Shown: positions 1 through 64,000 of the stretch, one piece after another
Position numbering within the stretch: the first letter of the stretch is position 1
How the letters are laid out: each line of letters opens with the position of its first letter
Origin: Micromonospora sp. WMMD1128
GTDB lineage: Bacteria > Actinomycetota > Actinomycetes > Mycobacteriales > Micromonosporaceae
Assembly (NCBI RefSeq): GCF_027497235.1
Contig: NZ_CP114902.1
Span: 1,625,501-1,689,500 of the forward strand
Direction of reading: 5' to 3'
DNA: 64,000 nt
Position numbers and translations under genes: made by a program
Notes under the pieces: model-generated
The model's input: the letters and a program-made list of their open reading frames with translations, nothing else
What the model was told of the DNA's origin: nothing
The model's database searches: none

Positions 1-1839
1 CGCCTCTACCAATACCTGGAGGCGGTCGAGCCGGAGGCCGAGGCCGGCTTCGAGCTGGCCGGCGAGGTGCTCACCGAGCCGGGCGCGCTCGCCGGCTGGC
101 TGGACACCCACGGCGGGGCCGGCACGCCCGTCGGCCTGGCCGCCACGCTCGACACCGGCCCCAACCGCCGGCACACCGCCACCGTGACCGCGATGGCGCT
201 CGCCACCACCGACGGCGCGGCGGCCTGGTTCGACCCGAGCCGGCTGGACGCCGGCGACGACGCCGCCCTGGCCGGCTGGCTGGCCGACGCCGGACGCCCG
301 AAGGTGCTGCACGACAGCAAGCCAGCGGTGCTGGCGTTCGCCGCGCACGGCTGGGAGCTTCGGGGCATCGCCCGCGACACCCAGATCGCCGCCTACCTGG
401 CCCGCCCCGACCAGCGTTCCTACGACCTCACCGACCTGGCGCTGCGCTACCTGCACCGGGAGCTGCGCGTCGACGCGCCGGAGACCGGCCAGCTCACCCT
501 GGACGGGTTCGGTGACGAGGGCGCGGCCGAGCAGAACCTGATGCTCCAGGCCCGGGCCACGCTCGACCTGGCCGACGCGATCGACGCCGAGCTGTCCCGC
601 GACGGCGAGCAGTCCGCCCGGCTGATGGCCGAGGTGGAGCTGCCGCTGATGCGGGTCCTCGCCGCCATGGAGCGCACCGGCATTGCCGCCGACACCGACT
701 ACCTCTCCGAGCTGGAGGCCCACTTCGCCGCCGAGGTGAAGGCCGCCGCGCAGAGCGCCTACGAGGTGGTCGGCCGGGAGTTCAACCTCGGCTCGCCCAA
801 GCAGTTGCAGGAGATCCTCTTCACCGAGCTGGGCCTGCCCAAGACCAAGCGGATCAAGACCGGCTACACCACCGACGCCGACGCCCTCCAGTGGCTCTTC
901 GCCCAGACCGAGCACCCGCTGCTGCACCACCTGCTGCGCCACCGCGACGTGGCCAAGCTCAAGTCGACTGTCGACGGGCTGCTCAAGTCGGTCTCCGACG
1001 ACGGCCGGATCCACACCACGTTCAACCAGACGGTGGCCGCGACCGGGCGCCTGTCGTCCACCGAGCCCAACCTGCAGAACATCCCGATCCGCACCGAGGA
1101 GGGGCGGCGGATCCGGCGCGCGTTCGTCGTCGGCGAGGGCTACGAGTGCCTGCTCACCGCCGACTACAGTCAGATCGAGATGCGGATCATGGCGCACCTG
1201 TCCGCCGACGACGCGCTGGTCGAGGCGTTCAACTCCGGGCACGACTTCCACGCCGCGACCGCCTCCTCGGTCTTCACCGTCGACGTCGGCGCGGTCACCG
1301 CCGACCAGCGCCGCAAGATCAAGGCGATGAACTACGGCCTGGCGTACGGGCTGAGCGCGTTCGGCCTGTCCCAGCAGCTCGGCATCACCGCCGAGGAGGC
1401 GCGCGGGCTGATGGAGAACTACTTCGCCGGGTTCGGCGGGGTCCGCGACTACCTGCACGAGGTGGTGGCCCGGGCCCGGCAGGACGGCTACACCTCCACC
1501 ATCCTGGGCCGCCGCCGCTACCTGCCCGACCTGGTCAGCGACAACCGGCAGCGCCGGGAGATGGCCGAGCGGATGGCGCTCAACGCCCCGATCCAGGGTT
1601 CGGCGGCCGACATCATCAAGGTCGCCATGCTGCGCGTCGACGGCGCGCTGCGCGAGGCGGGGCTGCGGTCGCGGATGCTGTTGCAGGTGCACGACGAGCT
1701 GGTCTTCGAGGTCGCCCCGGGCGAGCGGGAGGCGCTGGAGGCTCTGGTGCGCAAGGAGATGGGCGCGGCCCACCCGCTGTCGGTGCCGATGGAGGTGTCC
1801 GTCGGCGAGGGCCGCGACTGGAACAGCGCCGACCACTGA
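1..1839 (+). CDS. polA: DNA polymerase I, 3' part (5' end outside window)
   Basis: The reading frame is open from base 1, so the N-terminal 5' nuclease region lies upstream; 612 residues are visible. The first ~200 residues match the degenerate 3'-5' exonuclease-like domain usual in actinobacterial Pol I. The polymerase domain follows, with NLQNIPIRTEEGRRIR, motif A ADYSQIEMR (about residue 387), motif B RRKIKAMNYGLAYG (about 437) and motif C QVHDELVFE (about 562). The metal-binding aspartates of motifs A and C are present, so the polymerase should be active. It fills gaps in excision repair and replaces Okazaki primers, which fits the uvrABC genes in this window. It converges on the merR gene, with a stem-loop between them. 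Confidence 0.97.
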   Translation, partial: RLYQYLEAVEPEAEAGFELAGEVLTEPGALAGWLDTHGGAGTPVGLAATLDTGPNRRHTATVTAMALATTDGAAAWFDPSRLDAGDDAALAGWLADAGRPKVLHDSKPAVLAFAAHGWELRGIARDTQIAAYLARPDQRSYDLTDLALRYLHRELRVDAPETGQLTLDGFGDEGAAEQNLMLQARATLDLADAIDAELSRDGEQSARLMAEVELPLMRVLAAMERTGIAADTDYLSELEAHFAAEVKAAAQSAYEVVGREFNLGSPKQLQEILFTELGLPKTKRIKTGYTTDADALQWLFAQTEHPLLHHLLRHRDVAKLKSTVDGLLKSVSDDGRIHTTFNQTVAATGRLSSTEPNLQNIPIRTEEGRRIRRAFVVGEGYECLLTADYSQIEMRIMAHLSADDALVEAFNSGHDFHAATASSVFTVDVGAVTADQRRKIKAMNYGLAYGLSAFGLSQQLGITAEEARGLMENYFAGFGGVRDYLHEVVARARQDGYTSTILGRRRYLPDLVSDNRQRREMAERMALNAPIQGSAADIIKVAMLRVDGALREAGLRSRMLLQVHDELVFEVAPGEREALEALVRKEMGAAHPLSVPMEVSVGEGRDWNSADH

Positions 1840-1869
1840 CCCACCACCCACCCGGTGTCCGTGTCGACC

Positions 1870-1916
1870 AAGGAGTTTGCGTCGCGAGGCGTGCGTGAGC
1901 ACGACACGAACTCCTT
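1870..1916. terminator. Inverted repeat between convergent polA and merR
   Basis: The 15-base arm AAGGAGTTTGCGTCG at 1870-1884 pairs with CGACACGAACTCCTT at 1902-1916 (13 of 15), with a 17-base loop. It lies 30 bases past the polA stop and 2 bases beyond the end of the merR gene, so it could act as a bidirectional terminator. No T-tract follows. Its arm resembles that of the palindrome at 21218-21274. Confidence 0.55.
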
Positions 1917-1918
1917 GA

Positions 1919-2296
1919 TCAACGCCCGGGGACGGGGGAGGGAGGGGGCGGTGCTGCGGCGTGCAGGGCGGCGGCCAGGCGGTCCCGGACGGTGACCTGG
2001 GCGGCGATCCGGGCGTTCAACACGGCCAGCCGGTCCCGGCCGACCTTGAGCCCGGCCGGTGACGGCGGCGCGGCGGCCACGTCACCGTCCAGGCAGGGCA
2101 GGAAGACCTGGACGTCGTCCAGGGTCAGGCCGGCGTCGAGCAGGTGGCGGATGTTGCGGACCCGCGTCACCACCGCCGGGTCGTACTCGCGGTATCCGTT
2201 CATCGCCCGGGTCGAGACGATCAGGCCGCGCTCCTCGTAGTGCCGCAGGGCACGAGGCGTGCAGCCCGTCGCCCTCGCCACCTCGCCGATCCGCAT
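1919..2296 (-). CDS. MerR family transcriptional regulator
   Basis: This 125-residue protein begins MRIGEVARATGCTPRALRHY, the standard MerR winged HTH with recognition helix and wing up to about residue 70, followed by a short coiled region and a proline-rich tail. There is one cysteine in LPCLDGD and no clear metal-binding cysteine pair, so the inducer is unknown. Its start is 12 bases after the SDR stop, with AGGGA as ribosome binding site, so the two form a minus-strand operon. MerR proteins usually bind within their own operon promoter, so control of the upstream SDR gene is likely (inference). Confidence 0.9.
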   Translation of the reverse strand: MRIGEVARATGCTPRALRHYEERGLIVSTRAMNGYREYDPAVVTRVRNIRHLLDAGLTLDDVQVFLPCLDGDVAAAPPSPAGLKVGRDRLAVLNARIAAQVTVRDRLAAALHAAAPPPPSPVPGR

Positions 2297-2308
2297 GCGC
2301 CCGTCCCT

Positions 2309-3058
2309 TCAGGCGACCACCGCGCCCCCGTCCACCGGCAGCACCACGCCGGTGACGAACGCCGCCTCCGGGTCGCAAAGCCGCCGGATCGCCCAGGCTA
2401 CTTCCTCGGGCCGGCCGATCCGCCCGGCCGGGGTGCGCGCGATCTGCCAGTCCCGAATCGCGGCTCGTTGCTCGGGCGACAGGCCGCCGTGCACGCCGAT
2501 GGGCGTGTCGACCGCACCGGGCGCCACCGCCACCACCCGGACGCCCCGCGGTGCCAGCTCCACCGCCCAACTGCGGGTCAACGAGTCCAGCGCCGCCTTG
2601 CCCGCCGCGTACACCGAAGCGCCCGGCCAGGCGCGCGACCCGACGGACGTGGTGACGTTGACGAGCACGCCGCGAGTGTCGGCGAGCGCATCCACGGCGG
2701 CGTGCGCCAGCCGGATCGGAGCCAGCACGTTTGTCTCCATCTGCCGCCGCGCGGCGTCCTCGTCCAGGTCGGCCAGGGCGCCACCGCCGGCCACCCCGGC
2801 GTTGTTGACCAGCACGTCCAGCCGGCCGTACCGGTCGAGGGCGGCGTCGACGATCCGGGCGGGCGCGTCCGGCGCGGTGACGTCGGTGGTCAGCGGCACG
2901 ATGCCGGGCCGGCCGGCAGCGGTCTCCGCCAGCGTCGCGGCCCGGCGGCCGACCGCGACGACCTGGTTGCCGGCGGCGGCGAAGGATTGCGCGGTGGCCC
3001 GGCCGATGCCGGTGCCCGCACCGGTGACCACGACGACGCGTGGGGTCCTGCGTGTCAT
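2309..3058 (-). CDS. SDR family oxidoreductase
   Basis: Classical short-chain dehydrogenase of 249 residues from the ATG at 3058; an upstream in-frame extension lacks family similarity. Visible motifs are the dinucleotide-binding TGAGTGIG, the VLVNNAG segment, the serine-containing VNVTTSVGS, and the catalytic YAAGK (YxxxK). It ends with a typical DGG segment. The substrate cannot be read from sequence; the family reduces or oxidises carbonyl or alcohol groups with NAD(P)(H). It is first in a two-gene operon with the MerR regulator, suggesting induction by a small molecule that the enzyme may handle. Confidence 0.9.
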   Translation of the reverse strand: MTRRTPRVVVVTGAGTGIGRATAQSFAAAGNQVVAVGRRAATLAETAAGRPGIVPLTTDVTAPDAPARIVDAALDRYGRLDVLVNNAGVAGGGALADLDEDAARRQMETNVLAPIRLAHAAVDALADTRGVLVNVTTSVGSRAWPGASVYAAGKAALDSLTRSWAVELAPRGVRVVAVAPGAVDTPIGVHGGLSPEQRAAIRDWQIARTPAGRIGRPEEVAWAIRRLCDPEAAFVTGVVLPVDGGAVVA

Positions 3059-3108
3059 ACCGCCATGCTCCGACCCTGCCGTCAGCGGCAGGGTCAAGCG
3101 GCATGACC

Positions 3109-3456
3109 TCAGCCCTTGAGCGGGTCGTGGCCCCAGTTCATCAGCGACCAGCGCCACCTCGTGTCGCGGACGTCGCCGGACGGGCGCTGGGCCAGGTGCC
3201 GGTGCACGTACCCGACCACCTTGCGCATGTGCTTGTAGTCGGCGGCGGTGAGCTGGTCGCGCTTGCGGCGCAGCAGGTCCACGATCCGGCGGCCGGAGTC
3301 GTGCCCGACGGACTCGCCGCCCTTCGTGCCCGGCTTGTGCCAGCCGACGTGCTTGGACTCGTCGGTCTCCAACCAGCGGGTCAGCTCGGCCGGCTTCATG
3401 TTCACCGCGTCGGTGAACTCCCGGTACGTCTGCTCCGGATCCTCACTGCGGCTCAC
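3109..3456 (-). CDS. DUF3140 domain-containing protein
   Basis: This 115-residue protein has the DUF3140 pattern: an N-terminal helix region (TYREFTDAVNMKPAELTRWL), a central GRRIVDLLRRKRDQLT segment and the C-terminal WRWSLMNWGHDPLKG. The function is unknown. It overlaps the end of the DUF2945 gene by 14 bases and should be translationally coupled to it. From memory, the two domains are often neighbours in actinobacteria, which suggests a shared role. There is no signal peptide or membrane segment; it is probably a basic cytoplasmic protein. Confidence 0.85.
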   Translation of the reverse strand: MSRSEDPEQTYREFTDAVNMKPAELTRWLETDESKHVGWHKPGTKGGESVGHDSGRRIVDLLRRKRDQLTAADYKHMRKVVGYVHRHLAQRPSGDVRDTRWRWSLMNWGHDPLKG

Positions 3457-3661
3457 GGCGCAGCACCTCCGGTCGGTGGGCGACGTCGCGACCCGAGTCG
3501 TCGTTGACGATCCGGTACTGCGGCTGCTCCGGGGAGGCGTTCACCGGGTGCCCGCGTACGTGGGTGCGCGCGGTCAGTTTCTCCTTGACCACGCCGTGCG
3601 CCCGGCCGCTGTGGCTGGCCCAGGAGACGTGGTCGCCAGCGCGGAACTCCTGCTCGGCCAT
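3443..3661 (-). CDS. DUF2945 (HVA1-like Tudor) small protein
   Basis: A 72-residue protein matching the DUF2945 or hypervirulence-associated Tudor-like family: FRAGDHVSWASHSGRAHG at the N terminus, VRGHPVNASPEQPQYRI in the middle, and a C-terminal HRPEVL. The fold is a small beta barrel of unknown ligand. It is the first gene of a two-gene unit with DUF3140 downstream (14-base overlap). The family name does not imply virulence here. Confidence 0.85.
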   Translation of the reverse strand: MAEQEFRAGDHVSWASHSGRAHGVVKEKLTARTHVRGHPVNASPEQPQYRIVNDDSGRDVAHRPEVLRREPQ

Positions 3662-3703
3662 GCCGTGCGGTTACCCGCCGCCGGGGGCGAGTAACGAGAG
3701 GAA

Positions 3704-4306
3704 TCAGGGCCGGATCTCGGCGATCGGCAGCTTGAGGTCGAACGGTTCGGTCAGCTCGATCACCTCGCTGCCGTCGGTCACCAGCTCGTACTGGCGTTCG
3801 CCGCCCGGGCCGATCCGGTCCCCGAGGCGGTACGCGTAGAGGTGCACCGGCTCCTGCTCGATCCGCCAGTAGAACGGGATGCCGGCGGCGGCGTACTCGC
3901 CGGGCTTGGCGAACCGGTCCACCCGCCGGGTGCCGGGCGAGACGATCTCCACGGCGAGGACGACATCCGCCGGTCGGAGCCGGAAACGGTCAGTTGGCAG
4001 CCCGGCGCGGCACAGCAGCACGTCCGGCTGCCGGCTGGTGTTGGGGCTGAGCCCAACGCCGACGGGCAGGGACGCCTGCAGATGGATCGGCGCGTGGGAC
4101 CGAAGCCAGTGCCACAGCAGGCCGACTATGGTCTGGTGGCCCATGGTGGGGGAGGGTGTCACCTGGATGACTCCGTCGACGAGTTCGACGCGGGGGGCGT
4201 CGTCCGGCAGGTTGAGCAGGTCGTCAAGCGTGTAGTCCGCACGCTGCTGCCGCATCGGGTCCGGACACCAGGGGCCAGGTGATGTCGGGATGGGCGCGGC
4301 GCTCAT
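3704..4306 (-). CDS. Uma2 family (DUF820) putative nuclease
   Basis: This 200-residue protein carries the PD-(D/E)xK-like core of Uma2 proteins: VELVDGVIQVTP, SRQPDVLL, VVLAVEIVSPGTRRVDR and FAKPGEYAAAGIPFYW. The D, E and K positions expected for metal binding are present. Uma2 proteins are abundant in actinobacteria and cyanobacteria; a nuclease activity is predicted from fold, and their biology is unclear. On the minus strand TAGGCT (4318-4313) stands six bases before the ATG, so the mRNA is probably leaderless. No transposase or toxin partner is adjacent. Confidence 0.88.
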   Translation of the reverse strand: MSAAPIPTSPGPWCPDPMRQQRADYTLDDLLNLPDDAPRVELVDGVIQVTPSPTMGHQTIVGLLWHWLRSHAPIHLQASLPVGVGLSPNTSRQPDVLLCRAGLPTDRFRLRPADVVLAVEIVSPGTRRVDRFAKPGEYAAAGIPFYWRIEQEPVHLYAYRLGDRIGPGGERQYELVTDGSEVIELTEPFDLKLPIAEIRP

Positions 4307-4362
4307 GCGAGGAGCCTAGCGCCGCACGGCGATGCTGACGTCGCACCGGGCGTGCGACGTGC

Positions 4363-5166
4363 TCAGCCCGCCGGCTTCTCGGTGACGAAGATGGCGGTGC
4401 CGGGGAAGAGCCGGCCGCGCAGCGGGCTCCACTGGCCCCACGTCCCCTTGTGTCCGGCCGGCCACTCCGGCTCCACCAAATCGAGCAGGCGGAAGCCGGC
4501 GCCGACCAGCTCCCGGATCCGGTCGCCGAGGGTACGGTGCTGCTCGACGTACGTGGCGGCGCCGTGTTCGTCCTGCTCGACGTAGGGGGAGCGGTCGAAG
4601 TACGGGTGCACGGCGGTCAGCCCGCCCTCGCCCGGGTCGTCGAGGAAGATCCAGCGCATCGGGTGGGTGACCGAGAAGACCCACCGGCCGCCCGGGCGCA
4701 ACACGCGGGCCACCTCGCGCATCGCCGCCGCGGAGTCGTCCACGAACGGGATCGCCCCGAACGCGGTGCAGACCGTGTCGAAGGCGGCGTCGGCGAAGGG
4801 CAGGGCCAGCGCGTCGGCCTGGACCAGCGGTACGCGTACCCCGGTCCGGTCGGCGGCGTGCGCGGCGTGCCGCAACATGCCGGCGGACAGGTCCAGGGCG
4901 ACCGGCCGGGCGCCCTGGGCGGCGAGCCAGCGGGCGGCGGCGGCCGCGCCGGCGCCGAGTTCGAGGATCCGCCGGCCGGTGACGTCGCCGAGCAGCCGGG
5001 CGTCGGCCTCGCGCAGACCCTCCGGGCACCAGACGAAGTCGACCTCGCCCAGGAACGCGCCGTGCTCGGCCTGGTAGGCGTCGGCGTCGGTGTCCCACCA
5101 GCCGCGGTTGGCGCGGCGGATCTCGGCGGCCCCGACCCGCCGGCGGGTCACCCTGTCGTCGTCCAC
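4363..5166 (-). CDS. Class I SAM-dependent methyltransferase
   Basis: From the GTG at 5166 the protein has 267 residues. SAM-binding motif I is RILELGAGAAAAARWL, followed by ARPVALDLSAGML, VPLVQADALALPFADAAFDTV and LRPGGRWVFSVTHP, a methyltransf_11 arrangement. The C terminus holds YFDRSPYVEQDE and EPEWPAGHKGTWGQW, seen in actinobacterial homologues of unknown substrate. The start was chosen because TAGCGT (5179-5174) lies seven bases upstream, a leaderless arrangement; an in-frame TTG at 5262 would give a longer protein with a low-complexity N terminus. Confidence 0.85.
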   Translation of the reverse strand: MDDDRVTRRRVGAAEIRRANRGWWDTDADAYQAEHGAFLGEVDFVWCPEGLREADARLLGDVTGRRILELGAGAAAAARWLAAQGARPVALDLSAGMLRHAAHAADRTGVRVPLVQADALALPFADAAFDTVCTAFGAIPFVDDSAAAMREVARVLRPGGRWVFSVTHPMRWIFLDDPGEGGLTAVHPYFDRSPYVEQDEHGAATYVEQHRTLGDRIRELVGAGFRLLDLVEPEWPAGHKGTWGQWSPLRGRLFPGTAIFVTEKPAG

Positions 5167-5308
5167 CCGGTCCACGCTAGGGCCGGTCGGACACCGGGGT
5201 GCGGGCGGGGCGGCGTGTGACGGATGTGACGGACGAGACAGGCGTGGCGCCTTACCGCGCAAAATCTCCGCTTTCGCAGCGGATGCGGGCGCGGAGACCC
5301 GGGAGGGC

Positions 5309-5339
5309 TTGCACGCTGTGGTAATGCAGCGGGTAGGCT
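5309..5339 (+). promoter_or_regulatory. Candidate housekeeping promoter of rpsA
   Basis: TTGCAC (5309-5314) and TAGGCT (5334-5339) are separated by 19 bases, a fair match to the actinobacterial principal sigma consensus with a slightly long spacer. Transcription from here would give a 5' leader of about 175 bases before the rpsA ATG, long enough for S1 autoregulation, though no specific fold is claimed. Confidence 0.5.
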
Positions 5340-5519
5340 AGACGATGCGCTCGCGGATCGTGTGCCTCGGCAGGGAGCAGGTGTGCGGTCACCGGAGCCA
5401 CTAATGATCTTCTCGCGTCGATCGTTCGGTGTGCCCGGCGACGGATCCGTTGGCGCGGAAGAGTCACCGCGACACCCATGCCCGCTGTGACAACCCATCC
5501 GACCGGAGCAACCGCCCAC

Positions 5520-7016
5520 ATGACGAGCAGCATCGAGGCCACCTCGAGCGCCAACAAGGTCACGCACGACGATCTCGGCTCTGAGGAAGCTTTCCTCGCC
5601 GCCATCGACGAGACCATCAAGTACTTCAACGACGGCGACATTGTCGAAGGCACCGTCGTCAAGGTCGATCGGGACGAGGTCCTGCTCGACATCGGCTACA
5701 AGACCGAGGGCGTGATCCCCTCTCGGGAGCTGTCGATCAAGCACGACGTGGACCCGGCCGAGGTCGTTTCGGTCGGCGACCACATCGAGGCCCTCGTCCT
5801 CCAGAAGGAGGACAAGGAGGGTCGGCTGATCCTCTCCAAGAAGCGGGCGCAGTACGAGCGGGCCTGGGGCACGATCGAGAAGATCAAGGACGAGGACGGC
5901 GTCGTCCGCGGTTCGGTCATCGAGGTCGTCAAGGGTGGTCTCATCCTCGACATCGGCCTGCGCGGCTTCCTGCCCGCGTCGCTCGTCGAGATGCGGCGCG
6001 TGCGCGACCTCCAGCCGTACGTCGGCCGTGAGCTCGAAGCCAAGATCATCGAGCTGGACAAGAACCGCAACAACGTGGTCCTGTCCCGCCGGGCCTGGCT
6101 GGAGCAGACGCAGTCCGAGGTGCGCACCGAGTTCCTCAACAAGCTCCAGAAGGGGCAGGTCCGCAAGGGCGTCGTCTCCTCGATCGTCAACTTCGGCGCG
6201 TTCGTCGACCTGGGTGGCGTGGACGGCCTGGTGCACGTCTCCGAGCTGTCCTGGAAGCACATCGACCACCCGTCCGAGGTCGTCGAGGTGGGCCAGGAGG
6301 TCGAGGTCGAGGTCCTGGACGTCGACCTGGACCGGGAGCGGGTCTCGCTGTCGCTGAAGGCGACCCAGGAGGACCCGTGGCGTCAGTTCGCCCGCACCCA
6401 CGCGATCCAGCAGATCGTGCCGGGTAAGGTCACCAAGCTGGTGCCGTTCGGCGCGTTCGTCCGGGTGGACGACGGCATCGAGGGCCTGGTCCACATCTCC
6501 GAGCTGGCCGAGCGCCACGTGGAGATCCCGGAGCAGGTCGTGCAGGTCGGCTCCGAGGTCATGGTCAAGGTCATCGACATCGACCTGGAGCGTCGCCGGA
6601 TCTCGCTGTCGCTCAAGCAGGCCAACGAGGGCTTCGTCGAGGGCGAGGAGCACTTCGACCCGACCCTCTACGGCATGGCCGCCACGTACGACAACGAGGG
6701 CAACTACATCTACCCGGAGGGCTTCGACCCGGAGACGGGCGAGTGGCTCGAGGGCTACGACAAGCAGCGCGAGACCTGGGAGAACCAGTACGCCGAGGCG
6801 CGTCAGCGCTGGGAGGCCCACACCAAGCAGGTGCAGACCTCCCGCGCCGCCGACGCCGAGGCCGCGGCCAACCCGGCTCCGCCCGCCACCTCCAGCAGCA
6901 GCACCTCGACCTCGACCTCGTCGGCCCCGAGCCGTCAGGCCGAGGAGCCGGCCGGCACGCTTGCCACCGACGAGGCGCTCGCCGCGCTGCGGGAGAAGCT
7001 CGCCGGCGGCAAGTGA
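5520..7016 (+). CDS. rpsA: 30S ribosomal protein S1
   Basis: S1 of 498 residues with four S1/OB-fold repeats, as usual in actinobacteria. Repeats begin near GDIVEGTVVKVDRDEVLLDIGY, GSVIEVVKGGLILDIGLRG, KGVVSSIVNFGAFVDLGG and GKVTKLVPFGAFVRVDDG. The last two end with the canonical RISLSLK or RVSLSLK. A low-complexity, Ala/Ser/Thr-rich C-terminal tail follows. The ATG at 5520 is preferred over 5478 because GGAG lies 12-15 bases upstream and homologues begin MTSS. It acts in mRNA binding during initiation on the 30S subunit. Confidence 0.97.
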   Translation: MTSSIEATSSANKVTHDDLGSEEAFLAAIDETIKYFNDGDIVEGTVVKVDRDEVLLDIGYKTEGVIPSRELSIKHDVDPAEVVSVGDHIEALVLQKEDKEGRLILSKKRAQYERAWGTIEKIKDEDGVVRGSVIEVVKGGLILDIGLRGFLPASLVEMRRVRDLQPYVGRELEAKIIELDKNRNNVVLSRRAWLEQTQSEVRTEFLNKLQKGQVRKGVVSSIVNFGAFVDLGGVDGLVHVSELSWKHIDHPSEVVEVGQEVEVEVLDVDLDRERVSLSLKATQEDPWRQFARTHAIQQIVPGKVTKLVPFGAFVRVDDGIEGLVHISELAERHVEIPEQVVQVGSEVMVKVIDIDLERRRISLSLKQANEGFVEGEEHFDPTLYGMAATYDNEGNYIYPEGFDPETGEWLEGYDKQRETWENQYAEARQRWEAHTKQVQTSRAADAEAAANPAPPATSSSSTSTSTSSAPSRQAEEPAGTLATDEALAALREKLAGGK

Positions 7017-7072
7017 CAGGTCGCTGACGCCGGTTCGTCCGCACGGACGCACCGACTCGCCGACAGACTGAT

Positions 7073-7121
7073 GGGCCCCGTCCCCGCGTTCCGCAGCAGC
7101 GGAGCGCCGGGGGCGGGGCCC
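7073..7121 (+). terminator. Stem-loop downstream of rpsA
   Basis: GGGCCCCGTCCCC (7073-7085) pairs with GGGGGCGGGGCCC (7109-7121), 12 of 13, and an inner TCCGC/GCGGA hairpin extends the stem. It sits between rpsA and coaE without a T-tract and probably separates the two transcripts. Confidence 0.6.
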
Positions 7122-7175
7122 GCGGTCGTCGTCTGCCTGTTTGGCATGCGCACACCCATCGGGTTGACTGTCCCG

Positions 7176-8354
7176 ATGCTGAAGGTGGGGCTGACGGGCG
7201 GTATCGGGTCCGGCAAGAGCGCGGTGGCGAGCCGCCTGGCGACGCTCGGCGCGGTCGTGGTCGACTCGGACCGGATCGCCCGCGAGGTCGTGGCCCCGGG
7301 CACCGAAGGGCTGGCCGAGGTGGTCGCCGCGTTCTCCGAGCGGGTCCTCGGCCCCGACGGCGCGCTCGACCGGGCCGCCCTGGGCGCCGTGGTCTTCGGC
7401 GACCAGACCGCCCGCCGCCGGCTGGAGGGGATCACCCATCCGCGGGTACGCGCGCGGGCCGCCGAACTGGTCGCCGCCGCGCCCGCCGACGCGGTGGTGG
7501 TCAACGACGTGCCGCTGCTTGTCGAGGTGGGGCTCGCGCCGACGTACCACCTGGTGCTCGTGGTGCAGACGGCGGCGCCGACCCGGCTGGCGCGGTTGTC
7601 CCGCGACCGCGGCATGGACCCGGCCGAGGCGCGGCGGCGGATCGCCGCGCAGGCCGACGACGCGGGCCGGCGGGCGGTGGCGGACGTGCTGCTCACCAAC
7701 GACGGCCCGCTGGCCGACCTGCACGGCGCGGTGGACGCGCTCTGGCGCGACCGGCTGCTGCCCTACGAGCGCAACGTCCGCGAACGGCACGCGGTGCTCG
7801 TCGACCCGCCGACGCTCACCGAGCCCGACCCGACGTGGCCCGAGCAGTACGCCCGGCTCGCCGCGCGGATCCGCCACGCGGCCGGCGACGACGTCCGGAT
7901 CGACCACGTCGGCTCCACCGCCGTGCCCGGGTTGACCGCGCCGGACGTCATCGACATCCAGTTGACCGTGCCGGCGCTGGCGGAGGCGGACGGTCCGCTC
8001 GCCGACCGGCTGGCCGAGGCGGGCTTTCCCCGGCTGCCCGGCGAGTGGTGGGACGCGCCGCGCCGCCCCGACCGGGCGCACTGGGCGAAGCGGCTGCACG
8101 GCGGCGCGGACCCGGGTCGCCCGGTGCTCCTGCACCTGCGGGCGGCCGGCTCGGCCGGCTGGCGGTACGCGCTGCTGCTGCGGGACCACCTCCGCGCCGA
8201 CCCGGCCCGGCGATCCGCCTACCTCCAGGTCAAGCGGGACCTGGCGGCCGCCGCGCCGGAGAGCGCCGAGCCGGCGACGCTCCACGATCCGTGGTTCGAC
8301 GAGGAGCACCTGCGGGCCGAGGAGTGGGCCACGCACACCAACTGGCACCCCTGA
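7176..8354 (+). CDS. coaE: Dephospho-CoA kinase fused to GrpB/UPF0157 domain
   Basis: A 392-residue two-domain protein. Residues 1-200 are dephospho-CoA kinase, with P-loop LTGGIGSGKS at the N terminus, DSDRIAREVV, and the lid-region VQTAAPTRLARL; this is the last step of CoA synthesis. Residues ~215-390 form a GrpB (UPF0157) nucleotidyltransferase-like domain with IDHVGSTAVPGL and HLRAAGS. The same fusion is known in many actinobacteria including mycobacteria; the GrpB role is unsettled. The ATG at 7176 begins right before the P-loop strand, as in single-domain CoaE. It follows rpsA after a stem-loop, as in other actinomycetes. Confidence 0.95.
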   Translation: MLKVGLTGGIGSGKSAVASRLATLGAVVVDSDRIAREVVAPGTEGLAEVVAAFSERVLGPDGALDRAALGAVVFGDQTARRRLEGITHPRVRARAAELVAAAPADAVVVNDVPLLVEVGLAPTYHLVLVVQTAAPTRLARLSRDRGMDPAEARRRIAAQADDAGRRAVADVLLTNDGPLADLHGAVDALWRDRLLPYERNVRERHAVLVDPPTLTEPDPTWPEQYARLAARIRHAAGDDVRIDHVGSTAVPGLTAPDVIDIQLTVPALAEADGPLADRLAEAGFPRLPGEWWDAPRRPDRAHWAKRLHGGADPGRPVLLHLRAAGSAGWRYALLLRDHLRADPARRSAYLQVKRDLAAAAPESAEPATLHDPWFDEEHLRAEEWATHTNWHP

Positions 8355-8384
8355 CCCGCCCCGCGCCCTCCCGTGTCTTGCCCC

Positions 8385-8442
8385 CTGATTCACGGAAAGA
8401 GTGCTCATTCCGCGTCGGATGGCCACTGTTTCCGTGAATCAG
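8385..8442. repeat. Intergenic palindrome, copy 1 of a dispersed element
   Basis: CTGATTCACGGAAAGAGTG (8385-8403) pairs with CACTGTTTCCGTGAATCAG (8424-8442), 18 of 19, around a 20-base loop. The arm is nearly identical to that of the palindrome at 48757-48814. It sits about 30 bases after the coaE stop and may terminate that transcript. The rest of the 365-base coaE-uvrB gap is very GC-rich with no gene that I can support. Confidence 0.8.
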
Positions 8443-8706
8443 CGAGCACGGGGATGGGCAGGGGCGCTCGCGGCGGCCGGTGAGCGCCTCAGCGCGACCA
8501 CCGTGGGCGCGCACGCCGGTCGTCCCGGGTGCTGCGGCCCTGGCGCCGGGGGCGGCCGGGCCCCGAAGGGGCGGCCACCGGCCCGGTCGGCCGCCGCGAG
8601 CGGCCTACGGTACGAGGGTAGTCGCGTGAGATGAGCCACACAATGGGAATATCGAAGCCGGTCAGGGACGGTCCGTGGTCGGTCCGGAAGTGTCGGACCG
8701 CGGGCG

Positions 8707-8712
8707 TACCGT
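8707..8712 (+). promoter_or_regulatory. -10 element for leaderless uvrB transcript
   Basis: TACCGT ends seven bases before the uvrB ATG, matching TANNNT at leaderless spacing. No Shine-Dalgarno is present immediately upstream. I see no LexA/SOS palindrome in the 365-base upstream region. Confidence 0.5.
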
Positions 8713-8719
8713 TGGGTTC

Positions 8720-10831
8720 ATGGCGCTCGACATTCCCCGGCTCGACGGTCGTTTCCAGGTCGTCAGTGAGTTCCAGCCGGCCGGCGACCAGCCGGCGGCC
8801 ATCGACGACCTTGAGCGTCGCGTGCGGCGCGGCGACCGCAACACGGTGCTGCTCGGCGCGACCGGCACCGGCAAGAGCGCCACCACGGCGTGGCTGGTCG
8901 AGCGGTTGCAGCGGCCCACCCTGGTGCTCGCGCCCAACAAGACCCTCGCCGCCCAGCTCGCCAAGGAGTTCGGCGAGCTGCTGCCGCACAACGCGGTGGA
9001 ATACTTCGTCTCCTACTACGACTACTACCAGCCCGAGGCATACATCCCGCAGACCGACACCTACATCGAGAAGGACTCCTCGATCAACGAGGAGGTCGAG
9101 CGGCTGCGGCACTCGGCGACCATGTCGCTGCTGACCCGGCGGGACGTCATCGTGGTGGCCACCGTGTCGGCGATCTACGGCCTGGGCACGCCGGAGGAAT
9201 ACCTCGACCGCGCCGTGCGGGTGAAGGTGGGGCAGGAGCTCGACCGCGACCAACTGCTGCGCCGGCTGGTCGACATCCAGTACACGCGCAACGACATGGC
9301 CTTCCAGCGCGGCACGTTCCGGGTGCGTGGCGACACGCTGGAGATCATCCCGGCCTACGAGGAGCTGGCCGTCCGGATCGAGCTGTTCGGTGACGAGATC
9401 GAGAAGCTCTACTACCTCAACCCGTTGACCGGGGACGTGGTCCGTGAGGTCGACAGCCTGATGATCTTCCCGGCCACGCACTACGCCGCCGGTCCGGAGC
9501 GGATGGAGCGGGCCACCCGCGACATCGAGGCCGAGCTGGGCGAGCGGCTGGCCGAGCTGGAGCGGCAGGGCAAGCTGCTGGAGGCGCAGCGACTGCGCAT
9601 GCGCACCACCTACGACCTGGAGATGATGCGCCAGGTGGGCTTCTGCTCCGGCATCGAGAACTACTCGATGCACATCGACGGCCGGCTGCCCGGCAGCCCG
9701 CCGCACTGCCTGCTCGACTACTTCCCGGACGACTTCCTCACCGTGGTCGACGAGTCACACGTGACCATCCCGCAGATCGGCGGCATGTACGAGGGCGACG
9801 CCTCCCGCAAGCGGATGCTCATCGACCACGGCTTCCGGTTGCCCAGCGCCGCCGACAACCGGCCCCTGCGCTTCGACGAATACCTGGAGCGGGTGGGCCA
9901 GATGGTCTTCCTCTCCGCCACCCCCGGCCCGTGGGAGCTGGAGCAGGCCCAGGGCGAGTTCGTCGAGCAGGTGATCCGCCCGACCGGCCTGATCGACCCC
10001 GAGGTGGTGGTGAAGCCGACCAAGGGGCAGATCGACGACCTCATGCACGAGATCAAGCTGCGCACCGAGCGGGACGAGCGGGTGCTCGTCACCACGCTCA
10101 CCAAGAAGATGGCCGAGGATCTCTCCGACTATCTGTTGGAGAACGGCATCCGGGTGCGTTACCTGCACTCCGAGGTGGACACGCTGCGCCGGGTCGAGTT
10201 GCTGCGCGAGCTGCGCAAGGGCGACTACGACGTGCTTGTCGGCATCAACCTGCTCCGCGAGGGTCTCGACCTGCCCGAGGTCTCCCTGGTGGCGATCCTC
10301 GACGCCGACAAGGAGGGCTTCCTGCGCAGCGGCCGGTCGCTGATCCAGACCATCGGTCGCGCGGCCCGTAACGTCTCCGGCCAGGTCCACATGTACGCCG
10401 ACAAGATCACCCCATCGATGGCGTCCGCGATCGACGAGACCAACCGGCGTCGGGCCAAGCAGATCGCGCACAACGAGGCCCACGGCATCAACCCCGAGCC
10501 GCTGCGCAAGAAGATCCACGACATCCTCGACGACATCTACCGCGAGGCGGAGGACACCGAGGCCACCACGGTCGGCGGCGCCGCCCGGCAGCTGTCCCGG
10601 GGCAAGGCGCCGGTCAAGGAGACGCGCAGCCGCAACGGTCGGGGCGGCGCGGCCACCCCGTCCCGGGAGGGCATGGCCCGGGCCGACCTCGCGAACCTCA
10701 TCCAGGAGCTCAACGACCAGATGCTGGCCGCCGCGCGGGAGCTCCAGTTCGAGCTGGCCGCGCGGATCCGCGACGAGGTCTCCGACCTCAAGAAGGAGCT
10801 GCGCGGGATGGACGCGGCCGGGGTGCGGTGA
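8720..10831 (+). CDS. uvrB: Excinuclease ABC subunit B
   Basis: This 703-residue protein is full length. It shows Walker A GATGTGKS, the beta-hairpin region [18 protein letters not shown], the DEAD-type Walker [16 protein letters not shown], helicase motifs V-VI ([26 protein letters not shown]), and a C-terminal UVR motif ([27 protein letters not shown]) that binds UvrC. It is the damage-verifying helicase of nucleotide excision repair. uvrA and uvrC lie 27 and 31 kb downstream in separate units. The start is at the MALDIPRL methionine. Confidence 0.98.
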
Positions 10832-10856
10832 GCGGCGCGACGGCCGGGCGGGCGCG

Positions 10857-11693
10857 ATGCTGACCGAGGCCGTGGTCGGGCTGCCCGCCCCCGCGCTACG
10901 TCCCTGGGTGGACCGTTACCTCGGCTACCGGGAGGAGCTGCCCGGGCCGGTGGTGCGCCGTGAGGTCGCCGGCGCGTTCGTCGTGCTGGTCCTCGGCTGG
11001 GGCGACCCGCTTGACATCACCGATCCGCGCGCCGCCGGGCGCGGCGCGTACGGCGCCAACGCGTTCCTCGCCGGCCCGTTCGACGGTTGGTGCGCCACCC
11101 GCGGCGCCGGCACGGGCACCGGGGCGCAGGTGCTGCTGACCGCCCCGGCGGCGCGGCGGTTGCTCGGGTTGCCGCTCGGCGAGTTGGCCAACCGGGTGGC
11201 CCCGGTCGACCGGGTCGCCGGGTGGCTGGCCCGGCTCCGCGACGAGCTGGCCGGCGAGCCCGGCTGGCCGGGGCGCTTCGCCCGCCTCGACGCCGCCCTG
11301 ACCGCCCGGCTGGCGGCCACCGACCCGGTCGACGGCCGCCTGCTGGCCGCCTGGCGGCGGCTCGACGGGAGCGGGGGCGCGGTCGGGGTGGCCGCGCTGG
11401 CCGACGAGATCGGCTGGTCCCGTCGTCACCTGGCGGTGCGGTTCCGCCAAGAGTTCGGGTTGCCGCCGAAGACCGTCGCCCGGCTGCTGCGCTTCCAGCG
11501 GGCGTACGCCACCCTGGGCCGGACGGTGCTGACCGCGCCGGCGGCCGACCCGGACGGGTCGGGCTGGGCGGAACGGGCGGCCCGGTGGGGCTACTACGAC
11601 CAGTCGCACCTGACCCGGGAGTTCCGGGAGTTCGCCGGTGCCCCGCCGGCGGCGTTGGCCCGGGCCGGATCGCATTCGTCCAATCCCGGCTGA
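10857..11693 (+). CDS. AraC family transcriptional regulator
   Basis: A 278-residue protein whose C-terminal third is an AraC double-HTH domain: VAALADEIGWSRRHLAVRF, FGLPPKTVARLLRFQRA and the second helix set WGYYDQSHLTREFREF. The N-terminal half resembles the sensor part of DUF6597-type AraC proteins. It starts 25 bases after uvrB and is followed 24 bases later by a VOC gene, with which it probably forms an operon; AraC-VOC pairs are common in actinomycetes. The effector is unknown. Confidence 0.88.
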   Translation: MLTEAVVGLPAPALRPWVDRYLGYREELPGPVVRREVAGAFVVLVLGWGDPLDITDPRAAGRGAYGANAFLAGPFDGWCATRGAGTGTGAQVLLTAPAARRLLGLPLGELANRVAPVDRVAGWLARLRDELAGEPGWPGRFARLDAALTARLAATDPVDGRLLAAWRRLDGSGGAVGVAALADEIGWSRRHLAVRFRQEFGLPPKTVARLLRFQRAYATLGRTVLTAPAADPDGSGWAERAARWGYYDQSHLTREFREFAGAPPAALARAGSHSSNPG

Positions 11694-11717
11694 CCCGGCC
11701 GGCGGCAGACTGGGGGC

Positions 11718-12086
11718 ATGCGAAGCATCTATCCGGTCCTCAGATATCCCGACGTCCACGCCGCCGTCGACTTCCTCCGGTCGGCGTTCGGCCTCACCGT
11801 CCACGAGGTGCACGCCGGGCCCGACGGCGCGGTGCGCCACGCTCAGCTCGGCCACGGCGACGACCTGGTCATGGTGGGTCCGGGTCCCGCGCCGGCGAGC
11901 CGGCCGGCGGACGACGACTACCGCCTCTACCTGGCCGTCGACGACGTCGACGCGCACCACGAGCGGGCCCGGGCAGCCGGCGCGGAAATCGTCCGGGCGC
12001 CGTACGACACCGATTACGGCTCCCGCGACTACGCGGCCCGCGACCCGGCCGGCATGGTCTGGTCGTTCGGCACGTACCGTCCCTGA
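11718..12086 (+). CDS. VOC family protein (glyoxalase/bleomycin-resistance fold)
   Basis: A 122-residue vicinal-oxygen-chelate protein with two beta-alpha-beta-beta-beta modules: YPDVHAAVDFLRSAFGL, the central YLAVDDVDAHHERARAAGAEIV, and the terminal YAARDPAGMVWSFGTY. It is cytoplasmic. Members include dioxygenases, isomerases and drug-sequestering proteins; nothing here fixes the substrate. Placement behind the AraC gene suggests co-expression. Confidence 0.88.
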   Translation: MRSIYPVLRYPDVHAAVDFLRSAFGLTVHEVHAGPDGAVRHAQLGHGDDLVMVGPGPAPASRPADDDYRLYLAVDDVDAHHERARAAGAEIVRAPYDTDYGSRDYAARDPAGMVWSFGTYRP

Positions 12087-12135
12087 GAAATTCCTGCGTG
12101 TCGATACTTCCATGTTGCTCTGTGCGAGCAGGCTA

Positions 12136-12164
12136 TTGCCGTGTGTGATGGTCATGCGTACGCT
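12136..12164 (+). promoter_or_regulatory. Promoter of the XRE/DUF5753 gene
   Basis: TTGCCG (12136-12141), a 17-base spacer and TACGCT (12159-12164). A strong ribosome binding site, GGGAGG at 12172-12177, precedes the ATG at 12184. Confidence 0.55.
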
Positions 12165-12183
12165 CCCACCCTGGGAGGCGCGC

Positions 12184-13083
12184 ATGCCGTTGTCAGCAAG
12201 TCCGGTGGTCCGGCGAGTGCGGCTCGGTGTCGAGCTGCGTCGACTGCGTCGTCGGGAGTCGCTCACGCTCGAACAGGTCTGCACCCGGCTCGGTTGGGCC
12301 TCGACGTCGAAGCTGTCCCGCATCGAGCTGGGGCAGAGCCGGCCCGACCTGGCCGACGTGCTCGACCTGCTCGACGTCTACGAGGTGCCACGGCACCAGC
12401 GGGAGGATCTGATCGTCATCGCCCGCGACGCCGCCACCGGGCGCGGCTGGTCCAAGACGCTCGGCGAGATGGGTGAGCGGCAGCGGGCGTACGCGGAGTT
12501 GGAGGCCGGCGCCGAGCGCATCGTGGAATACCAGCCGGCGCTCGTACCCGGCCTGTTGCAGATCCCCGCGTACGCCCGGCTGCGGGTGTCGGCCGGTGCG
12601 TCGCTCGCCGGCGAGGTGGACGTGGAGGCCGATGTCCGGGCCCGGGCGGTGCGCCAGGAGCTGCTGGTCCGGGCGGACCCGCCGCACTACACCGCCCTGC
12701 TCGACGAGCGGGCCTGCGAGCCGGACGGGCTGCCGGCCGAGGTGTGGCGGGAGCAGGTGCGGCACCTGCTGGCGCTAGCCGAACGGTCGCACATCACCCT
12801 CCGGGTGGTGCCCCGCGGCGCCTCGCCCGGCGACGACCTGCATCCGCTCGCGCCGTTCTCCTACTATGCCTATCCCGACCCGGACGATCCGCGCACGGTC
12901 CTGGTCGAGACGCTCACCACCGACCTGCGCCTGGTCGCCGACGCCGACGTGGCCCGCTATGAGCAGGTGATCGAGCGGCTGCTCGCGGCAGCGCTGCCCG
13001 AGGAGGCGACGGTCGAGCTGCTCACCCGCCGGCTCGGCGTCGCGCCGGTGCCCCGGCCGCGGGACCCGCACGAGCTGGAGTGA
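12184..13083 (+). CDS. XRE family regulator with DUF5753 domain
   Basis: A 299-residue protein with an N-terminal HTH_31/XRE fold (GVELRRLRRRESLTLEQVCTRLGW, TSKLSRIELGQ) over residues ~10-70, then the DUF5753 domain, recognisable by YQPALVPGLLQIPAYAR and the central LLDERACEPDG. Such proteins are numerous in morphologically complex actinomycetes and often pair with a small DUF397 protein. No DUF397 gene lies beside this copy, unlike the locus at 46.6-47.6 kb. It has its own promoter and a GGGAGG ribosome binding site. Confidence 0.9.
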   Translation: MPLSASPVVRRVRLGVELRRLRRRESLTLEQVCTRLGWASTSKLSRIELGQSRPDLADVLDLLDVYEVPRHQREDLIVIARDAATGRGWSKTLGEMGERQRAYAELEAGAERIVEYQPALVPGLLQIPAYARLRVSAGASLAGEVDVEADVRARAVRQELLVRADPPHYTALLDERACEPDGLPAEVWREQVRHLLALAERSHITLRVVPRGASPGDDLHPLAPFSYYAYPDPDDPRTVLVETLTTDLRLVADADVARYEQVIERLLAAALPEEATVELLTRRLGVAPVPRPRDPHELE

Positions 13084-13176
13084 GGTCGCCGCGCGACCAC
13101 CGGGCCCGGCGCCCCCGATGCCCGTCGGGACCGGTGACCGCGCGTCGCGCGAAGGTTACGCGAGGGGTACGACACT

Positions 13177-13470
13177 TCAGGCCGGCACGTCGACGAAGTG
13201 CTCGACGAGCGGCGGGCCGGCGAAGAACGGCCCGATCAGGCCCCGCCACCGCCCGAAGCGCTCGGTCTGCCGGAAGTTCACGTCGTGCGCCTCGACCGAG
13301 TCCCACTCGACGAGCAGCACGAACCGGGTGGGCGACTCGACCCCGCGGGTCATCCGCACCGAGCGGCACCCCGGCGCCTCGGCGAGGACCGGCCGCGCCT
13401 GCGCGTACGCGGCGGCGAAGTCGTCCTCGTGTCCGGGCGTCACGTCGATGAGCGCAACCTCAAGAACCAT
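13177..13470 (-). CDS. Antibiotic biosynthesis monooxygenase (ABM) family protein
   Basis: A 97-residue ferredoxin-like alpha+beta barrel protein of the ABM superfamily, with VLEVALIDVTPGHEDDFAAAY, the APGCRSVRM strand and FVLLVEWDSVEAHDVNFRQ. The family includes quinone-forming monooxygenases and haem-degrading enzymes, but many members are uncharacterised and the function here is open. It is a lone minus-strand gene convergent with the XRE gene; the 93 bases between them hold only a six-base-pair GGTCGC/GCGACC hairpin. Confidence 0.85.
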   Translation of the reverse strand: MVLEVALIDVTPGHEDDFAAAYAQARPVLAEAPGCRSVRMTRGVESPTRFVLLVEWDSVEAHDVNFRQTERFGRWRGLIGPFFAGPPLVEHFVDVPA

Positions 13471-13573
13471 GCCCGCAGCCTTTCACGCCGGGCTCTGACC
13501 GGTACGCTCCGGGGGCGCTCCGGCGGGCCGCGCCCCTCCTACCGTGTCACCCGACGGGCGGGGGAGGACCACG

Positions 13574-14227
13574 ATGCTCGACTGGCTCACCGGCACCGCG
13601 TTCACCGTGTTCGGCGCCGGCACCACCTGGGCCGAGCTGCTCGGCTTCGGCACCGGCGTGGTCAACGTCTGGTTGGTCGCCCGCCAGCACATCGCCAACT
13701 GGCCCATCGGCATCGCCAACGTCCTGCTGCTGATGGTGCTGTTCCAGACCGCCGGCCTGTACGCCGACGCCGGCCTGCAACTGGTCTACGTGGCGCTCGG
13801 GGTGTACGGCTGGTGGCACTGGCTCTTCGGCGGCGACCGGCGCGGCCGGCTCACCGTGGCCCGCACCGGGCGGCGGGAGTGGTGGGGGCTCGGCGCGGCC
13901 GGGCTGCTGCTCACCGCCGGCCTGTGGGCGCTGCTGGACCGGGCCACCGACTCCACCGTCCCGTTTGCCGACGCGGTCACCACCGCGTTGTCGCTGCTGG
14001 CCACCTACGGGCAGACCCGCAAGCTGGTGGAGAGCTGGTGGCTGTGGATCGCCGCCGACCTGATCTACATCCCGCTCTACGCGTACAAGGGACTCTGGCT
14101 CACCGGCGGCCTGTATCTGATCTTTCTGGCCCTCTGCGTGGTCGGGTTGCGCGCCTGGCGGGCGGACCTGCGCCGGCGGGCGGCGGCCACGCCGGTGCCG
14201 CCCGGGCCGGCCCCGGTCGCCGCGTGA
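13574..14227 (+). CDS. pnuC: PnuC-type nicotinamide riboside/mononucleotide transporter
   Basis: A 217-residue integral membrane protein with about seven hydrophobic segments and PnuC hallmarks: ARQHIANWPIGIANVLL, YVALGVYGWWHWL and ESWWLWIAADLIYIPLYAYKGLW. It should import nicotinamide riboside by facilitated diffusion; the kinase domain of the next gene would trap it. The ATG at 13574 is preceded by GGGGGAGG. The stop overlaps the nadR start (GTGA), so the two are translationally coupled. A candidate promoter TTTCAC-16-TACGCT lies at 13481-13508. Confidence 0.93.
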   Translation: MLDWLTGTAFTVFGAGTTWAELLGFGTGVVNVWLVARQHIANWPIGIANVLLLMVLFQTAGLYADAGLQLVYVALGVYGWWHWLFGGDRRGRLTVARTGRREWWGLGAAGLLLTAGLWALLDRATDSTVPFADAVTTALSLLATYGQTRKLVESWWLWIAADLIYIPLYAYKGLWLTGGLYLIFLALCVVGLRAWRADLRRRAAATPVPPGPAPVAA

Positions 14228-15315
14228 CCGGGCGGTTCCGGCACGGGCTGGTGGTCGGCAAGTTCTATCCGCCGCACGCCGGGCACCACGCGCTCGTCGA
14301 GGCCGCCGCGGCCCGCTGCGCCGCGGTGACCGTGGTGGTGGCGCCGTCCCGGCGCGAGTCGGTCCCGCTGGACCTGCGGCTGGACTGGTTGCGCGAGGTT
14401 CACGCCGGCACCCCGTGGGTGCGGTTCGTCGGCCGCTACGACGACCACCCGGTCGACTACGCCGACCCGGCGGTCTGGGACCTGCACTGCGCGGTGTTCG
14501 CCGACGCGTTGGGCGGCGAGCCGGTGGACGCCGTCTTCTCCTCCGAGGCGTACGGCGAGGAGTTGGCCCGCCGGTTCGGCGCGGTCGCGGTCGACGTGGA
14601 TCCGGAGCGGCGGGCCGCGCCGGTCTCCGGCACCGCCGTGCGCGCGGACCCGGCGGCCCACTGGCGGTGGCTGAGTCCGCCGGTGCGGGCGTGGCTGGTC
14701 CGCCGGGTGGTGGTGGTCGGCGCCGAGTCCACCGGCACCACGACCATGGCGCGGGCGCTCGCCCGGCGTTTCGGCGCCGCCTGGGTGCCCGAGTACGGCC
14801 GCGAGCTGACCGGGCGCAAGCTCGCCGTGCTGCGCCGGTCCCGGCCGGAGGCCACCGTCTTCGACGTCACCTGGGACCGGGACGACTTCGTCGAGGTGGT
14901 ACGCGAGCAGCAGGCCGCCGAGGACGCGACGGCGCGGGTCGGCGGCCCGCTGCTGATCTGCGACACCGATGCCCGGGCCACCGCGGTCTGGGAGGAGCGT
15001 TACCTGGGCTCGTCCTCGGCGGAGGTGCGGGCGGCGGCCCGCCGGCCGGCGCTCTACCTGCTCACCGACCACGAGGGGGTGCCCTTCGCCGACGACGGCC
15101 TGCGTGACGGGGAGCACCTGCGGGCGTGGATGACCGGGCGGTTCCGCGCGGAGCTGGCCGGGTGCGGGGTGCCGGTGGTCGAGCTGCGCGGGGCGCACGA
15201 GGAGCGCCTGGCCACCGCCGTCGCCGCGGTCGAGACCGTGCTCGCGGCCGGCTGGTCGTTCGCCGATCCGGTGCTGCCCGCCGACCCGACGGCATATTCA
15301 AAGCTAGCCTCCTAG
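14224..15315 (+). CDS. nadR: NadR-type NMN adenylyltransferase / ribosylnicotinamide kinase
   Basis: A 363-residue bifunctional enzyme without the N-terminal repressor HTH of enteric NadR. The first half is a nucleotidyltransferase with GKFYPPHAGHH and VSGTAVRADP (ISGTxxR motif). The second half, from about residue 160, is a kinase with P-loop GAESTGTTTMARAL. It converts nicotinamide riboside to NMN and then to NAD+. GTG at 14224 overlaps the pnuC stop by four bases. Lacking a DNA-binding domain, it is probably only catalytic. Confidence 0.93.
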   Translation: MTGRFRHGLVVGKFYPPHAGHHALVEAAAARCAAVTVVVAPSRRESVPLDLRLDWLREVHAGTPWVRFVGRYDDHPVDYADPAVWDLHCAVFADALGGEPVDAVFSSEAYGEELARRFGAVAVDVDPERRAAPVSGTAVRADPAAHWRWLSPPVRAWLVRRVVVVGAESTGTTTMARALARRFGAAWVPEYGRELTGRKLAVLRRSRPEATVFDVTWDRDDFVEVVREQQAAEDATARVGGPLLICDTDARATAVWEERYLGSSSAEVRAAARRPALYLLTDHEGVPFADDGLRDGEHLRAWMTGRFRAELAGCGVPVVELRGAHEERLATAVAAVETVLAAGWSFADPVLPADPTAYSKLAS

Positions 15316-15410
15316 GATGCGCTGCGGGTGGTGATGCGGGGCACCTGACAGCGATTGATGGGCGTCCGGAGATGCGCCAGGCGGGCGGGATGGTGAAGAA
15401 TGGCGGCCGA

Positions 15411-15515
15411 GGAGGGGAGTATTCCCCCGCGACGGAGTCGTCAGCACGGAAGAGCGCCAGCTCGACCCGGCTCCGTCGGTCGGCTCCCGCAAGGGCGTCG
15501 GCGGAAGAGACCTCC
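15411..15515 (+). ncRNA. yybP-ykoY (Mn2+) riboswitch
   Basis: The region has the conserved sequence order of this class: GGAGG then GGAGTA (15411-15421), CGTCAGCACGG (15439-15449), and the 3' GGCGGAAGAGA then CCTCC (to 15515). P1 is GGAGG/CCTCC, closing the two conserved internal-loop strands GGAGTA and GAGA. The class senses Mn2+ and often controls TerC/Alx-type genes, as here. The 3' P1 strand plus five bases (CCTCCGACAG, 15511-15520) is also complementary at 9 of 10 positions to CTGCCGGAGG at 15587-15596, the terC Shine-Dalgarno, giving a translational switch. Confidence 0.85.
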
Positions 15516-15591
15516 GACAGTCACCACAGTCAGCGTTGACGCACCCCGGCCCGCACCCGGCGTACGGTGTGCCCGACGCTGCGTGTCTGCC

Positions 15592-15596
15592 GGAGG
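15592..15596 (+). promoter_or_regulatory. terC Shine-Dalgarno that decides a TTG start
   Basis: GGAGG is directly abutted by an ATG (15597), followed in frame by TTG (15603, six-base spacing) and GTG (15609, 12-base spacing). Only TTG has ideal spacing, and it gives an N terminus MNVSALVW. The site is inside the segment predicted to pair with the riboswitch 3' strand. Confidence 0.6.
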
Positions 15597-15602
15597 ATGG
15601 AT

Positions 15603-16601
15603 TTGAACGTGTCCGCATTGGTGTGGGCGGTAACCCTGACCGCGATGATCGCGGTCCTGATGGCTGACCTGTTCATCATCGGCCGCCGCCCGCACGAGCC
15701 GAGCGTCCGCGAGTCGAGCCTGTGGGTCGGCTTCTACGTCGCTCTGGCGCTGCTCTTCGGCGTGCTGCTCTGGGTGACCGCCGGGCCGAGCGTGGCCGGG
15801 CAGTTCTACACCGGCTGGCTCACCGAATACAGCCTCTCGGTGGACAACCTCTTCGTCTTCGTGATCATCATGGGCCGGTTCGGGGTGCCCCGGCAGTACC
15901 AGCAGAAGGTGCTGCTCATCGGCATCCTGCTGGCGTTGGTCATGCGCGGCGGCTTCATCGCGGCCGGCGCCGCGCTGATCTCCCAGTTCTCCTGGGTGTT
16001 CTACATCTTCGGCGCGTTCCTCATCTACACCGCGGTGAACCTGGCCCGGCAGGGTGAGCCGGACGAGGACGAGTTCAGCGAGAACGTGCTGATCCGGTGG
16101 AGCCGCAAGGCGCTCCCGCTGTCCCGGGACTTCGACGGGGCGCGGATGACCACCCGGGAGAACGGACGGTGGCTGTTCACCCCGATGCTGATCGTGATGA
16201 TCGCGATCGGCACCACCGACCTCATCTTCGCGCTCGACTCGATCCCGGCGATCTTCGGCATCACGCAGGAGCCGTACCTGGTCTTCACCGCGAACGTCTT
16301 CGCGTTGATGGGGCTGCGGCAGCTCTACTTCCTGCTCGGCGGCCTGCTGGACCGGCTGATCTACCTCAGCTACGGGCTGGCCGTGGTGCTCGGCTTCATC
16401 GGGGTGAAGCTGGTCCTGGAGGCGCTCGCCGACAACAACCTGCCGTTCCTCAACGGCGGCGAGCCGGTGGCCTGGGCGCCGCACATCCCGATCTGGCTCT
16501 CGCTGACGGTCATCCTCGGCACGCTTGCCGTGGCCACGGTGGCGAGCCTGGCCAAGTCGTCGCGGGACCGACGCCGGGAGTTGGCCGAGGCCCGCCGCTG
16601 A
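15603..16601 (+). CDS. TerC/Alx family membrane protein, riboswitch-controlled
   Basis: About 332 residues with nine or so hydrophobic segments. TerC hallmarks are ADLFIIGRRPHEPSVRES, LTEYSLSVDNLFVFV (acidic, membrane-embedded), GTTDLIFALDSIPAIFGIT and VFALMGLRQLYFLLGGLLDRL. The conserved acidic residues are the presumed metal ligands. Family members are linked to Mn2+ export or metal loading of exported proteins. The Mn2+ riboswitch supports a manganese role and expression when cytosolic Mn2+ is high. The gene is convergent with the NlpC/P60 gene. Confidence 0.92.
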   Translation: MNVSALVWAVTLTAMIAVLMADLFIIGRRPHEPSVRESSLWVGFYVALALLFGVLLWVTAGPSVAGQFYTGWLTEYSLSVDNLFVFVIIMGRFGVPRQYQQKVLLIGILLALVMRGGFIAAGAALISQFSWVFYIFGAFLIYTAVNLARQGEPDEDEFSENVLIRWSRKALPLSRDFDGARMTTRENGRWLFTPMLIVMIAIGTTDLIFALDSIPAIFGITQEPYLVFTANVFALMGLRQLYFLLGGLLDRLIYLSYGLAVVLGFIGVKLVLEALADNNLPFLNGGEPVAWAPHIPIWLSLTVILGTLAVATVASLAKSSRDRRRELAEARR

Positions 16602-16607
16602 CCGTTT

Positions 16608-16648
16608 CGTCGGGTGCCGTTCCCGCCGGCCGGGGGCGACACCCGACG
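16608..16648. terminator. Stem-loop between convergent terC and NlpC/P60 gene
   Basis: CGTCGGGTG (16608-16616) pairs perfectly with CACCCGACG (16640-16648) around a GC-rich 23-base loop. It lies between the two stop codons, with no T-tract. Confidence 0.45.
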
Positions 16649-16649
16649 G

Positions 16650-17567
16650 TCAGACGCGGTGCGCGCCGACCAGGGTGTCCACCCGGGCCGGGGGCAGTTC
16701 CTCCTCGACCACCCGGCGGGTGAGGTAGCAGGCGTGCAACATCCGGCGTCGGTCGCCGTGCGGCTCGGCCGAGACGACGCCGACATGGTGGATGCGCCGG
16801 CCGGGGTGGGCGAAGAAATAGAGGTCGCCGGGGCGTTCCTCACCCAGCGCCAGCGGGGTGGTCGCCTCGGCCTGGTCGTCGGCGTCGCGGGGGAGCGTGA
16901 CGCCGTACCGCCGCCAGGCCAGGTGGACCAGCCCGGAGCAGTCGATGCCGTCGGTGGACAGGCCGCCCCAGACGTAGGCCAGGTCGCGCAGCCGCTCGGC
17001 GACCGCGAGCATCTCCTTGGCCTCGGGTCGTTCGGCGGGCAGCGGCACCAGGTCGCCCTCGGGGGCCCAGAGCGGTTCGGCCCGGCCGGGCGCCCGGACC
17101 GGCCGCCAGCCGTCCGCCGGGCGCCCGGCGGAGGCGAGGCGGGTGCCGAGGACCACGCCGGTGAGCACCGGTGGCCCGCCGGCGGCGTCGTGCAGCGTGG
17201 CGTGGTCGACGTCGACCACGAGCGCGGTGGCGGACGGCTCGGCGTCGGCGGGCGCGGTCAGGTGGGCGGCCCGCATCCAGCCCGGGTAGCCGCGGACGTC
17301 CAGCTTGGCGGCGGGCTGTCCGAGGGCGAGCACCCGCACCCAGCCGTCCGGCCGGGTCTCGGTGACCCGCACCGGCTCGCCGAGCAGCAGTTGGGTCAGG
17401 ACGCAGTCGCCGACCCGCTGGTCGCGGTCCATCCCGGCGACCCAGGTGGCGATGTCGGGCAGGTCGGACCGGGCGGGTCCGTCGATCGGGCGGACCGCCT
17501 CCGGGGTGGTCCACAGGGTCGCCACCGAGACCCGTACGACGGCCTGGTGGCCCGGTTGAGGCGCCAT
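16650..17567 (-). CDS. NlpC/P60 endopeptidase with SH3-like domains (YkfC-like)
   Basis: A 305-residue protein with two SH3-like segments (residues ~10-170) and a C-terminal NlpC/P60 domain: YVWGGLSTDGIDCSGLVHLA holds the catalytic cysteine and GRRIHHVGVV the catalytic histidine. This matches the gamma-D-Glu-diamino acid dipeptidase YkfC, which trims murein peptides. No signal peptide is apparent, consistent with cytoplasmic recycling. The start at 17567 has a strong GGGAGGAGGGG upstream. The dipeptide epimerase gene lies 56 bases upstream on the same strand, and a promoter between the two is visible. Confidence 0.9.
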   Translation of the reverse strand: MAPQPGHQAVVRVSVATLWTTPEAVRPIDGPARSDLPDIATWVAGMDRDQRVGDCVLTQLLLGEPVRVTETRPDGWVRVLALGQPAAKLDVRGYPGWMRAAHLTAPADAEPSATALVVDVDHATLHDAAGGPPVLTGVVLGTRLASAGRPADGWRPVRAPGRAEPLWAPEGDLVPLPAERPEAKEMLAVAERLRDLAYVWGGLSTDGIDCSGLVHLAWRRYGVTLPRDADDQAEATTPLALGEERPGDLYFFAHPGRRIHHVGVVSAEPHGDRRRMLHACYLTRRVVEEELPPARVDTLVGAHRV

Positions 17568-17598
17568 CCGCACCCCTCCTCCCACGCTCCTGTGGGCG

Positions 17599-17627
17599 AC
17601 CCTATGAAAAAATCCAACGACACTCAA
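17599..17627 (-). promoter_or_regulatory. Internal promoter of the NlpC/P60 gene
   Basis: On the minus strand TTGAGT (17627-17622), a 17-base spacer and TAGGGT (17604-17599). The -35 hexamer overlaps the stop codon of the epimerase gene, so the peptidase can be transcribed independently. Confidence 0.5.
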
Positions 17628-18721
17628 CCACGCTGCTGAACCTTAGCTTCACTCACGTCGGCGACGCCGAGACCCGGCGCGTCCGGCAGCAGCACGCTCG
17701 CGCCCTCGTACCGGATGCCGCCGGTGACCGGCGACCAGGCGAGCCACCAGGCGGCGTCGAGGTCCGACACGGCCGTGGTGCCGCCGGCGGCGACCAGACT
17801 GGCCGCCGCGCCCACGCCGATCGGACCCTCCATCATGGATCCGACGATCGTCCCCATACCGTGCGCGGCGGCCAGGTCGAGCAGCGTCCGGGCCGGTTGC
17901 AGGCCGCCGCACTTGGCGAGCTTGACGTTGACCATGTCGGCGGCCCGGCGGCGGATCACCTCGACCAGGTCACGCACGTCGAAGACCGACTCGTCGGCGA
18001 GGATCGGCACACCCACCCGGTCGCTGACCCAGGCCAGCCCGTCCAGGTCGCGGCGGTGCACCGGCTGCTCGACCAGCTCCACGTCGAGCCCGGCGTCCTC
18101 GATGCCCCGGATCACCCGGACCGCCTCACGCGGCGTCCAGCCCTGGTTGGCGTCCAGCCGGATCCGCACGTCCGGGCCGACGGCGGCGCGCACCGCGCGG
18201 ACCCGGTCCAGGTCGCCGCCCGCGTCGGTGCCGACCTTGAGCTTCAGCACGGTGAAACCCTCGGCGCGCCGCCGGCCGGCCGCCGTGGCCAGGTCGACCG
18301 CGTCGCCGGCGGCAAGCGTGACGTCCGTCGGGACGCGCAGCGCCGTGCCGCCGAGCAACCGCACCAGGGGTACGCCGAGCCGCCGCGCGGCCAGGTCGTG
18401 CAGCGCCACGTCGACGGCCGCCTTCGCCGACTCGTTGCCCACCACCGCGCCCCGCACCTGCGCGCACCGGGCCCGGAGGTCGTCCGGATCGCGTCCGGTC
18501 AGCAGCGGCGCGAGCAGTTCGCGTACGCACGCCTCGGCGCCGCCGATCGACGCGCCGGTGACCTGCCAGACCTGCGGGGCCTCGCCGAACCCGGTCCGCC
18601 CGTCGCTGTCGACCACCTCGACGATGAGCGTCTCCACCGTGGTGGTGCTCCGCAGTGCGGTGACGAACGGGGTGTGCAAGGGTGCCGAGAGCCGGTGGGT
18701 GCGCACCGCCGTGATCGTCAT
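17624..18721 (-). CDS. L-Ala-D/L-Glu (dipeptide) epimerase, enolase superfamily
   Basis: A 365-residue mandelate-racemase-like enzyme. The capping domain (APLHTPFVTALRST) precedes the barrel, which shows the catalytic KxK (VLKLKVG), metal ligands DANQGW, VEQP and ADES, and the second base KLAKCGG, the arrangement of dipeptide epimerases such as YkfB. It converts L-Ala-D-Glu from peptidoglycan to L-Ala-L-Glu for degradation. The NlpC/P60 gene downstream supports murein-peptide recycling. ATG at 18721 follows TAGGGT by seven bases (leaderless); an in-frame GTG at 18730 is less likely. Confidence 0.88.
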   Translation of the reverse strand: MTITAVRTHRLSAPLHTPFVTALRSTTTVETLIVEVVDSDGRTGFGEAPQVWQVTGASIGGAEACVRELLAPLLTGRDPDDLRARCAQVRGAVVGNESAKAAVDVALHDLAARRLGVPLVRLLGGTALRVPTDVTLAAGDAVDLATAAGRRRAEGFTVLKLKVGTDAGGDLDRVRAVRAAVGPDVRIRLDANQGWTPREAVRVIRGIEDAGLDVELVEQPVHRRDLDGLAWVSDRVGVPILADESVFDVRDLVEVIRRRAADMVNVKLAKCGGLQPARTLLDLAAAHGMGTIVGSMMEGPIGVGAAASLVAAGGTTAVSDLDAAWWLAWSPVTGGIRYEGASVLLPDAPGLGVADVSEAKVQQRG

Positions 18722-18765
18722 GTGGGGCACCCTATCGGCAACTGGCGGCGAGCAGGGGAGGGCCG

Positions 18766-19563
18766 ATGACCGGGCGGAACTGGGAGCTGGTGGGCGCGCC
18801 GAACGCCCGTGACCTGGGTGGGCTGCCGACGACCGACGGGCGGCGGGTCCGTGCCGGGCGGCTCGTCCGCGCCGCGGCGCTGGGTCGGCTGACCGATGAC
18901 GACCTGCCGGTGCTGGGCAAGCTCGCCCCGGCGTGCGTGGTGGATCTGCGTGCCGCCGAGGAGCAGGCGGTGGCGCCGCCGGACCGGCTGGTGGGTGAGC
19001 CCCGCGTGGTGCACCTGCCGGTCTACGACGCCGCCCACCCGGTGTTCACGTACGTGTCGGCGGTGTTGCAGGGACACGACCTGGACGCGTACGCGGATCT
19101 GGCCCGCGACGGCATGCCGGGGGCGATGACCGCGATCTACCGCTGGTTCGTCAGCGGGGAGCCGGCGCGGGCCGGGTTCGGGGCGGCGGTGCGGCTGGCC
19201 GCCGACGACGCGAACCTGCCGCTGCTGTTCCACTGCTCCGCCGGCAAGGACCGCACCGGCTGGCTGTCGGTGGTGCTGCTGACCGCGCTGGGCGTGTCGG
19301 AGCCGGCGATCCGGGCCGACTACCTGCGGCACAACGAGCTGACCGAGAGCCTGCGCGAAGTGCTGCTGGCGGCGATGACGAAGCGCCGGCCGGACCTCGA
19401 CCCGGCGGCGGCCCGGCCGCTGCTGGAGGTGCGCCCGGAATACCTGGACGCCGCGTACGACGAGGTGCGCCAGGGGTACGGGTCGTTCGAGGCGTACCTG
19501 GGCGACGGCCTGGGGGTGACCGACGAGGTGCGGGCCGCGTTGCGGGAACGGGTGCTGGAGTAG
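18766..19563 (+). CDS. Tyrosine/dual-specificity protein phosphatase (Y_phosphatase3)
   Basis: A 265-residue protein with NARDLGGLPTTDGR at the N terminus and the signature HCSAGKDRTG, which contains the catalytic Cys and Arg of the CX5R loop. This is the PtpB-like family of actinobacteria, which dephosphorylate phosphotyrosine, phosphoserine or phosphoinositides. It is cytoplasmic. GGGGAGGG lies upstream of the ATG. The gene is divergent from the epimerase and ends three bases before the stop of the convergent beta-lactamase-like gene. Confidence 0.9.
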   Translation: MTGRNWELVGAPNARDLGGLPTTDGRRVRAGRLVRAAALGRLTDDDLPVLGKLAPACVVDLRAAEEQAVAPPDRLVGEPRVVHLPVYDAAHPVFTYVSAVLQGHDLDAYADLARDGMPGAMTAIYRWFVSGEPARAGFGAAVRLAADDANLPLLFHCSAGKDRTGWLSVVLLTALGVSEPAIRADYLRHNELTESLREVLLAAMTKRRPDLDPAAARPLLEVRPEYLDAAYDEVRQGYGSFEAYLGDGLGVTDEVRAALRERVLE

Positions 19564-19566
19564 GCA

Positions 19567-20433
19567 TCAGCCCGCCAGGTCGCGCCGGGCGTCCCACACC
19601 CGCGCGGAGACGTGCGCGATCAACTGGCAGGCGTCGTCCTCGACCTGCCCGCGGTCCGCGCCGCCGCCGGCCGGGTCGGTGGTGGTGCACACGACGATCG
19701 CGTACGGCGGCGCGTCGTCGGGGAACACCACGCCGGCGCCGTGGCGGACGCCGCGTACCCAGCCGTTCTTGTGCGCGATGCGGGTGCCGTCGGGCAGCCC
19801 GGCGGCGAGGTCCTCGCGGTGTTCCTGGGCGACGAGCACGTCGAGCATGGCGGTGCAGCCGGCCGGTGACGCGAGCGGGCGGGGCCGGTCGGTGCCGAGC
19901 GCCAGCTCGCCGAGGAGGGCGGCCAGGTCGGCGGCGGTGACCAGGTTGTCGATGCCGGCGTCGCGGGCGGCGAAGTCCTCGATGCCACGGCCGGTGACGC
20001 TGTGCCGGGCGCCGGCGAGCGTCCACGCCTGGGCGACGGCGGGCAGCCCGACCTGGCCGATGCAGAGGTTGGTGGCCAGGTTGCTGGAGCGCACGATCAT
20101 CCGTTCGGCGAGCCAGCGCAGCGGCGCGGTGCCGCCGATCCGCTCCCAGACCGCCTCGTCGTTGTCGTAGTCGCGGTTGTTGGCGAAGCGGGGCGCGCCG
20201 GGCAGGGCGGAGTCGAACGTGTTGCGTACCGGCACCGGCGCGTCCAGGTCGAGCCGGCCGGACTCGGCGGCCCGGTGCAGCGCGACGAGCACGGCGACCT
20301 TCATGGTGCTGGCCGCGTAGTGGGTGACGTCGGCGCGCCGGGTCCAGGCGGGCCGGGCACCGGGACGCCCGACGTACGCGGAGACGGTGCCGGACACCTG
20401 GTCGAGATGCGCGTCGAGCTCGTCCCAGATCAT
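19567..20433 (-). CDS. Class A beta-lactamase-like serine hydrolase, cytoplasmic
   Basis: A 288-residue protein with the penicilloyl-serine-transferase motifs: AASTMKVAVL (SxxK nucleophile), IVRSSNLATN at the SDN position and IAHKNGWV in place of KTG. No signal peptide precedes it, and the KNG variant departs from active beta-lactamases, so an esterase or amidase role is as likely as beta-lactam hydrolysis. TACCGT (minus strand, 20445-20440) stands six bases before the ATG, suggesting a leaderless mRNA divergent from the next methyltransferase. Confidence 0.85.
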   Translation of the reverse strand: MIWDELDAHLDQVSGTVSAYVGRPGARPAWTRRADVTHYAASTMKVAVLVALHRAAESGRLDLDAPVPVRNTFDSALPGAPRFANNRDYDNDEAVWERIGGTAPLRWLAERMIVRSSNLATNLCIGQVGLPAVAQAWTLAGARHSVTGRGIEDFAARDAGIDNLVTAADLAALLGELALGTDRPRPLASPAGCTAMLDVLVAQEHREDLAAGLPDGTRIAHKNGWVRGVRHGAGVVFPDDAPPYAIVVCTTTDPAGGGADRGQVEDDACQLIAHVSARVWDARRDLAG

Positions 20434-20506
20434 GGGCCGACGGTAGCGGATCGTCCGGGCGGGCGTGGGGCTGCGGCATCACGGTGCCCGGGGCTAGCGT
20501 GCGGGA

Positions 20507-21172
20507 ATGACGACGGCTCTGTACGACGGCATCGCGGACTGGTACGAGGAGTACGCCACCGACCTGTCCGGGCCGTACATGGACCGGGTCCGGTCGGTGC
20601 TCGCGAAGCTGCTGGGCAGCGGCGCCGGGCAGTGCCTGGACCTGTGCTGCGGCACCGGGGCGCACGCGGCCGAGCTGCGCCGGCTGGGCTGGACGCCGGT
20701 GGGCGTGGACCTGTCCGGCGGGCAGCTACGCCACGCCCGGGCCCGGCTGCCGGTGGCCCGGGCCGACGCGACGGCGCTGCCGCTCGCCGACGGCGCGGTG
20801 CCGGCCGCCGTGTGCGTGCTGGCGCACACCGACATGCCTGACTATCCGGTGGCGCTCGCCGAGGCGGCGCGGGTGCTGGCGCCGGGCGGCCGACTGGTGC
20901 ACGTCGGGTTGCATCCGTGCTTCTGCGGCGCGTTCGCCGACCGGTCCGACCCGGAGCGCATCGTGATCGACGGCGGGTACGCCGAGCGGGAGCGCACGTT
21001 CCGGTCGTGGAACGCCACAGGTGTGCGGGCCCGGGTCGGCGCGTGGCACCTGCCCCTGGCCGACCTGCTCACCGCCGTCACCGCCGCCGGCCTGGTCCTC
21101 GACCGCGTGGTGGAGTCCGGCTCCGGTCCCGTCCCCGACATCTTGGCCCTCCAGGCCACCAGACCCCACTGA
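20507..21172 (+). CDS. Class I SAM-dependent methyltransferase
   Basis: A 221-residue methyltransf_11 protein with motif I CLDLCCGTGAHAAELRRLG, GVDLSGGQLRHAR, ARADATALPLADGAV and VLAPGGRLVHVGLHP. The cluster HPCFCGAF is unusual but conserved-looking in this subgroup, as far as I recall. The substrate is unknown. TAGCGT (20495-20500) ends six bases before the ATG, a leaderless promoter. The gene converges on typA, separated by two hairpins. Confidence 0.87.
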   Translation: MTTALYDGIADWYEEYATDLSGPYMDRVRSVLAKLLGSGAGQCLDLCCGTGAHAAELRRLGWTPVGVDLSGGQLRHARARLPVARADATALPLADGAVPAAVCVLAHTDMPDYPVALAEAARVLAPGGRLVHVGLHPCFCGAFADRSDPERIVIDGGYAERERTFRSWNATGVRARVGAWHLPLADLLTAVTAAGLVLDRVVESGSGPVPDILALQATRPH

Positions 21173-21217
21173 CCCCCACCCACCCGAGCCGTCCCCGGCC
21201 CCGCGGCCCTGCGGCGG

Positions 21218-21274
21218 CGATCATGAAGTTGACGTCGGGTTTGATCTCTTTAGTTGCCGCTAAGTTCATGATCG
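21218..21274. repeat. Intergenic palindrome ending in GATCATGAA arms
   Basis: CGATCATGAAGTT (21218-21230) pairs with AAGTTCATGATCG (21262-21274), 12 of 13, around a 31-base loop that is AT-rich for this genome. The inner part of the left arm, CATGAAGTTGACGTCG, resembles CAAGGAGTTTGCGTCG of the palindrome at 1869-1884. It may be a degraded mobile palindrome or a terminator of the methyltransferase transcript. Confidence 0.65.
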
Positions 21275-21291
21275 ACGGGGGTGGGGACGGG

Positions 21292-21324
21292 GGAGCCCGG
21301 CCTGCTGAGGGCGGGCCGGGCTCC
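21292..21324 (-). terminator. Terminator of typA
   Basis: GGAGCCCGGCC (21292-21302) and GGCCGGGCTCC (21314-21324) form a perfect 11-base-pair stem with an 11-base loop, 25 bases past the typA stop. Confidence 0.65.
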
Positions 21325-21349
21325 GGGTGGGGTGGGTGGGGCGGGATGG

Positions 21350-23215
<1,866 letters not shown>

Positions 23216-23346
23216 ACCCTCCATACTCCTGTCTGCGGTTGCCGGGGCACGCCTCGGGGTCACCCCGAGATCGCCCGGATCTGTGTCGAAAGTGCTGTGC
23301 CGACCGTTCCAGCGACTGGCATGCTGACTCCCGTGCGGGGTGCCGA

Positions 23347-24846
23347 ATGCCTGACCTGCTGAACTGGCTGCAGGAGCTGCCGCCCCTGCTGATCTACCTG
23401 GTCGCCGCGACGATCGTCGCGGGTGAAACCGCGGTGATCTTCGGGCTGCTGGTGCCGGGCGAGGCGACCCTGCTGCTGGTCGGCTTCCTAGCGTACGCGG
23501 GGACGCTACGGCTCGCCCCCACGCTTGCGGTCATGGTGGCCGCCGCCGTGATCGGAGACACACTCGCCTACCGGGCCGGCCGGCGGTACGGCCCCCGGTT
23601 GCGCGCCTCCGGGCTCGGCGCGCGGATCGGGCCGCACCGGTGGCGGCGTGCCGAGGAGCTGCTGGACCGGCTGGGTGGCCGTGGCGTGCTGGCCGCCCGT
23701 TGGGTCGCCTTCGCCCGCACGCTGGCGCCCCGGTTGGCCGGCGCGGCGGGGTTGCCGTACCGGCGGTTCGCGCCGTGGAACCTGGCCGGGGTGGTGGGTT
23801 GGGTCGGGGCTTCGGTGCTCGCCGGCTATCTGGCCGGCGAGTCCTACGCGCGGGTGTCCGAGCTGCTGGGCCGCGCCACCGGGGCGGTGCTGGTGCTGCT
23901 GGCGTGCCTGCTCGGCGTGGTGCTCGCCGGTCGGTGGCTCGGGCGCAACCCGGATCCCGCCCGGGCGCTTGCCGCGCGTGCCGCCGGGGTGCCGCCGTTG
24001 CGCTGGCTGCGAGCCCGGTACGGGGTGCTGTTCTTCCTGGCCGGCATGCGGGTCGGCCCGCTGTGGACGCTGCTGATCAACCTGGCGCTGGGGCTGGCGC
24101 TGCTGTTCGGCGCGGGGCTGGCGGTGGCCGCGTTGCTGGAGGCGGTGGTCCGGCACAGCGGGCTCGGGGTGCTCGACGGGCTGATCGCCGACTGGTTCGC
24201 CGCCCGGCGTACCCCCGGGGTGGTCGACGCGGCGTTGGCCGCGTTGTCGGTGCTGCGCGGCTGGGTGCTCATCGCCGTGGTCGCCGTGGTGGCGGCGGTG
24301 GTGGCCCGGCGGCACCGGCCGTGGCGGGCGGACCTGTTGTCGGTGGTGGGCACGGTCGGTGCCGCAGTGCCGCTGGTGTTGCTGGTCGTGGTCGCCGACC
24401 TGACCGGCCCGCACCGGGTCCGTGACCTGTTCCCCACCCAGAACGTGGTGGTGACGGCGAGCTTCGGCACGCTTGCCTGGCTGCTGTCGCGCGGGGCCCG
24501 CTGGCCGATCGGCGTGGCCGTCTGGACGGCTGCCTCGGCGGGCGTGGTCGCGGTCACCGGCGCCCGGCTCTATCTGGGCTGGAGCACGGCCAGTGGCACG
24601 GTGTCCTCGGTGCTGCTGGGCGTCGCCTGGACCACCGTGTTCGTGGTCGCCTGGGCGACCCGGGAGCGGGTGGTGGCCGGCGAGGACACCGGTCCGCCCG
24701 GCCCGGCGGGCGTCGACCCCGGGCCGCCTGCGGTGGGCGACGACGCGGGTCCGCCCGCGGTGGTCGCCGGGGAGCGTCCGCCCCGGCCGCGGGAGGAGCG
24801 CCGACCGGCGTCGCCGGGACCCCGTAGCCCCGTCGATCCCTGTTAG
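23347..24846 (+). CDS. DedA family protein fused to a degenerate PAP2-like domain
   Basis: A 499-residue membrane protein. Residues ~1-190 are Ded[23 protein letters not shown] and [23 protein letters not shown], with the functional arginine present, as in undecaprenyl-phosphate flippases. Residues ~225-460 have the topology of a PAP2 phosphatase, but the motifs are altered: FPTQN stands where FPSGH is expected, and [20 protein letters not shown] where SRxYLGxHxxxDV is expected. The catalytic histidines and aspartate appear lost. A proline/glycine-rich tail ends the protein. It is divergent from typA and 30 bases before a lytic transglycosylase gene. Confidence 0.85.
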
Positions 24847-24876
24847 GGTGCGCCGACGGAACCACGGGGAGGTCCG

Positions 24877-25779
24877 ATGCGACGAGGAGTCGGCCGGTTG
24901 GCCGCGGCTACGGTGGTGGCGTTGCTGGCGACAACAGCGGTGACCGGGTGCGGTGGCGACGAGCCACCGGCGCGCGGGGTGGCGGCGGATCTGCCCACTG
25001 CCGCGCCGATCGAGGAGCCCGGGGAGGAACCGGCCGACGCGCCCGCCGACGCGCCGAGCGAGGCGCCGCCGGCGGTCGAGGCGATGGGCGGCCGGCCCAG
25101 CCCCAGCGCTCCGGCGTCCGCGAAGCCGACCGCCGGCCGACCCGGTGCGCCCCGGCGCCCGGTCAAGGCGTTGACCGAGACCAAGGCACCGCCCGCGCCG
25201 AAGCCGCCGGTCGTCGGTTGCAAACCCCACTACAAGGGGACGGCGGCCACCAGGGCTCAGGTCAAGAAGGCGTTGACCGACGCGGCCGGGAAGACCTACT
25301 GGCCGTCGTCCGCGCCGGAGATCAGGGTGCCGCTCAGCCTGGTGAAGGCCACCGCCTGGCAGGAGAGCGGCTGGCAGTCCAACATCTACGCCTGCGACAG
25401 CGGGGTCGGGCTGATGCAGGTCCAGCCGCCGACGGCGACGTTCGTCAACGACCGGTTCGAGAAGACCTACGACGTGGACGACTACCGGGACAACGCGGTG
25501 CTCGGCGCCAATTACCTGGCCTGGCTGACCAAGAAGATCGGCGACTCGCACTTCGGCTCGGACTATCGGCTCGACGTCTCGCTGTGCACGCCCACGTTGA
25601 CCTCCTGCCTGCTGAACGCGGTGATCGCCGCGTACAACGTGGGCCCGGGCAAGGTGGCGCCGGACTGCGACGACGGCGGGCACCCGCCCTGTGAGCCGCT
25701 GCCGTTGACGATCCCGAACGATGACTACGTCTACAACGTGCGTGAGCTGATGACCACCTGCGAGTGCCTCGCGTTCTGA
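24877..25779 (+). CDS. Lytic transglycosylase (SLT domain) lipoprotein
   Basis: A 300-residue secreted lipoprotein. The signal peptide ends in a lipobox (TAVTGC), then a disordered Ala/Pro/Glu-rich linker to about residue 105 spans the wall. The SLT domain holds the catalytic glutamate in TAWQESGWQSN, then GVGLMQVQPPT and AAYNVGPG. It cleaves peptidoglycan glycan strands, forming 1,6-anhydromuramic ends. It follows the DedA gene closely and could be co-transcribed; both would act on envelope metabolism. Confidence 0.93.
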   Translation: MRRGVGRLAAATVVALLATTAVTGCGGDEPPARGVAADLPTAAPIEEPGEEPADAPADAPSEAPPAVEAMGGRPSPSAPASAKPTAGRPGAPRRPVKALTETKAPPAPKPPVVGCKPHYKGTAATRAQVKKALTDAAGKTYWPSSAPEIRVPLSLVKATAWQESGWQSNIYACDSGVGLMQVQPPTATFVNDRFEKTYDVDDYRDNAVLGANYLAWLTKKIGDSHFGSDYRLDVSLCTPTLTSCLLNAVIAAYNVGPGKVAPDCDDGGHPPCEPLPLTIPNDDYVYNVRELMTTCECLAF

Positions 25780-25792
25780 CCGGCCCGGTCCG

Positions 25793-25822
25793 GCCGGGGG
25801 CGGCGGGTCCGCCGCCCCCGGC
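25793..25822. terminator. Bidirectional terminator between SLT and mmpL genes
   Basis: GCCGGGGGCGGCGG (25793-25806) and CCGCCGCCCCCGGC (25809-25822) are perfectly complementary, closing with a tight loop. It lies between convergent stop codons, seven bases from the mmpL end. Confidence 0.65.
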
Positions 25823-25829
25823 TGTCGGG

Positions 25830-27974
25830 TCAGTCCCGGGCGGTGACCGGCTCGGCCGGCGCGCCGGCCGCCCCGGCGGGCGCGTCGGGCGTCCCGGGCT
25901 CGCGGGTGATCCGTCCCGGCCACCAGAACCGGTCGCCGAGCAGGAACGCCAGCGCCGGCACCAGCACGGTGCGGACCAGCAGCGTGTCCAGCAGCACGCC
26001 GACGCAGACGATGATGCCGATCTGGGTGAGCGTGATCAGCGGCAGCACGCCCAGCACCGCGAAGACGGCGGCCAGCAGCACCCCGGCGCTGGTGATGACG
26101 CCGCCGGTGACCCGCAGCGCGGAGAGCATGCCGTCGCGGGTGCCGGCCCGGCGGGCGTCCTCCCGGGCCCGGGTGACCAGGAAGATGTTGTAGTCGACGC
26201 CGAGCGCGACCAGGAACACGAACGCGAGCAGCAGCACGCCGCTGTCCAGCGCCGGGAAGTCCAGCACGTGGTCGAAGAGCAGCCAGGCCGCGCCGAGGCT
26301 GGCGAAGAACGACGCGATCACGGTCAGCACCAGCAGCAGCGGCGCGAGCAGGCCGCGCAGCAGCAGCACCAGCACGGCGCCGACAAGCAGCAGGATGATC
26401 GGCAGGATCAGCCGCAGGTCGTTGGTGTTGGCCTGGTTCGAGTCGTAGGTGGCGGCGACCGCGCCGCCGACCAGGGCGCCGTCGGGGGCGTCCGCGCCGT
26501 CGACCGTGGGTGGCGCGGAGTCCGGTACGGCGGCCACCGCGTCGCGCAGCGCCACCACCGCGCGGTCGGAGGCGGCGATGCCGGGTTCGGCGGCGAGCAC
26601 CACGTCGACCTGGGCGACCCGGTCGCCGGCGGCGCCCGGCCGGGCCGAGGCGACCCCGTCGACCCCGTCGGCGGCGGCGAGCACCGCCGGGGCCGCACCC
26701 GGGTTGGTCAGCACGGCGACCGGTTGGGTGCTGCCGGCCGGGAACGCCCGGGCCAGGGTCTCCGCGCCGGCGACCGCCTCGGGCCGCGCCCGGAACTGCT
26801 CGGTCTCGGACAGGCCGGTGCGGATGCCCAGGCCGCCCAGGGCGAGGCCGGCGAGGAGCAGGGTGGCCAGCACGGCGACCGGCAGCGGCCGGCGGGCGAC
26901 CAGCTCGCCGAGGCGGCCCCAGAGCCGGCCCTCCCGGACGGGTCCGCCGACGCGCGGGACGAACGGCCAGAACAGGCCGCGGCCGAAGAGCACCAGCGCG
27001 GCGGGGAGCACGAACAGCGCGGAGAGCATCGCGAACACCACGCCGGTGGCGCACGCCACCGCGAGCGCCCGGTTGGTCTCCTGTTCCGACAGCAACAGCG
27101 TGAGTACGCCGAGGACGACCGTGCCGCCGCTGGCCAGGATCGGCTCGGCGGTGCGGCGCCGGGCGGCGCGCATGGCGGCGAACCGGTTCTCCTCGCGGCG
27201 CAGCTCCTCCCGGTAGCGGGCGATGAGCAGCAGGGCGTAGTCGGTGGCGGCGCCGAAGACCAGCACGCTGGCGATGCCGGTGACCTGGCCGGCCTGGAGG
27301 TGGATGCCGAGCGCGGGCACGATGGTGTCCACGGCCCGCAGCGTGATCTGTTCGGTCGCGGCCACCACCAGCAGCGGCACCAGCCACAGGAACGGGCTGC
27401 GGTAGGTGACGAGCAGCAGCAGCGCCACCACGGCGGCGGTGACCAGCAGCAGGGTGGTGTCGGCGCCCTCGAACACCTGGCTCAGGTCGGCGGTGAAGGC
27501 CGGCCCGCCGGTGACCTCGACGGTCAGGTCGTCGGGCAGTCCGGCGACGGCGTCGCGCACCTTGCCCACCTCGTCGACCACGGCCTCCTGCCCACCGGCG
27601 GTGGACAGTGGCACGGCGACGAGCGCCACGGTGCCGTCGGGGGAGAGCTGGGCGGGTGCGACCCGGCCGCCGACCGCGAGGCCGCCGAGCGTACCGGCGG
27701 TGTCGTCGAGCGCGGTCCGGTCGGCGCCGGTCAGCGGCGCCCGGTCGGCGCGGCTGACCACCACCAGGGCGGGCTGGACGTCGTGGGAGGGCAGTTGTTC
27801 CTGGAGGCGTTCGACCTGGGTCGACTGCCATTCGACGGACAGACCGGTGGACGAGACCGGTTCGGGGTTGTCCGGCTTGGGCAGGCCGAAGACGACCGCG
27901 CCGACGACGAGGGCGGCGACCACGGTGAGCCAGGCGGCCAACCGGCCCCGGGCGACGCGGGTGAACAGGGACAT
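25830..27974 (-). CDS. MMPL family RND transporter
   Basis: A 714-residue protein with two MMPL halves. Each has an extracytoplasmic loop after the first transmembrane helix, then five or six helices. Conserved parts are FGAATDYALLLIARYREELRREE in half one and LGVDYNIFLVTRAREDARR in half two, with the proton-relay DY pairs. It probably exports lipids or hydrophobic drugs. It is divergent from the marR gene, a common regulator-target layout. A GAGG ribosome binding site precedes the ATG. Confidence 0.92.
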   Translation of the reverse strand: MSLFTRVARGRLAAWLTVVAALVVGAVVFGLPKPDNPEPVSSTGLSVEWQSTQVERLQEQLPSHDVQPALVVVSRADRAPLTGADRTALDDTAGTLGGLAVGGRVAPAQLSPDGTVALVAVPLSTAGGQEAVVDEVGKVRDAVAGLPDDLTVEVTGGPAFTADLSQVFEGADTTLLLVTAAVVALLLLVTYRSPFLWLVPLLVVAATEQITLRAVDTIVPALGIHLQAGQVTGIASVLVFGAATDYALLLIARYREELRREENRFAAMRAARRRTAEPILASGGTVVLGVLTLLLSEQETNRALAVACATGVVFAMLSALFVLPAALVLFGRGLFWPFVPRVGGPVREGRLWGRLGELVARRPLPVAVLATLLLAGLALGGLGIRTGLSETEQFRARPEAVAGAETLARAFPAGSTQPVAVLTNPGAAPAVLAAADGVDGVASARPGAAGDRVAQVDVVLAAEPGIAASDRAVVALRDAVAAVPDSAPPTVDGADAPDGALVGGAVAATYDSNQANTNDLRLILPIILLLVGAVLVLLLRGLLAPLLLVLTVIASFFASLGAAWLLFDHVLDFPALDSGVLLLAFVFLVALGVDYNIFLVTRAREDARRAGTRDGMLSALRVTGGVITSAGVLLAAVFAVLGVLPLITLTQIGIIVCVGVLLDTLLVRTVLVPALAFLLGDRFWWPGRITREPGTPDAPAGAAGAPAEPVTARD

Positions 27975-28008
27975 CTGCGGGCCTCACATGTCTTCTCGCT
28001 GGGCGAGT

Positions 28009-28025
28009 ATCTTGATGAGCGAGAT
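28009..28025. promoter_or_regulatory. Candidate MarR operator in the mmpL/marR divergent region
   Basis: ATCTTGATGAGCGAGAT is an imperfect 17-base palindrome (ATCTtG/CgAGAT arms) in the 120 bases between mmpL and marR. TATGCT at 28041-28046 nearby could be the marR -10 element. The operator assignment is inference. Confidence 0.35.
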
Positions 28026-28094
28026 TATCCGGGAAGGGCTTATGCTGCAACCGGACCGGGGAAGAGGTGGCGGCGAGCGGTGGCGGGGCACGGC

Positions 28095-28610
28095 ATGTAC
28101 CGGCGACGGGACGATCCGCGGGGGCGGATGGTCGCGGAGATCACCAACGACCTGCGTCGCTACTCGGTGGACGCCCAGCACGTCGGGCACGCGTTCGCCG
28201 GCCTGCACGGGCTCAACCCCACCGACCTGCAGGCCCTGATCGCGGTGATGGAGGCCGAGCTGGTGGGCGACCCGATCACCCCCGGCCGGCTCGGTGACGT
28301 GCTCAACCTCTCGTCCGGCTCGGTGACCGCGCTCGTCGACCGGCTGGAGCGCGCCGGCCACATCCGACGCGACCGGGACACCGCCGACCGCCGCAAGATC
28401 CTGCTGCACTACGCCGACCGGGGCGCCGCCCTGGCCCGGAGCTTCTTCGGCCCGCTGGGCCGGCGCACCGACGAGGTGATGGCCGGCTTCACCGACGACG
28501 AGCTTGCCGTGGTGCACCGCTTCCTGGGCGAGATGGTGCACAGCATGCGGACGCACCGGGACGAGGTGCGCGCCGCCCGCGCCACGGCCGAACCACCAGG
28601 CGACCGCTGA
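28095..28610 (+). CDS. MarR family transcriptional regulator
   Basis: About 171 residues with a MarR winged HTH: TPGRLGDVLNLSSGSVTALVDRL as recognition region and GHIRRDRDTADRRKILLHY as wing, flanked by dimerisation helices. Start candidates are the ATG at 28095 and a second ATG at 28128; the first is used. It probably represses the divergent mmpL gene. The following hydrolase gene begins two bases after its stop, so the two are co-transcribed. Confidence 0.88.
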   Translation: MYRRRDDPRGRMVAEITNDLRRYSVDAQHVGHAFAGLHGLNPTDLQALIAVMEAELVGDPITPGRLGDVLNLSSGSVTALVDRLERAGHIRRDRDTADRRKILLHYADRGAALARSFFGPLGRRTDEVMAGFTDDELAVVHRFLGEMVHSMRTHRDEVRAARATAEPPGDR

Positions 28611-28612
28611 CC

Positions 28613-30262
28613 GTGCGGCTGATCACCCGGCTCGCCGCGACGGCGCTGCGGCTGCCCGCCGCCCGCGCCGGGCGGATCGCCGTCCGGCGGGACATCCCGG
28701 TGCGGGTCCGCGACGGCACCATGTTGCGCACCGACCACTACGCGCCGGACCTGCCGGGCGCGGCCTGCGTGCTGATCCGCACCCCGTACGGGCGGGGCGG
28801 GCCGATCCGGCTGCTCGGCCGCCTGGTCGCCGAGCGGGGCTTCCACGTGGTGATCCAGTCCTGCCGCGGCACCTTCGGCTCCGGCGGCGAGTTCGCCCCG
28901 CTCGTGCACGAGCGCGACGACGGCCTGGACACCCTCGACTGGCTGCGCCGCCAACCGTGGTGGACCGGGGCGTTCGGCATGTTCGGCGCCAGCTACCAGG
29001 GCTTCGTGCAGTGGGCGGTGGCCGCCGAGGCGGGCGACGAGCTGCGCGCGATGGTCGCGGTGGTGACCGCCTCGGCCACCCGCGACTCGACGTACGCGGG
29101 GGAGTCGTTCGCGCTGGACACGGTGCTCACCTGGGCCGAGCTGCTCCAGGCGCAGACCGTGCCCTGGCTGGCCCGGCAGTGGGAGCTCAAGCGCGGCCAG
29201 CCCCGGCTCGTCCGCGCGCTCACCCACCTGCCGCTGGCCGAGGCGGACCGGGTCGCCACCGGGGTCACCGTGCCGTTCTTCCAGGAGTGGTTGCGTCACC
29301 ACACGCCGGACGCCGACTACTGGCGGGCCCGGGTGTTCGGCGACCGGATCACCGAGGTCCGCGCGCCGGTCGCCATGGTCAGCGGCTGGCAGGACATCTT
29401 CCTCCCGGCCCAGCTCGACGACTACGCCCGGCTGCGGGCCGCCGGGGCCCGGCCGAGGTTGACCGTCGGCCCGTGGACCCACGGCAGCCCCGGGCTGCTC
29501 GTGGCGTCCCTGCGGGAAGGGCTGGACTGGTTCGACGAGCACCTGGCCGGACGGCCCGCGCCGGCCCGCGCGCCGGTGCGGGTGCACGTCGGCGGCGTCG
29601 GGGGCGGCTGGCGGGGCCTGCCGGACTGGCCACCGCCCGCCACGCCGATCCGCTGGCACCTGCGACCCGGTGGTGGCCTGGCGCCCGGGCCGCCCGACGA
29701 CGGCCCGCCGGACCGGATCCGCTACGACCCGGCCGACCCGACCCCGTCGCTCGGGGGCCCGCTGCTCGTCGCGCAGCGGGCCGGCGCGGTGGACAACCGT
29801 CCGGTCGAGTCCCGCCCGGACGTGCTGACCTACACCAGCGACCCGGTACGCGAGCCGGTGGAGGTGGTCGGGCCGGTGCACGCCGAGATCCACCTGCGCA
29901 GCGAGCTGTCCTACCTGGACGTGTTCGTGCGGCTGTGCGACGTGGACCGGCGGGGGCGCTCCTGGAACGTCTGCGACGGCCTGGTCCGCGTCGAACCGGG
30001 CCGGTTCCCGCGCGACGGGTCCGGCGTGGTGCGGGTGCCGGTCGCGCTCTGGCCGACCGCCCACCGGTTCGCGCCCGGACACCGGCTGCGCGTGCAGGTC
30101 TCCGGCGGCGCCCACCCGCGGTACGCGCGCAACCCGGGCACCGGGGAGCCACTCGGCACAGCCGTGACGCTGCGTGCCGGATGGCGGGAGGTGTTGTGCG
30201 GTCGCGAGCACCCTTCGGCATTGCTGCTGCCGCTCAGGTCGTCGCCGTCCACACCGGTCTGA
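28613..30262 (+). CDS. CocE/NonD family alpha/beta hydrolase
   Basis: A 549-residue serine hydrolase. The alpha/beta domain shows DGTMLRTDHYAPD, IQSCRGTFGSGG, nucleophile FGASYQGF (GxSxxG), the acid in SGWQDIF and the histidine in VGPWTHG. The C-terminal jelly-roll (EVVGPVHAEIHLRSELSYLDVFVRL) is the X-Pro dipeptidyl-peptidase C-domain of the cocaine esterase group. It is predicted to cleave acyl esters or amides. GTG at 28613 follows the marR stop by two bases. Confidence 0.9.
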   Translation: MRLITRLAATALRLPAARAGRIAVRRDIPVRVRDGTMLRTDHYAPDLPGAACVLIRTPYGRGGPIRLLGRLVAERGFHVVIQSCRGTFGSGGEFAPLVHERDDGLDTLDWLRRQPWWTGAFGMFGASYQGFVQWAVAAEAGDELRAMVAVVTASATRDSTYAGESFALDTVLTWAELLQAQTVPWLARQWELKRGQPRLVRALTHLPLAEADRVATGVTVPFFQEWLRHHTPDADYWRARVFGDRITEVRAPVAMVSGWQDIFLPAQLDDYARLRAAGARPRLTVGPWTHGSPGLLVASLREGLDWFDEHLAGRPAPARAPVRVHVGGVGGGWRGLPDWPPPATPIRWHLRPGGGLAPGPPDDGPPDRIRYDPADPTPSLGGPLLVAQRAGAVDNRPVESRPDVLTYTSDPVREPVEVVGPVHAEIHLRSELSYLDVFVRLCDVDRRGRSWNVCDGLVRVEPGRFPRDGSGVVRVPVALWPTAHRFAPGHRLRVQVSGGAHPRYARNPGTGEPLGTAVTLRAGWREVLCGREHPSALLLPLRSSPSTPV

Positions 30263-30434
30263 TAATCGCGAAATATTGCTCCTGAGCTGGGCTTTTCCCG
30301 TAATGGGGGATAGGCTCGCAGCAAGTGCCCGTTGTTGTGCAGTCGTCCGGCAGGGGCACGTCCGCAGATCGCACCTCGTCACGTTTCGTGATTGTCGTGC
30401 CCTTGCCGATCATCGATCGGAAAGGGGATCTGCC

Positions 30435-31343
30435 ATGACGTCGGCCCCGGCAAACCTGCTGGCCGTCCGCACCCTGTTACTCGCCTATCTCAACGTCGAC
30501 AAGAACGCCGTCCGGGACGCCGATCTCGAACCCGCGGAGGTCGGCATCGTCGGCGACGCCAGTCACCGGGGCGGCTACCACTGCGGCTCGGACCGGATCG
30601 TCGCCAACGACTACTCGGTGGTGGAGTCCACCCGGGACCGTTCCGGCTTGACGCTCTACGCCTCCGCGCTTGACGTCGGCACGTTCTCGGTCCGTTCCGG
30701 CGGCGCCACGCACACGCTGCGGACGTTTTCCACCTGGCTGGTGGCGCAGTGCGCGGCGAACGCGGCCGACTCCCGGGACATCCGGGAGGTCATCTACTCC
30801 GCGGACGGCCGCACCGTGCGGCGGTGGGACCGGCTGGGCAAGCGCACCAGCGGCGACAGCAGCCACCTGTTCCACACCCACATCAGCTTCTTCCGCGACT
30901 CCACCAAAGCGGGCCGGGACCAGACCCCGCTGTTCCGCCGCTATCTCACCGCGATCGGACTGATCGCCCCGACGAAACCGGAGAACGAGATGGAACAGAA
31001 CGACAAGCTCGTGGGCAACACCGGCTCGACGAGCCGTACCGTCGGCGACGTCCTCGCCGATCTGCAGAACCTGCGGAACTGGCTGATCTCGCCGGCCAAC
31101 ACCACCGGCCTGATCACCCCGCCGGCGGCCAATTCCCCGCTCCAGCAGATGCTGGCCATGCTGCGCGGATGGCCGGCGCTCGTGGCGCAGGTGAACGAGT
31201 TGTCCGGCAAGGACTTCACCGACGAGCAGCAGATCGTCACCGGCGTCCTCGCCGGGCTGCCGCCGGAGCGGATCGCCGAGGCCATCCCTCCGCAGATCGC
31301 CCGGGACGTCGCCGACGAGCTGTCCCGGCGGCTCACCGCCTGA
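30435..31343 (+). CDS. Orphan endolysin-like protein, M15-type peptidase fold (tentative)
   Basis: A 302-residue protein from ATG 30435 (AAAGGGG upstream). The first ~175 residues contain SHRGGYHCGSDRI, YASALDVGTF and HLFHTHISFFRD, a spacing of His, Asp and HxH that recalls M15 D,D- or L,D-peptidases. The C-terminal part (GNTGSTSRTVGDVLADLQNLRNWL, then EAIPPQIARDVADELSRRLTA) resembles the tail of actinophage lysins. There is no signal peptide. It stands alone with its own TAGGCT -10 (30311-30316) and terminator, with no other phage genes nearby. The peptidase assignment is inference. Confidence 0.6.
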   Translation: MTSAPANLLAVRTLLLAYLNVDKNAVRDADLEPAEVGIVGDASHRGGYHCGSDRIVANDYSVVESTRDRSGLTLYASALDVGTFSVRSGGATHTLRTFSTWLVAQCAANAADSRDIREVIYSADGRTVRRWDRLGKRTSGDSSHLFHTHISFFRDSTKAGRDQTPLFRRYLTAIGLIAPTKPENEMEQNDKLVGNTGSTSRTVGDVLADLQNLRNWLISPANTTGLITPPAANSPLQQMLAMLRGWPALVAQVNELSGKDFTDEQQIVTGVLAGLPPERIAEAIPPQIARDVADELSRRLTA

Positions 31344-31350
31344 CGCGCGC

Positions 31351-31379
31351 CCGCCGCGACGACTGCAGCGTCGCGGCGG
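31351..31379 (+). terminator. Terminator after the endolysin-like gene
   Basis: CCGCCGCGACG (31351-31361) and CGTCGCGGCGG (31369-31379) form a perfect 11-base-pair stem with loop ACTGCAG, eight bases past the stop. Confidence 0.7.
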
Positions 31380-31389
31380 CGGGCATCCC

Positions 31390-31410
31390 GCAATAACTAT
31401 TGCGCAATAG
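31390..31410. promoter_or_regulatory. Operator-like inverted repeats upstream of the arsR-type gene
   Basis: Three half-sites alternate: GCAATA (31390-31395), TATTGC (31398-31403), GCAATA (31404-31409). The last two lie within a perfect 14-base palindrome, CTATTGCGCAATAG (31397-31410). It is 27 bases before the ATG, AT-rich against its surroundings, and a likely autoregulatory site. Confidence 0.6.
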
Positions 31411-31436
31411 ATCTTGCGAATGTCAGACTCGGCCGC

Positions 31437-32012
31437 ATGGATCAGCCCACGGTCAGACAGGTCACCGACTCGCGGGTGCTCGCCGCGCTCGCCCATCCGC
31501 TGCGCCGCCGCCTCATGGACGTGTTCAAGGTGTACGGCCCGAGCACGGTCGGCCAACTCGCCGAGCGCACCGACCAGGCGCCGGCGAACGTGAGCCACCA
31601 CCTCCGGGTGCTGGCCGCCGCCGACCTGCTGGTCGAGGCGCCCGAGCTGGCCCGCGACCGCCGGGAGAGCTGGTGGAAGCTACGGAACAGAGGCGTGCGC
31701 TGGTCCGAGTCCGACTTCGACGACGACCCGTCCACCCGGGTGGTGGCCGACGCGGCGGGCTCGCTCAACCTGGAGCGCCACGCCGCGCTGGTGCGGGCCT
31801 GGCACACCGCCCCCGACGACGCCCGTGCCGCCTGGGGCGACGGACCGTTCAGCACCGACCACTGGCTGCACCTCACCCCGGAGGAACTGGCCGAACTCAG
31901 CCGCGAGGTGATCGCCCTCTTCATGCGGTGGGCCGACCGGCCGGTACCGGACGACGGCCAACGGCGCGAGCCGGTGTTCGTGTTCACCCACGGCGTCCCG
32001 GCCCGGCCGTGA
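31437..32012 (+). CDS. ArsR-type winged HTH regulator
   Basis: A 191-residue protein with LAALAHPLRRRLMDVFKVYG, VGQLAERTDQAPANVSHHLRVL as recognition helix and an acidic wing. No cysteine metal site is present, so it is probably not a metal sensor but one of the HTH_20 group that control MFS genes. The last codons overlap the GTG of the MFS gene (four bases), so the pair is coupled. The palindrome at 31397-31410 is its probable target. Confidence 0.88.
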   Translation: MDQPTVRQVTDSRVLAALAHPLRRRLMDVFKVYGPSTVGQLAERTDQAPANVSHHLRVLAAADLLVEAPELARDRRESWWKLRNRGVRWSESDFDDDPSTRVVADAAGSLNLERHAALVRAWHTAPDDARAAWGDGPFSTDHWLHLTPEELAELSREVIALFMRWADRPVPDDGQRREPVFVFTHGVPARP

Positions 32013-33286
32013 CCGCCCCGGCCGGCGCGCCCGCGGCGCCCACCGCCCCGCCGCGCGGCGGGCTGCTCCGGCACCACGACTTCCGGCGTCTCTGGACCGG
32101 CCACACGATCAGCGCGGTGGGCAGCAACATGACCACCGTCGCGCTGCCGCTCGTCGCCGTGGCGGTGCTCGACGCCACCACGTTCCAGGTGGCGGTGCTG
32201 ACCGCCGCGGCCTGGCTGCCGTGGCTGGTGGCCGGCCTGCCGGTCGGGGCGTGGGTCGACCGGGTCCGCCGCCGCCCCGTGATGATCGCCGCCGACCTGA
32301 CCGGGGCCGTGTTGTTCGCAAGCGTCCCGGCCGCCGCGCTGCTCGACCAGCTCACCGTCGGGCACCTGCTGGTGGTGGCGCTCGGGGCCGGCCTGGCCCG
32401 GGTCTTCTTCGAGACCGCCGACCAGGTCTACCTGCCCACCCTGCTGCCACCGGAGCAGGTGCCGCCGGCCAACGCCCGGCTGCACGCCACCCAGACCGCG
32501 AGCTACCTGCTCGGCCCCGGGCTCGCCGGTCTGATCGCCCAGCTCGCCGGCGCGGTGACCGCGGTGGCGCTGGACGCGGTGAGCTTCCTGGCGTCCGCGC
32601 TGTGCCTGCACCGGATCCGCGCCGTCGAACCCCGACCGGCGCGTCCCGCCGTGTCGACCTCGATGCGCCGGGAGGTGGCCGACGGGCTGCGCTTCGTCAC
32701 CCGGGATCCGTACCTGCGGGTGCTGACCGTCTTCGGCGCGGCCAGCAACATCGGGCTCACAGGCTACCAGGCGGTCCTCGTGGTCTTCCTGGTCCGCTCG
32801 GCGCACCTGCCAGCCGGGCTGGTCGGCCTGCTGATCGGCCTGGCCAGCCTCGGTGGCGTCGTCGGCGCGGCGCTTGCCGCCCGGCTCGCCCGCCGGCTCG
32901 GCACCGCGCGCGTCCTGCTGCTCGCCGGCGCGCTCACCGGCCCGCCCGCGCTGCTGATCCCGCTCGCCGGCCCCGGCGCGCGGGTGGCCTGGTTGGTGCT
33001 CGGCGGGGTGCTGGTCAGCCTGGGCGTCGCGATCGGCAACGTGGTCAAGGGCAGCTTCCGGCAGACCTACACGCCGCACCACCTGCTCGGCCGGGTCACC
33101 GTGAGCATGCAGTTGCTCAACTACGGCACCATCCCGCTCGCCGCGCTGCTGGCCGGCGCGCTGGGCGCCGGCTGGGGGCCGGCGGGCGCGATCCGGCTGA
33201 TGACGGCGTGGCTCGCACTCACCCCGCTGATCCTGCTGCTGGGGCCGCTACGCCGGCGGCGTGACCTGCCGGCGGCACCCGCCTGA
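32009..33286 (+). CDS. MFS transporter (enterobactin exporter-like group)
   Basis: A 425-residue protein with 10-12 hydrophobic segments. The N terminus LLRHHDFRRLWTGHTISAVG and loop GAWVDRVRRRPVMIAADL are typical of MFS_3 exporters; the second half has ARLARRLGTARVLLL. It probably exports a small molecule or drug sensed by the ArsR-type partner. GTG at 32009 overlaps the regulator stop. A hairpin terminator follows. Confidence 0.9.
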   Translation: MTAPAGAPAAPTAPPRGGLLRHHDFRRLWTGHTISAVGSNMTTVALPLVAVAVLDATTFQVAVLTAAAWLPWLVAGLPVGAWVDRVRRRPVMIAADLTGAVLFASVPAAALLDQLTVGHLLVVALGAGLARVFFETADQVYLPTLLPPEQVPPANARLHATQTASYLLGPGLAGLIAQLAGAVTAVALDAVSFLASALCLHRIRAVEPRPARPAVSTSMRREVADGLRFVTRDPYLRVLTVFGAASNIGLTGYQAVLVVFLVRSAHLPAGLVGLLIGLASLGGVVGAALAARLARRLGTARVLLLAGALTGPPALLIPLAGPGARVAWLVLGGVLVSLGVAIGNVVKGSFRQTYTPHHLLGRVTVSMQLLNYGTIPLAALLAGALGAGWGPAGAIRLMTAWLALTPLILLLGPLRRRRDLPAAPA

Positions 33287-33297
33287 GAACGCGCTGC

Positions 33298-33324
33298 GGC
33301 GACGGTCGGAGCCCGACCGCCGCC
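33298..33324. terminator. Terminator between convergent MFS and cold shock genes
   Basis: GGCGACGGTCGG (33298-33309) and CCGACCGCCGCC (33313-33324) pair at 11 of 12 positions with a three-base loop. Confidence 0.65.
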
Positions 33325-33341
33325 ACCGGCACGTTGTCACA

Positions 33342-33545
33342 TCACATCGGGCGGACGTTGTCCGCCTGCGGGCCCTTCTGGCCCTGCGTCACCTCGAACT
33401 CGACCTTCTGGCCCTCGTTCAGCTCGCGGTATCCGCCGCTCTGGATGGCCGAGTAGTGGACGAAGACGTCCGGGCCTCCGCCGTCCTGCTCGATGAAGCC
33501 GAAGCCCTTTTCCGAGTTGAACCACTTGACCGTGCCGCTTGCCAT
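33342..33545 (-). CDS. Cold shock protein, CspA family
   Basis: A 67-residue single OB-fold protein: [20 protein letters not shown] carries RNP1 (KGFGFI), and VFVHYSAI carries RNP2. It binds single-stranded RNA or DNA as a chaperone. A longer open frame upstream (to 34103) is a shadow; the ATG at 33545 has GGGAGAG upstream. TACTGT at 33618-33613 (minus strand) could be the -10 element, giving a ~60-base leader. Confidence 0.96.
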
Positions 33546-33723
33546 GCGTCTCTCCCTGTTCAATGCGGGTGAGCACCGGCCCGCGGCCGGTGATCGCCCC
33601 TGTACCTCCTGAACAGTAACCGCCCGCGCCCGGATCCGCTGGCGGAAGTGCCGGCGTGGCTCGTGAATACCTCGGAGCCGGAAATGCCCCCGACACGCGG
33701 TGGGCCGGGGCATGCTTGCCCCG

Positions 33724-34398
33724 ATGAGCACAACGACGGCGCTGGCCGACCTCGAACGGGAGATCACCGCGCCCGGCGCCGGCCCGGACCGCCTACGGCT
33801 GGTGAGCACGCCGTTCGTGCCCGAGGTGCGGCTGCACCTGGCCGAGGACGCCATCCTGTGGTGGGCGCGGATGGAGGCCGCCGCCGGTCGGTCGCTCCCG
33901 CCGCCGTACTGGGCCTCCGTCTGGGCCGGTGGGCAGGCGCTGGCCCGCCACCTGCTCGACCACCCCCGGCTGGCCGCCGGGCGGCGGGTGCTCGACCTGG
34001 GCGCCGGCTCGGGGTTGGTCGCCATCGCCGCCGCGCTCGCCGGCGCCGACCAGGTGGTCGCGAACGACATCGACCCGTACGCGCTGGCCGCCGTCACCGT
34101 CAACGCCCGGGTGAACCGGGTGACCGTGAGCGCCGACGGCCAGGACCTGCTCGACGGCGTGCCCCCGGTCGACCTGCTGGTGGCCGGCGACGCCCTCTAC
34201 GACGCGGAGTTGGCCGCGCGGGTGCTGCCCTGCCTGCGGCGCTGCGCGGACCGGGGCGTCGAGGTGCTGGTCGGCGACCCGGACCGCGGGCACCTGCCGC
34301 CGGACGGGCTGGAGGTGGTGGCCAACTATCCGGTGCCCACCACCGAGCCCGCGGTGGACACCCCGGTGCGTCGGGTGCAGGTGCTGCGCCCCCGCTGA
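33724..34398 (+). CDS. Class I methyltransferase (ETFB lysine/NNMT-like)
   Basis: A 224-residue protein with the segment [20 protein letters not shown] typical of this group, motif [21 protein letters not shown], and the post-[16 protein letters not shown]. The VAGDALYD segment sits at motif IV. The family includes METTL20-like lysine methyltransferases and is often labelled nicotinamide N-methyltransferase; the true substrate is unknown. The ATG follows CATGCT by seven bases, so it may be leaderless. Confidence 0.83.
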
Positions 34399-34487
34399 CC
34401 CTCGGGGATCCTCCGGATGCGATCTCCGGGGTCGGTGGGGGATCACGCCCGATGCGCCGGGTGGCCGGCCGGCCCTAGCGTGCAGTC

Positions 34488-35096
34488 ATGACCGATCTCC
34501 TCGCCCAGTTCGGGCAGTTGCCCACCACACTGCTGATGGGCCTGCTGGGCGTGGTGATGCTCGCCGACGCCGTACCCCTGCTCGGGGTGCTGGTCCCCGG
34601 CGACGCGGCGGTGCTCGCCGCGGTCGGCGCGGGCCGTCCCGCCGGTGGCGCGGCGGCCGTCGCGGCGGTGGTGGCCGGCTGCCTGGCCGGCTGGTCGTTG
34701 AGCTTCCTCGCCGGGCGACGCTGGGGCGCGCGGCTGCGCAGCGGCCGGCTGGGCGCCTGGATCGGCGAGTCCCGCTGGGCCGCCGCCGAGACGCTGCTGC
34801 ATCGAGGCGGCGGCCGGATCGTCCTGGTGGCGCCGTTCCTGCCGGTGTTCAACGCGCTGCTGCCGCTCGCCGCTGGCGGGCTGCGGATGCCGTACCGGCG
34901 GTTCGTCACCTGCGCGGCGCTGGGCGCCACCGCGTGGGCCGGGCTCTACGTGGCGCTCGGGCTGGCCGCGCGGACGCTCACCGGTCTGCTGCCCGGCGCG
35001 CCCGACCCGACGGTGCTCACCATGGCGGTCGGGCTGCTGCTCGCCGGCCCGGTGCTGCTCGGCACCCGGCGCCGGCTGCGCGCGGTGACCGGCTGA
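34488..35096 (+). CDS. DedA family membrane protein with altered core arginine
   Basis: A 202-residue protein with VLVPGDAAVLAA, FLAGRRWGARL and a C-terminal membrane helix pair. In the re-entrant segment APFLPVFNALLPLAAGGLRMP the arginine usual in FxPxxR is asparagine, and PGE is PGD, so transport activity may differ from the copy at 23347. TAGCGT (34476-34481) ends six bases before the ATG (leaderless). The neighbour downstream is convergent. Confidence 0.85.
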   Translation: MTDLLAQFGQLPTTLLMGLLGVVMLADAVPLLGVLVPGDAAVLAAVGAGRPAGGAAAVAAVVAGCLAGWSLSFLAGRRWGARLRSGRLGAWIGESRWAAAETLLHRGGGRIVLVAPFLPVFNALLPLAAGGLRMPYRRFVTCAALGATAWAGLYVALGLAARTLTGLLPGAPDPTVLTMAVGLLLAGPVLLGTRRRLRAVTG

Positions 35097-35100
35097 CCGG

Positions 35101-35137
35101 GCCGGGTCCGGCCGCCACGGGGGAGGCCGGACCCGGC
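35101..35137. terminator. Bidirectional terminator, dedA / MBL gene
   Basis: GCCGGGTCCGGCC (35101-35113) and GGCCGGACCCGGC (35125-35137) form a perfect 13-base-pair stem with an 11-base loop between convergent stop codons. Confidence 0.75.
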
Positions 35138-35141
35138 GCGC

Positions 35142-35813
35142 TCACCAGCCGCGCGCCCGCCACTGCGGCACCGACGGCCGCTCGGCGCCGAGCGTGCTGT
35201 CCTTGCCGTGCCCCGGGTAGAACCAGGTCTCGTCCGGCAGCCGGCCGAAGAGCTTGGCCTCGACGTCGTCGATGAGCTGGCCGAACCGCTCCGGATCCTG
35301 GTCGGTGTTGCCCACGCCGCCGGGAAAGAGGGAGTCACCGGTGAAGAGGTGCGGCCCGCCGGCCGGGTCGCGGTAGAGCAGCGCGATCGACCCCGGGGTG
35401 TGCCCGCGCACGTGGATCACCTCGAGCGCGCAGTCGCCGACCGGCACGGTGTCGCCCTCGCGCAGCGGCTCGGCGTCGATCGGCAGGCCCTCGGCGTCGT
35501 CGGCGTGCACGAGCGCGCGGGCGCCGGTCTTGGCGACCACCTCCTCCAGCGCGACCCAGTGGTCCATGTGCCGGTGGGTGGTCACCACCGTGGCGAGCCC
35601 GCCGTCGCCGATCAGCTCCAGCAGGCGGGGCGCCTCGTTGGCGGCGTCGATGAGCGCCTGCTCGCCGGTGGCCCGGCAGCGCAGCAGATAGGCGTTGTTG
35701 TCCATCGGGCCCACCGACAGCTTGGTGACGGTGAGCCGGTCGAGCTCGCGCACGGCCGGCGGACCGCCGGGCGTGACGTCTCCGGTGTAGGTCATGACGA
35801 CGTTCAGATCCAT
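35142..35813 (-). CDS. MBL-fold hydrolase (glyoxalase II-like)
   Basis: A 223-residue metallo-beta-lactamase-fold protein: TTHRHMDHW is the HxHxDH metal motif, then VIHVRGHTPGSIAL, FTGDSLFPGGVGNT and a terminal YPGHGKDST. The arrangement fits thiolester hydrolases such as glyoxalase II. It overlaps the end of the mycothiol-dependent enzyme gene by ten bases on the minus strand, so it may hydrolyse a mycothiol conjugate or thioester (inference). An internal start at 35795 is an alternative. Confidence 0.87.
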   Translation of the reverse strand: MDLNVVMTYTGDVTPGGPPAVRELDRLTVTKLSVGPMDNNAYLLRCRATGEQALIDAANEAPRLLELIGDGGLATVVTTHRHMDHWVALEEVVAKTGARALVHADDAEGLPIDAEPLREGDTVPVGDCALEVIHVRGHTPGSIALLYRDPAGGPHLFTGDSLFPGGVGNTDQDPERFGQLIDDVEAKLFGRLPDETWFYPGHGKDSTLGAERPSVPQWRARGW

Positions 35814-36520
35814 TCCGGTGGGTTCGGCAGGGGGCCGTCGGGATCGACGGTGAGCAGCTCGCCGTCGCCCCGGCCGGTCAGCCAGGCGGCGAGTTCCGGC
35901 GCGGGGCCGGTGACCGTGGGCGCCCCCTCGGGGTCGCCCACGACGAGTTCGTGCGCGGCGCCGTCGACGCGCAGCACCATGGCCGGCGCGGCCGGGTCGC
36001 CGGCCAGCCCGGTCGTCACCTCGTGCAGCAGCCGCCTGGCGAACGCCTCCGGCCAGTCCGCCGGCCGGTAGCCGGCCGCCAGGTCGACGTGGTGCACCTC
36101 GATCTCGCGCAACCGACCCCAGACCAGCAGCGCCGCCGGCCACGGACCGCGCCGGGTCTGCACGGTCGCGCCCCACGCCGCCACCGGCATCTCCGCCACC
36201 GCCGCGTCGAAGCGCTGGCCGCTGCGACGCAGGTCGTCCAAGAGGTCCGCCGGGCCCCGCCCGGCGCCCGCCTCGATGTCGGCGTTACGCGCCTCGACCG
36301 AGGCGTACATCGGGATCGGCTCGCCGGTGCGCGCGGCGGTGAGCAGGTTGACGAACCCGTCGGCGTTGCGCGCCAGGTGGGTGAGCACGTGCGCGCGGCT
36401 CCACCCCGGCAGCAGCGACGGCGCCGCGACCTGCGCGGCGGTCAGGCCGGAGACGGTACGCAGCAGCCGGTCGTTCGCCTCGGCCAGCTCGCCGGTCAAC
36501 AGCAGCGGATCAGTCGTCAT
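35804..36520 (-). CDS. Maleylpyruvate isomerase family mycothiol-dependent enzyme
   Basis: A 238-residue DinB-like metalloprotein: LLPGWSRAHVLTHLARNADG with the first metal histidine, VWGRLREIEVHHVDLAAGY with the other two, and a C-terminal sterol carrier-like domain. The family uses mycothiol for isomerisation or thiol transfer. TAGGGT (36534-36529) lies eight bases before the ATG. It is the first gene of a two-gene unit with the MBL hydrolase. Confidence 0.88.
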   Translation of the reverse strand: MTTDPLLLTGELAEANDRLLRTVSGLTAAQVAAPSLLPGWSRAHVLTHLARNADGFVNLLTAARTGEPIPMYASVEARNADIEAGAGRGPADLLDDLRRSGQRFDAAVAEMPVAAWGATVQTRRGPWPAALLVWGRLREIEVHHVDLAAGYRPADWPEAFARRLLHEVTTGLAGDPAAPAMVLRVDGAAHELVVGDPEGAPTVTGPAPELAAWLTGRGDGELLTVDPDGPLPNPPEWI

Positions 36521-36570
36521 CGGGTCTGACCCTAGCGGGCCGGGATCCGCCCCGCTGCCGGGGAAATCGC

Positions 36571-36599
36571 TTTCGGCGCGTCGACGCGCCCCTTACCGT
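36571..36599 (+). promoter_or_regulatory. Candidate promoter of the leader ORF-rsgA unit
   Basis: TTTCGG (36571-36576), a 17-base spacer and TACCGT (36594-36599). A transcript from here would include the small ORF at 36646. Confidence 0.45.
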
Positions 36600-36645
36600 C
36601 GGGGCCGACGGCTTCGGTCGCGGCGTCGGGAGGGAGGTGGTGAGC

Positions 36646-36696
36646 ATGCCGGACGCAGCGCGCGTGTTCCGCCCTTCACCCCGACGACACCGATGA
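36646..36696 (+). CDS. Putative 16-residue leader peptide upstream of rsgA
   Basis: ATG at 36646 follows GGGAGGGAGGTGGTGAGC, one of the best Shine-Dalgarno sequences in the window. It encodes MPDAARVFRPSPRRHR and stops at 36694-36696. Five of 16 residues are arginine. The stop overlaps the GAGG that would serve rsgA (ATG 36704), so rsgA translation may depend on ribosomes finishing this ORF. It is too short for family evidence. Confidence 0.5.
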   Translation: MPDAARVFRPSPRRHR

Positions 36697-36703
36697 GGAC
36701 ACC

Positions 36704-37783
36704 ATGACCCTCGATCTGACCGCCCTCGGCTGGGACGCCGACTGGGCGGGCCACCTCGACCGACGCGCCGACCACCGACCCGGGCGGGTGGCCCGGGTGG
36801 ACCGGGGCGTGTGCACCGTGCTGCGCCCGGAGGGGCCGGTGCGGGCCAGCCTCGGCGGCGGTGTGCTCGCCGCCGCGGCCCGCGACCTGACCGCGTTGCC
36901 GTGCGCCGGCGACTGGGTGCTCCTGGCCACCTGGCCGGACGGCCCGGTCACCGTGGAGGCGGTGCTGCCGCGGCGCACCGCGCTGGTGCGGCGCACCGCC
37001 GGCAAGGACGCCAGCGGCCAGGTGCTGGCCGCCAACCTCGACGCCGCCGCGGTGGTCGAGCCGGTGCACCCGACGCCGGACGCCGCCCGGATCGAGCGGC
37101 TGCTCTCGCTGGTCCACGAGTCCGGCGCCGAGCCGCTCGTGGTGCTCACCAAGGCCGACCTGGCCGCCGACCCGGCCGCCGTGGCCCGGCAACTGGCCGA
37201 GCTGGCCCCCGGGGTGCCGGTGCTGCCGGTCAGCGCCGAGCGGGGCACCGGCCTGGCGCCGCTGCGCCGGCACGTCGCGCCGGGGCGCACGCTCGGCCTG
37301 CTCGGCCCCTCCGGCGCCGGCAAGTCGAGCCTGGTCAACGCGCTGGCCGGGGCCGACGTGATGCCCACCCAGGCGATCCGCCGGGTCGACGGCAAGGGCC
37401 GGCACACCACCACCTGGCGGGCGCTGGTGCCGCTGCCGGGCGGGGGAGCGGTGCTGGACACCCCGGGCGTACGGGCGGTCGGCCTGCTGGACGGCGCCGC
37501 CGGCCTGGACCGGGCCTTCGCCGACATCGCCGAGCTGGCCACCGGCTGCCGGTACGCCGACTGCGCGCACGACGCCGAGCCGGCCTGCGCGGTGCGGGAC
37601 GCGGTGGACCGGGGCGAGCTGCCGGCGCGGCGCTGGGAGAGCTGGCGTCGGCTCCAGCGGGAAATCGCGTACGAGGGCGGGCGGCGCGCGTCCCGGCTGG
37701 CCACCGAGCGGCGGGGCGGCTGGCGGGGCGGGCGGCGGCGGGCCGGACGCCCGGCGACCCCGCCCGCTCCCGGCACGCTCTGA
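36704..37783 (+). CDS. rsgA: Ribosome small subunit-dependent GTPase A
   Basis: A 359-residue circularly permuted GTPase: an N-terminal OB fold, then G4 LTKAD, G5 SAERG, G1 GPSGAGKSS and G3 DTPG, and a C-terminal zinc knuckle in CRYADCAHDAEPAC. It assists late 30S maturation and checks the decoding site. The tail is Arg/Gly-rich. ATG at 36704 uses GAGG at 36695-36698, which overlaps the stop of the preceding small ORF. A strong hairpin follows the gene. Confidence 0.95.
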   Translation: MTLDLTALGWDADWAGHLDRRADHRPGRVARVDRGVCTVLRPEGPVRASLGGGVLAAAARDLTALPCAGDWVLLATWPDGPVTVEAVLPRRTALVRRTAGKDASGQVLAANLDAAAVVEPVHPTPDAARIERLLSLVHESGAEPLVVLTKADLAADPAAVARQLAELAPGVPVLPVSAERGTGLAPLRRHVAPGRTLGLLGPSGAGKSSLVNALAGADVMPTQAIRRVDGKGRHTTTWRALVPLPGGGAVLDTPGVRAVGLLDGAAGLDRAFADIAELATGCRYADCAHDAEPACAVRDAVDRGELPARRWESWRRLQREIAYEGGRRASRLATERRGGWRGGRRRAGRPATPPAPGTL

Positions 37784-37832
37784 GCTGGGGGAATGTGCGC
37801 GCGACGGAAGTTGTCACACCCCGGGGCTAGAG

Positions 37833-37863
37833 TTGCCGGGGCGCTTTTCCTGCGCCCCGGCAA
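37833..37863 (+). terminator. Terminator of rsgA
   Basis: TTGCCGGGGCGC (37833-37844) and GCGCCCCGGCAA (37852-37863) are perfectly complementary over 12 base pairs with loop TTTTCCT. It separates rsgA from uvrA. Confidence 0.75.
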
Positions 37864-37914
37864 TTCATAAAAACGGACTTAGCCTCATATTCTTCTTCCG
37901 GGAGCACCCGTACC

Positions 37915-40857
<2,943 letters not shown>

Positions 40858-40860
40858 CCG

Positions 40861-40917
40861 CCGCGCGCACGCGGACGGGCCGGGCGGCCGGCCCGCCCGC
40901 GCGTGGTGCGGATTTTT
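40861..40917 (+). terminator. Intrinsic terminator of uvrA with T-tract
   Basis: A long imperfect stem: 40861-40883 (ending GACGGGCCGG) pairs with 40888-40911 (beginning CCGGCCCGCC) around a four-base loop. TTTTT follows at 40913-40917. This is one of the few terminators here with a T-run. Confidence 0.8.
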
Positions 40918-41024
40918 ACCCGTTCCGTGACGCCCCGGTATGAACCGGACCCCCACCCTGGCGCGTGTAACACAGTGTGGCCACGGATCATGAACGGTGG
41001 CGACAGCCGAGAGGAAGGCCGGAG

Positions 41025-41510
41025 ATGAGTGATGATCAGGCGTTGACCGGGCGGGTCACCCGGAGCCGCCGGGCGCTGCTCGCGGGCGCCGGCGCGGTCG
41101 GCGCGGCGGTGGTGCTCGCGGGCTGCGGTGACGACGACGCGACCCCGGGTCTCGCCCCGACCAGCGCAGGCCCGCCGAGCGCCACCGCGACCGGCGACGC
41201 CGGCGGTGGCAACCGGGACAGCAGCGGTCCGCTGGCCCGCACCGCCGACATCCCGGTCGGCGGTGGCACGGTGTACGCCAGCCAGGGTGTCGTCATCACC
41301 CAGCCCGAAGCCGGGCAGTTCAAAGCCTTCGACCCGATCTGCACCCACCAGGGGTGCCCGGTGTCGAACGTCGACGGCGGCACGATCAACTGCACGTGCC
41401 ACAACAGCAGGTTCTCGATCACCGACGGCGCGGTGAAGGGTGGCCCGGCCACCAGGCCGCTCGCCGCCAAGCAGATCAAGGTCGAGGGCGACCAGATCAC
41501 CCTCGCCTGA
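41025..41510 (+). CDS. Rieske [2Fe-2S] protein, Tat-type lipoprotein
   Basis: A 161-residue exported protein. The signal [23 protein letters not shown] combines a twin arginine with a lipobox, so folded protein is exported and lipid-anchored. After a disordered linker, the Rieske domain has the two cluster motifs CTHQGCP and CTCHNSRF. The partner electron donor is not encoded nearby. ATG at 41025 is preceded by GGAAGGCCGGAG. It lies between uvrA and uvrC on the same strand but has separate signals. Confidence 0.92.
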
Positions 41511-41580
41511 CCGGACGCGCCGCCCTCGTCCGCCGGGTGCGGGCGAGGGCGCGGCGGCGGTCGGTGTCGGGGGTGCGGAC

Positions 41581-41586
41581 TACGCT
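41581..41586 (+). promoter_or_regulatory. -10 element for leaderless uvrC transcript
   Basis: TACGCT ends six bases before the GTG start of uvrC (41593), and no Shine-Dalgarno lies between. Confidence 0.5.
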
Positions 41587-41592
41587 TGCGGG

Positions 41593-43536
41593 GTGGCTGA
41601 CCCCTCGACCTACCGTCCCGCGACCGGCACCATCCCGGAGTCGCCAGGGGTCTACCGCTTCCGCGACGGCACCGGCCGGGTGATCTACGTCGGCAAGGCG
41701 CGCAACCTGCGCAGCCGGCTCAACTCCTACTTCGCCGACCCGGTCAACCTGCACCAGCGCACCCGGCAGATGGTCTTCACCGCCGAGTCGGTCGACTGGA
41801 TCACCGTCGCCACCGAGGTGGAGGCGCTCCAGCAGGAATACACCTGGATCAAGCAGTACGATCCGAGGTTCAACGTCCGCTACCGCGACGACAAGTCCTA
41901 CCCCTACCTCGCGGTCACCCTCGACGAGGAATACCCGCGGTTGCAGGTGATGCGCGGCGCCAAGCGCAAGGGGGTGCGCTACTTCGGCCCCTACTCGCAC
42001 GCCTGGGCCATCCGCGAGACGCTCGACCTCCTGCTGCGGGTGTTCCCGGCGCGCACCTGCTCCTCCGGGGTGTTCAAGCGGGCCGGTCAGGTCGGTCGGC
42101 CCTGCCTGCTCGGCTACATCGGCAAGTGCTCGGCGCCGTGCGTCGGCACCGTCACCGCCGAGCGGCACCGGGAGATCGTCAACGGCTTCTGCGACTTCAT
42201 GGCCGGCCGCACCGACACCATGGTCCGCCGGCTCGAGAAGGACATGCTCGACGCCAGCGAGCAGTTGGAGTTCGAGCGGGCCGCTCGGCTGCGCGACGAC
42301 GTGGCCGCGCTGCGCCGGGCGATGGAGAAGCAGACCGTGGTGCTCGGCGACGGCACCGACGCCGACGTGGTCGCGTTCGCCGACGATCCGCTCGAAGCCG
42401 CGGTGCAGGTCTTCCACGTCCGTGGCGGCCGGGTCCGGGGCCAGCGCGGCTGGGTGGTGGAGAAGACCGAGGAGCTGACCACCGGCGACCTCGTGCACCA
42501 TTTCTGCACCCAGGTCTACGGCGGCGAGCAGGGCGAGGCCGACGTCCCGCGCGAGCTTCTCGTGCCCGAGCTGCCCGGCGACGCCGAGGCGCTCGCCGAC
42601 TGGCTTTCCGACCGGCGGGGCAGCCGGGTGTCGCTGCGGGTGCCGCAGCGTGGCGACAAGCGTTCGCTGCTGGAGACCGTCGAGCGCAACGCGAAGGACG
42701 CGCTGGCCCGGCACAAGCTCAAGCGCGCCGGCGACCTGACCACCCGCGGCCAGGCCCTCGACGAGATCGCCGACGCGCTGGCCATGCGCACCTCGCCGCT
42801 GCGCATCGAGTGTTACGACGTGTCCCAGATCCAGGGCACCGACGTGGTCGCCAGCATGGTCGTGTTCGAGGACGGGCTGCCCCGCAAGAGCGAATACCGC
42901 CGGTTCATCGTGCGGGGCGCCACCGACGACCTCTCCGCCATGTCCGAGGTGCTGCGCCGGCGGTTCGCCCGTTACCTCGACGCCCGCGCCGAGACCGGGG
43001 AGCTGGGCGAGGAGACCGCCGCCGACCCCGACCGCCCCGGCATCGACCCGACCACCGGGCGTCCGCGCCGGTTCGCGTACCCGCCGCAGTTGGTGGTGGT
43101 CGACGGCGGCCCGCCCCAGGTGGCCGCCGCCGCGAAGGCCCTGGCCGAGCTGGGTGTCGACGACGTGGCGCTGTGCGGGCTGGCCAAGCGGCTGGAGGAG
43201 GTCTGGTTGCCCGACGACGACTACCCGGTCATCCTGCCGCGCACCTCCGAGGCGCTCTACCTGCTGCAACGGGTCCGCGACGAGGCGCACCGTTTCGCCA
43301 TCACGTTTCACCGCCAGCGGCGCTCGAAGCGGATGACCGAGTCGGCGCTCGACAACGTGCCCGGCCTCGGTGAGGTCCGTCGCAAGGCGCTCCTGCGGCA
43401 CTTCGGCTCGCTGAAGCGGCTGTCCACGGCGACGGTGGAGGAGATCACCGAGGTGCCCGGCGTGGGCCGGCGCACCGCCGAGGCGATCCTCGCCGCCCTC
43501 GACGGCGCCGATCCCACCCCGGCCGCTTCCTCCTGA
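41593..43536 (+). CDS. uvrC: Excinuclease ABC subunit C
   Basis: A 647-residue UvrC. The GIY-YIG nuclease for the 3' incision is at the N terminus ([24 protein letters not shown]), followed by the cysteine-rich region (ARTCSSGVF to [13 protein letters not shown]), the UVR motif ([19 protein letters not shown]) that binds UvrB, the RNase H-like endonuclease for the 5' incision ([28 protein letters not shown]) and C-terminal helix-hairpin-helix motifs ([26 protein letters not shown]). GTG at 41593 is chosen from the leaderless -10. Confidence 0.98.
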
Positions 43537-43711
43537 GCTGCCCCGCCCGTTCCTCCTGACCTGCCCGTCCGCTCCCGGGGGCGGGACGGTCGGGGCGCAC
43601 GATCGTGGTGGCTGTCCGTTCGCCCACGGACCACGTCAGCGCCGTGGCGGTGAGTCATGTCGGGGCCGTGGGGCTCGTGGCGCTGGAGAGTGCCGCCTAT
43701 CCTTCCGGCGT

Positions 43712-43828
43712 ATGGGAGCGATCAAACCGTGGCACGTGTCCATTCTGGCGATCTGTTGTCTCCTACCGACCGCGGTGGCTGTCGTCGGCGGGATCTGGGC
43801 GATTCTCCGCTCCCGGAAGCGCGGCTGA
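43712..43828 (+). CDS. Small single-span membrane protein, 38 residues
   Basis: The ORF starts MGAIKPWHVSILAICC, has one hydrophobic segment (residues ~9-30) and ends LRSRKRG, a positive-inside tail. TATCCT at 43698-43703 stands eight bases before the ATG, which fits leaderless transcription. The KPWH-plus-helix layout recalls other tiny membrane proteins of this family of bacteria (from memory). It is too short for firm homology. Confidence 0.55.
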   Translation: MGAIKPWHVSILAICCLLPTAVAVVGGIWAILRSRKRG

Positions 43829-43838
43829 CCGAGTGCCC

Positions 43839-43919
43839 CTTGATCGACTCCACTTCGGCGAGGTGGCGGGGTTGGGCACGCTGGGATGCCGCCACCTCGG
43901 CGAGCTGGAGTCGATCAAG
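43839..43919. repeat. Long near-perfect palindrome, 31-base arms
   Basis: The left arm 43839-43869 (beginning CTTGATCGACTCCA, ending GAGGTGGCGG) and right arm 43889-43919 (beginning CCGCCACCTC, ending TGGAGTCGATCAAG) match at 28 of 31 positions around a 19-base loop. It lies 10 bases after the small membrane protein gene. Its size exceeds a usual terminator; a dispersed palindromic element is likely. The surrounding 43829-44280 (452 bases) holds no other gene I can support. Confidence 0.85.
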
Positions 43920-44078
43920 CAAGAGTCTCGCCCTCCGGGATCCTTTTCCACTTCTCGGGACGCTAGAGATCGTGGTGCGAAAACGTCTCCGGAGAGGCCA
44001 TTCCTCACCACATTGACCCGCGGGCGGATTGCGTGGTCGCTGAGCGTGAAGGCCCCGGCGGGGTGGGAGGAGGCTGCC

Positions 44079-44229
44079 AGGTGTGCCTTTGCTCTGCAGC
44101 CTTATCCGCATCAGCCGGTTGAACTGCTCAGACGCATGTGCAGCCGTCGCGGGTGCGAGACCGGTTCGGTGACGGTGCGTGCGCAGTGCGCGGATGGGTG
44201 CAGAGCAGCGGCGGTTCGCGACCGCACCT
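44079..44229 (+). ncRNA. Possible structured RNA between uvrC and recQ (speculative)
   Basis: Nested complementary segments: AGGTG (44079-44083) with CACCT (44225-44229), TGCTCTGCA (44090-44098) with TGCAGAGCA (44199-44207), and a local hairpin GCGGT/ACCGC (44211-44225). The middle pair extends imperfectly. The stretch codes for nothing recognisable. It might be an RNA or a decayed palindromic element. Confidence 0.25.
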
Positions 44230-44244
44230 ACTGACCACACAAGC

Positions 44245-44282
44245 GACGAGGGGCGGCCCGAGAACGGGGCCGGCCCTTCGTC
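44245..44282 (-). terminator. Stem-loop overlapping the recQ stop
   Basis: GACGAGGGGCGGCCC (44245-44259) pairs imperfectly with GGGGCCGGCCCTTCGTC (44266-44282). It reaches into the recQ stop codon and would end the minus-strand transcript. Confidence 0.5.
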
Positions 44283-46122
44283 ACCCCTCGGCGAGGACGG
44301 CGAGGATGGCCTCGCCGTACTTGGCGAGCTTGTTCTCGCCCACGCCGCTGAACCGGGACAGCTCGGCCAGCGAAGCCGGCGGTTCGGCCGCGATCTGGCG
44401 CAGCGTCGCGTCGTGGAAGATGACGTACGCGGGGACGCCCTGCTCCTTGGCGGTGGCGGCCCGCCAGGCGCGGAGCCGATCGAAGACACCGGCGGCGGCG
44501 GGGGAGAGATCGGCGACGACAGTCGCCGCGCCGCGGGGCTTCGCGGCCCGGCCGGACAGTGGACGCTCCGGCTCCTTGCGCAGCGTGACCGTGCGTCGCC
44601 GGCCGAGCACGTCGGCGCTGGCCTCGGTGAGCGCCAGCGTGCCGTAGTCGCCCTCGACCGCGAGCAGGCCCTCGGCGAGCAGTTGCCGCACCACGCCGCG
44701 CCATTCGGTGTCGCGCAGGTCGGTGCCGATGCCGAACGTGCTCAGCGCGTCGTGGCCGTGCTGGTCGATCTTGTCGGTGTGCTTGCCGAGCAGGATGTCG
44801 ATGCTGTGCCCGGCGCCGAAGCGTTGGTGGCGTTCCCGGTCGAGCCGGTAGACGGTGGAGAGCAGTTTCTGCGCCGCCACCGTGCCGTCCCAGGACTCCG
44901 GCGGGTCGAGGCAGGTGTCGCAGTTGCCGCAGTTGGGTGCGCCGGTCTCGCCGAAGTATTCGAGCAGTTGGGCGCGGCGGCAGCGGACCGTCTCGCAGAG
45001 CGCCAGCATCGCGTCGAGGTGGGCGGCGAGGTTGCGCCGGTGCGCCAGGTCGCCTTCGGACGTCTCGATCATCTTGCGTTGCTGCACGACGTCCTGGAGC
45101 CCGTACGCCAGCCAGGCCGTGGAGGGCAGGCCGTCGCGCCCGGCGCGGCCGGTCTCCTGGTAGTAGCCCTCCACCGACTTGGGCAGGTCGAGGTGGGCGA
45201 CGAAGCGTACGTCGGGCTTGTCGATGCCCATGCCGAACGCGATGGTGGCCACCATGACCAGCCCGTCCTCCCGCAGGAAGCGCTGCTGGTTGGTGGCGCG
45301 GGTGCGCGCGTCGAGGCCGGCGTGGTAGGGCAGCGCCGGGATGCCGTTGGCGACCAGGAAGTCGGCGGTCTTCTCCACCGAGGCCCGGGACAGGCAGTAG
45401 ACGATGCCGGCGTCGCCCGGGTGCTCGTCGCGCAGCAGGCTCAGCAACTGCCGGCGCGGCTCCCGCTTGGGCACGATCCGGTATTGGATGTTGGGCCGGT
45501 CGAAGCTGGCCACGAAGTGCCGGGCGTCGGTGAGTTGCAGGCGGGTGGCGATCTCGGTGCGGGTGGCCCGGGTCGCGGTGGCGGTCAGCGCGATCCGCGG
45601 CACCTGCGGCCAGCGTTCGTGCAGCATGGACAGGTTGAGGTAGTCGGGGCGGAAGTCGTGCCCCCACTGCGAGACGCAGTGCGCCTCGTCGATCGCGAAC
45701 AGGCCGATCCGGCCGCGTTCCAGCAGGCCGAGGGTGGACCGCACGGCCAGCCCTTCCGGAGCGAGGTAGAGCAGGTCCAGCTCGCCGGCGAGGTAGGCCG
45801 CCTCGACCTGGCGGCGCTGCGCCGGGTCCTGCGTCGAGTTGAGGAAGCCGGCCCGGACGCCGACCGCGGTGAGCGCGTCGACCTGGTCCTGCATGAGCGC
45901 GATCAGCGGTGAGACGACCACCGCCACGCCGTCGCGGACCAGCGCCGGGATCTGGTAGCAGAGCGACTTGCCGCCACCGGTGGGCATGAGCACGAGCGCG
46001 TCGCCGCCGGCCACCACGTGTTCGATGATGTCCTGCTGGACACCGCGGAAGGCGTCGTAGCCGAAGACCCGGCGCAACACGCCAAGCGCGTCGTCGGTCC
46101 GCTGCTCGGTGGGGGAGACCAT
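44281..46122 (-). CDS. recQ: ATP-dependent DNA helicase RecQ
   Basis: A 613-residue RecQ with all three modules. The helicase core has [11 protein letters not shown] (Walker A), [20 protein letters not shown] (DEAH plus aromatic-rich loop), LTATAT and [10 protein letters not shown]. The RQC domain contains the four zinc cysteines ([27 protein letters not shown]). The C-terminal HRDC ([29 protein letters not shown]) is present. It unwinds recombination and stalled-fork intermediates. It is on the opposite strand to the uvr genes. Confidence 0.97.
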
Positions 46123-46153
46123 CCGCGCAGTCTACGAGCGTCCCCCGACAGCG

Positions 46154-46600
46154 TTACGGAAGAAGCCCCGTCGTCCCGTCGCCGTCGCCCCACCGCAGCC
46201 CGTCGATGCCGGCCGCGTGGTGGAAACCGGGATGGCCGGTGGCGTCCGCGCAGACCTCGCCGTCGGGGCCGACCCGGCCGCAGAAGACCGGCTCGATGTG
46301 GTTCCAGGCGTCGGCCCGGGACAGCAGCGCGGCGCTCGCGGCCAGTTCGGGGCGCAGGATGGTCAGCCCCTCGGTGTAGACGACGGCCTGGTCGCGGGCC
46401 TCCTGCGCGTCGGCCGCCAGGTAGGTCAGATGCAGCGTCCAGCGGCGCGGCATCCGGTAGGCGCCGGCGGGCGCCCGGTTGCGACCCGACCGCCGCTCGC
46501 GCTCCGCCGGCCCGCGGTTGATCAGAGCGTCGGGGTACGCCGAGAGCGGTTCCGCCGTGGACAGCGCGTGGGCGATGGCGGCGCGGACCCGCTCGGACAC
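46154..46600 (-). CDS. Hypothetical protein, divergent from the XRE gene
   Basis: I do not recognise this 148-residue protein. It starts with GTG at 46600 (SERVRAAIAHALST), has a basic middle (GRNRAPAGAYRMPRRWTLHL), a helical centre (DAQEARDQAVVYTEG) and a C terminus FCGRVGPDGEVCADATGHPGFHH, whose Cys and His residues could bind a metal. No signal peptide or membrane segment. It ends 31 bases before recQ starts and lies 11 bases from the divergent regulator gene. That location and codon usage support a real gene. Confidence 0.55.
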   Translation of the reverse strand: MSERVRAAIAHALSTAEPLSAYPDALINRGPAERERRSGRNRAPAGAYRMPRRWTLHLTYLAADAQEARDQAVVYTEGLTILRPELAASAALLSRADAWNHIEPVFCGRVGPDGEVCADATGHPGFHHAAGIDGLRWGDGDGTTGLLP

Positions 46601-46611
46601 GTCGACGGGAG

Positions 46612-47415
46612 TTGCGCCGGCTGCGGGACCGCACCGGGCGCACCGCCGAGGAGGTGGCCAAGATCCTCGGCTGGCACCGGACCAAGATCATTCGCCTGGA
46701 GCAGGGGCACTCGCGGGTGATGCCGAAGGACATGCCGCCGCTGCTCGACCTCTACGAGGCCACCGAGTCCGAGCGGGAGTCACTGACCGCGCTGCTCCGC
46801 CAGTCCCGGCTGAAGGGCTGGTGGAGCGCGTACGGCGACGTGCTGCCGGACAACTACGTCGGCTTCGAGGCGGAGGCCACCTCGATCAGCACGTTCGAGA
46901 GCCTGTACGTGCCCGGCCTGTTGCAGACCGAGGAGTACGTCCGCGCCATCGTCCGTGCCGGTCGCAGCACCGCCGACCAGGACGAGGCGGACCGGGTGGT
47001 GGCGGCGAGGCTGGCGCGCAAGGCGCTGCTCTCCCGTGACCTGCCACCGTCGCTGTGGGTGGTGCTGGACGAGGCGGTGCTCCGGCGCGTGGTCGGCGGC
47101 CCGGCGGTGATGCGCGCCCAGCTCGCGCGCCTGGTCGAGGCGTGCGAGATGCCCACGGTGGAGATCCAGGTCCTGCCGTTCAACGCCGGAGCGCACGCCG
47201 CGATGGGCGGAGCCTTCACCCTGCTGAGCTACGACGATCCGGTGCTCGACCCGACCGTGGTCTACCTCAGCAACGACACCAGCACGCTGCTGCTTGAGGA
47301 GAGCCGACAGGTTGCCCGCTATAGACTCATGTTCGACCACCTCCGGGCCAAGGCGCTGGATCCCGACCGGTCCGCAGACCTCCTCAGCCGGGCTGCCGCC
47401 GAGGTTCCGGACTGA
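46612..47415 (+). CDS. XRE family regulator with DUF5753 (N terminus uncertain)
   Basis: A 267-residue protein. The HTH (GRTAEEVAKILGWHRTKIIRLEQG) spans residues ~5-45 and the DUF5753 domain follows (ESLYVPGLLQTEEYVRAIV, AGAHAAMGGAFTLL). The only usable in-frame start is a TTG at 46612 abutting GGGAG; homologues usually carry about ten more residues before RRLRD. An ATG at 46576 in another frame suggests a possible small frameshift. It pairs with the DUF397 gene 24 bases downstream. Confidence 0.8.
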   Translation: MRRLRDRTGRTAEEVAKILGWHRTKIIRLEQGHSRVMPKDMPPLLDLYEATESERESLTALLRQSRLKGWWSAYGDVLPDNYVGFEAEATSISTFESLYVPGLLQTEEYVRAIVRAGRSTADQDEADRVVAARLARKALLSRDLPPSLWVVLDEAVLRRVVGGPAVMRAQLARLVEACEMPTVEIQVLPFNAGAHAAMGGAFTLLSYDDPVLDPTVVYLSNDTSTLLLEESRQVARYRLMFDHLRAKALDPDRSADLLSRAAAEVPD

Positions 47416-47439
47416 CTCCGACCTCGTGGAGCGCTGCCG

Positions 47440-47634
47440 ATGCCCCCCTCAGATTCGGCGCCGGTTCGCTGGCGCAAGAGCAGCCGAAGCGGTGCGAACG
47501 ATTCGAACTGCGTCGAGGTGGCCGGGCTTTCCGACGCGCTGGCAGTGCGCGACTCCAAGGACCCGGACGGGCCTACCCTCCTCTTCACCCGGCACGCATG
47601 GTCGTCCTTCGTCGCCGACCTGCGGCGCTGCTGA
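47440..47634 (+). CDS. DUF397 domain-containing protein
   Basis: A 64-residue protein with WRKSSRSGANDSNCVEVA, VRDSKDPDGPTLLF and the C-terminal WSSFVADLR, the full DUF397 pattern. In actinomycetes these small proteins accompany XRE/DUF5753 regulators and influence differentiation or antibiotic production; the pair may work like an antitoxin-type or anti-regulator module. The last third of this gene is duplicated as a remnant just downstream. Confidence 0.93.
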   Translation: MPPSDSAPVRWRKSSRSGANDSNCVEVAGLSDALAVRDSKDPDGPTLLFTRHAWSSFVADLRRC

Positions 47635-47653
47635 CAGCTCGCGGCTCCCCAAC

Positions 47654-47705
47654 CGGCACTCCTGGTCGTCCTTGTCGGCGACATGCGGTGTGTCTGACAG
47701 CTCGC
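47654..47705 (+). pseudogene. Remnant of a second DUF397 3' end
   Basis: Bases 47654-47705 match 47590-47644 (the 3' end of the DUF397 gene and bases after its stop) at about 80%. With one missing base restored it would read RHSWSSFVGDMRCV and stop. Only the tail remains, so a tandem DUF397 copy has been deleted. The rest of 47635-47797 shows nothing else. Confidence 0.55.
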
Positions 47706-47797
47706 CGCCGGCCACGACCTGCGGCGGGGCCGGACCGTGCAGGTTGGTCCGTCGCCCTGATGCCGGCGGCATCACCCGCATCGGCTTGAATGACCCG

Positions 47798-48697
47798 ATG
47801 GCGGTAAGCATCGACATCGACGTACTCCGGGACGCGGCCGGTTCGGCGGCCTGCGCCGGGGCGGACGAGCTGCGGTCAGCGGGCCAGCCGGCGGAAGTCG
47901 TGCCGGTCGGCGGGGGAGCGTCAGGCGTCATCCGGGCGGCCGGGGAGCCGCCGATCGAGGTCTGGGTCGGAGTCACACCCGGCGGCTTCACCGCCGAGTG
48001 TGACTGCGCGGCCGGGGCCGGGCTGTGCGCGCACGCGGTGGCCCTTACGCTCGCTGCCCTGGACGGTGGGCTCGCCTGGTCGTCGGCGGCCACCCCGCCG
48101 TCGGCGGTGGCGGTCGACCCCACGGTCGCTGAGCTGGCCGAACTCGCGCGGCGCATCCCGGCGCGGCGGCTGGCCATGCTGGCCGCCGAGTGGGCGGCCA
48201 CGGACCGCGTCCTGGAGGGCAGGCTGCGGGCGCAGGCCGGCCAGCTTGAGGCGTTCACCGCGGGTGAGCTGGCCCAGGTTCGTCGCACGATCGACAACCT
48301 GGTCCATGACGCGACCAGCGGCTCCGGCTGGGATCTGCACGACGTGGAGAAGGCCGGGCGGGCGCTCGTCGAAGAGGTGGAGGTGCTCGCCCAACGGCCG
48401 CCGACCGAGGAGACGCTGGTGCTCGTGGAGCGGGCCGCTCGCGCCTGGGACGGCATCTCCGGCTACCTGTACGACGCATGGGAGACGTACGAGGAGGAGC
48501 CGGCCGAGATCGGCGGCGCGCTTCGGGCGGTCCACGTCCGCCTCTGCGAGCAGGTGCAGCCGGATCCCGACGACCTGGCGGCCCGACTTGCCGAGATCCT
48601 CGCCGCGTGCGAGGTCGACTCCTGTCTCGACGAGCCATGGGATTACCTCGCCGTGCTCGGTCGCCAACGGGTCAAGGCGCTCCTCCGTCGACCCTGA
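47798..48697 (+). CDS. SWIM zinc-finger domain protein
   Basis: A 299-residue protein beginning MAVSIDIDVLRDAAG. The SWIM motif CxCx(n)CxH appears as CDCAAGAGLCAHAVAL (residues ~68-83). The remainder is helical and Leu/Ala/Glu-rich (LAELARRIPARRLAMLAAEWA) with no recognised catalytic site. SWIM fingers bind DNA or proteins, and in bacteria often accompany SNF2 helicases, but none is encoded here. An in-frame TTG at 47786 is an alternative start. The neighbouring hairpin probably ends the transcript. Confidence 0.82.
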   Translation: MAVSIDIDVLRDAAGSAACAGADELRSAGQPAEVVPVGGGASGVIRAAGEPPIEVWVGVTPGGFTAECDCAAGAGLCAHAVALTLAALDGGLAWSSAATPPSAVAVDPTVAELAELARRIPARRLAMLAAEWAATDRVLEGRLRAQAGQLEAFTAGELAQVRRTIDNLVHDATSGSGWDLHDVEKAGRALVEEVEVLAQRPPTEETLVLVERAARAWDGISGYLYDAWETYEEEPAEIGGALRAVHVRLCEQVQPDPDDLAARLAEILAACEVDSCLDEPWDYLAVLGRQRVKALLRRP

Positions 48698-48756
48698 CCG
48701 CCGACCAGGTCCACCCGCCCACCCCGACCCCGCCCTCTCCCCGCCCCACCCGCCCC

Positions 48757-48814
48757 CTGTTTCACGGAAACTGTGGTTATCCCAGCAGCTATAGCCACTC
48801 TTTCCGTGAAACAG
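48757..48814. repeat. Intergenic palindrome, copy 2 of the dispersed element
   Basis: The arms 48757-48780 (beginning CTGTTTCACGGAAA) and 48791-48814 (ending TTTCCGTGAAACAG) match at 21 of 24 positions around a ten-base loop. The outer 19 bases share CTGxTTCACGGAAAxxGTG with the palindrome at 8385-8442. Like that copy, it lies downstream of a plus-strand gene with another plus-strand gene ahead. Confidence 0.85.
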
Positions 48815-48855
48815 CGCGGGGCGCGAAGCGCGGGGCGCGAAGCGCGGGGCGCGAA
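48814..48855. repeat. Three perfect tandem copies of a 14-base unit
   Basis: GCGCGGGGCGCGAA occurs at 48814-48827, 48828-48841 and 48842-48855, starting at the last base of the preceding palindrome. Apart from the two repeats and the rapZ promoter region, 48698-49020 (323 bases) is empty. Confidence 0.9.
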
Positions 48856-49020
48856 GACCGGGCGCGAGGGGGAGGGACGGGTCGGACGGCGGGCGGGAAA
48901 ACGGACGAGCCGCTGTTCCGGTGGTCACCCCGTGGAATCCCGGGCGGGGGCGCAGCCGTTAGAGTCGGCGACTGACCATGCGCGGCCGGACCGGCCGCGG
49001 CGCCAGGCTGGGGGTAACGG

Positions 49021-49959
49021 GTGAGCGAGGCGCGAACGGTGGACGAGCTGGTGCCGACCGGCGCGGAGACCGCTGTGGGGCGGCCGGCGCCGACCGAGGC
49101 GGAGACGTCACTGGTGGTGGTGACCGGCCTCTCCGGCGGTGGGCGCAGCACGGTGGCCCGGGCGTTGGAGAACGTCGGCTACTACGTGGTCGACAACCTG
49201 CCCCAGGCGCTCCTGCTGGACATGGCCGAGCTGGCGTCCAAGGCCGGCGGCGCGGCCCGGCGTACCGCGATGGTGCTGGACGTGCGGTCGCGGGCCTTCT
49301 CCACGGACCTGGCCGGCGCGATCCGGGAGCTGCGCGAGCGCGGCTTCTCCCCGCGGGTGGTCTTCGTCGACGCCGACGACGAGGTGTTGATCCGCCGGTT
49401 CGAGAGCGTGCGCCGGTCGCACCCGTTGCAGGGCGACGGGCGGCTGGCCGACGGGATCGCGGTCGAGCGGGCGTTGCTGGAGGAGGCCCGCGACCAGGCC
49501 GACGTGATCATCGACACCAGCCACCTGAACGTCAACCAGCTGCGCCGCCGGGTCGAGGAGCTGTTCGGCGGGGAGGACGCCCGCCGGCTGCGGATCACCG
49601 TGCTGTCGTTCGGCTTCAAGTACGGCCTCCCGCCGGACGCCGACTTCGTGATGGACGCCCGGTTCCTGCCGAATCCCTACTGGGTGCCGGAGCTGCGCGA
49701 GCACACCGGCCGGGAGGAGGCGGTGAGCGCGTACGTGCTGGGCCAGGAGGGCGCGGACGGGTTCGTCGCCGGCTACGCCGACCTGGTCAACGCCACCACC
49801 GCCGGGTTCGAGCGGGAGGGCAAGCGCTACCTGACGGTGGCGGTCGGCTGCACCGGCGGCAAGCACCGCAGCGTGGCGATCGCCGAGGAGTTGGCCGCCC
49901 GGCTGCGCGCCTCCGGCATCGCCGCCCACGCGCAGCACCGGGACCTGGGGCGGGAGTGA
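49021..49959 (+). CDS. rapZ: RNase adapter / nucleotide-binding protein RapZ
   Basis: A 312-residue protein with P-loop VVTGLSGGGRSTVARALE, the DNLP segment (VVDNLPQALL), LSFGFKYGLPPDADFVMDARFLPNPYW and the C-terminal VGCTGGKHRSVAIAEEL. In enterics RapZ guides RNase E to the GlmZ RNA; the actinobacterial role is unknown. GTG at 49021 follows GGGGG after about seven bases. TAGAGT near 48960 may be the -10. It overlaps yvcK by four bases. Confidence 0.94.
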   Translation: MSEARTVDELVPTGAETAVGRPAPTEAETSLVVVTGLSGGGRSTVARALENVGYYVVDNLPQALLLDMAELASKAGGAARRTAMVLDVRSRAFSTDLAGAIRELRERGFSPRVVFVDADDEVLIRRFESVRRSHPLQGDGRLADGIAVERALLEEARDQADVIIDTSHLNVNQLRRRVEELFGGEDARRLRITVLSFGFKYGLPPDADFVMDARFLPNPYWVPELREHTGREEAVSAYVLGQEGADGFVAGYADLVNATTAGFEREGKRYLTVAVGCTGGKHRSVAIAEELAARLRASGIAAHAQHRDLGRE

Positions 49960-50960
49960 CCCCGACCAGGGTGGTCGCGTTCGGTGGCGGCCACGGGCTC
50001 TCGGCGTCCCTGCGGGCGCTGCGGCACTGCGTACCCGGACTGGATCTGGACATCACCGCGGTGGTCACGGTCGGTGACGACGGCGGCTCCAGCGGCCGGT
50101 TGCGGGCCGAGCGCGGCGGGCTGCCCCCGGGTGACCTGCGGCAGGCGCTCGTGGCGCTCTCCGGTGACCATCCGGCGACGCGGCGCAGCGCGGCGTTGTT
50201 CCAGCACCGCTTCGCCGCGGTCGCGACGCCCGCGCCGGCGCTCGGCGCGCCGGCGGCGGCCGGGGTGGGTGACCCGCTCGCCGGCCACGCGGTCGGCAAC
50301 CTGCTGCTGCACGGGCTGATGGAGCTGCTCGGCGATCCGGTGGCCGCGCTCGACCACGCCGGGGCGATGCTCGGCGCGGTCGGTCGGGTGCTGCCGATGT
50401 CGCGGCAGCCGGTGGGCATCGAGGCGCGGGTCCGGGGCGCCGACCCGGCCCACCCGGACGAGGTGTCCACGGTGCGCGGCCAGCACCAGGTGGCGGTCAC
50501 GTCGGGCACGGTCGAGTCGCTGCGGCTGGCCCCGGCCGCGCCGGCCGCGTGCGCCGAGGCGGTGGACGCGGTACGCGCCGCCGACTGGCTGGTCTTCGGG
50601 CCGGGCAGTTGGTACACGAGCGTGCTGCCGCACCTGCTGGTGCCCGGCCTGGCCGACGCGATCGTGTCCAGTGCGGCGCGGCGGCTGGTGACGTTGAACC
50701 TGGTGGCCGAGAAGGAGACGTCCGGGTTGTCCCTGCCCGACCATCTGGACACCCTGCGGCGCTATCTGCCCGAGCTGAAAGTGGACATGGTGCTCGCCGA
50801 CTCCACGGCGGTGGGTGATCCCGTGGCGGTCGAACGTGCGGCAGAATCGCTTGGTGCCCGGCTGGTCCTCGCTCCCGTCGCCGTCACCGACGGCACGCCC
50901 CGTCATGATCCGGCCGCCCTGGGCGCCGCACTGGTGCCTGTCCTGGGCGCCGATCGTTAG
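49956..50960 (+). CDS. yvcK: YvcK/CofD-like gluconeogenesis factor
   Basis: A 334-residue Rossmann-like protein: VAFGGGHGLSASLRAL at the N terminus, TVGDDGGSSGRLR, LPPGDLRQALVAL, and the UDP-sugar-binding VFGPGSWYTSVLPHLL. Homologues bind UDP-GlcNAc and are needed for growth on gluconeogenic carbon and for cell shape. GTG at 49956 overlaps the rapZ stop. It is the middle gene of the conserved rapZ-yvcK-whiA cluster. Confidence 0.92.
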   Translation: MTPTRVVAFGGGHGLSASLRALRHCVPGLDLDITAVVTVGDDGGSSGRLRAERGGLPPGDLRQALVALSGDHPATRRSAALFQHRFAAVATPAPALGAPAAAGVGDPLAGHAVGNLLLHGLMELLGDPVAALDHAGAMLGAVGRVLPMSRQPVGIEARVRGADPAHPDEVSTVRGQHQVAVTSGTVESLRLAPAAPAACAEAVDAVRAADWLVFGPGSWYTSVLPHLLVPGLADAIVSSAARRLVTLNLVAEKETSGLSLPDHLDTLRRYLPELKVDMVLADSTAVGDPVAVERAAESLGARLVLAPVAVTDGTPRHDPAALGAALVPVLGADR

Positions 50961-51015
50961 ACACGTACGTAATCACCGGCGACACGCCGGTACCGGTCCG
51001 TGAGGGGGCGTTGGA

Positions 51016-51996
51016 ATGGCGATGACGGCTGCGGTCAAGGACGAGCTGAGTCGGGTCGACGTGCCCAAGCCCTGCTGTCGCCGGGCGGAGATGGCCGCCC
51101 TGCTGCGGTTCGCCGGCGGCCTGCACATCGTGTCGGGGCGGGTGGTGGTCGAGGCGGAGCTGGACACCGGCGCGGTGGCCCGCCGGCTGCGGCGGGAGAT
51201 CGCCGAGGTCTACGGCTACCCGAGTGAGATCCACGTGCTCGCCTCGGGCGGCCTGCGCAAGGGCAGTCACTTCATCGTGCGGGTGGTCAAGGACGGCGAG
51301 GCGCTCGCCCGGCAGACCGGCCTGCTGGACGTGCGGGGCCGCCCGGTGCGGGGCCTGCCGCCGCACGTGGTGGCCGCCAACGTCTGCTGCGCGGTCTCCG
51401 CCTGGCGGGGCGCGTTCATGGCGCACGGCTCGCTGACCGAGCCGGGCCGCTCCAGCGCGTTGGAGATCACCTGCCCGGGGCCGGAGTCGGCGCTCGCGCT
51501 GGTCGGCGCCGCCCGCCGCATCGGCATCACCGCCAAGAACCGCGAGGTGCGCGGCGTGGACCGGGTCGTGGTCAAGGACGGTGACGCGATCGCCGCGTTG
51601 CTCACCCGCATCGGCGCGCACTCGAGCGTGCTGGCCTGGGAGGAGCGGCGGGTACGCCGGGAGGTGCGCGCGACCGCCAACCGGCTGGCCAACTTCGACG
51701 ACGCCAACCTGCGCCGCTCGGCGCGGGCCGCGGTGGCCGCCGCCGCCCGGGTCACCCGGGCGCTGGAGATCCTCGCCGACGACGCGCCCAACCACCTGAC
51801 CTCGGCCGGTCGGCTGCGGCTGGAGCACCGCCAGGCGTCCCTGGAGGAGCTGGGTGCGCTCGCCGAGCCGCCGCTGACCAAGGACGCCATCGCCGGCCGG
51901 ATCCGCCGGCTGCTCGCGCTCGCCGACAAAAGAGCCCGCGACCTGGGCATCCCGGATACCGAAGCGGCAGTCACGCCGGACATGCTCGTGGTCTGA
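51016..51996 (+). CDS. whiA: DNA-binding protein WhiA (sporulation regulator)
   Basis: A 326-residue protein. The N-terminal LAGLIDADG-like homing-endonuclease fold (residues ~15-215: [40 protein letters not shown]) lacks nuclease residues, and the C-terminal HTH ([29 protein letters not shown]) binds DNA. With WhiB it controls sporulation septation in sporulating actinomycetes. ATG 51016 or 51022 are both possible. A GGGCGACGTCGCCC palindrome follows at 52007-52020. Confidence 0.96.
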
Positions 51997-52006
51997 TAGG
52001 ACGGTG

Positions 52007-52020
52007 GGGCGACGTCGCCC
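52007..52020 (+). terminator. Perfect palindrome after whiA
   Basis: GGGCGACGTCGCCC lies ten bases past the whiA stop, followed by a partial second hairpin. It could be a short terminator or a protein-binding site. TAGGGT at 52065-52070 may be the gap -10 element. Confidence 0.35.
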
Positions 52021-52067
52021 GAGCGGGACCACCACCCGCCCGAGCGGGCCGCCGCGCGCTCGGATAG

Positions 52068-54460
<2,393 letters not shown>

Positions 54461-55252
54461 ATGGCGAGCACGACCCGCCGGCCGCTGATGGCCGGCAACT
54501 GGAAGATGAATTTGAACCACCTCGAAGCCAACCTGCTGATGCAGAAGCTGGCCGCGAGCCTGACCGAGAAGCAGCTCACCGACGTCGAGTGCGTGGTGCT
54601 GCCGCCCTTCACCGACCTGCGTACCGTGCAGACCGCGGTGGACGGCGACAAGCTGCTGATCGGCTACGGCGCGCAGGACCTGTCGCCGTTCCCGTCCGGT
54701 GCCTACACCGGCGACATCGCCGGGTCGATGCTGGCGAAGCTCGGCTGCACCTACGTGGCGGTCGGCCACTCCGAGCGGCGGCAGTACCACTACGAGGACG
54801 ACGCGCTGGTCAACGCGAAGGTGGCGGCGGCGCTGGCGAACGGGCTCACCCCGATCCTCTGCATCGGCGAGGGCCTGGAGATCCGGGAGCAGCTCAAGCA
54901 CGTTCCGCACTGCTGCGACCAGCTCGACGGCGCGCTGAAGGGGCTCACCGCCGAGCAGGTCACCAAGGTCGTCGTCGCGTACGAGCCGGTCTGGGCGATC
55001 GGCACCGGCAAGACGGCCACGCCGGAGGACGCGCAGGAGGTCTGCGGCGAGGTGCGCAAGCGGCTCGTGGAAACCTACGACGAGGCCACCGCCGGGCAGG
55101 TCCGGATCCTCTACGGCGGGTCGGTCAAGGCGTCGAACGTCGCCTCGATCATGGCCCAGCCGGACGTGGACGGGGCGCTGGTGGGGGGCGCGAGCCTCGA
55201 CGCGGAGGAGTTCGCACAGATCTGTCGGTTCCCGGAGCACACGGGCCGCTGA
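54461..55252 (+). CDS. tpiA: Triosephosphate isomerase
   Basis: A 263-residue TIM barrel with AGNWKMNLN, the catalytic histidine in VGHSERRQ, the catalytic glutamate in [15 protein letters not shown], and the phosphate loop [11 protein letters not shown] with [12 protein letters not shown]. It starts immediately after the pgk stop, completing the gap-pgk-tpiA operon. Confidence 0.97.
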
Positions 55253-55347
55253 TCGCTCGCTATTCTTGACGCTGCCCGTCCACCGGTCGGTGCCACCGTG
55301 CCCGACAGGTCCGGGCAGTGATCGTAACGAGAGGACTGACCCCCGCC

Positions 55348-55608
55348 ATGCCGATCTGGTTCGCCTACACGATGATCACCTTGCTGGTCATCACCAGCGT
55401 GCTGCTCGTCCTGCTGATCCTCCTGCACCGCGGTAAGGGCGGCGGGTTGTCGAGCATGTTCGGCGGCGGCGTCAGCTCCAGCCTGGCCGGTTCGTCGGTG
55501 GCCGAGAAGAACCTCGACCGCTACACCGTTCTGGTGGGCATCGTCTGGTTCGCGTGCATCGTCGGGCTCGGGCTGTGGCTCCGGCTCCAGATGAGCAGCG
55601 GCACCTGA
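55348..55608 (+). CDS. secG: Preprotein translocase subunit SecG
   Basis: An 86-residue protein with two transmembrane helices flanking the conserved cytoplasmic loop LHRGKGGGLSSMFGGGV. It assists the SecYEG channel. ATG at 55348 follows GAGAGGA. TATTCT at 55261-55266 may be a separate -10 element, giving an 80-base leader, though read-through from tpiA is likely. A perfect terminator follows. Confidence 0.95.
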   Translation: MPIWFAYTMITLLVITSVLLVLLILLHRGKGGGLSSMFGGGVSSSLAGSSVAEKNLDRYTVLVGIVWFACIVGLGLWLRLQMSSGT

Positions 55609-55632
55609 GCGAGCGCCGAAGAAGCGTACAAT

Positions 55633-55663
55633 CTGCGCGCGGTCCGTCACGGACCGCGCGCAG
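55633..55663 (+). terminator. Strong intrinsic terminator of the gap-pgk-tpiA-secG unit
   Basis: CTGCGCGCGGTCCGT (55633-55647) and ACGGACCGCGCGCAG (55649-55663) are perfectly complementary, followed by TTCTGTTTCT. Confidence 0.9.
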
Positions 55664-55740
55664 TTCTGTTTCTCCGCCCGTCGCCCGTCGCCGACCCCTT
55701 CCGGCGGCGGTCCCCCTCCGACGACAGGGAGCGCGCAACC

Positions 55741-56085
55741 GTGCCCAGCAACAACGTCATCCGCGGCACCCGAATCGGGTCCGCCCCCGAGCGCTTCGAC
55801 CAGCGCTCCGAGCCGGCCCCGCGCCGACCGGTCGTCTACTGGTGCCGCCACGAGCACCGGGTCGAGTTCCTGATCGCCGCCGAGGCGGAGACCCCGGCGT
55901 CGTGGGACTGCCCCCGCTGCGGTGAGCCCGCCGGCCCCGACCCGGGCAACCCGCCGGGCCGCACGCGCGCCGAGCCCTACAAGACCCACCTGGCATACGT
56001 GCAGGAGCGGCGTACCCCCGAGGAGGGGGAGGCGCTGCTGGCGGAGGCCCTCGCGGCGCTACGTCGCCGCCGGGGCCGCGCCTGA
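55741..56085 (+). CDS. rbpA: RNA polymerase-binding protein RbpA
   Basis: A 114-residue actinobacterial transcription factor. Visible parts are RGTRIGSAPERFDQRSEP, the zinc ribbon around YWCRHEHRVEF and WDCPRCGEPAG, a basic linker (PPGRTRAEPYKTHL), and the sigma-interacting helix RRTPEEGEALLAEALAALRRRR. It binds RNA polymerase and the principal sigma factor and aids open complex formation. GTG at 55741 follows GGGAG. It is separated from secG by a strong terminator. Confidence 0.95.
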   Translation: MPSNNVIRGTRIGSAPERFDQRSEPAPRRPVVYWCRHEHRVEFLIAAEAETPASWDCPRCGEPAGPDPGNPPGRTRAEPYKTHLAYVQERRTPEEGEALLAEALAALRRRRGRA

Positions 56086-56102
56086 GGCGTCCCGCGCCCA
56101 GC

Positions 56103-56163
56103 GGTGTTAAGAAGGGGCCCCGCCTATACCGCAGGCGTTAACAGGGGGCCCCTCCTTATCACC
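56103..56163. repeat. GGGGCCCC palindrome overlapping the pgl stop
   Basis: GGTGTTAAGAAGGGGCCCC (56103-56121) pairs with GGGGCCCCTCCTTATCACC (56145-56163), 17 of 19. A small inner GCCT/AGGC hairpin lies at 56122-56136. The right arm contains the pgl stop codon (56159-56161). This TTAAGAAGGGGCCC sequence is, from memory, frequent between genes in Micromonospora. Confidence 0.85.
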
Positions 56164-56929
56164 TCAAGCTGCGCGAGCGCGGCGGGACATCAGCCGCCGC
56201 GGCGCGGTCCAGCAGCCAGAGGGTACGGGAGACGCCGTGCACGCCGGCCGCCGGCAACTGCACCGGCCCCGCACCGGCCAGCGCCATGCCCACCGCCCGG
56301 GCCTTGTCCGCCCCGGCGGCGATCAGCCACACCTCCTCCGCCGTGTTGATCGTCGGCAGGGTCAGCGTGGTCCGCACCGGCGGCGGCTTCGGGCTGCCCC
56401 GCACCGCGCTGACCGGACGGTTGTCGTGGTGCACCGGGTGCTCCGGGAACACCGACGCCACGTGCCCGTCCTCACCGACGCCGAGCATCAGCACGTCGAA
56501 GTGGGGGAGGGCGGCGTGCCCCGGGCGGGCGGCGGCGGCCAACTCCCGCGCGTACCCGGCGGCAGCCGCCTCCGGGTCGTCACCGGCCGGACCGTCCGAC
56601 GCCGGCATCTGGTGCACCCGGGCCGGGTCCAGCGGCAGCGCGTCCAGTAGCGCCGCCCGCGCCTGGGTCTCGTTGCGATCCGGGTCACCGGCCGGCAGGA
56701 ACCGCTCGTCGCCCCACCAGACGTCCACCCGGGACCAGTCGACGGCGTCCCGGGCGGGCAGCTCGCCGACCGCCCGGTAGACCGCCGCGGCGATCCGCCC
56801 GCCGGTCAGCACCACCGACGCCTGACCGCGCTCGGCCTGCGCGTCGAGCAGCTTCACCACCAGTCGGGCCGCCACCGCCTGCGCCAGCAGGTCAGGGTCG
56901 GCGTGTACGGCGACACTCGCTTCACTCAT
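56159..56929 (-). CDS. pgl: 6-phosphogluconolactonase
   Basis: A 256-residue SugE/NagB-fold enzyme. It shows VVLTGGRIAAAVYRAV, WWGDERFLPAGDPDRNE, VLMLGVGEDGHVASVFPEH and LIAAGADKARAV. It hydrolyses 6-phosphogluconolactone after Zwf. The final residues and stop are encoded in the palindrome at 56103-56163. ATG at 56929 is chosen; GAGGG lies ten bases upstream. It is the last gene of the pentose phosphate operon. Confidence 0.94.
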   Translation of the reverse strand: MSEASVAVHADPDLLAQAVAARLVVKLLDAQAERGQASVVLTGGRIAAAVYRAVGELPARDAVDWSRVDVWWGDERFLPAGDPDRNETQARAALLDALPLDPARVHQMPASDGPAGDDPEAAAAGYARELAAAARPGHAALPHFDVLMLGVGEDGHVASVFPEHPVHHDNRPVSAVRGSPKPPPVRTTLTLPTINTAEEVWLIAAGADKARAVGMALAGAGPVQLPAAGVHGVSRTLWLLDRAAAADVPPRSRSLR

Positions 56930-56998
56930 CCGTCGTGCCCTCACGTTCCGACCACCCCGCGGCGGTCCTCGGTGCCTGTCGCCGCCCGCTCCGGACGG

Positions 56999-58015
56999 TC
57001 ACTCGTTGGCGGTCGCGCCCGCGTGCGCGGTCACCCCGGCCTCGGCCCGTCGGGCGGTCGCCGGATCCTTCCACACGTGCACCCGCTGGGCCGGACGCTG
57101 GTCCAACCCGGTCAGCCCGACCGTCGCGCCGAGGGCCTCGGCGTACACCTGGTCGGCGTCGAGCCGGCGCAGCTCCTCGGCCAGCTCGTCGCCGAGCGGC
57201 CGGCGGACCAGCGGCAGCGTCCGGTCCTCCTGCCCGGTACGCCGGAAGTTCGCGATGCTGTCGTCCCGGGTCAGCGTCAGCTCGTCGCCGTTGGCGCAGC
57301 GTAGCTGCACCTCGCGCATCCGCGGGAACTCGTCGGTGTGCTCCCAGGCCGGCTCGATGCCGAGCCGCGCGGTCAGCCACCCGCGCATCAGCGCCGCGGT
57401 CGGGTCGGTGCGCGGCGCCACCACCGTCGCCTCGGTGACCCGGGCCTGGGTGGTGTCGAACGCCCCGGCGACGAGCGTGCGCCACGGGGTGATCCGGGTC
57501 CAGGCCAGGTCGGTGTCACCCGGCGCGTAGTCCTGCGCCCGCTGCCGCAGCGCGGCGATCGGGTCGGCGGCCTGCGCCGAGTCGGTGATCCGGCGGTCGG
57601 CCACCACGCCGAGGAAGTCGGTGGCGATCTCGTGCGGCGGCTCGTCGTGCCACCAGGTCACCACCGGCACGTCCGGCACCAGCAGCGGCAGCACCACGGA
57701 CTCGGCGTGCAGCGCGAGCCGGCCGTACATCCGGGTGACCACCGCCTCGCACGGGCCGAGCCGGCCACCCACGACGATCTCGGCGTCCAGCCGGTTGCGG
57801 TCCCGCTCGACGTCCGAGCGGACCACCACCAGGAGCCGGCAGGGGTGCGCGGCGGCGGCGATGGTGGCCGCCGCCTCCGCCTCCCGGACCCGCTTCTCGT
57901 CCACCACCACGATCAGGCTGAGCGCCATGCCGCTGGCCACCCCGCCGGCGCTGCGTCGCTCGGCGGCCAGCGCCTTGACCACCTCGTTGCCCGTGGTGTC
58001 CCACAACCCGATCAC
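56999..58015 (-). CDS. opcA: Glucose-6-phosphate dehydrogenase assembly protein OpcA
   Basis: A 338-residue OpcA: MIGLWDTTGNEVVKAL at the start, HPCRLLVVVRSDVE, VTWWHDEPP, and RSDxxNFRR-like IANFRRTGQ. It supports the activity and redox control of G6PDH in actinobacteria and cyanobacteria. It begins 31 bases after zwf on the minus strand, and pgl follows 69 bases later. Confidence 0.95.
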   Translation of the reverse strand: MIGLWDTTGNEVVKALAAERRSAGGVASGMALSLIVVVDEKRVREAEAAATIAAAAHPCRLLVVVRSDVERDRNRLDAEIVVGGRLGPCEAVVTRMYGRLALHAESVVLPLLVPDVPVVTWWHDEPPHEIATDFLGVVADRRITDSAQAADPIAALRQRAQDYAPGDTDLAWTRITPWRTLVAGAFDTTQARVTEATVVAPRTDPTAALMRGWLTARLGIEPAWEHTDEFPRMREVQLRCANGDELTLTRDDSIANFRRTGQEDRTLPLVRRPLGDELAEELRRLDADQVYAEALGATVGLTGLDQRPAQRVHVWKDPATARRAEAGVTAHAGATANE

Positions 58016-58046
58016 TGGAACCTCCCGGTCCGCTCGCTCTGCTCGG

Positions 58047-59615
58047 TCACGCTCTCCGCCAGGCCCGGCCCTCGCGGGCCAGCATCTCGTCGGCGGCCCG
58101 GGGGCCCCACTCGCCGGCCCGGTACGGCTCCGGCGTCGTGCCCGCCCAGGCGTGCTCCAGCGGGTCGACGACCTGCCAGCTCTGCTCGACCTCGGCGGCG
58201 TCCGGGAACAGCGTCCGGTCGCCGACCAGCACGTCCAGGACCAGCCGCTCGTACGCCTCCGGGCTGGACTCGGTGAACGCCTCGCCGTACTGGAAGTCCA
58301 TCGCGATGTCGCGGACCTCCATCGTGGTGCCCGGCACCTTGGAACCGAACTTCAGCACCACGCCCTCGTCCGGCTGCACCCGGATGACGAGTTGGTTGGC
58401 GCCGAGGGATTCCATGTCGGCCGGGTCGAACGGCAGGTGCGGCGCCTTCTTGAACATGATGGCCACCTCGGTGACCCGCCGGGGCAGCCGCTTGCCGGCC
58501 CGGATGTAGAACGGCACCCCGGCCCAGCGCCGGTTCTGGATGGCCAGTTTCACCGCCACGTACGTCTCGGTGGTGGAGTCCTCCGGGACGTCGTCCTCCT
58601 CCCGGTAGCCCTTGGCGCGCTCGCCGCCCACCCAGCCGGGCAGATACTGCCCGCGCACGGTGTCCGCGGTGATGTCCCGCGGCACGGCGATGGCCTTGAG
58701 CACCTTCAGCTTCTCGGTCCGGATCTCGTCGGCGTCGAAGCTTGTCGGCTCTTCCATCGCGACCAGGGCGAGGAGCTGGAGCAGATGGTTCTGGAGCACG
58801 TCCCGGGCGGTGCCGACCGAGTCGTAGAACGCGGCCCGGGTGCCGATGCCGACGTCCTCGGCCATGGTGATCTGCACCGAGTCGACGTACTGGGAGTTCC
58901 ACAGCGGCTCGAACAGGTTGTTGGCGAACCGCAGGGCCAGGATGTTCTGCACCGTCTCCTTGCCCAGGTAGTGGTCGATCCGGAAGACGTCCTGACGGGT
59001 GAAGACGTCGTCGACGAGGTCGTTGAGCGCCTTGGCCGAGGGTAGGTCGTTGCCGAACGGCTTCTCCACGACCACCCGCCGCCAGCCGCCGGACTTCTCG
59101 TTGTCCGCCATGCCGGTGCGGGCGAGCTGCTTGAGCACCACCGGGAAGGCGGCCGGGGGGATGGAGAAGTAGAACGCGGCGTTGCCGGCGATGCCGTGCG
59201 AGTCGCGCAGCTCGTCGAGCGTGGTGGCGAGACGGTCGAAGGCGTCGTCGTCGTCGAACGAGCCGCCGACGAACTTGATGTTGCCGACCAGCCGGGCCCA
59301 GACCTCCTCGCGCCACGGGGTGCGGGCGTGCTTCTTGGCCGCGTCGTGGGCCAGCGACTCGAAGTCGCCGTCGCCCCAGTCGCGGCGGGCGAAGCCCAGC
59401 ACGGCGAAGCCGGGCGGCAGCAGCCCCCGGTTCGCCAGGTCGTAGACCGCCGGCAACAGTTTCTTCCGGGCCAGGTCGCCGGTGACCCCGAAGATCACCA
59501 GGGCACACGGCTCAGGGATGCGCGGCAGCCGCCGGTCCTGGGGGTCACGCAGCGGATTCACCGGGCCACCTCCTCCTGCGTCTCGGTCCACCGATTCCAG
59601 GTCGTTGATCGTCAC
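58047..59615 (-). CDS. zwf: Glucose-6-phosphate 1-dehydrogenase
   Basis: A 522-residue enzyme with [15 protein letters not shown] for NADP+ binding, the catalytic [13 protein letters not shown], and [12 protein letters not shown] near the C-terminal half. It commits glucose 6-phosphate to the oxidative pentose phosphate pathway. GTG at 59615 overlaps the stop of the pgi-like gene by four bases, so the two are coupled. Confidence 0.97.
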
Positions 59616-61177
59616 GTGCGTGTCCGTCCGGCCGTGTCCAGCAGCAGGGCGACGCCGGTCGCCCGCTCGGTCAGGTGCAGTCGCAGCACCGGTCGCCCCC
59701 GGCGGGCCAGGGCCCGCCGGTCGTCGGCGGCCTGGGCCGCCTGTAGCTCCGCGAAGGTGTACGGACGACCGGGCACCGGGAGATCATCGGTGACCGCACC
59801 GGTGATCTGGAGGTGCCGGGCGCGCCCGTCGGTGTGGGCCGGGTGACGGGGGCCCCACCCGAAGGTCACCGGCCGCCCGGTCAGCCGCGCCAGCACCGGG
59901 CGCAGCCCGGCCACCGCCGCGTCGGCCCGCCGGTCGAGCCACGCGGTCACCGCGAGATGCTCCTCGGGGCCCAGCCCGTCGGTGAGCCAGCGCAGCGCGC
60001 CGGCCAGGTCGGCGGGGGCGCCCGCCGGGGCGTACACCTCGATCGCGCCCTCGACCGACGAGGGCGACCGGCCCGGCGGCGCCGACTCGTCGTCGCCCGC
60101 GACGCCGGCGGGCACCGCGAACGGGTCGACCCGCAGCGCCGCCGCGGCGGTCGCGGCGGCGTACTGCCAGGTGAGGAACTGCGCGCCGAGCGGGCCGTTG
60201 ACCGCCACGTCGGCGGCCGGGCCGGGTGCCGTGCCCGGGCCGAGCGCGCCGCCGAGGCTCACCGTCAGGACGTCCGGGCCGGTGGCGCCGGGCGCGTCCG
60301 GGGACTCCGTCGCGACCGGCAGGATCCGCCCGCCGGTCGCCGTGGCGAGCAGCGCGGCGGCCCAGTGGCGCAGGCCGTCGAGGCCGGTGCCGTCGGGCAC
60401 CAGCGCCACGGTGGCCCGGCCGCCGCCGGGTGCCGCGCCCAGGGCCGCGCCGAGCGCCAGACCGGGGTTGTCCCGGCCCCGGTCCAGCGCGCCGGCGAGC
60501 GCCGCCGCCTCGTCCAACAGCTCGGTGACCGGGGCGCCGGCGAGCGCCGCCGGGACCAGCCCGAACGCGGTGAGCGCGGCCCAGTGCCCGTCCACCTCCG
60601 GATCGGCCGGAAGCACCACCGCGCCCCATTCGTCGGCGAGCGCCTCCAGCGCCGAGCCGGGCCGGGTGACCACCACGACGTGCCGGGCGGCCTCCGGCCC
60701 CGCGTCGCGCCACACCTGCCGGTAGGCCCGCAGGTGGGCGTCGGTGGTGCGGTCCAGGTCACGGCCGGCGAGCACCAGCACGGTGCGCGCCGGACGGTCG
60801 GCCAGCGCCGCCCGGACCGGACCGGGATCGGCCGTGTCGAGCACGGTCAACGGCCGGCCCAGGCATTCGGCGATCACCTCGGCGGCGAGCGTGGCGTCCC
60901 GGTCGCCGGCCAGCACCACGTGGTCCAGGTCGCCCAGCTCGGCGGTCAGTTCGGCGAGCTGGGGGAGCAGCTCCCGGCTGCGGCAGTGGGTGTCCAGCCA
61001 GCCCAGCCGGGTGCGCGCCGCCGGCTCGGCCCCGGGCCCCCACAGGGTCGGGTCCTGGGCGGCCAGGCGCGCGGGGACGTCGTGGGCGACGAGCGCGGAC
61101 CGGTCCACCGCGTCCGCGCCGCGCACGGCCAGGCCGGCGGCGACGTCCGCCGGACCGGCCACCAGGTCGTTCCTCAT
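59612..61177 (-). CDS. Phosphoglucose isomerase-like (SIS) protein, degenerate
   Basis: A 521-residue protein in the position of pgi. The C terminus ([38 protein letters not shown]) closely resembles the PGI part of tal-pgi fusions. Other classical PGI signatures (GGRFS, the HKxxNxF region and the STGQLHKGG segment) are not recognisable; [11 protein letters not shown] stands where the last should be. It may be a divergent isomerase or a non-catalytic partner of Zwf. ATG 61177 is used (MRNDLVAGP). The gene is separated from tal by a 14-base-pair hairpin. Confidence 0.75.
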
Positions 61178-61197
61178 CGGTTCCACGGTACGGCGGA

Positions 61198-61228
61198 ACA
61201 CGTCCCGGGGCAGCGCCCCGGGACGTGT
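61198..61228 (-). terminator. Perfect hairpin between tal and the pgi-like gene
   Basis: ACACGTCCCGGGGC (61198-61211) and GCCCCGGGACGTGT (61215-61228) form a 14-base-pair stem with a three-base loop. No T-tract follows on the minus strand, so it may be a partial terminator or mRNA processing barrier within the operon. Confidence 0.6.
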
Positions 61229-61241
61229 CGGACGCCGTCGG

Positions 61242-62420
61242 TCACGCGTTCCCGCCGGCCTGCTGGGCGTTCTGCGCGTTCCCCCCGGCGGCCTGGTGCG
61301 GGCGGTCGACGCCCTTGGCCGCCTCGGCGAGGGACTTCTTGACCCCCTCCAGCAGCTCCAGCCAGCTCGCCGCGAACTTCTCCACGCCCTCCCGCTCCAG
61401 GGTGGCGATCACGTCGGCCAGGTCCACGCCGACGGACTCCAGGTCCGCGAAGACCTTCCGCGCGTCGTCGTACCCGCCGGTGATCGTGTCGGCCTGGGTC
61501 TCGCCATGGTCGGCGTAGGCGTGGACGACCGGCTCCGGCATGGTGTTGACCGTGCCCGGGGCGATCAGCTCCTCGACGTAGATCACGTCCCGGTAGTCCG
61601 GGTTCTTCGTCGACGTGGAGGCCCACAGCGGGCGCTGCGGGTGGGCGCCGGCGTCGGCGAGCTTCTGCCAGCGGGCCGAGGAGAACACCTCGCCGTAGCG
61701 CTCGTAGGCCAGCCGGGCGTTCGCCACCGCGGCCTTGCCGCGCAGCGACTTGGCCTGGTCGGAGCCGATCTTCTCCAGCCGCTTGTCCACCTCGGTGTCG
61801 ACCCGGGAGACGAAGAACGAGGCGACCGAGCCGATCTTGGACAGGTCGTGCCCGTTGGCCTGCGCCTGCTCCAGGCCGGCGAGGAACGCCTCCATCACCT
61901 GGGAGTAGCGGTCCAACCCGAAGATCAGCGTCACGTTCACGCTGATCCCCTCGGCCAGGGTCTTCGTGATCGCCGGCAGGCCCTCCTCGGTCGCCGGGAT
62001 CTTGATGAAGAGGTTCGGCCGGTCCACGAGCCACCACAGCGCCTTGGCCTCGGCGGCGGTCTTCTCCGCGTCGTGCGCCGACCGCGGGTCCACCTCGATC
62101 GAGACCCGGCCGTCCACCCCGGCGCTGGCGTCGTACGAGGGACGCATCACGTCGCACGCCCACCGCACGTCGTACGTGGTGAGCATGCGCACCGCCTCCT
62201 CGACGTCCACGTCGCGGGTGGCGAGGTCACGGAGCTGCCAGTCGTACTCGTCGGCGTCGCTCAGCGCCTTGGCGAAGATCGTCGGGTTGGTGGTCACCCC
62301 GGCCACGTGGCTCTCCCGGCGCAGCTTGTCCAGCCCGCCGGAGGTCAGTCGCACCCGGGAAAGATCGTCGAGCCAGATCGCCACCCCGGCGCTCTGGAGC
62401 TCGCTCAGCCTGTCCGTCAT
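61242..62420 (-). CDS. tal: Transaldolase
   Basis: A 392-residue transaldolase. The substrate region [15 protein letters not shown], the Schiff-base lysine in [12 protein letters not shown], and [14 protein letters not shown] are intact. A short Gln/Ala/Asn-rich tail ends the protein. It is a stand-alone enzyme here, not the tal-pgi fusion seen in some actinobacteria. It follows tkt after 15 bases. Confidence 0.96.
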
Positions 62421-62435
62421 GCCGTCACGCTCCCC

Positions 62436-64000
62436 TCAGTTGCCGGTCGTGAAACCGGTGATGTCGCCCACCCGGGTCAGCGCCGCGTGCGCGGCGGCCA
62501 CGATCCGGTCGGGGGTGAACCCGAACTGCTCGAAGAGCACGGTGTAGGGCGCGCTCGCGCCGTAGTGCTCGATGCTCACGCACTCGCCGCTGTCGCCGAC
62601 GATCGCCCGCCACGACATCGCGATGCCCGCCTCCACGCTCACCCGTGCCTTTACCCCGCGCGGCAGGACCGACTCCCGGTACGCCTCGTCCTGCGCGAAG
62701 AACCATTCCTGGCACGGCATGGACACCACCCGGGTGGGGGTGCCGTCGGCCTCCAGCCGCTCCCGGGCGGTGAGGCAGAGCTGCACCTCCGAACCGGTGC
62801 CGACCAGGATCACCTGCGGCTTGCCGTTCGACGCCTCGGCCAGCACGTACCCGCCCCTGGCGGTGCCCTCGGCGGACCCGAACTCGGTGCGGTCGACAGT
62901 CGGCAGCGCCTGCCGGCTCAGCGCCAGCGCGGTCGGCCGGTCGGTGTGCTCCAGCGCCTGCCGCCACGCCCACGCCGTCTCGTTGGCGTCGGCCGGGCGG
63001 ACCACGTCCAGGCCGGGGATGGCCCGCAGCGCGCTCAGGTGCTCGATCGGCTGGTGGGTCGGGCCGTCCTCGCCGAGGCCGATCGAGTCGTGCGTCCAGA
63101 CATAGGTCACCGGCAGCTTCATCAGCGCGGCGAGCCGCACCGACGGGCGCATGTAGTCGCTGAACACGAGGAACGTGCCGCCGTAGGGGCGGGTGCCGCC
63201 GTGCAGCGCGATGCCGTTGAGGATCGCCCCCATGCCGTGCTCGCGGATGCCGAAGTGCAGCGTGCGGCCGTACTCGTCGCCCGGGAAGTCCTTGGTGGCG
63301 TGCCCGGCCGGGACGAACGACGGCTCGCCCTTCATGGTGGTGTTGTTGCTCTCGGCCAGGTCGGCCGAGCCGCCCCACAGCTCCGGCAGCACCGGGGCGA
63401 GCGCCTCCAGGACCTTGCCGGAGGCGGCCCGGGTGGCGACACCCTTGGCGTCCGCCGGGAAGTCGGGCAGCGCGTCGGTCCAGCCGGTCGGCAGGGTACG
63501 GGTGGCCATCCGGTCCCACAGCGCCTTGCGCTCCGGGTTGGCCTGCGCCCAGGCGTCGAACCGGGTGGTCCACTCGGCCTGCGCCTGCGCGCCGCGCTCG
63601 ACCACCTGGCGGGCGTGCTTGAGCACCTCCTCGTCGACCTCGAAGGTGCGCTGCGGGTCGAAGCCGAGGACCTCCTTGGTGGCCTTGACCTCGTCCGCGC
63701 CGAGCGCGGAGCCGTGGATCTTGCCGGTGTTCTGCTTGTTCGGCGCGGGCCAGCCGATGATGGTGCGCAGCGCGATGAACGACGGCTTGCCGGTCTCCGC
63801 CTTGGCGGCCAGCAGCGCCTGGTAGAGCGCCTCCACGTCCTCGTGGTAGTCGCCCTGGTCGGCGTCGCCGCTGCGCCAGTCGACGGTCTGCACGTGCCAG
63901 CCGTACGCCTCGTAGCGGGCCGCCACGTCCTCGCTCTTGGCGATCCGGGTGTCGTCCTCGATCGAGATCTCGTTGTCGTCGTAGATCACGCAGAGGTTGC
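62436..64000 (-). CDS. tkt: Transketolase, C-terminal part (start outside window)
   Basis: The frame is open to the window edge; about 521 residues are visible, beginning near VIYDDNEISIEDDT of the thiamine-diphosphate domain. Also present are IGWPAPNKQNTGKIHG, SADLAESNNTTMKG, FGIREHGMGAILNG (catalytic glutamate) and DSIGLGEDGPTHQPIEHL. It is the first visible gene of the minus-strand pentose phosphate operon. Confidence 0.97.
   Translation of the reverse strand, partial: NLCVIYDDNEISIEDDTRIAKSEDVAARYEAYGWHVQTVDWRSGDADQGDYHEDVEALYQALLAAKAETGKPSFIALRTIIGWPAPNKQNTGKIHGSALGADEVKATKEVLGFDPQRTFEVDEEVLKHARQVVERGAQAQAEWTTRFDAWAQANPERKALWDRMATRTLPTGWTDALPDFPADAKGVATRAASGKVLEALAPVLPELWGGSADLAESNNTTMKGEPSFVPAGHATKDFPGDEYGRTLHFGIREHGMGAILNGIALHGGTRPYGGTFLVFSDYMRPSVRLAALMKLPVTYVWTHDSIGLGEDGPTHQPIEHLSALRAIPGLDVVRPADANETAWAWRQALEHTDRPTALALSRQALPTVDRTEFGSAEGTARGGYVLAEASNGKPQVILVGTGSEVQLCLTARERLEADGTPTRVVSMPCQEWFFAQDEAYRESVLPRGVKARVSVEAGIAMSWRAIVGDSGECVSIEHYGASAPYTVLFEQFGFTPDRIVAAAHAALTRVGDITGFTTGN

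Follow-up and report, generated by a model that had tools for sequence, protein, structure and literature searches.

A putative alx-type Mn2+ riboswitch upstream of terC in Micromonospora, with a P1 strand that may double as anti-Shine-Dalgarno sequence

The terC mRNA of Micromonospora sp. WMMD1128 very probably begins with an alx-type Mn2+ riboswitch, a translational ON switch in which the 3' strand of helix P1 would also serve as the anti-Shine-Dalgarno (anti-SD) strand. The leader lies in the window, the 64,000-nucleotide stretch of genomic DNA analysed here. At the level of sequence, comparison among relatives establishes the fold of the aptamer, two mutually exclusive helices, their covariation and the target gene. 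From homology to Escherichia coli alx, the TerC and GDT1 targets and the anatomy of the leader, we infer that Mn2+ is the ligand and that its binding turns expression on, presumably at the level of translation. These results support the riboswitch interpretation offered by an earlier, sequence-only reading of this DNA.

In the proposed mechanism, the terC mRNA would start with an alx-type Mn2+ riboswitch devoid of P2, with P1/P1.2, P3 and P4 meeting at a three-way junction. Mn2+ bound between L1 and L3 would hold P1 (GGAGG/CCUCC) in place, leaving the SD free so that TerC is made. When Mn2+ is absent, CCUCCG-A-CAG-U-CAC would instead form a helix with GUG-U-CUG-C-CGGAGG that masks the SD (the OFF state).

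Control of TerC by the yybP-ykoY Mn2+ class is already known, as is the mechanism itself. The present analysis adds the actinobacterial extent of the group, the failure of the current model to see it, covariation evidence for the P1/SD toggle and the set of three genes in one genome. On balance, the data favor a broad actinobacterial alx-type subclass that escapes Rfam at its cut-off. In this subclass a single strand would pair either within P1 or with the SD, which would couple the evolution of three elements: P1, the switch strand and the SD. It would control a small manganese regulon, which in the window's genome comprises two terC genes and a GDT1/MneA-like gene, and in certain lineages also genes with no link to manganese so far, which encode a PGPGW membrane protein, a GreA-like protein and an unnamed protein family. 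The leader offers actinobacteria a testable manganese switch of compact, translational design.

Anatomy of the terC leader

All features described here are on the forward strand. Genes for an NMN transporter and an AAA/cytidylyltransferase-like protein precede the leader (15405-15602), which on direct reading consists of a compact aptamer, a linker and a strong SD. A sigma-70 consensus scan found no promoter; a candidate -10 region (GGTGAAGAATGG, 15392-15403), placed by lining up the upstream regions of relatives by eye, lies just 5' of the aptamer, and relatives carry, for example, GAACAAT, TATACT or TAGACT near the corresponding place. Further upstream, at 15304-15320, is a CTAGCCTCCTAGGATGC-like stretch that has counterparts ahead of the leader in several Micromonosporaceae (e.g., L012, L020, L022, L028, opposite strand).

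The aptamer opens with the 5' strand of P1 (GGAGG, 15411-15415), whose partner, CCUCC (15511-15515), is the putative anti-SD strand. Both strands are read directly from the sequence, and two of the five P1 pairs are changed on both sides among relatives. Inside P1 lies the L1 loop, GGAGUA/GAGA, as in the alx type of yybP-ykoY RNA. Its 5' side, the conserved Mn-site loop (GGAGUA, 15416-15421), is identical in all 96 rows of alignment A2, and on its 3' side (GAGA, 15507-15510) the first base is conserved in 93 of the 96 rows and the remaining three in every row. P1.2 pairs UUCC (15422-15425) with GGAA (15503-15506), with three of four pairs changed on both sides. The 5' strand of P3 (15430-15439) folds onto 15469-15478, and 8 of the 11 pairs of the modelled helix are changed on both sides; the consensus fold extends P3 by G15440-C15468. 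L3 (GUCAGCAC, 15440-15447) contains A15443, which is present in 96/96 rows, and the P4 hairpin (15479-15502) shows changes on both sides in seven of eight pairs. P1, P3 and P4 thus all covary, as expected of the alx-type class. Over the entire aptamer, 95.6% of the cells in A2 are paired and 20 of 28 pairs are changed on both sides, a result reached in 0 of 500 shuffles; because A2 was fitted to the model, these pairing statistics lean in that direction.

The consensus fold of 26 relatives (RNAalifold) has a three-way junction at which P1, P1.2, P3 and P4 meet. This fold contains no P2 hairpin and hence departs from the four-helix form of yybP-ykoY. By eye, loci L214 and L217 seem to carry a P2 hairpin.

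Downstream of P1, the anti-SD strand is extended by GACAGUCAC (15516-15524), which covaries with the SD side in other loci. In 28 of the 30 Micromonosporaceae loci listed, the pentamer GACAG comes directly after P1; the exceptions are L021 and L025. A linker that is variable among relatives (15525-15582) closes the predicted OFF helix, and the SD side of that helix, GUGUCUGCCGGAGG (15583-15596), includes the SD itself (GGAGG, 15592-15596). The terC gene (15603-16601) encodes 332 amino acids, and its start is likely the TTG at 15603, six bases 3' of GGAGG; the terC genes of relatives start, as judged by eye, with TTG or GTG 5-8 nt past the SD. The product matches Pfam TerC and the NCBIfam model TIGR03718 (400.6 bits, cut-off 246.4), whose name, 'R_switched_Alx', in our reading alludes to riboswitch control. 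An intrinsic terminator, which the sequence-only reading had considered unnecessary, was rejected as a component of the leader, as a scan of 15300-15640 detected no terminator-like site.

Assignment to the alx-type Mn2+ class

The expectation that the leader would match the yybP-ykoY family (RF00080) did not hold. No Rfam 15 family reaches its cut-off anywhere in the window, and RF00080 as modelled in that release, with a gathering score of 45 bits, yields no match to 15300-15700 even at E<=10. Eighteen related loci likewise show zero Rfam matches of any family at E<=0.1, and the best RF00080 match in the window's own genome, in the leader of a GDT1 (UPF0016/MneA-like) gene, scores 17.7 bits. 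The same GDT1 leader scores 52.3 bits with model R1, whose training set was 26 leaders from the window's family. Across 197 genomes of the class, RF00080 matches seven at E<=0.01 and none over its cut-off, whereas R1 matches 106 at E<=0.01; the current Rfam model therefore passes over the alx-type group. The failure of RF00080 says little about the window's leader, because the E. coli K-12 stretches that hold the alx and mntP leaders (L223, L224) also lack an RF00080 match at the gathering score in Rfam 15. The notion that it refutes a riboswitch was rejected, since alx itself falls below the RF00080 cut-off and is nevertheless recovered by our models. R1 gives a full-length match to the alx leader (18.4 bits, E 0.0012 in 20,002 bases), and R2, built from 96 matches, reaches 38.6 bits (E 2.4e-7 in 34,980 bases), the E-values of both models being rough. 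The mntP leader has no match with R1 or R2 at E<=10.

The leader of alx, an experimentally known member of the class, shares with the window's leader L1 (GGGGAGUA), L3 (GUCANNAC), a 3' GAGACC, helices P1, P3 and P4, the lack of an evident P2, and an Alx/TerC target. It differs in that its P1 3' strand forms part of a local inverted repeat (AGACCUUGCC/GGCGAGGUCU) and is complementary to the SD (AAGG) over roughly four bases only, against 9 of 10 and more in the window's leader. Of 135 located matches, 132 carry the L1 motif GGGGAGTA and 128 carry GAGACC; L134 and L136, which have no L1 motif and are probably chance matches, were excluded from this count and from the tree set described below. 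By analogy, the invariant A15443 would correspond to the adenosine that binds Mn, A41 in Lactococcus lactis and A48 in Xanthomonas oryzae (PMC6754395, in its available excerpts). Judged by sequence, the best reading of the window's aptamer is the Mn2+-riboswitch type of E. coli alx. That RF00080 misses the leader and that the consensus fold has no P2 could also point to a distinct, unnamed riboswitch class, a look-alike of the Mn2+ riboswitch with another ligand; the full-length match of alx to both R1 and R2, the same L1 and L3 and the same kinds of target genes leave this barely probable.

Several known systems can be compared with the proposed alx-type switch, as described in the accessible portions of the sources. 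For mntP of E. coli, translational ON control by Mn2+ has been reported (PMC9603457, PMC11647493), as proposed here, although its leader is unmatched by our models and its target belongs to another family. The yybP-ykoY aptamers of L. lactis and X. oryzae resemble the window's leader in combining an L1/L3 Mn site with a switching P1.1 helix (PMC6754395, PMC11087558), but they form a four-way junction and, according to the same excerpts, control transcription. The Mn riboswitch of Streptococcus pneumoniae mgtA differs in its target and, as summarized in the text available, is also transcriptional. TerC control by the Mn2+ class is exemplified by the meeY riboswitch of Bacillus subtilis (excerpts of PMC10550928), and tellurium-resistance targets of the class are mentioned in the available part of PMC3766115. 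A further precedent is terC (cg2157) of Corynebacterium glutamicum, an actinobacterial terC leader likened to ours by its description as yybP-ykoY, with 49.13 bits for the RF00080 model of the Rfam of that time and a 5' UTR observed by RNA-seq (PMC3890552, accessible text). Within the literature searched, to which subscription journals contribute little and other sources in part, this is the sole report that ties an actinobacterial terC leader to the class. The accessible text of PMC3890534 and PMC3917459 gives yybP-ykoY matches in another Corynebacterium, the gene being unnamed there, and earlier screens are stated to have recovered known RNAs that include Mn2+ riboswitches (PMC8164766, in part).

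Pairing of the P1 3' strand with the Shine-Dalgarno sequence

As the sequence-only reading had pointed out, the P1 3' strand and the five bases that follow it (CCTCCGACAG, 15511-15520) complement an SD-containing segment (CTGCCGGAGG, 15587-15596) at 9 of 10 positions, the mismatch being A15517.C15590. Direct reading reveals an even longer helix, which continues past U15521.U15586 with CAC (15522-15524) paired to GUG (15583-15585), and precisely this extended helix appears in the unconstrained minimum free energy (MFE) fold of 15405-15614. When the bases of 15521-15602 are shuffled, pairing at 9 of 10 positions arises by chance in 90 of 20,000 randomized sequences, and in 537 of 20,000 when the SD and the sequence downstream of it are kept, because any good SD supplies the CCTCC/GGAGG pairing. 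Taken alone, the pairing in the window is suggestive; the comparative tests raise the evidence above chance.

The ease with which CCTCC complements any strong SD allows another explanation, in which the pairing is a by-product of an aptamer with GGAGG/CCUCC and an SD of GGAGG, and switching proceeds via Rho or RNA decay; Rho-dependent termination has been reported for E. coli mntP (PMC11647493, in the portion available). This explanation is nonetheless highly unlikely, as positions 6-9 of the OFF helix covary outside the SD core. Moreover, in several leaders whose P1 3' strand reads CCTTC, CCTTG, CCTCA or CTTTC, the SD side is changed to match (L053, L109, L111, L125, L201). Examples of matched arms are CCTTCGGCAGC/GCTGCCGAAGG (L109), CCTTGTG/CACAAGG (L111), CCTCAGTTC/GAACTGAGG (L125) and CCTTCCACCA/TGGTGGAAGG (L113).

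Covariation of the alternative helix in related genomes, which the sequence-only reading had named as a test of its model, is borne out by two tests. The SD-anchored test covers 110 usable terC loci, 14 of the 137 located matches having been dropped for want of a TerC gene or an anchor and 13 more for want of RAGG. Over these loci, 300 of the 440 cells for OFF pairs 6-9, which lie beyond the SD core, are paired (against 248.1, sd 6.7, in shuffles), and the excess persists with one locus per genus (143/200; shuffles 109.5, sd 4.7) and with one per family (70/96; shuffles 53.4, sd 3.3); the observed value is reached in 0 of 5000 shuffles in each case. This test, together with the tree-based null, replaced a comparison of the longest ungapped helix within the last 60 nt between own and swapped partners (7.0 versus 6.3 in 123 loci; 7.4 versus 6.2 with one per genus), which is weak because SD regions share GCCGGAGG.

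In the tree-based null, every column changes independently. The set comprises 142 of 190 leaders; 48 were dropped, of which 10 had no TerC, 18 no RAGG and 15 no anchor, four were too far and one was too short. The OFF helix is paired in 1068 of 1278 cells (null 753.9, sd 67.5, maximum 1005; 0/1000), a figure that may be flattered by dropping the leaders with no RAGG or no anchor, although OFF pairing is present by eye in L176 and L201, two of the unanchored leaders. When the register is slid by +1 or -1, the observed value is reached in 101 and 282 of 1000 simulations, respectively, and is thus ordinary. The six varying OFF pairs have individual P values of 0.004 to 0.077, so that the strength lies in their sum, and 26 pair-branch events involve changes on both sides. 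The same test applied to P1 itself gives 691 of 710 cells (null 547.0, sd 47.4; 0/1000). The set includes near-duplicates, such as L005 and L143 from M. humi, which the tree should place adjacent. Mutually exclusive helices on the P1 side and against the SD are therefore both conserved, the arrangement expected of a translational ON switch.

Some variation surrounds this pattern. An A.C mismatch occurs in the OFF helix in 7 of the 10 sampled genera of the window's family, L055, L066 and L084 seem to be devoid of the OFF helix, and L023 has about 270 extra linker bases with a repeated GGTTCGAGAGC-like unit while retaining both OFF-helix arms.

Fold energies, which take no account of tertiary or Mn2+ contacts or of co-transcriptional folding, generally favor the OFF state. 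In the window, the OFF fold is 5.5 kcal/mol lower than the P1 fold (-100.2 versus -94.7). In a sample of the 110 with a single locus for each genus (50 in all), the OFF fold is the lower in 48 (median 11 kcal/mol, with no ligand terms), the exceptions being L052 and L119; the MFE fold contains OFF pairs in 42 loci and none of the tested OFF pairs in eight. Forcing P1 leaves a mean of 2.46 of 5 SD bases unpaired in these loci, compared with 0.22 of 5 when the OFF helix is forced. In the window, forcing P1 frees one of five SD bases; consequently, release of the SD is not predicted by energy alone. The predicted OFF fold of the window also holds the P1 5' strand and L1 in a GGGGA/UUCCCC-type hairpin, possibly an extra feature of the OFF state.

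Genomic copies, target genes and distribution

Three R2 matches are found in the window's genome, at the window's terC, at a second terC (the only other TerC gene found there) and at the GDT1 gene. The second terC riboswitch (L226 1501-1614, equivalent to C1:3382906-3383019 on the minus strand) has P1 strands CGAGG/CCUCG and a perfect 9-bp OFF helix, CCUCGAACA/UGUUCGAGG (in DNA letters, CCTCGAACA/TGTTCGAGG). The riboswitch of the GDT1 leader lies at L001 1493-1599; its MFE fold shows no P1/SD pairing and places the P1 3' strand on GGUCGAGG upstream of the SD. The expression platform predicted for the GDT1 leader hence seems to differ from that of terC.

These targets bear on the nature of the signal. 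The same aptamer and switch could respond in the cell mainly to alkaline pH, or to pH plus Mn2+, as for E. coli alx: the window's leader is of the alx type, and reporters of the alx and mntP riboswitches are sensitive to alkaline pH as well as to Mn (PMC9603457, accessible text). However, the same RNA precedes GDT1/MneA-like genes, and MneA (PMC13274385) and TerC (PMC9936198) are tied to manganese in the available parts of these reports. The sequence itself does not distinguish the two signals; given its targets, a switch driven chiefly by pH, alone or together with Mn2+, is unlikely, and Mn2+ is the preferred signal.

The RNA is widespread in actinobacteria. A DNA search of the window's family, Micromonosporaceae, gave matches in 130 of 150 genomes, including weak ones elsewhere in the genome, and at the phylum level R2 matched 44 of 198 genomes. 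The located matches are a subset of the class-wide R1 matches plus the family-search loci; of these 137, 125 precede TerC, four precede GDT1-type genes (one being the query's own L001) and eight precede neither. R1 matches occur in 55 of the best 80 of 591 TerC loci; 50 of them lie just upstream of the matched TerC and five about 1.1 kb upstream (L156, L159, L162, L163, L170). The named loci with an R1 match among these 80 come from Micromonospora, Actinoplanes, Streptosporangium, Mycolicibacterium, Nocardioides, Cellulomonas, Curtobacterium and others, with one from Salinicola. The TerC of M. humi is 96% identical to that of the window.

Several matches lie in other contexts. The same aptamer precedes a PGPGW membrane protein (L120), a protein with a GreA/GreB C-terminal domain (L127) and a protein family that matches nothing in Pfam or NCBIfam at E<=0.01 (L098, L107, L121); the products of these genes may belong to manganese physiology. 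L134 and L136, the probable chance matches, also have neither TerC nor GDT1 downstream. A genome of the same genus (G045) carries an aptamer followed by neither TerC nor GDT1 (L063 51-169), possibly an orphan copy. Salinicola is a gammaproteobacterium; in Salinicola peritrichatus, the same aptamer, with an apparent P2 hairpin (L217 1358-1477), accompanies a TerC that is 55% identical to the window's, and gene transfer is a possible origin of the pair.
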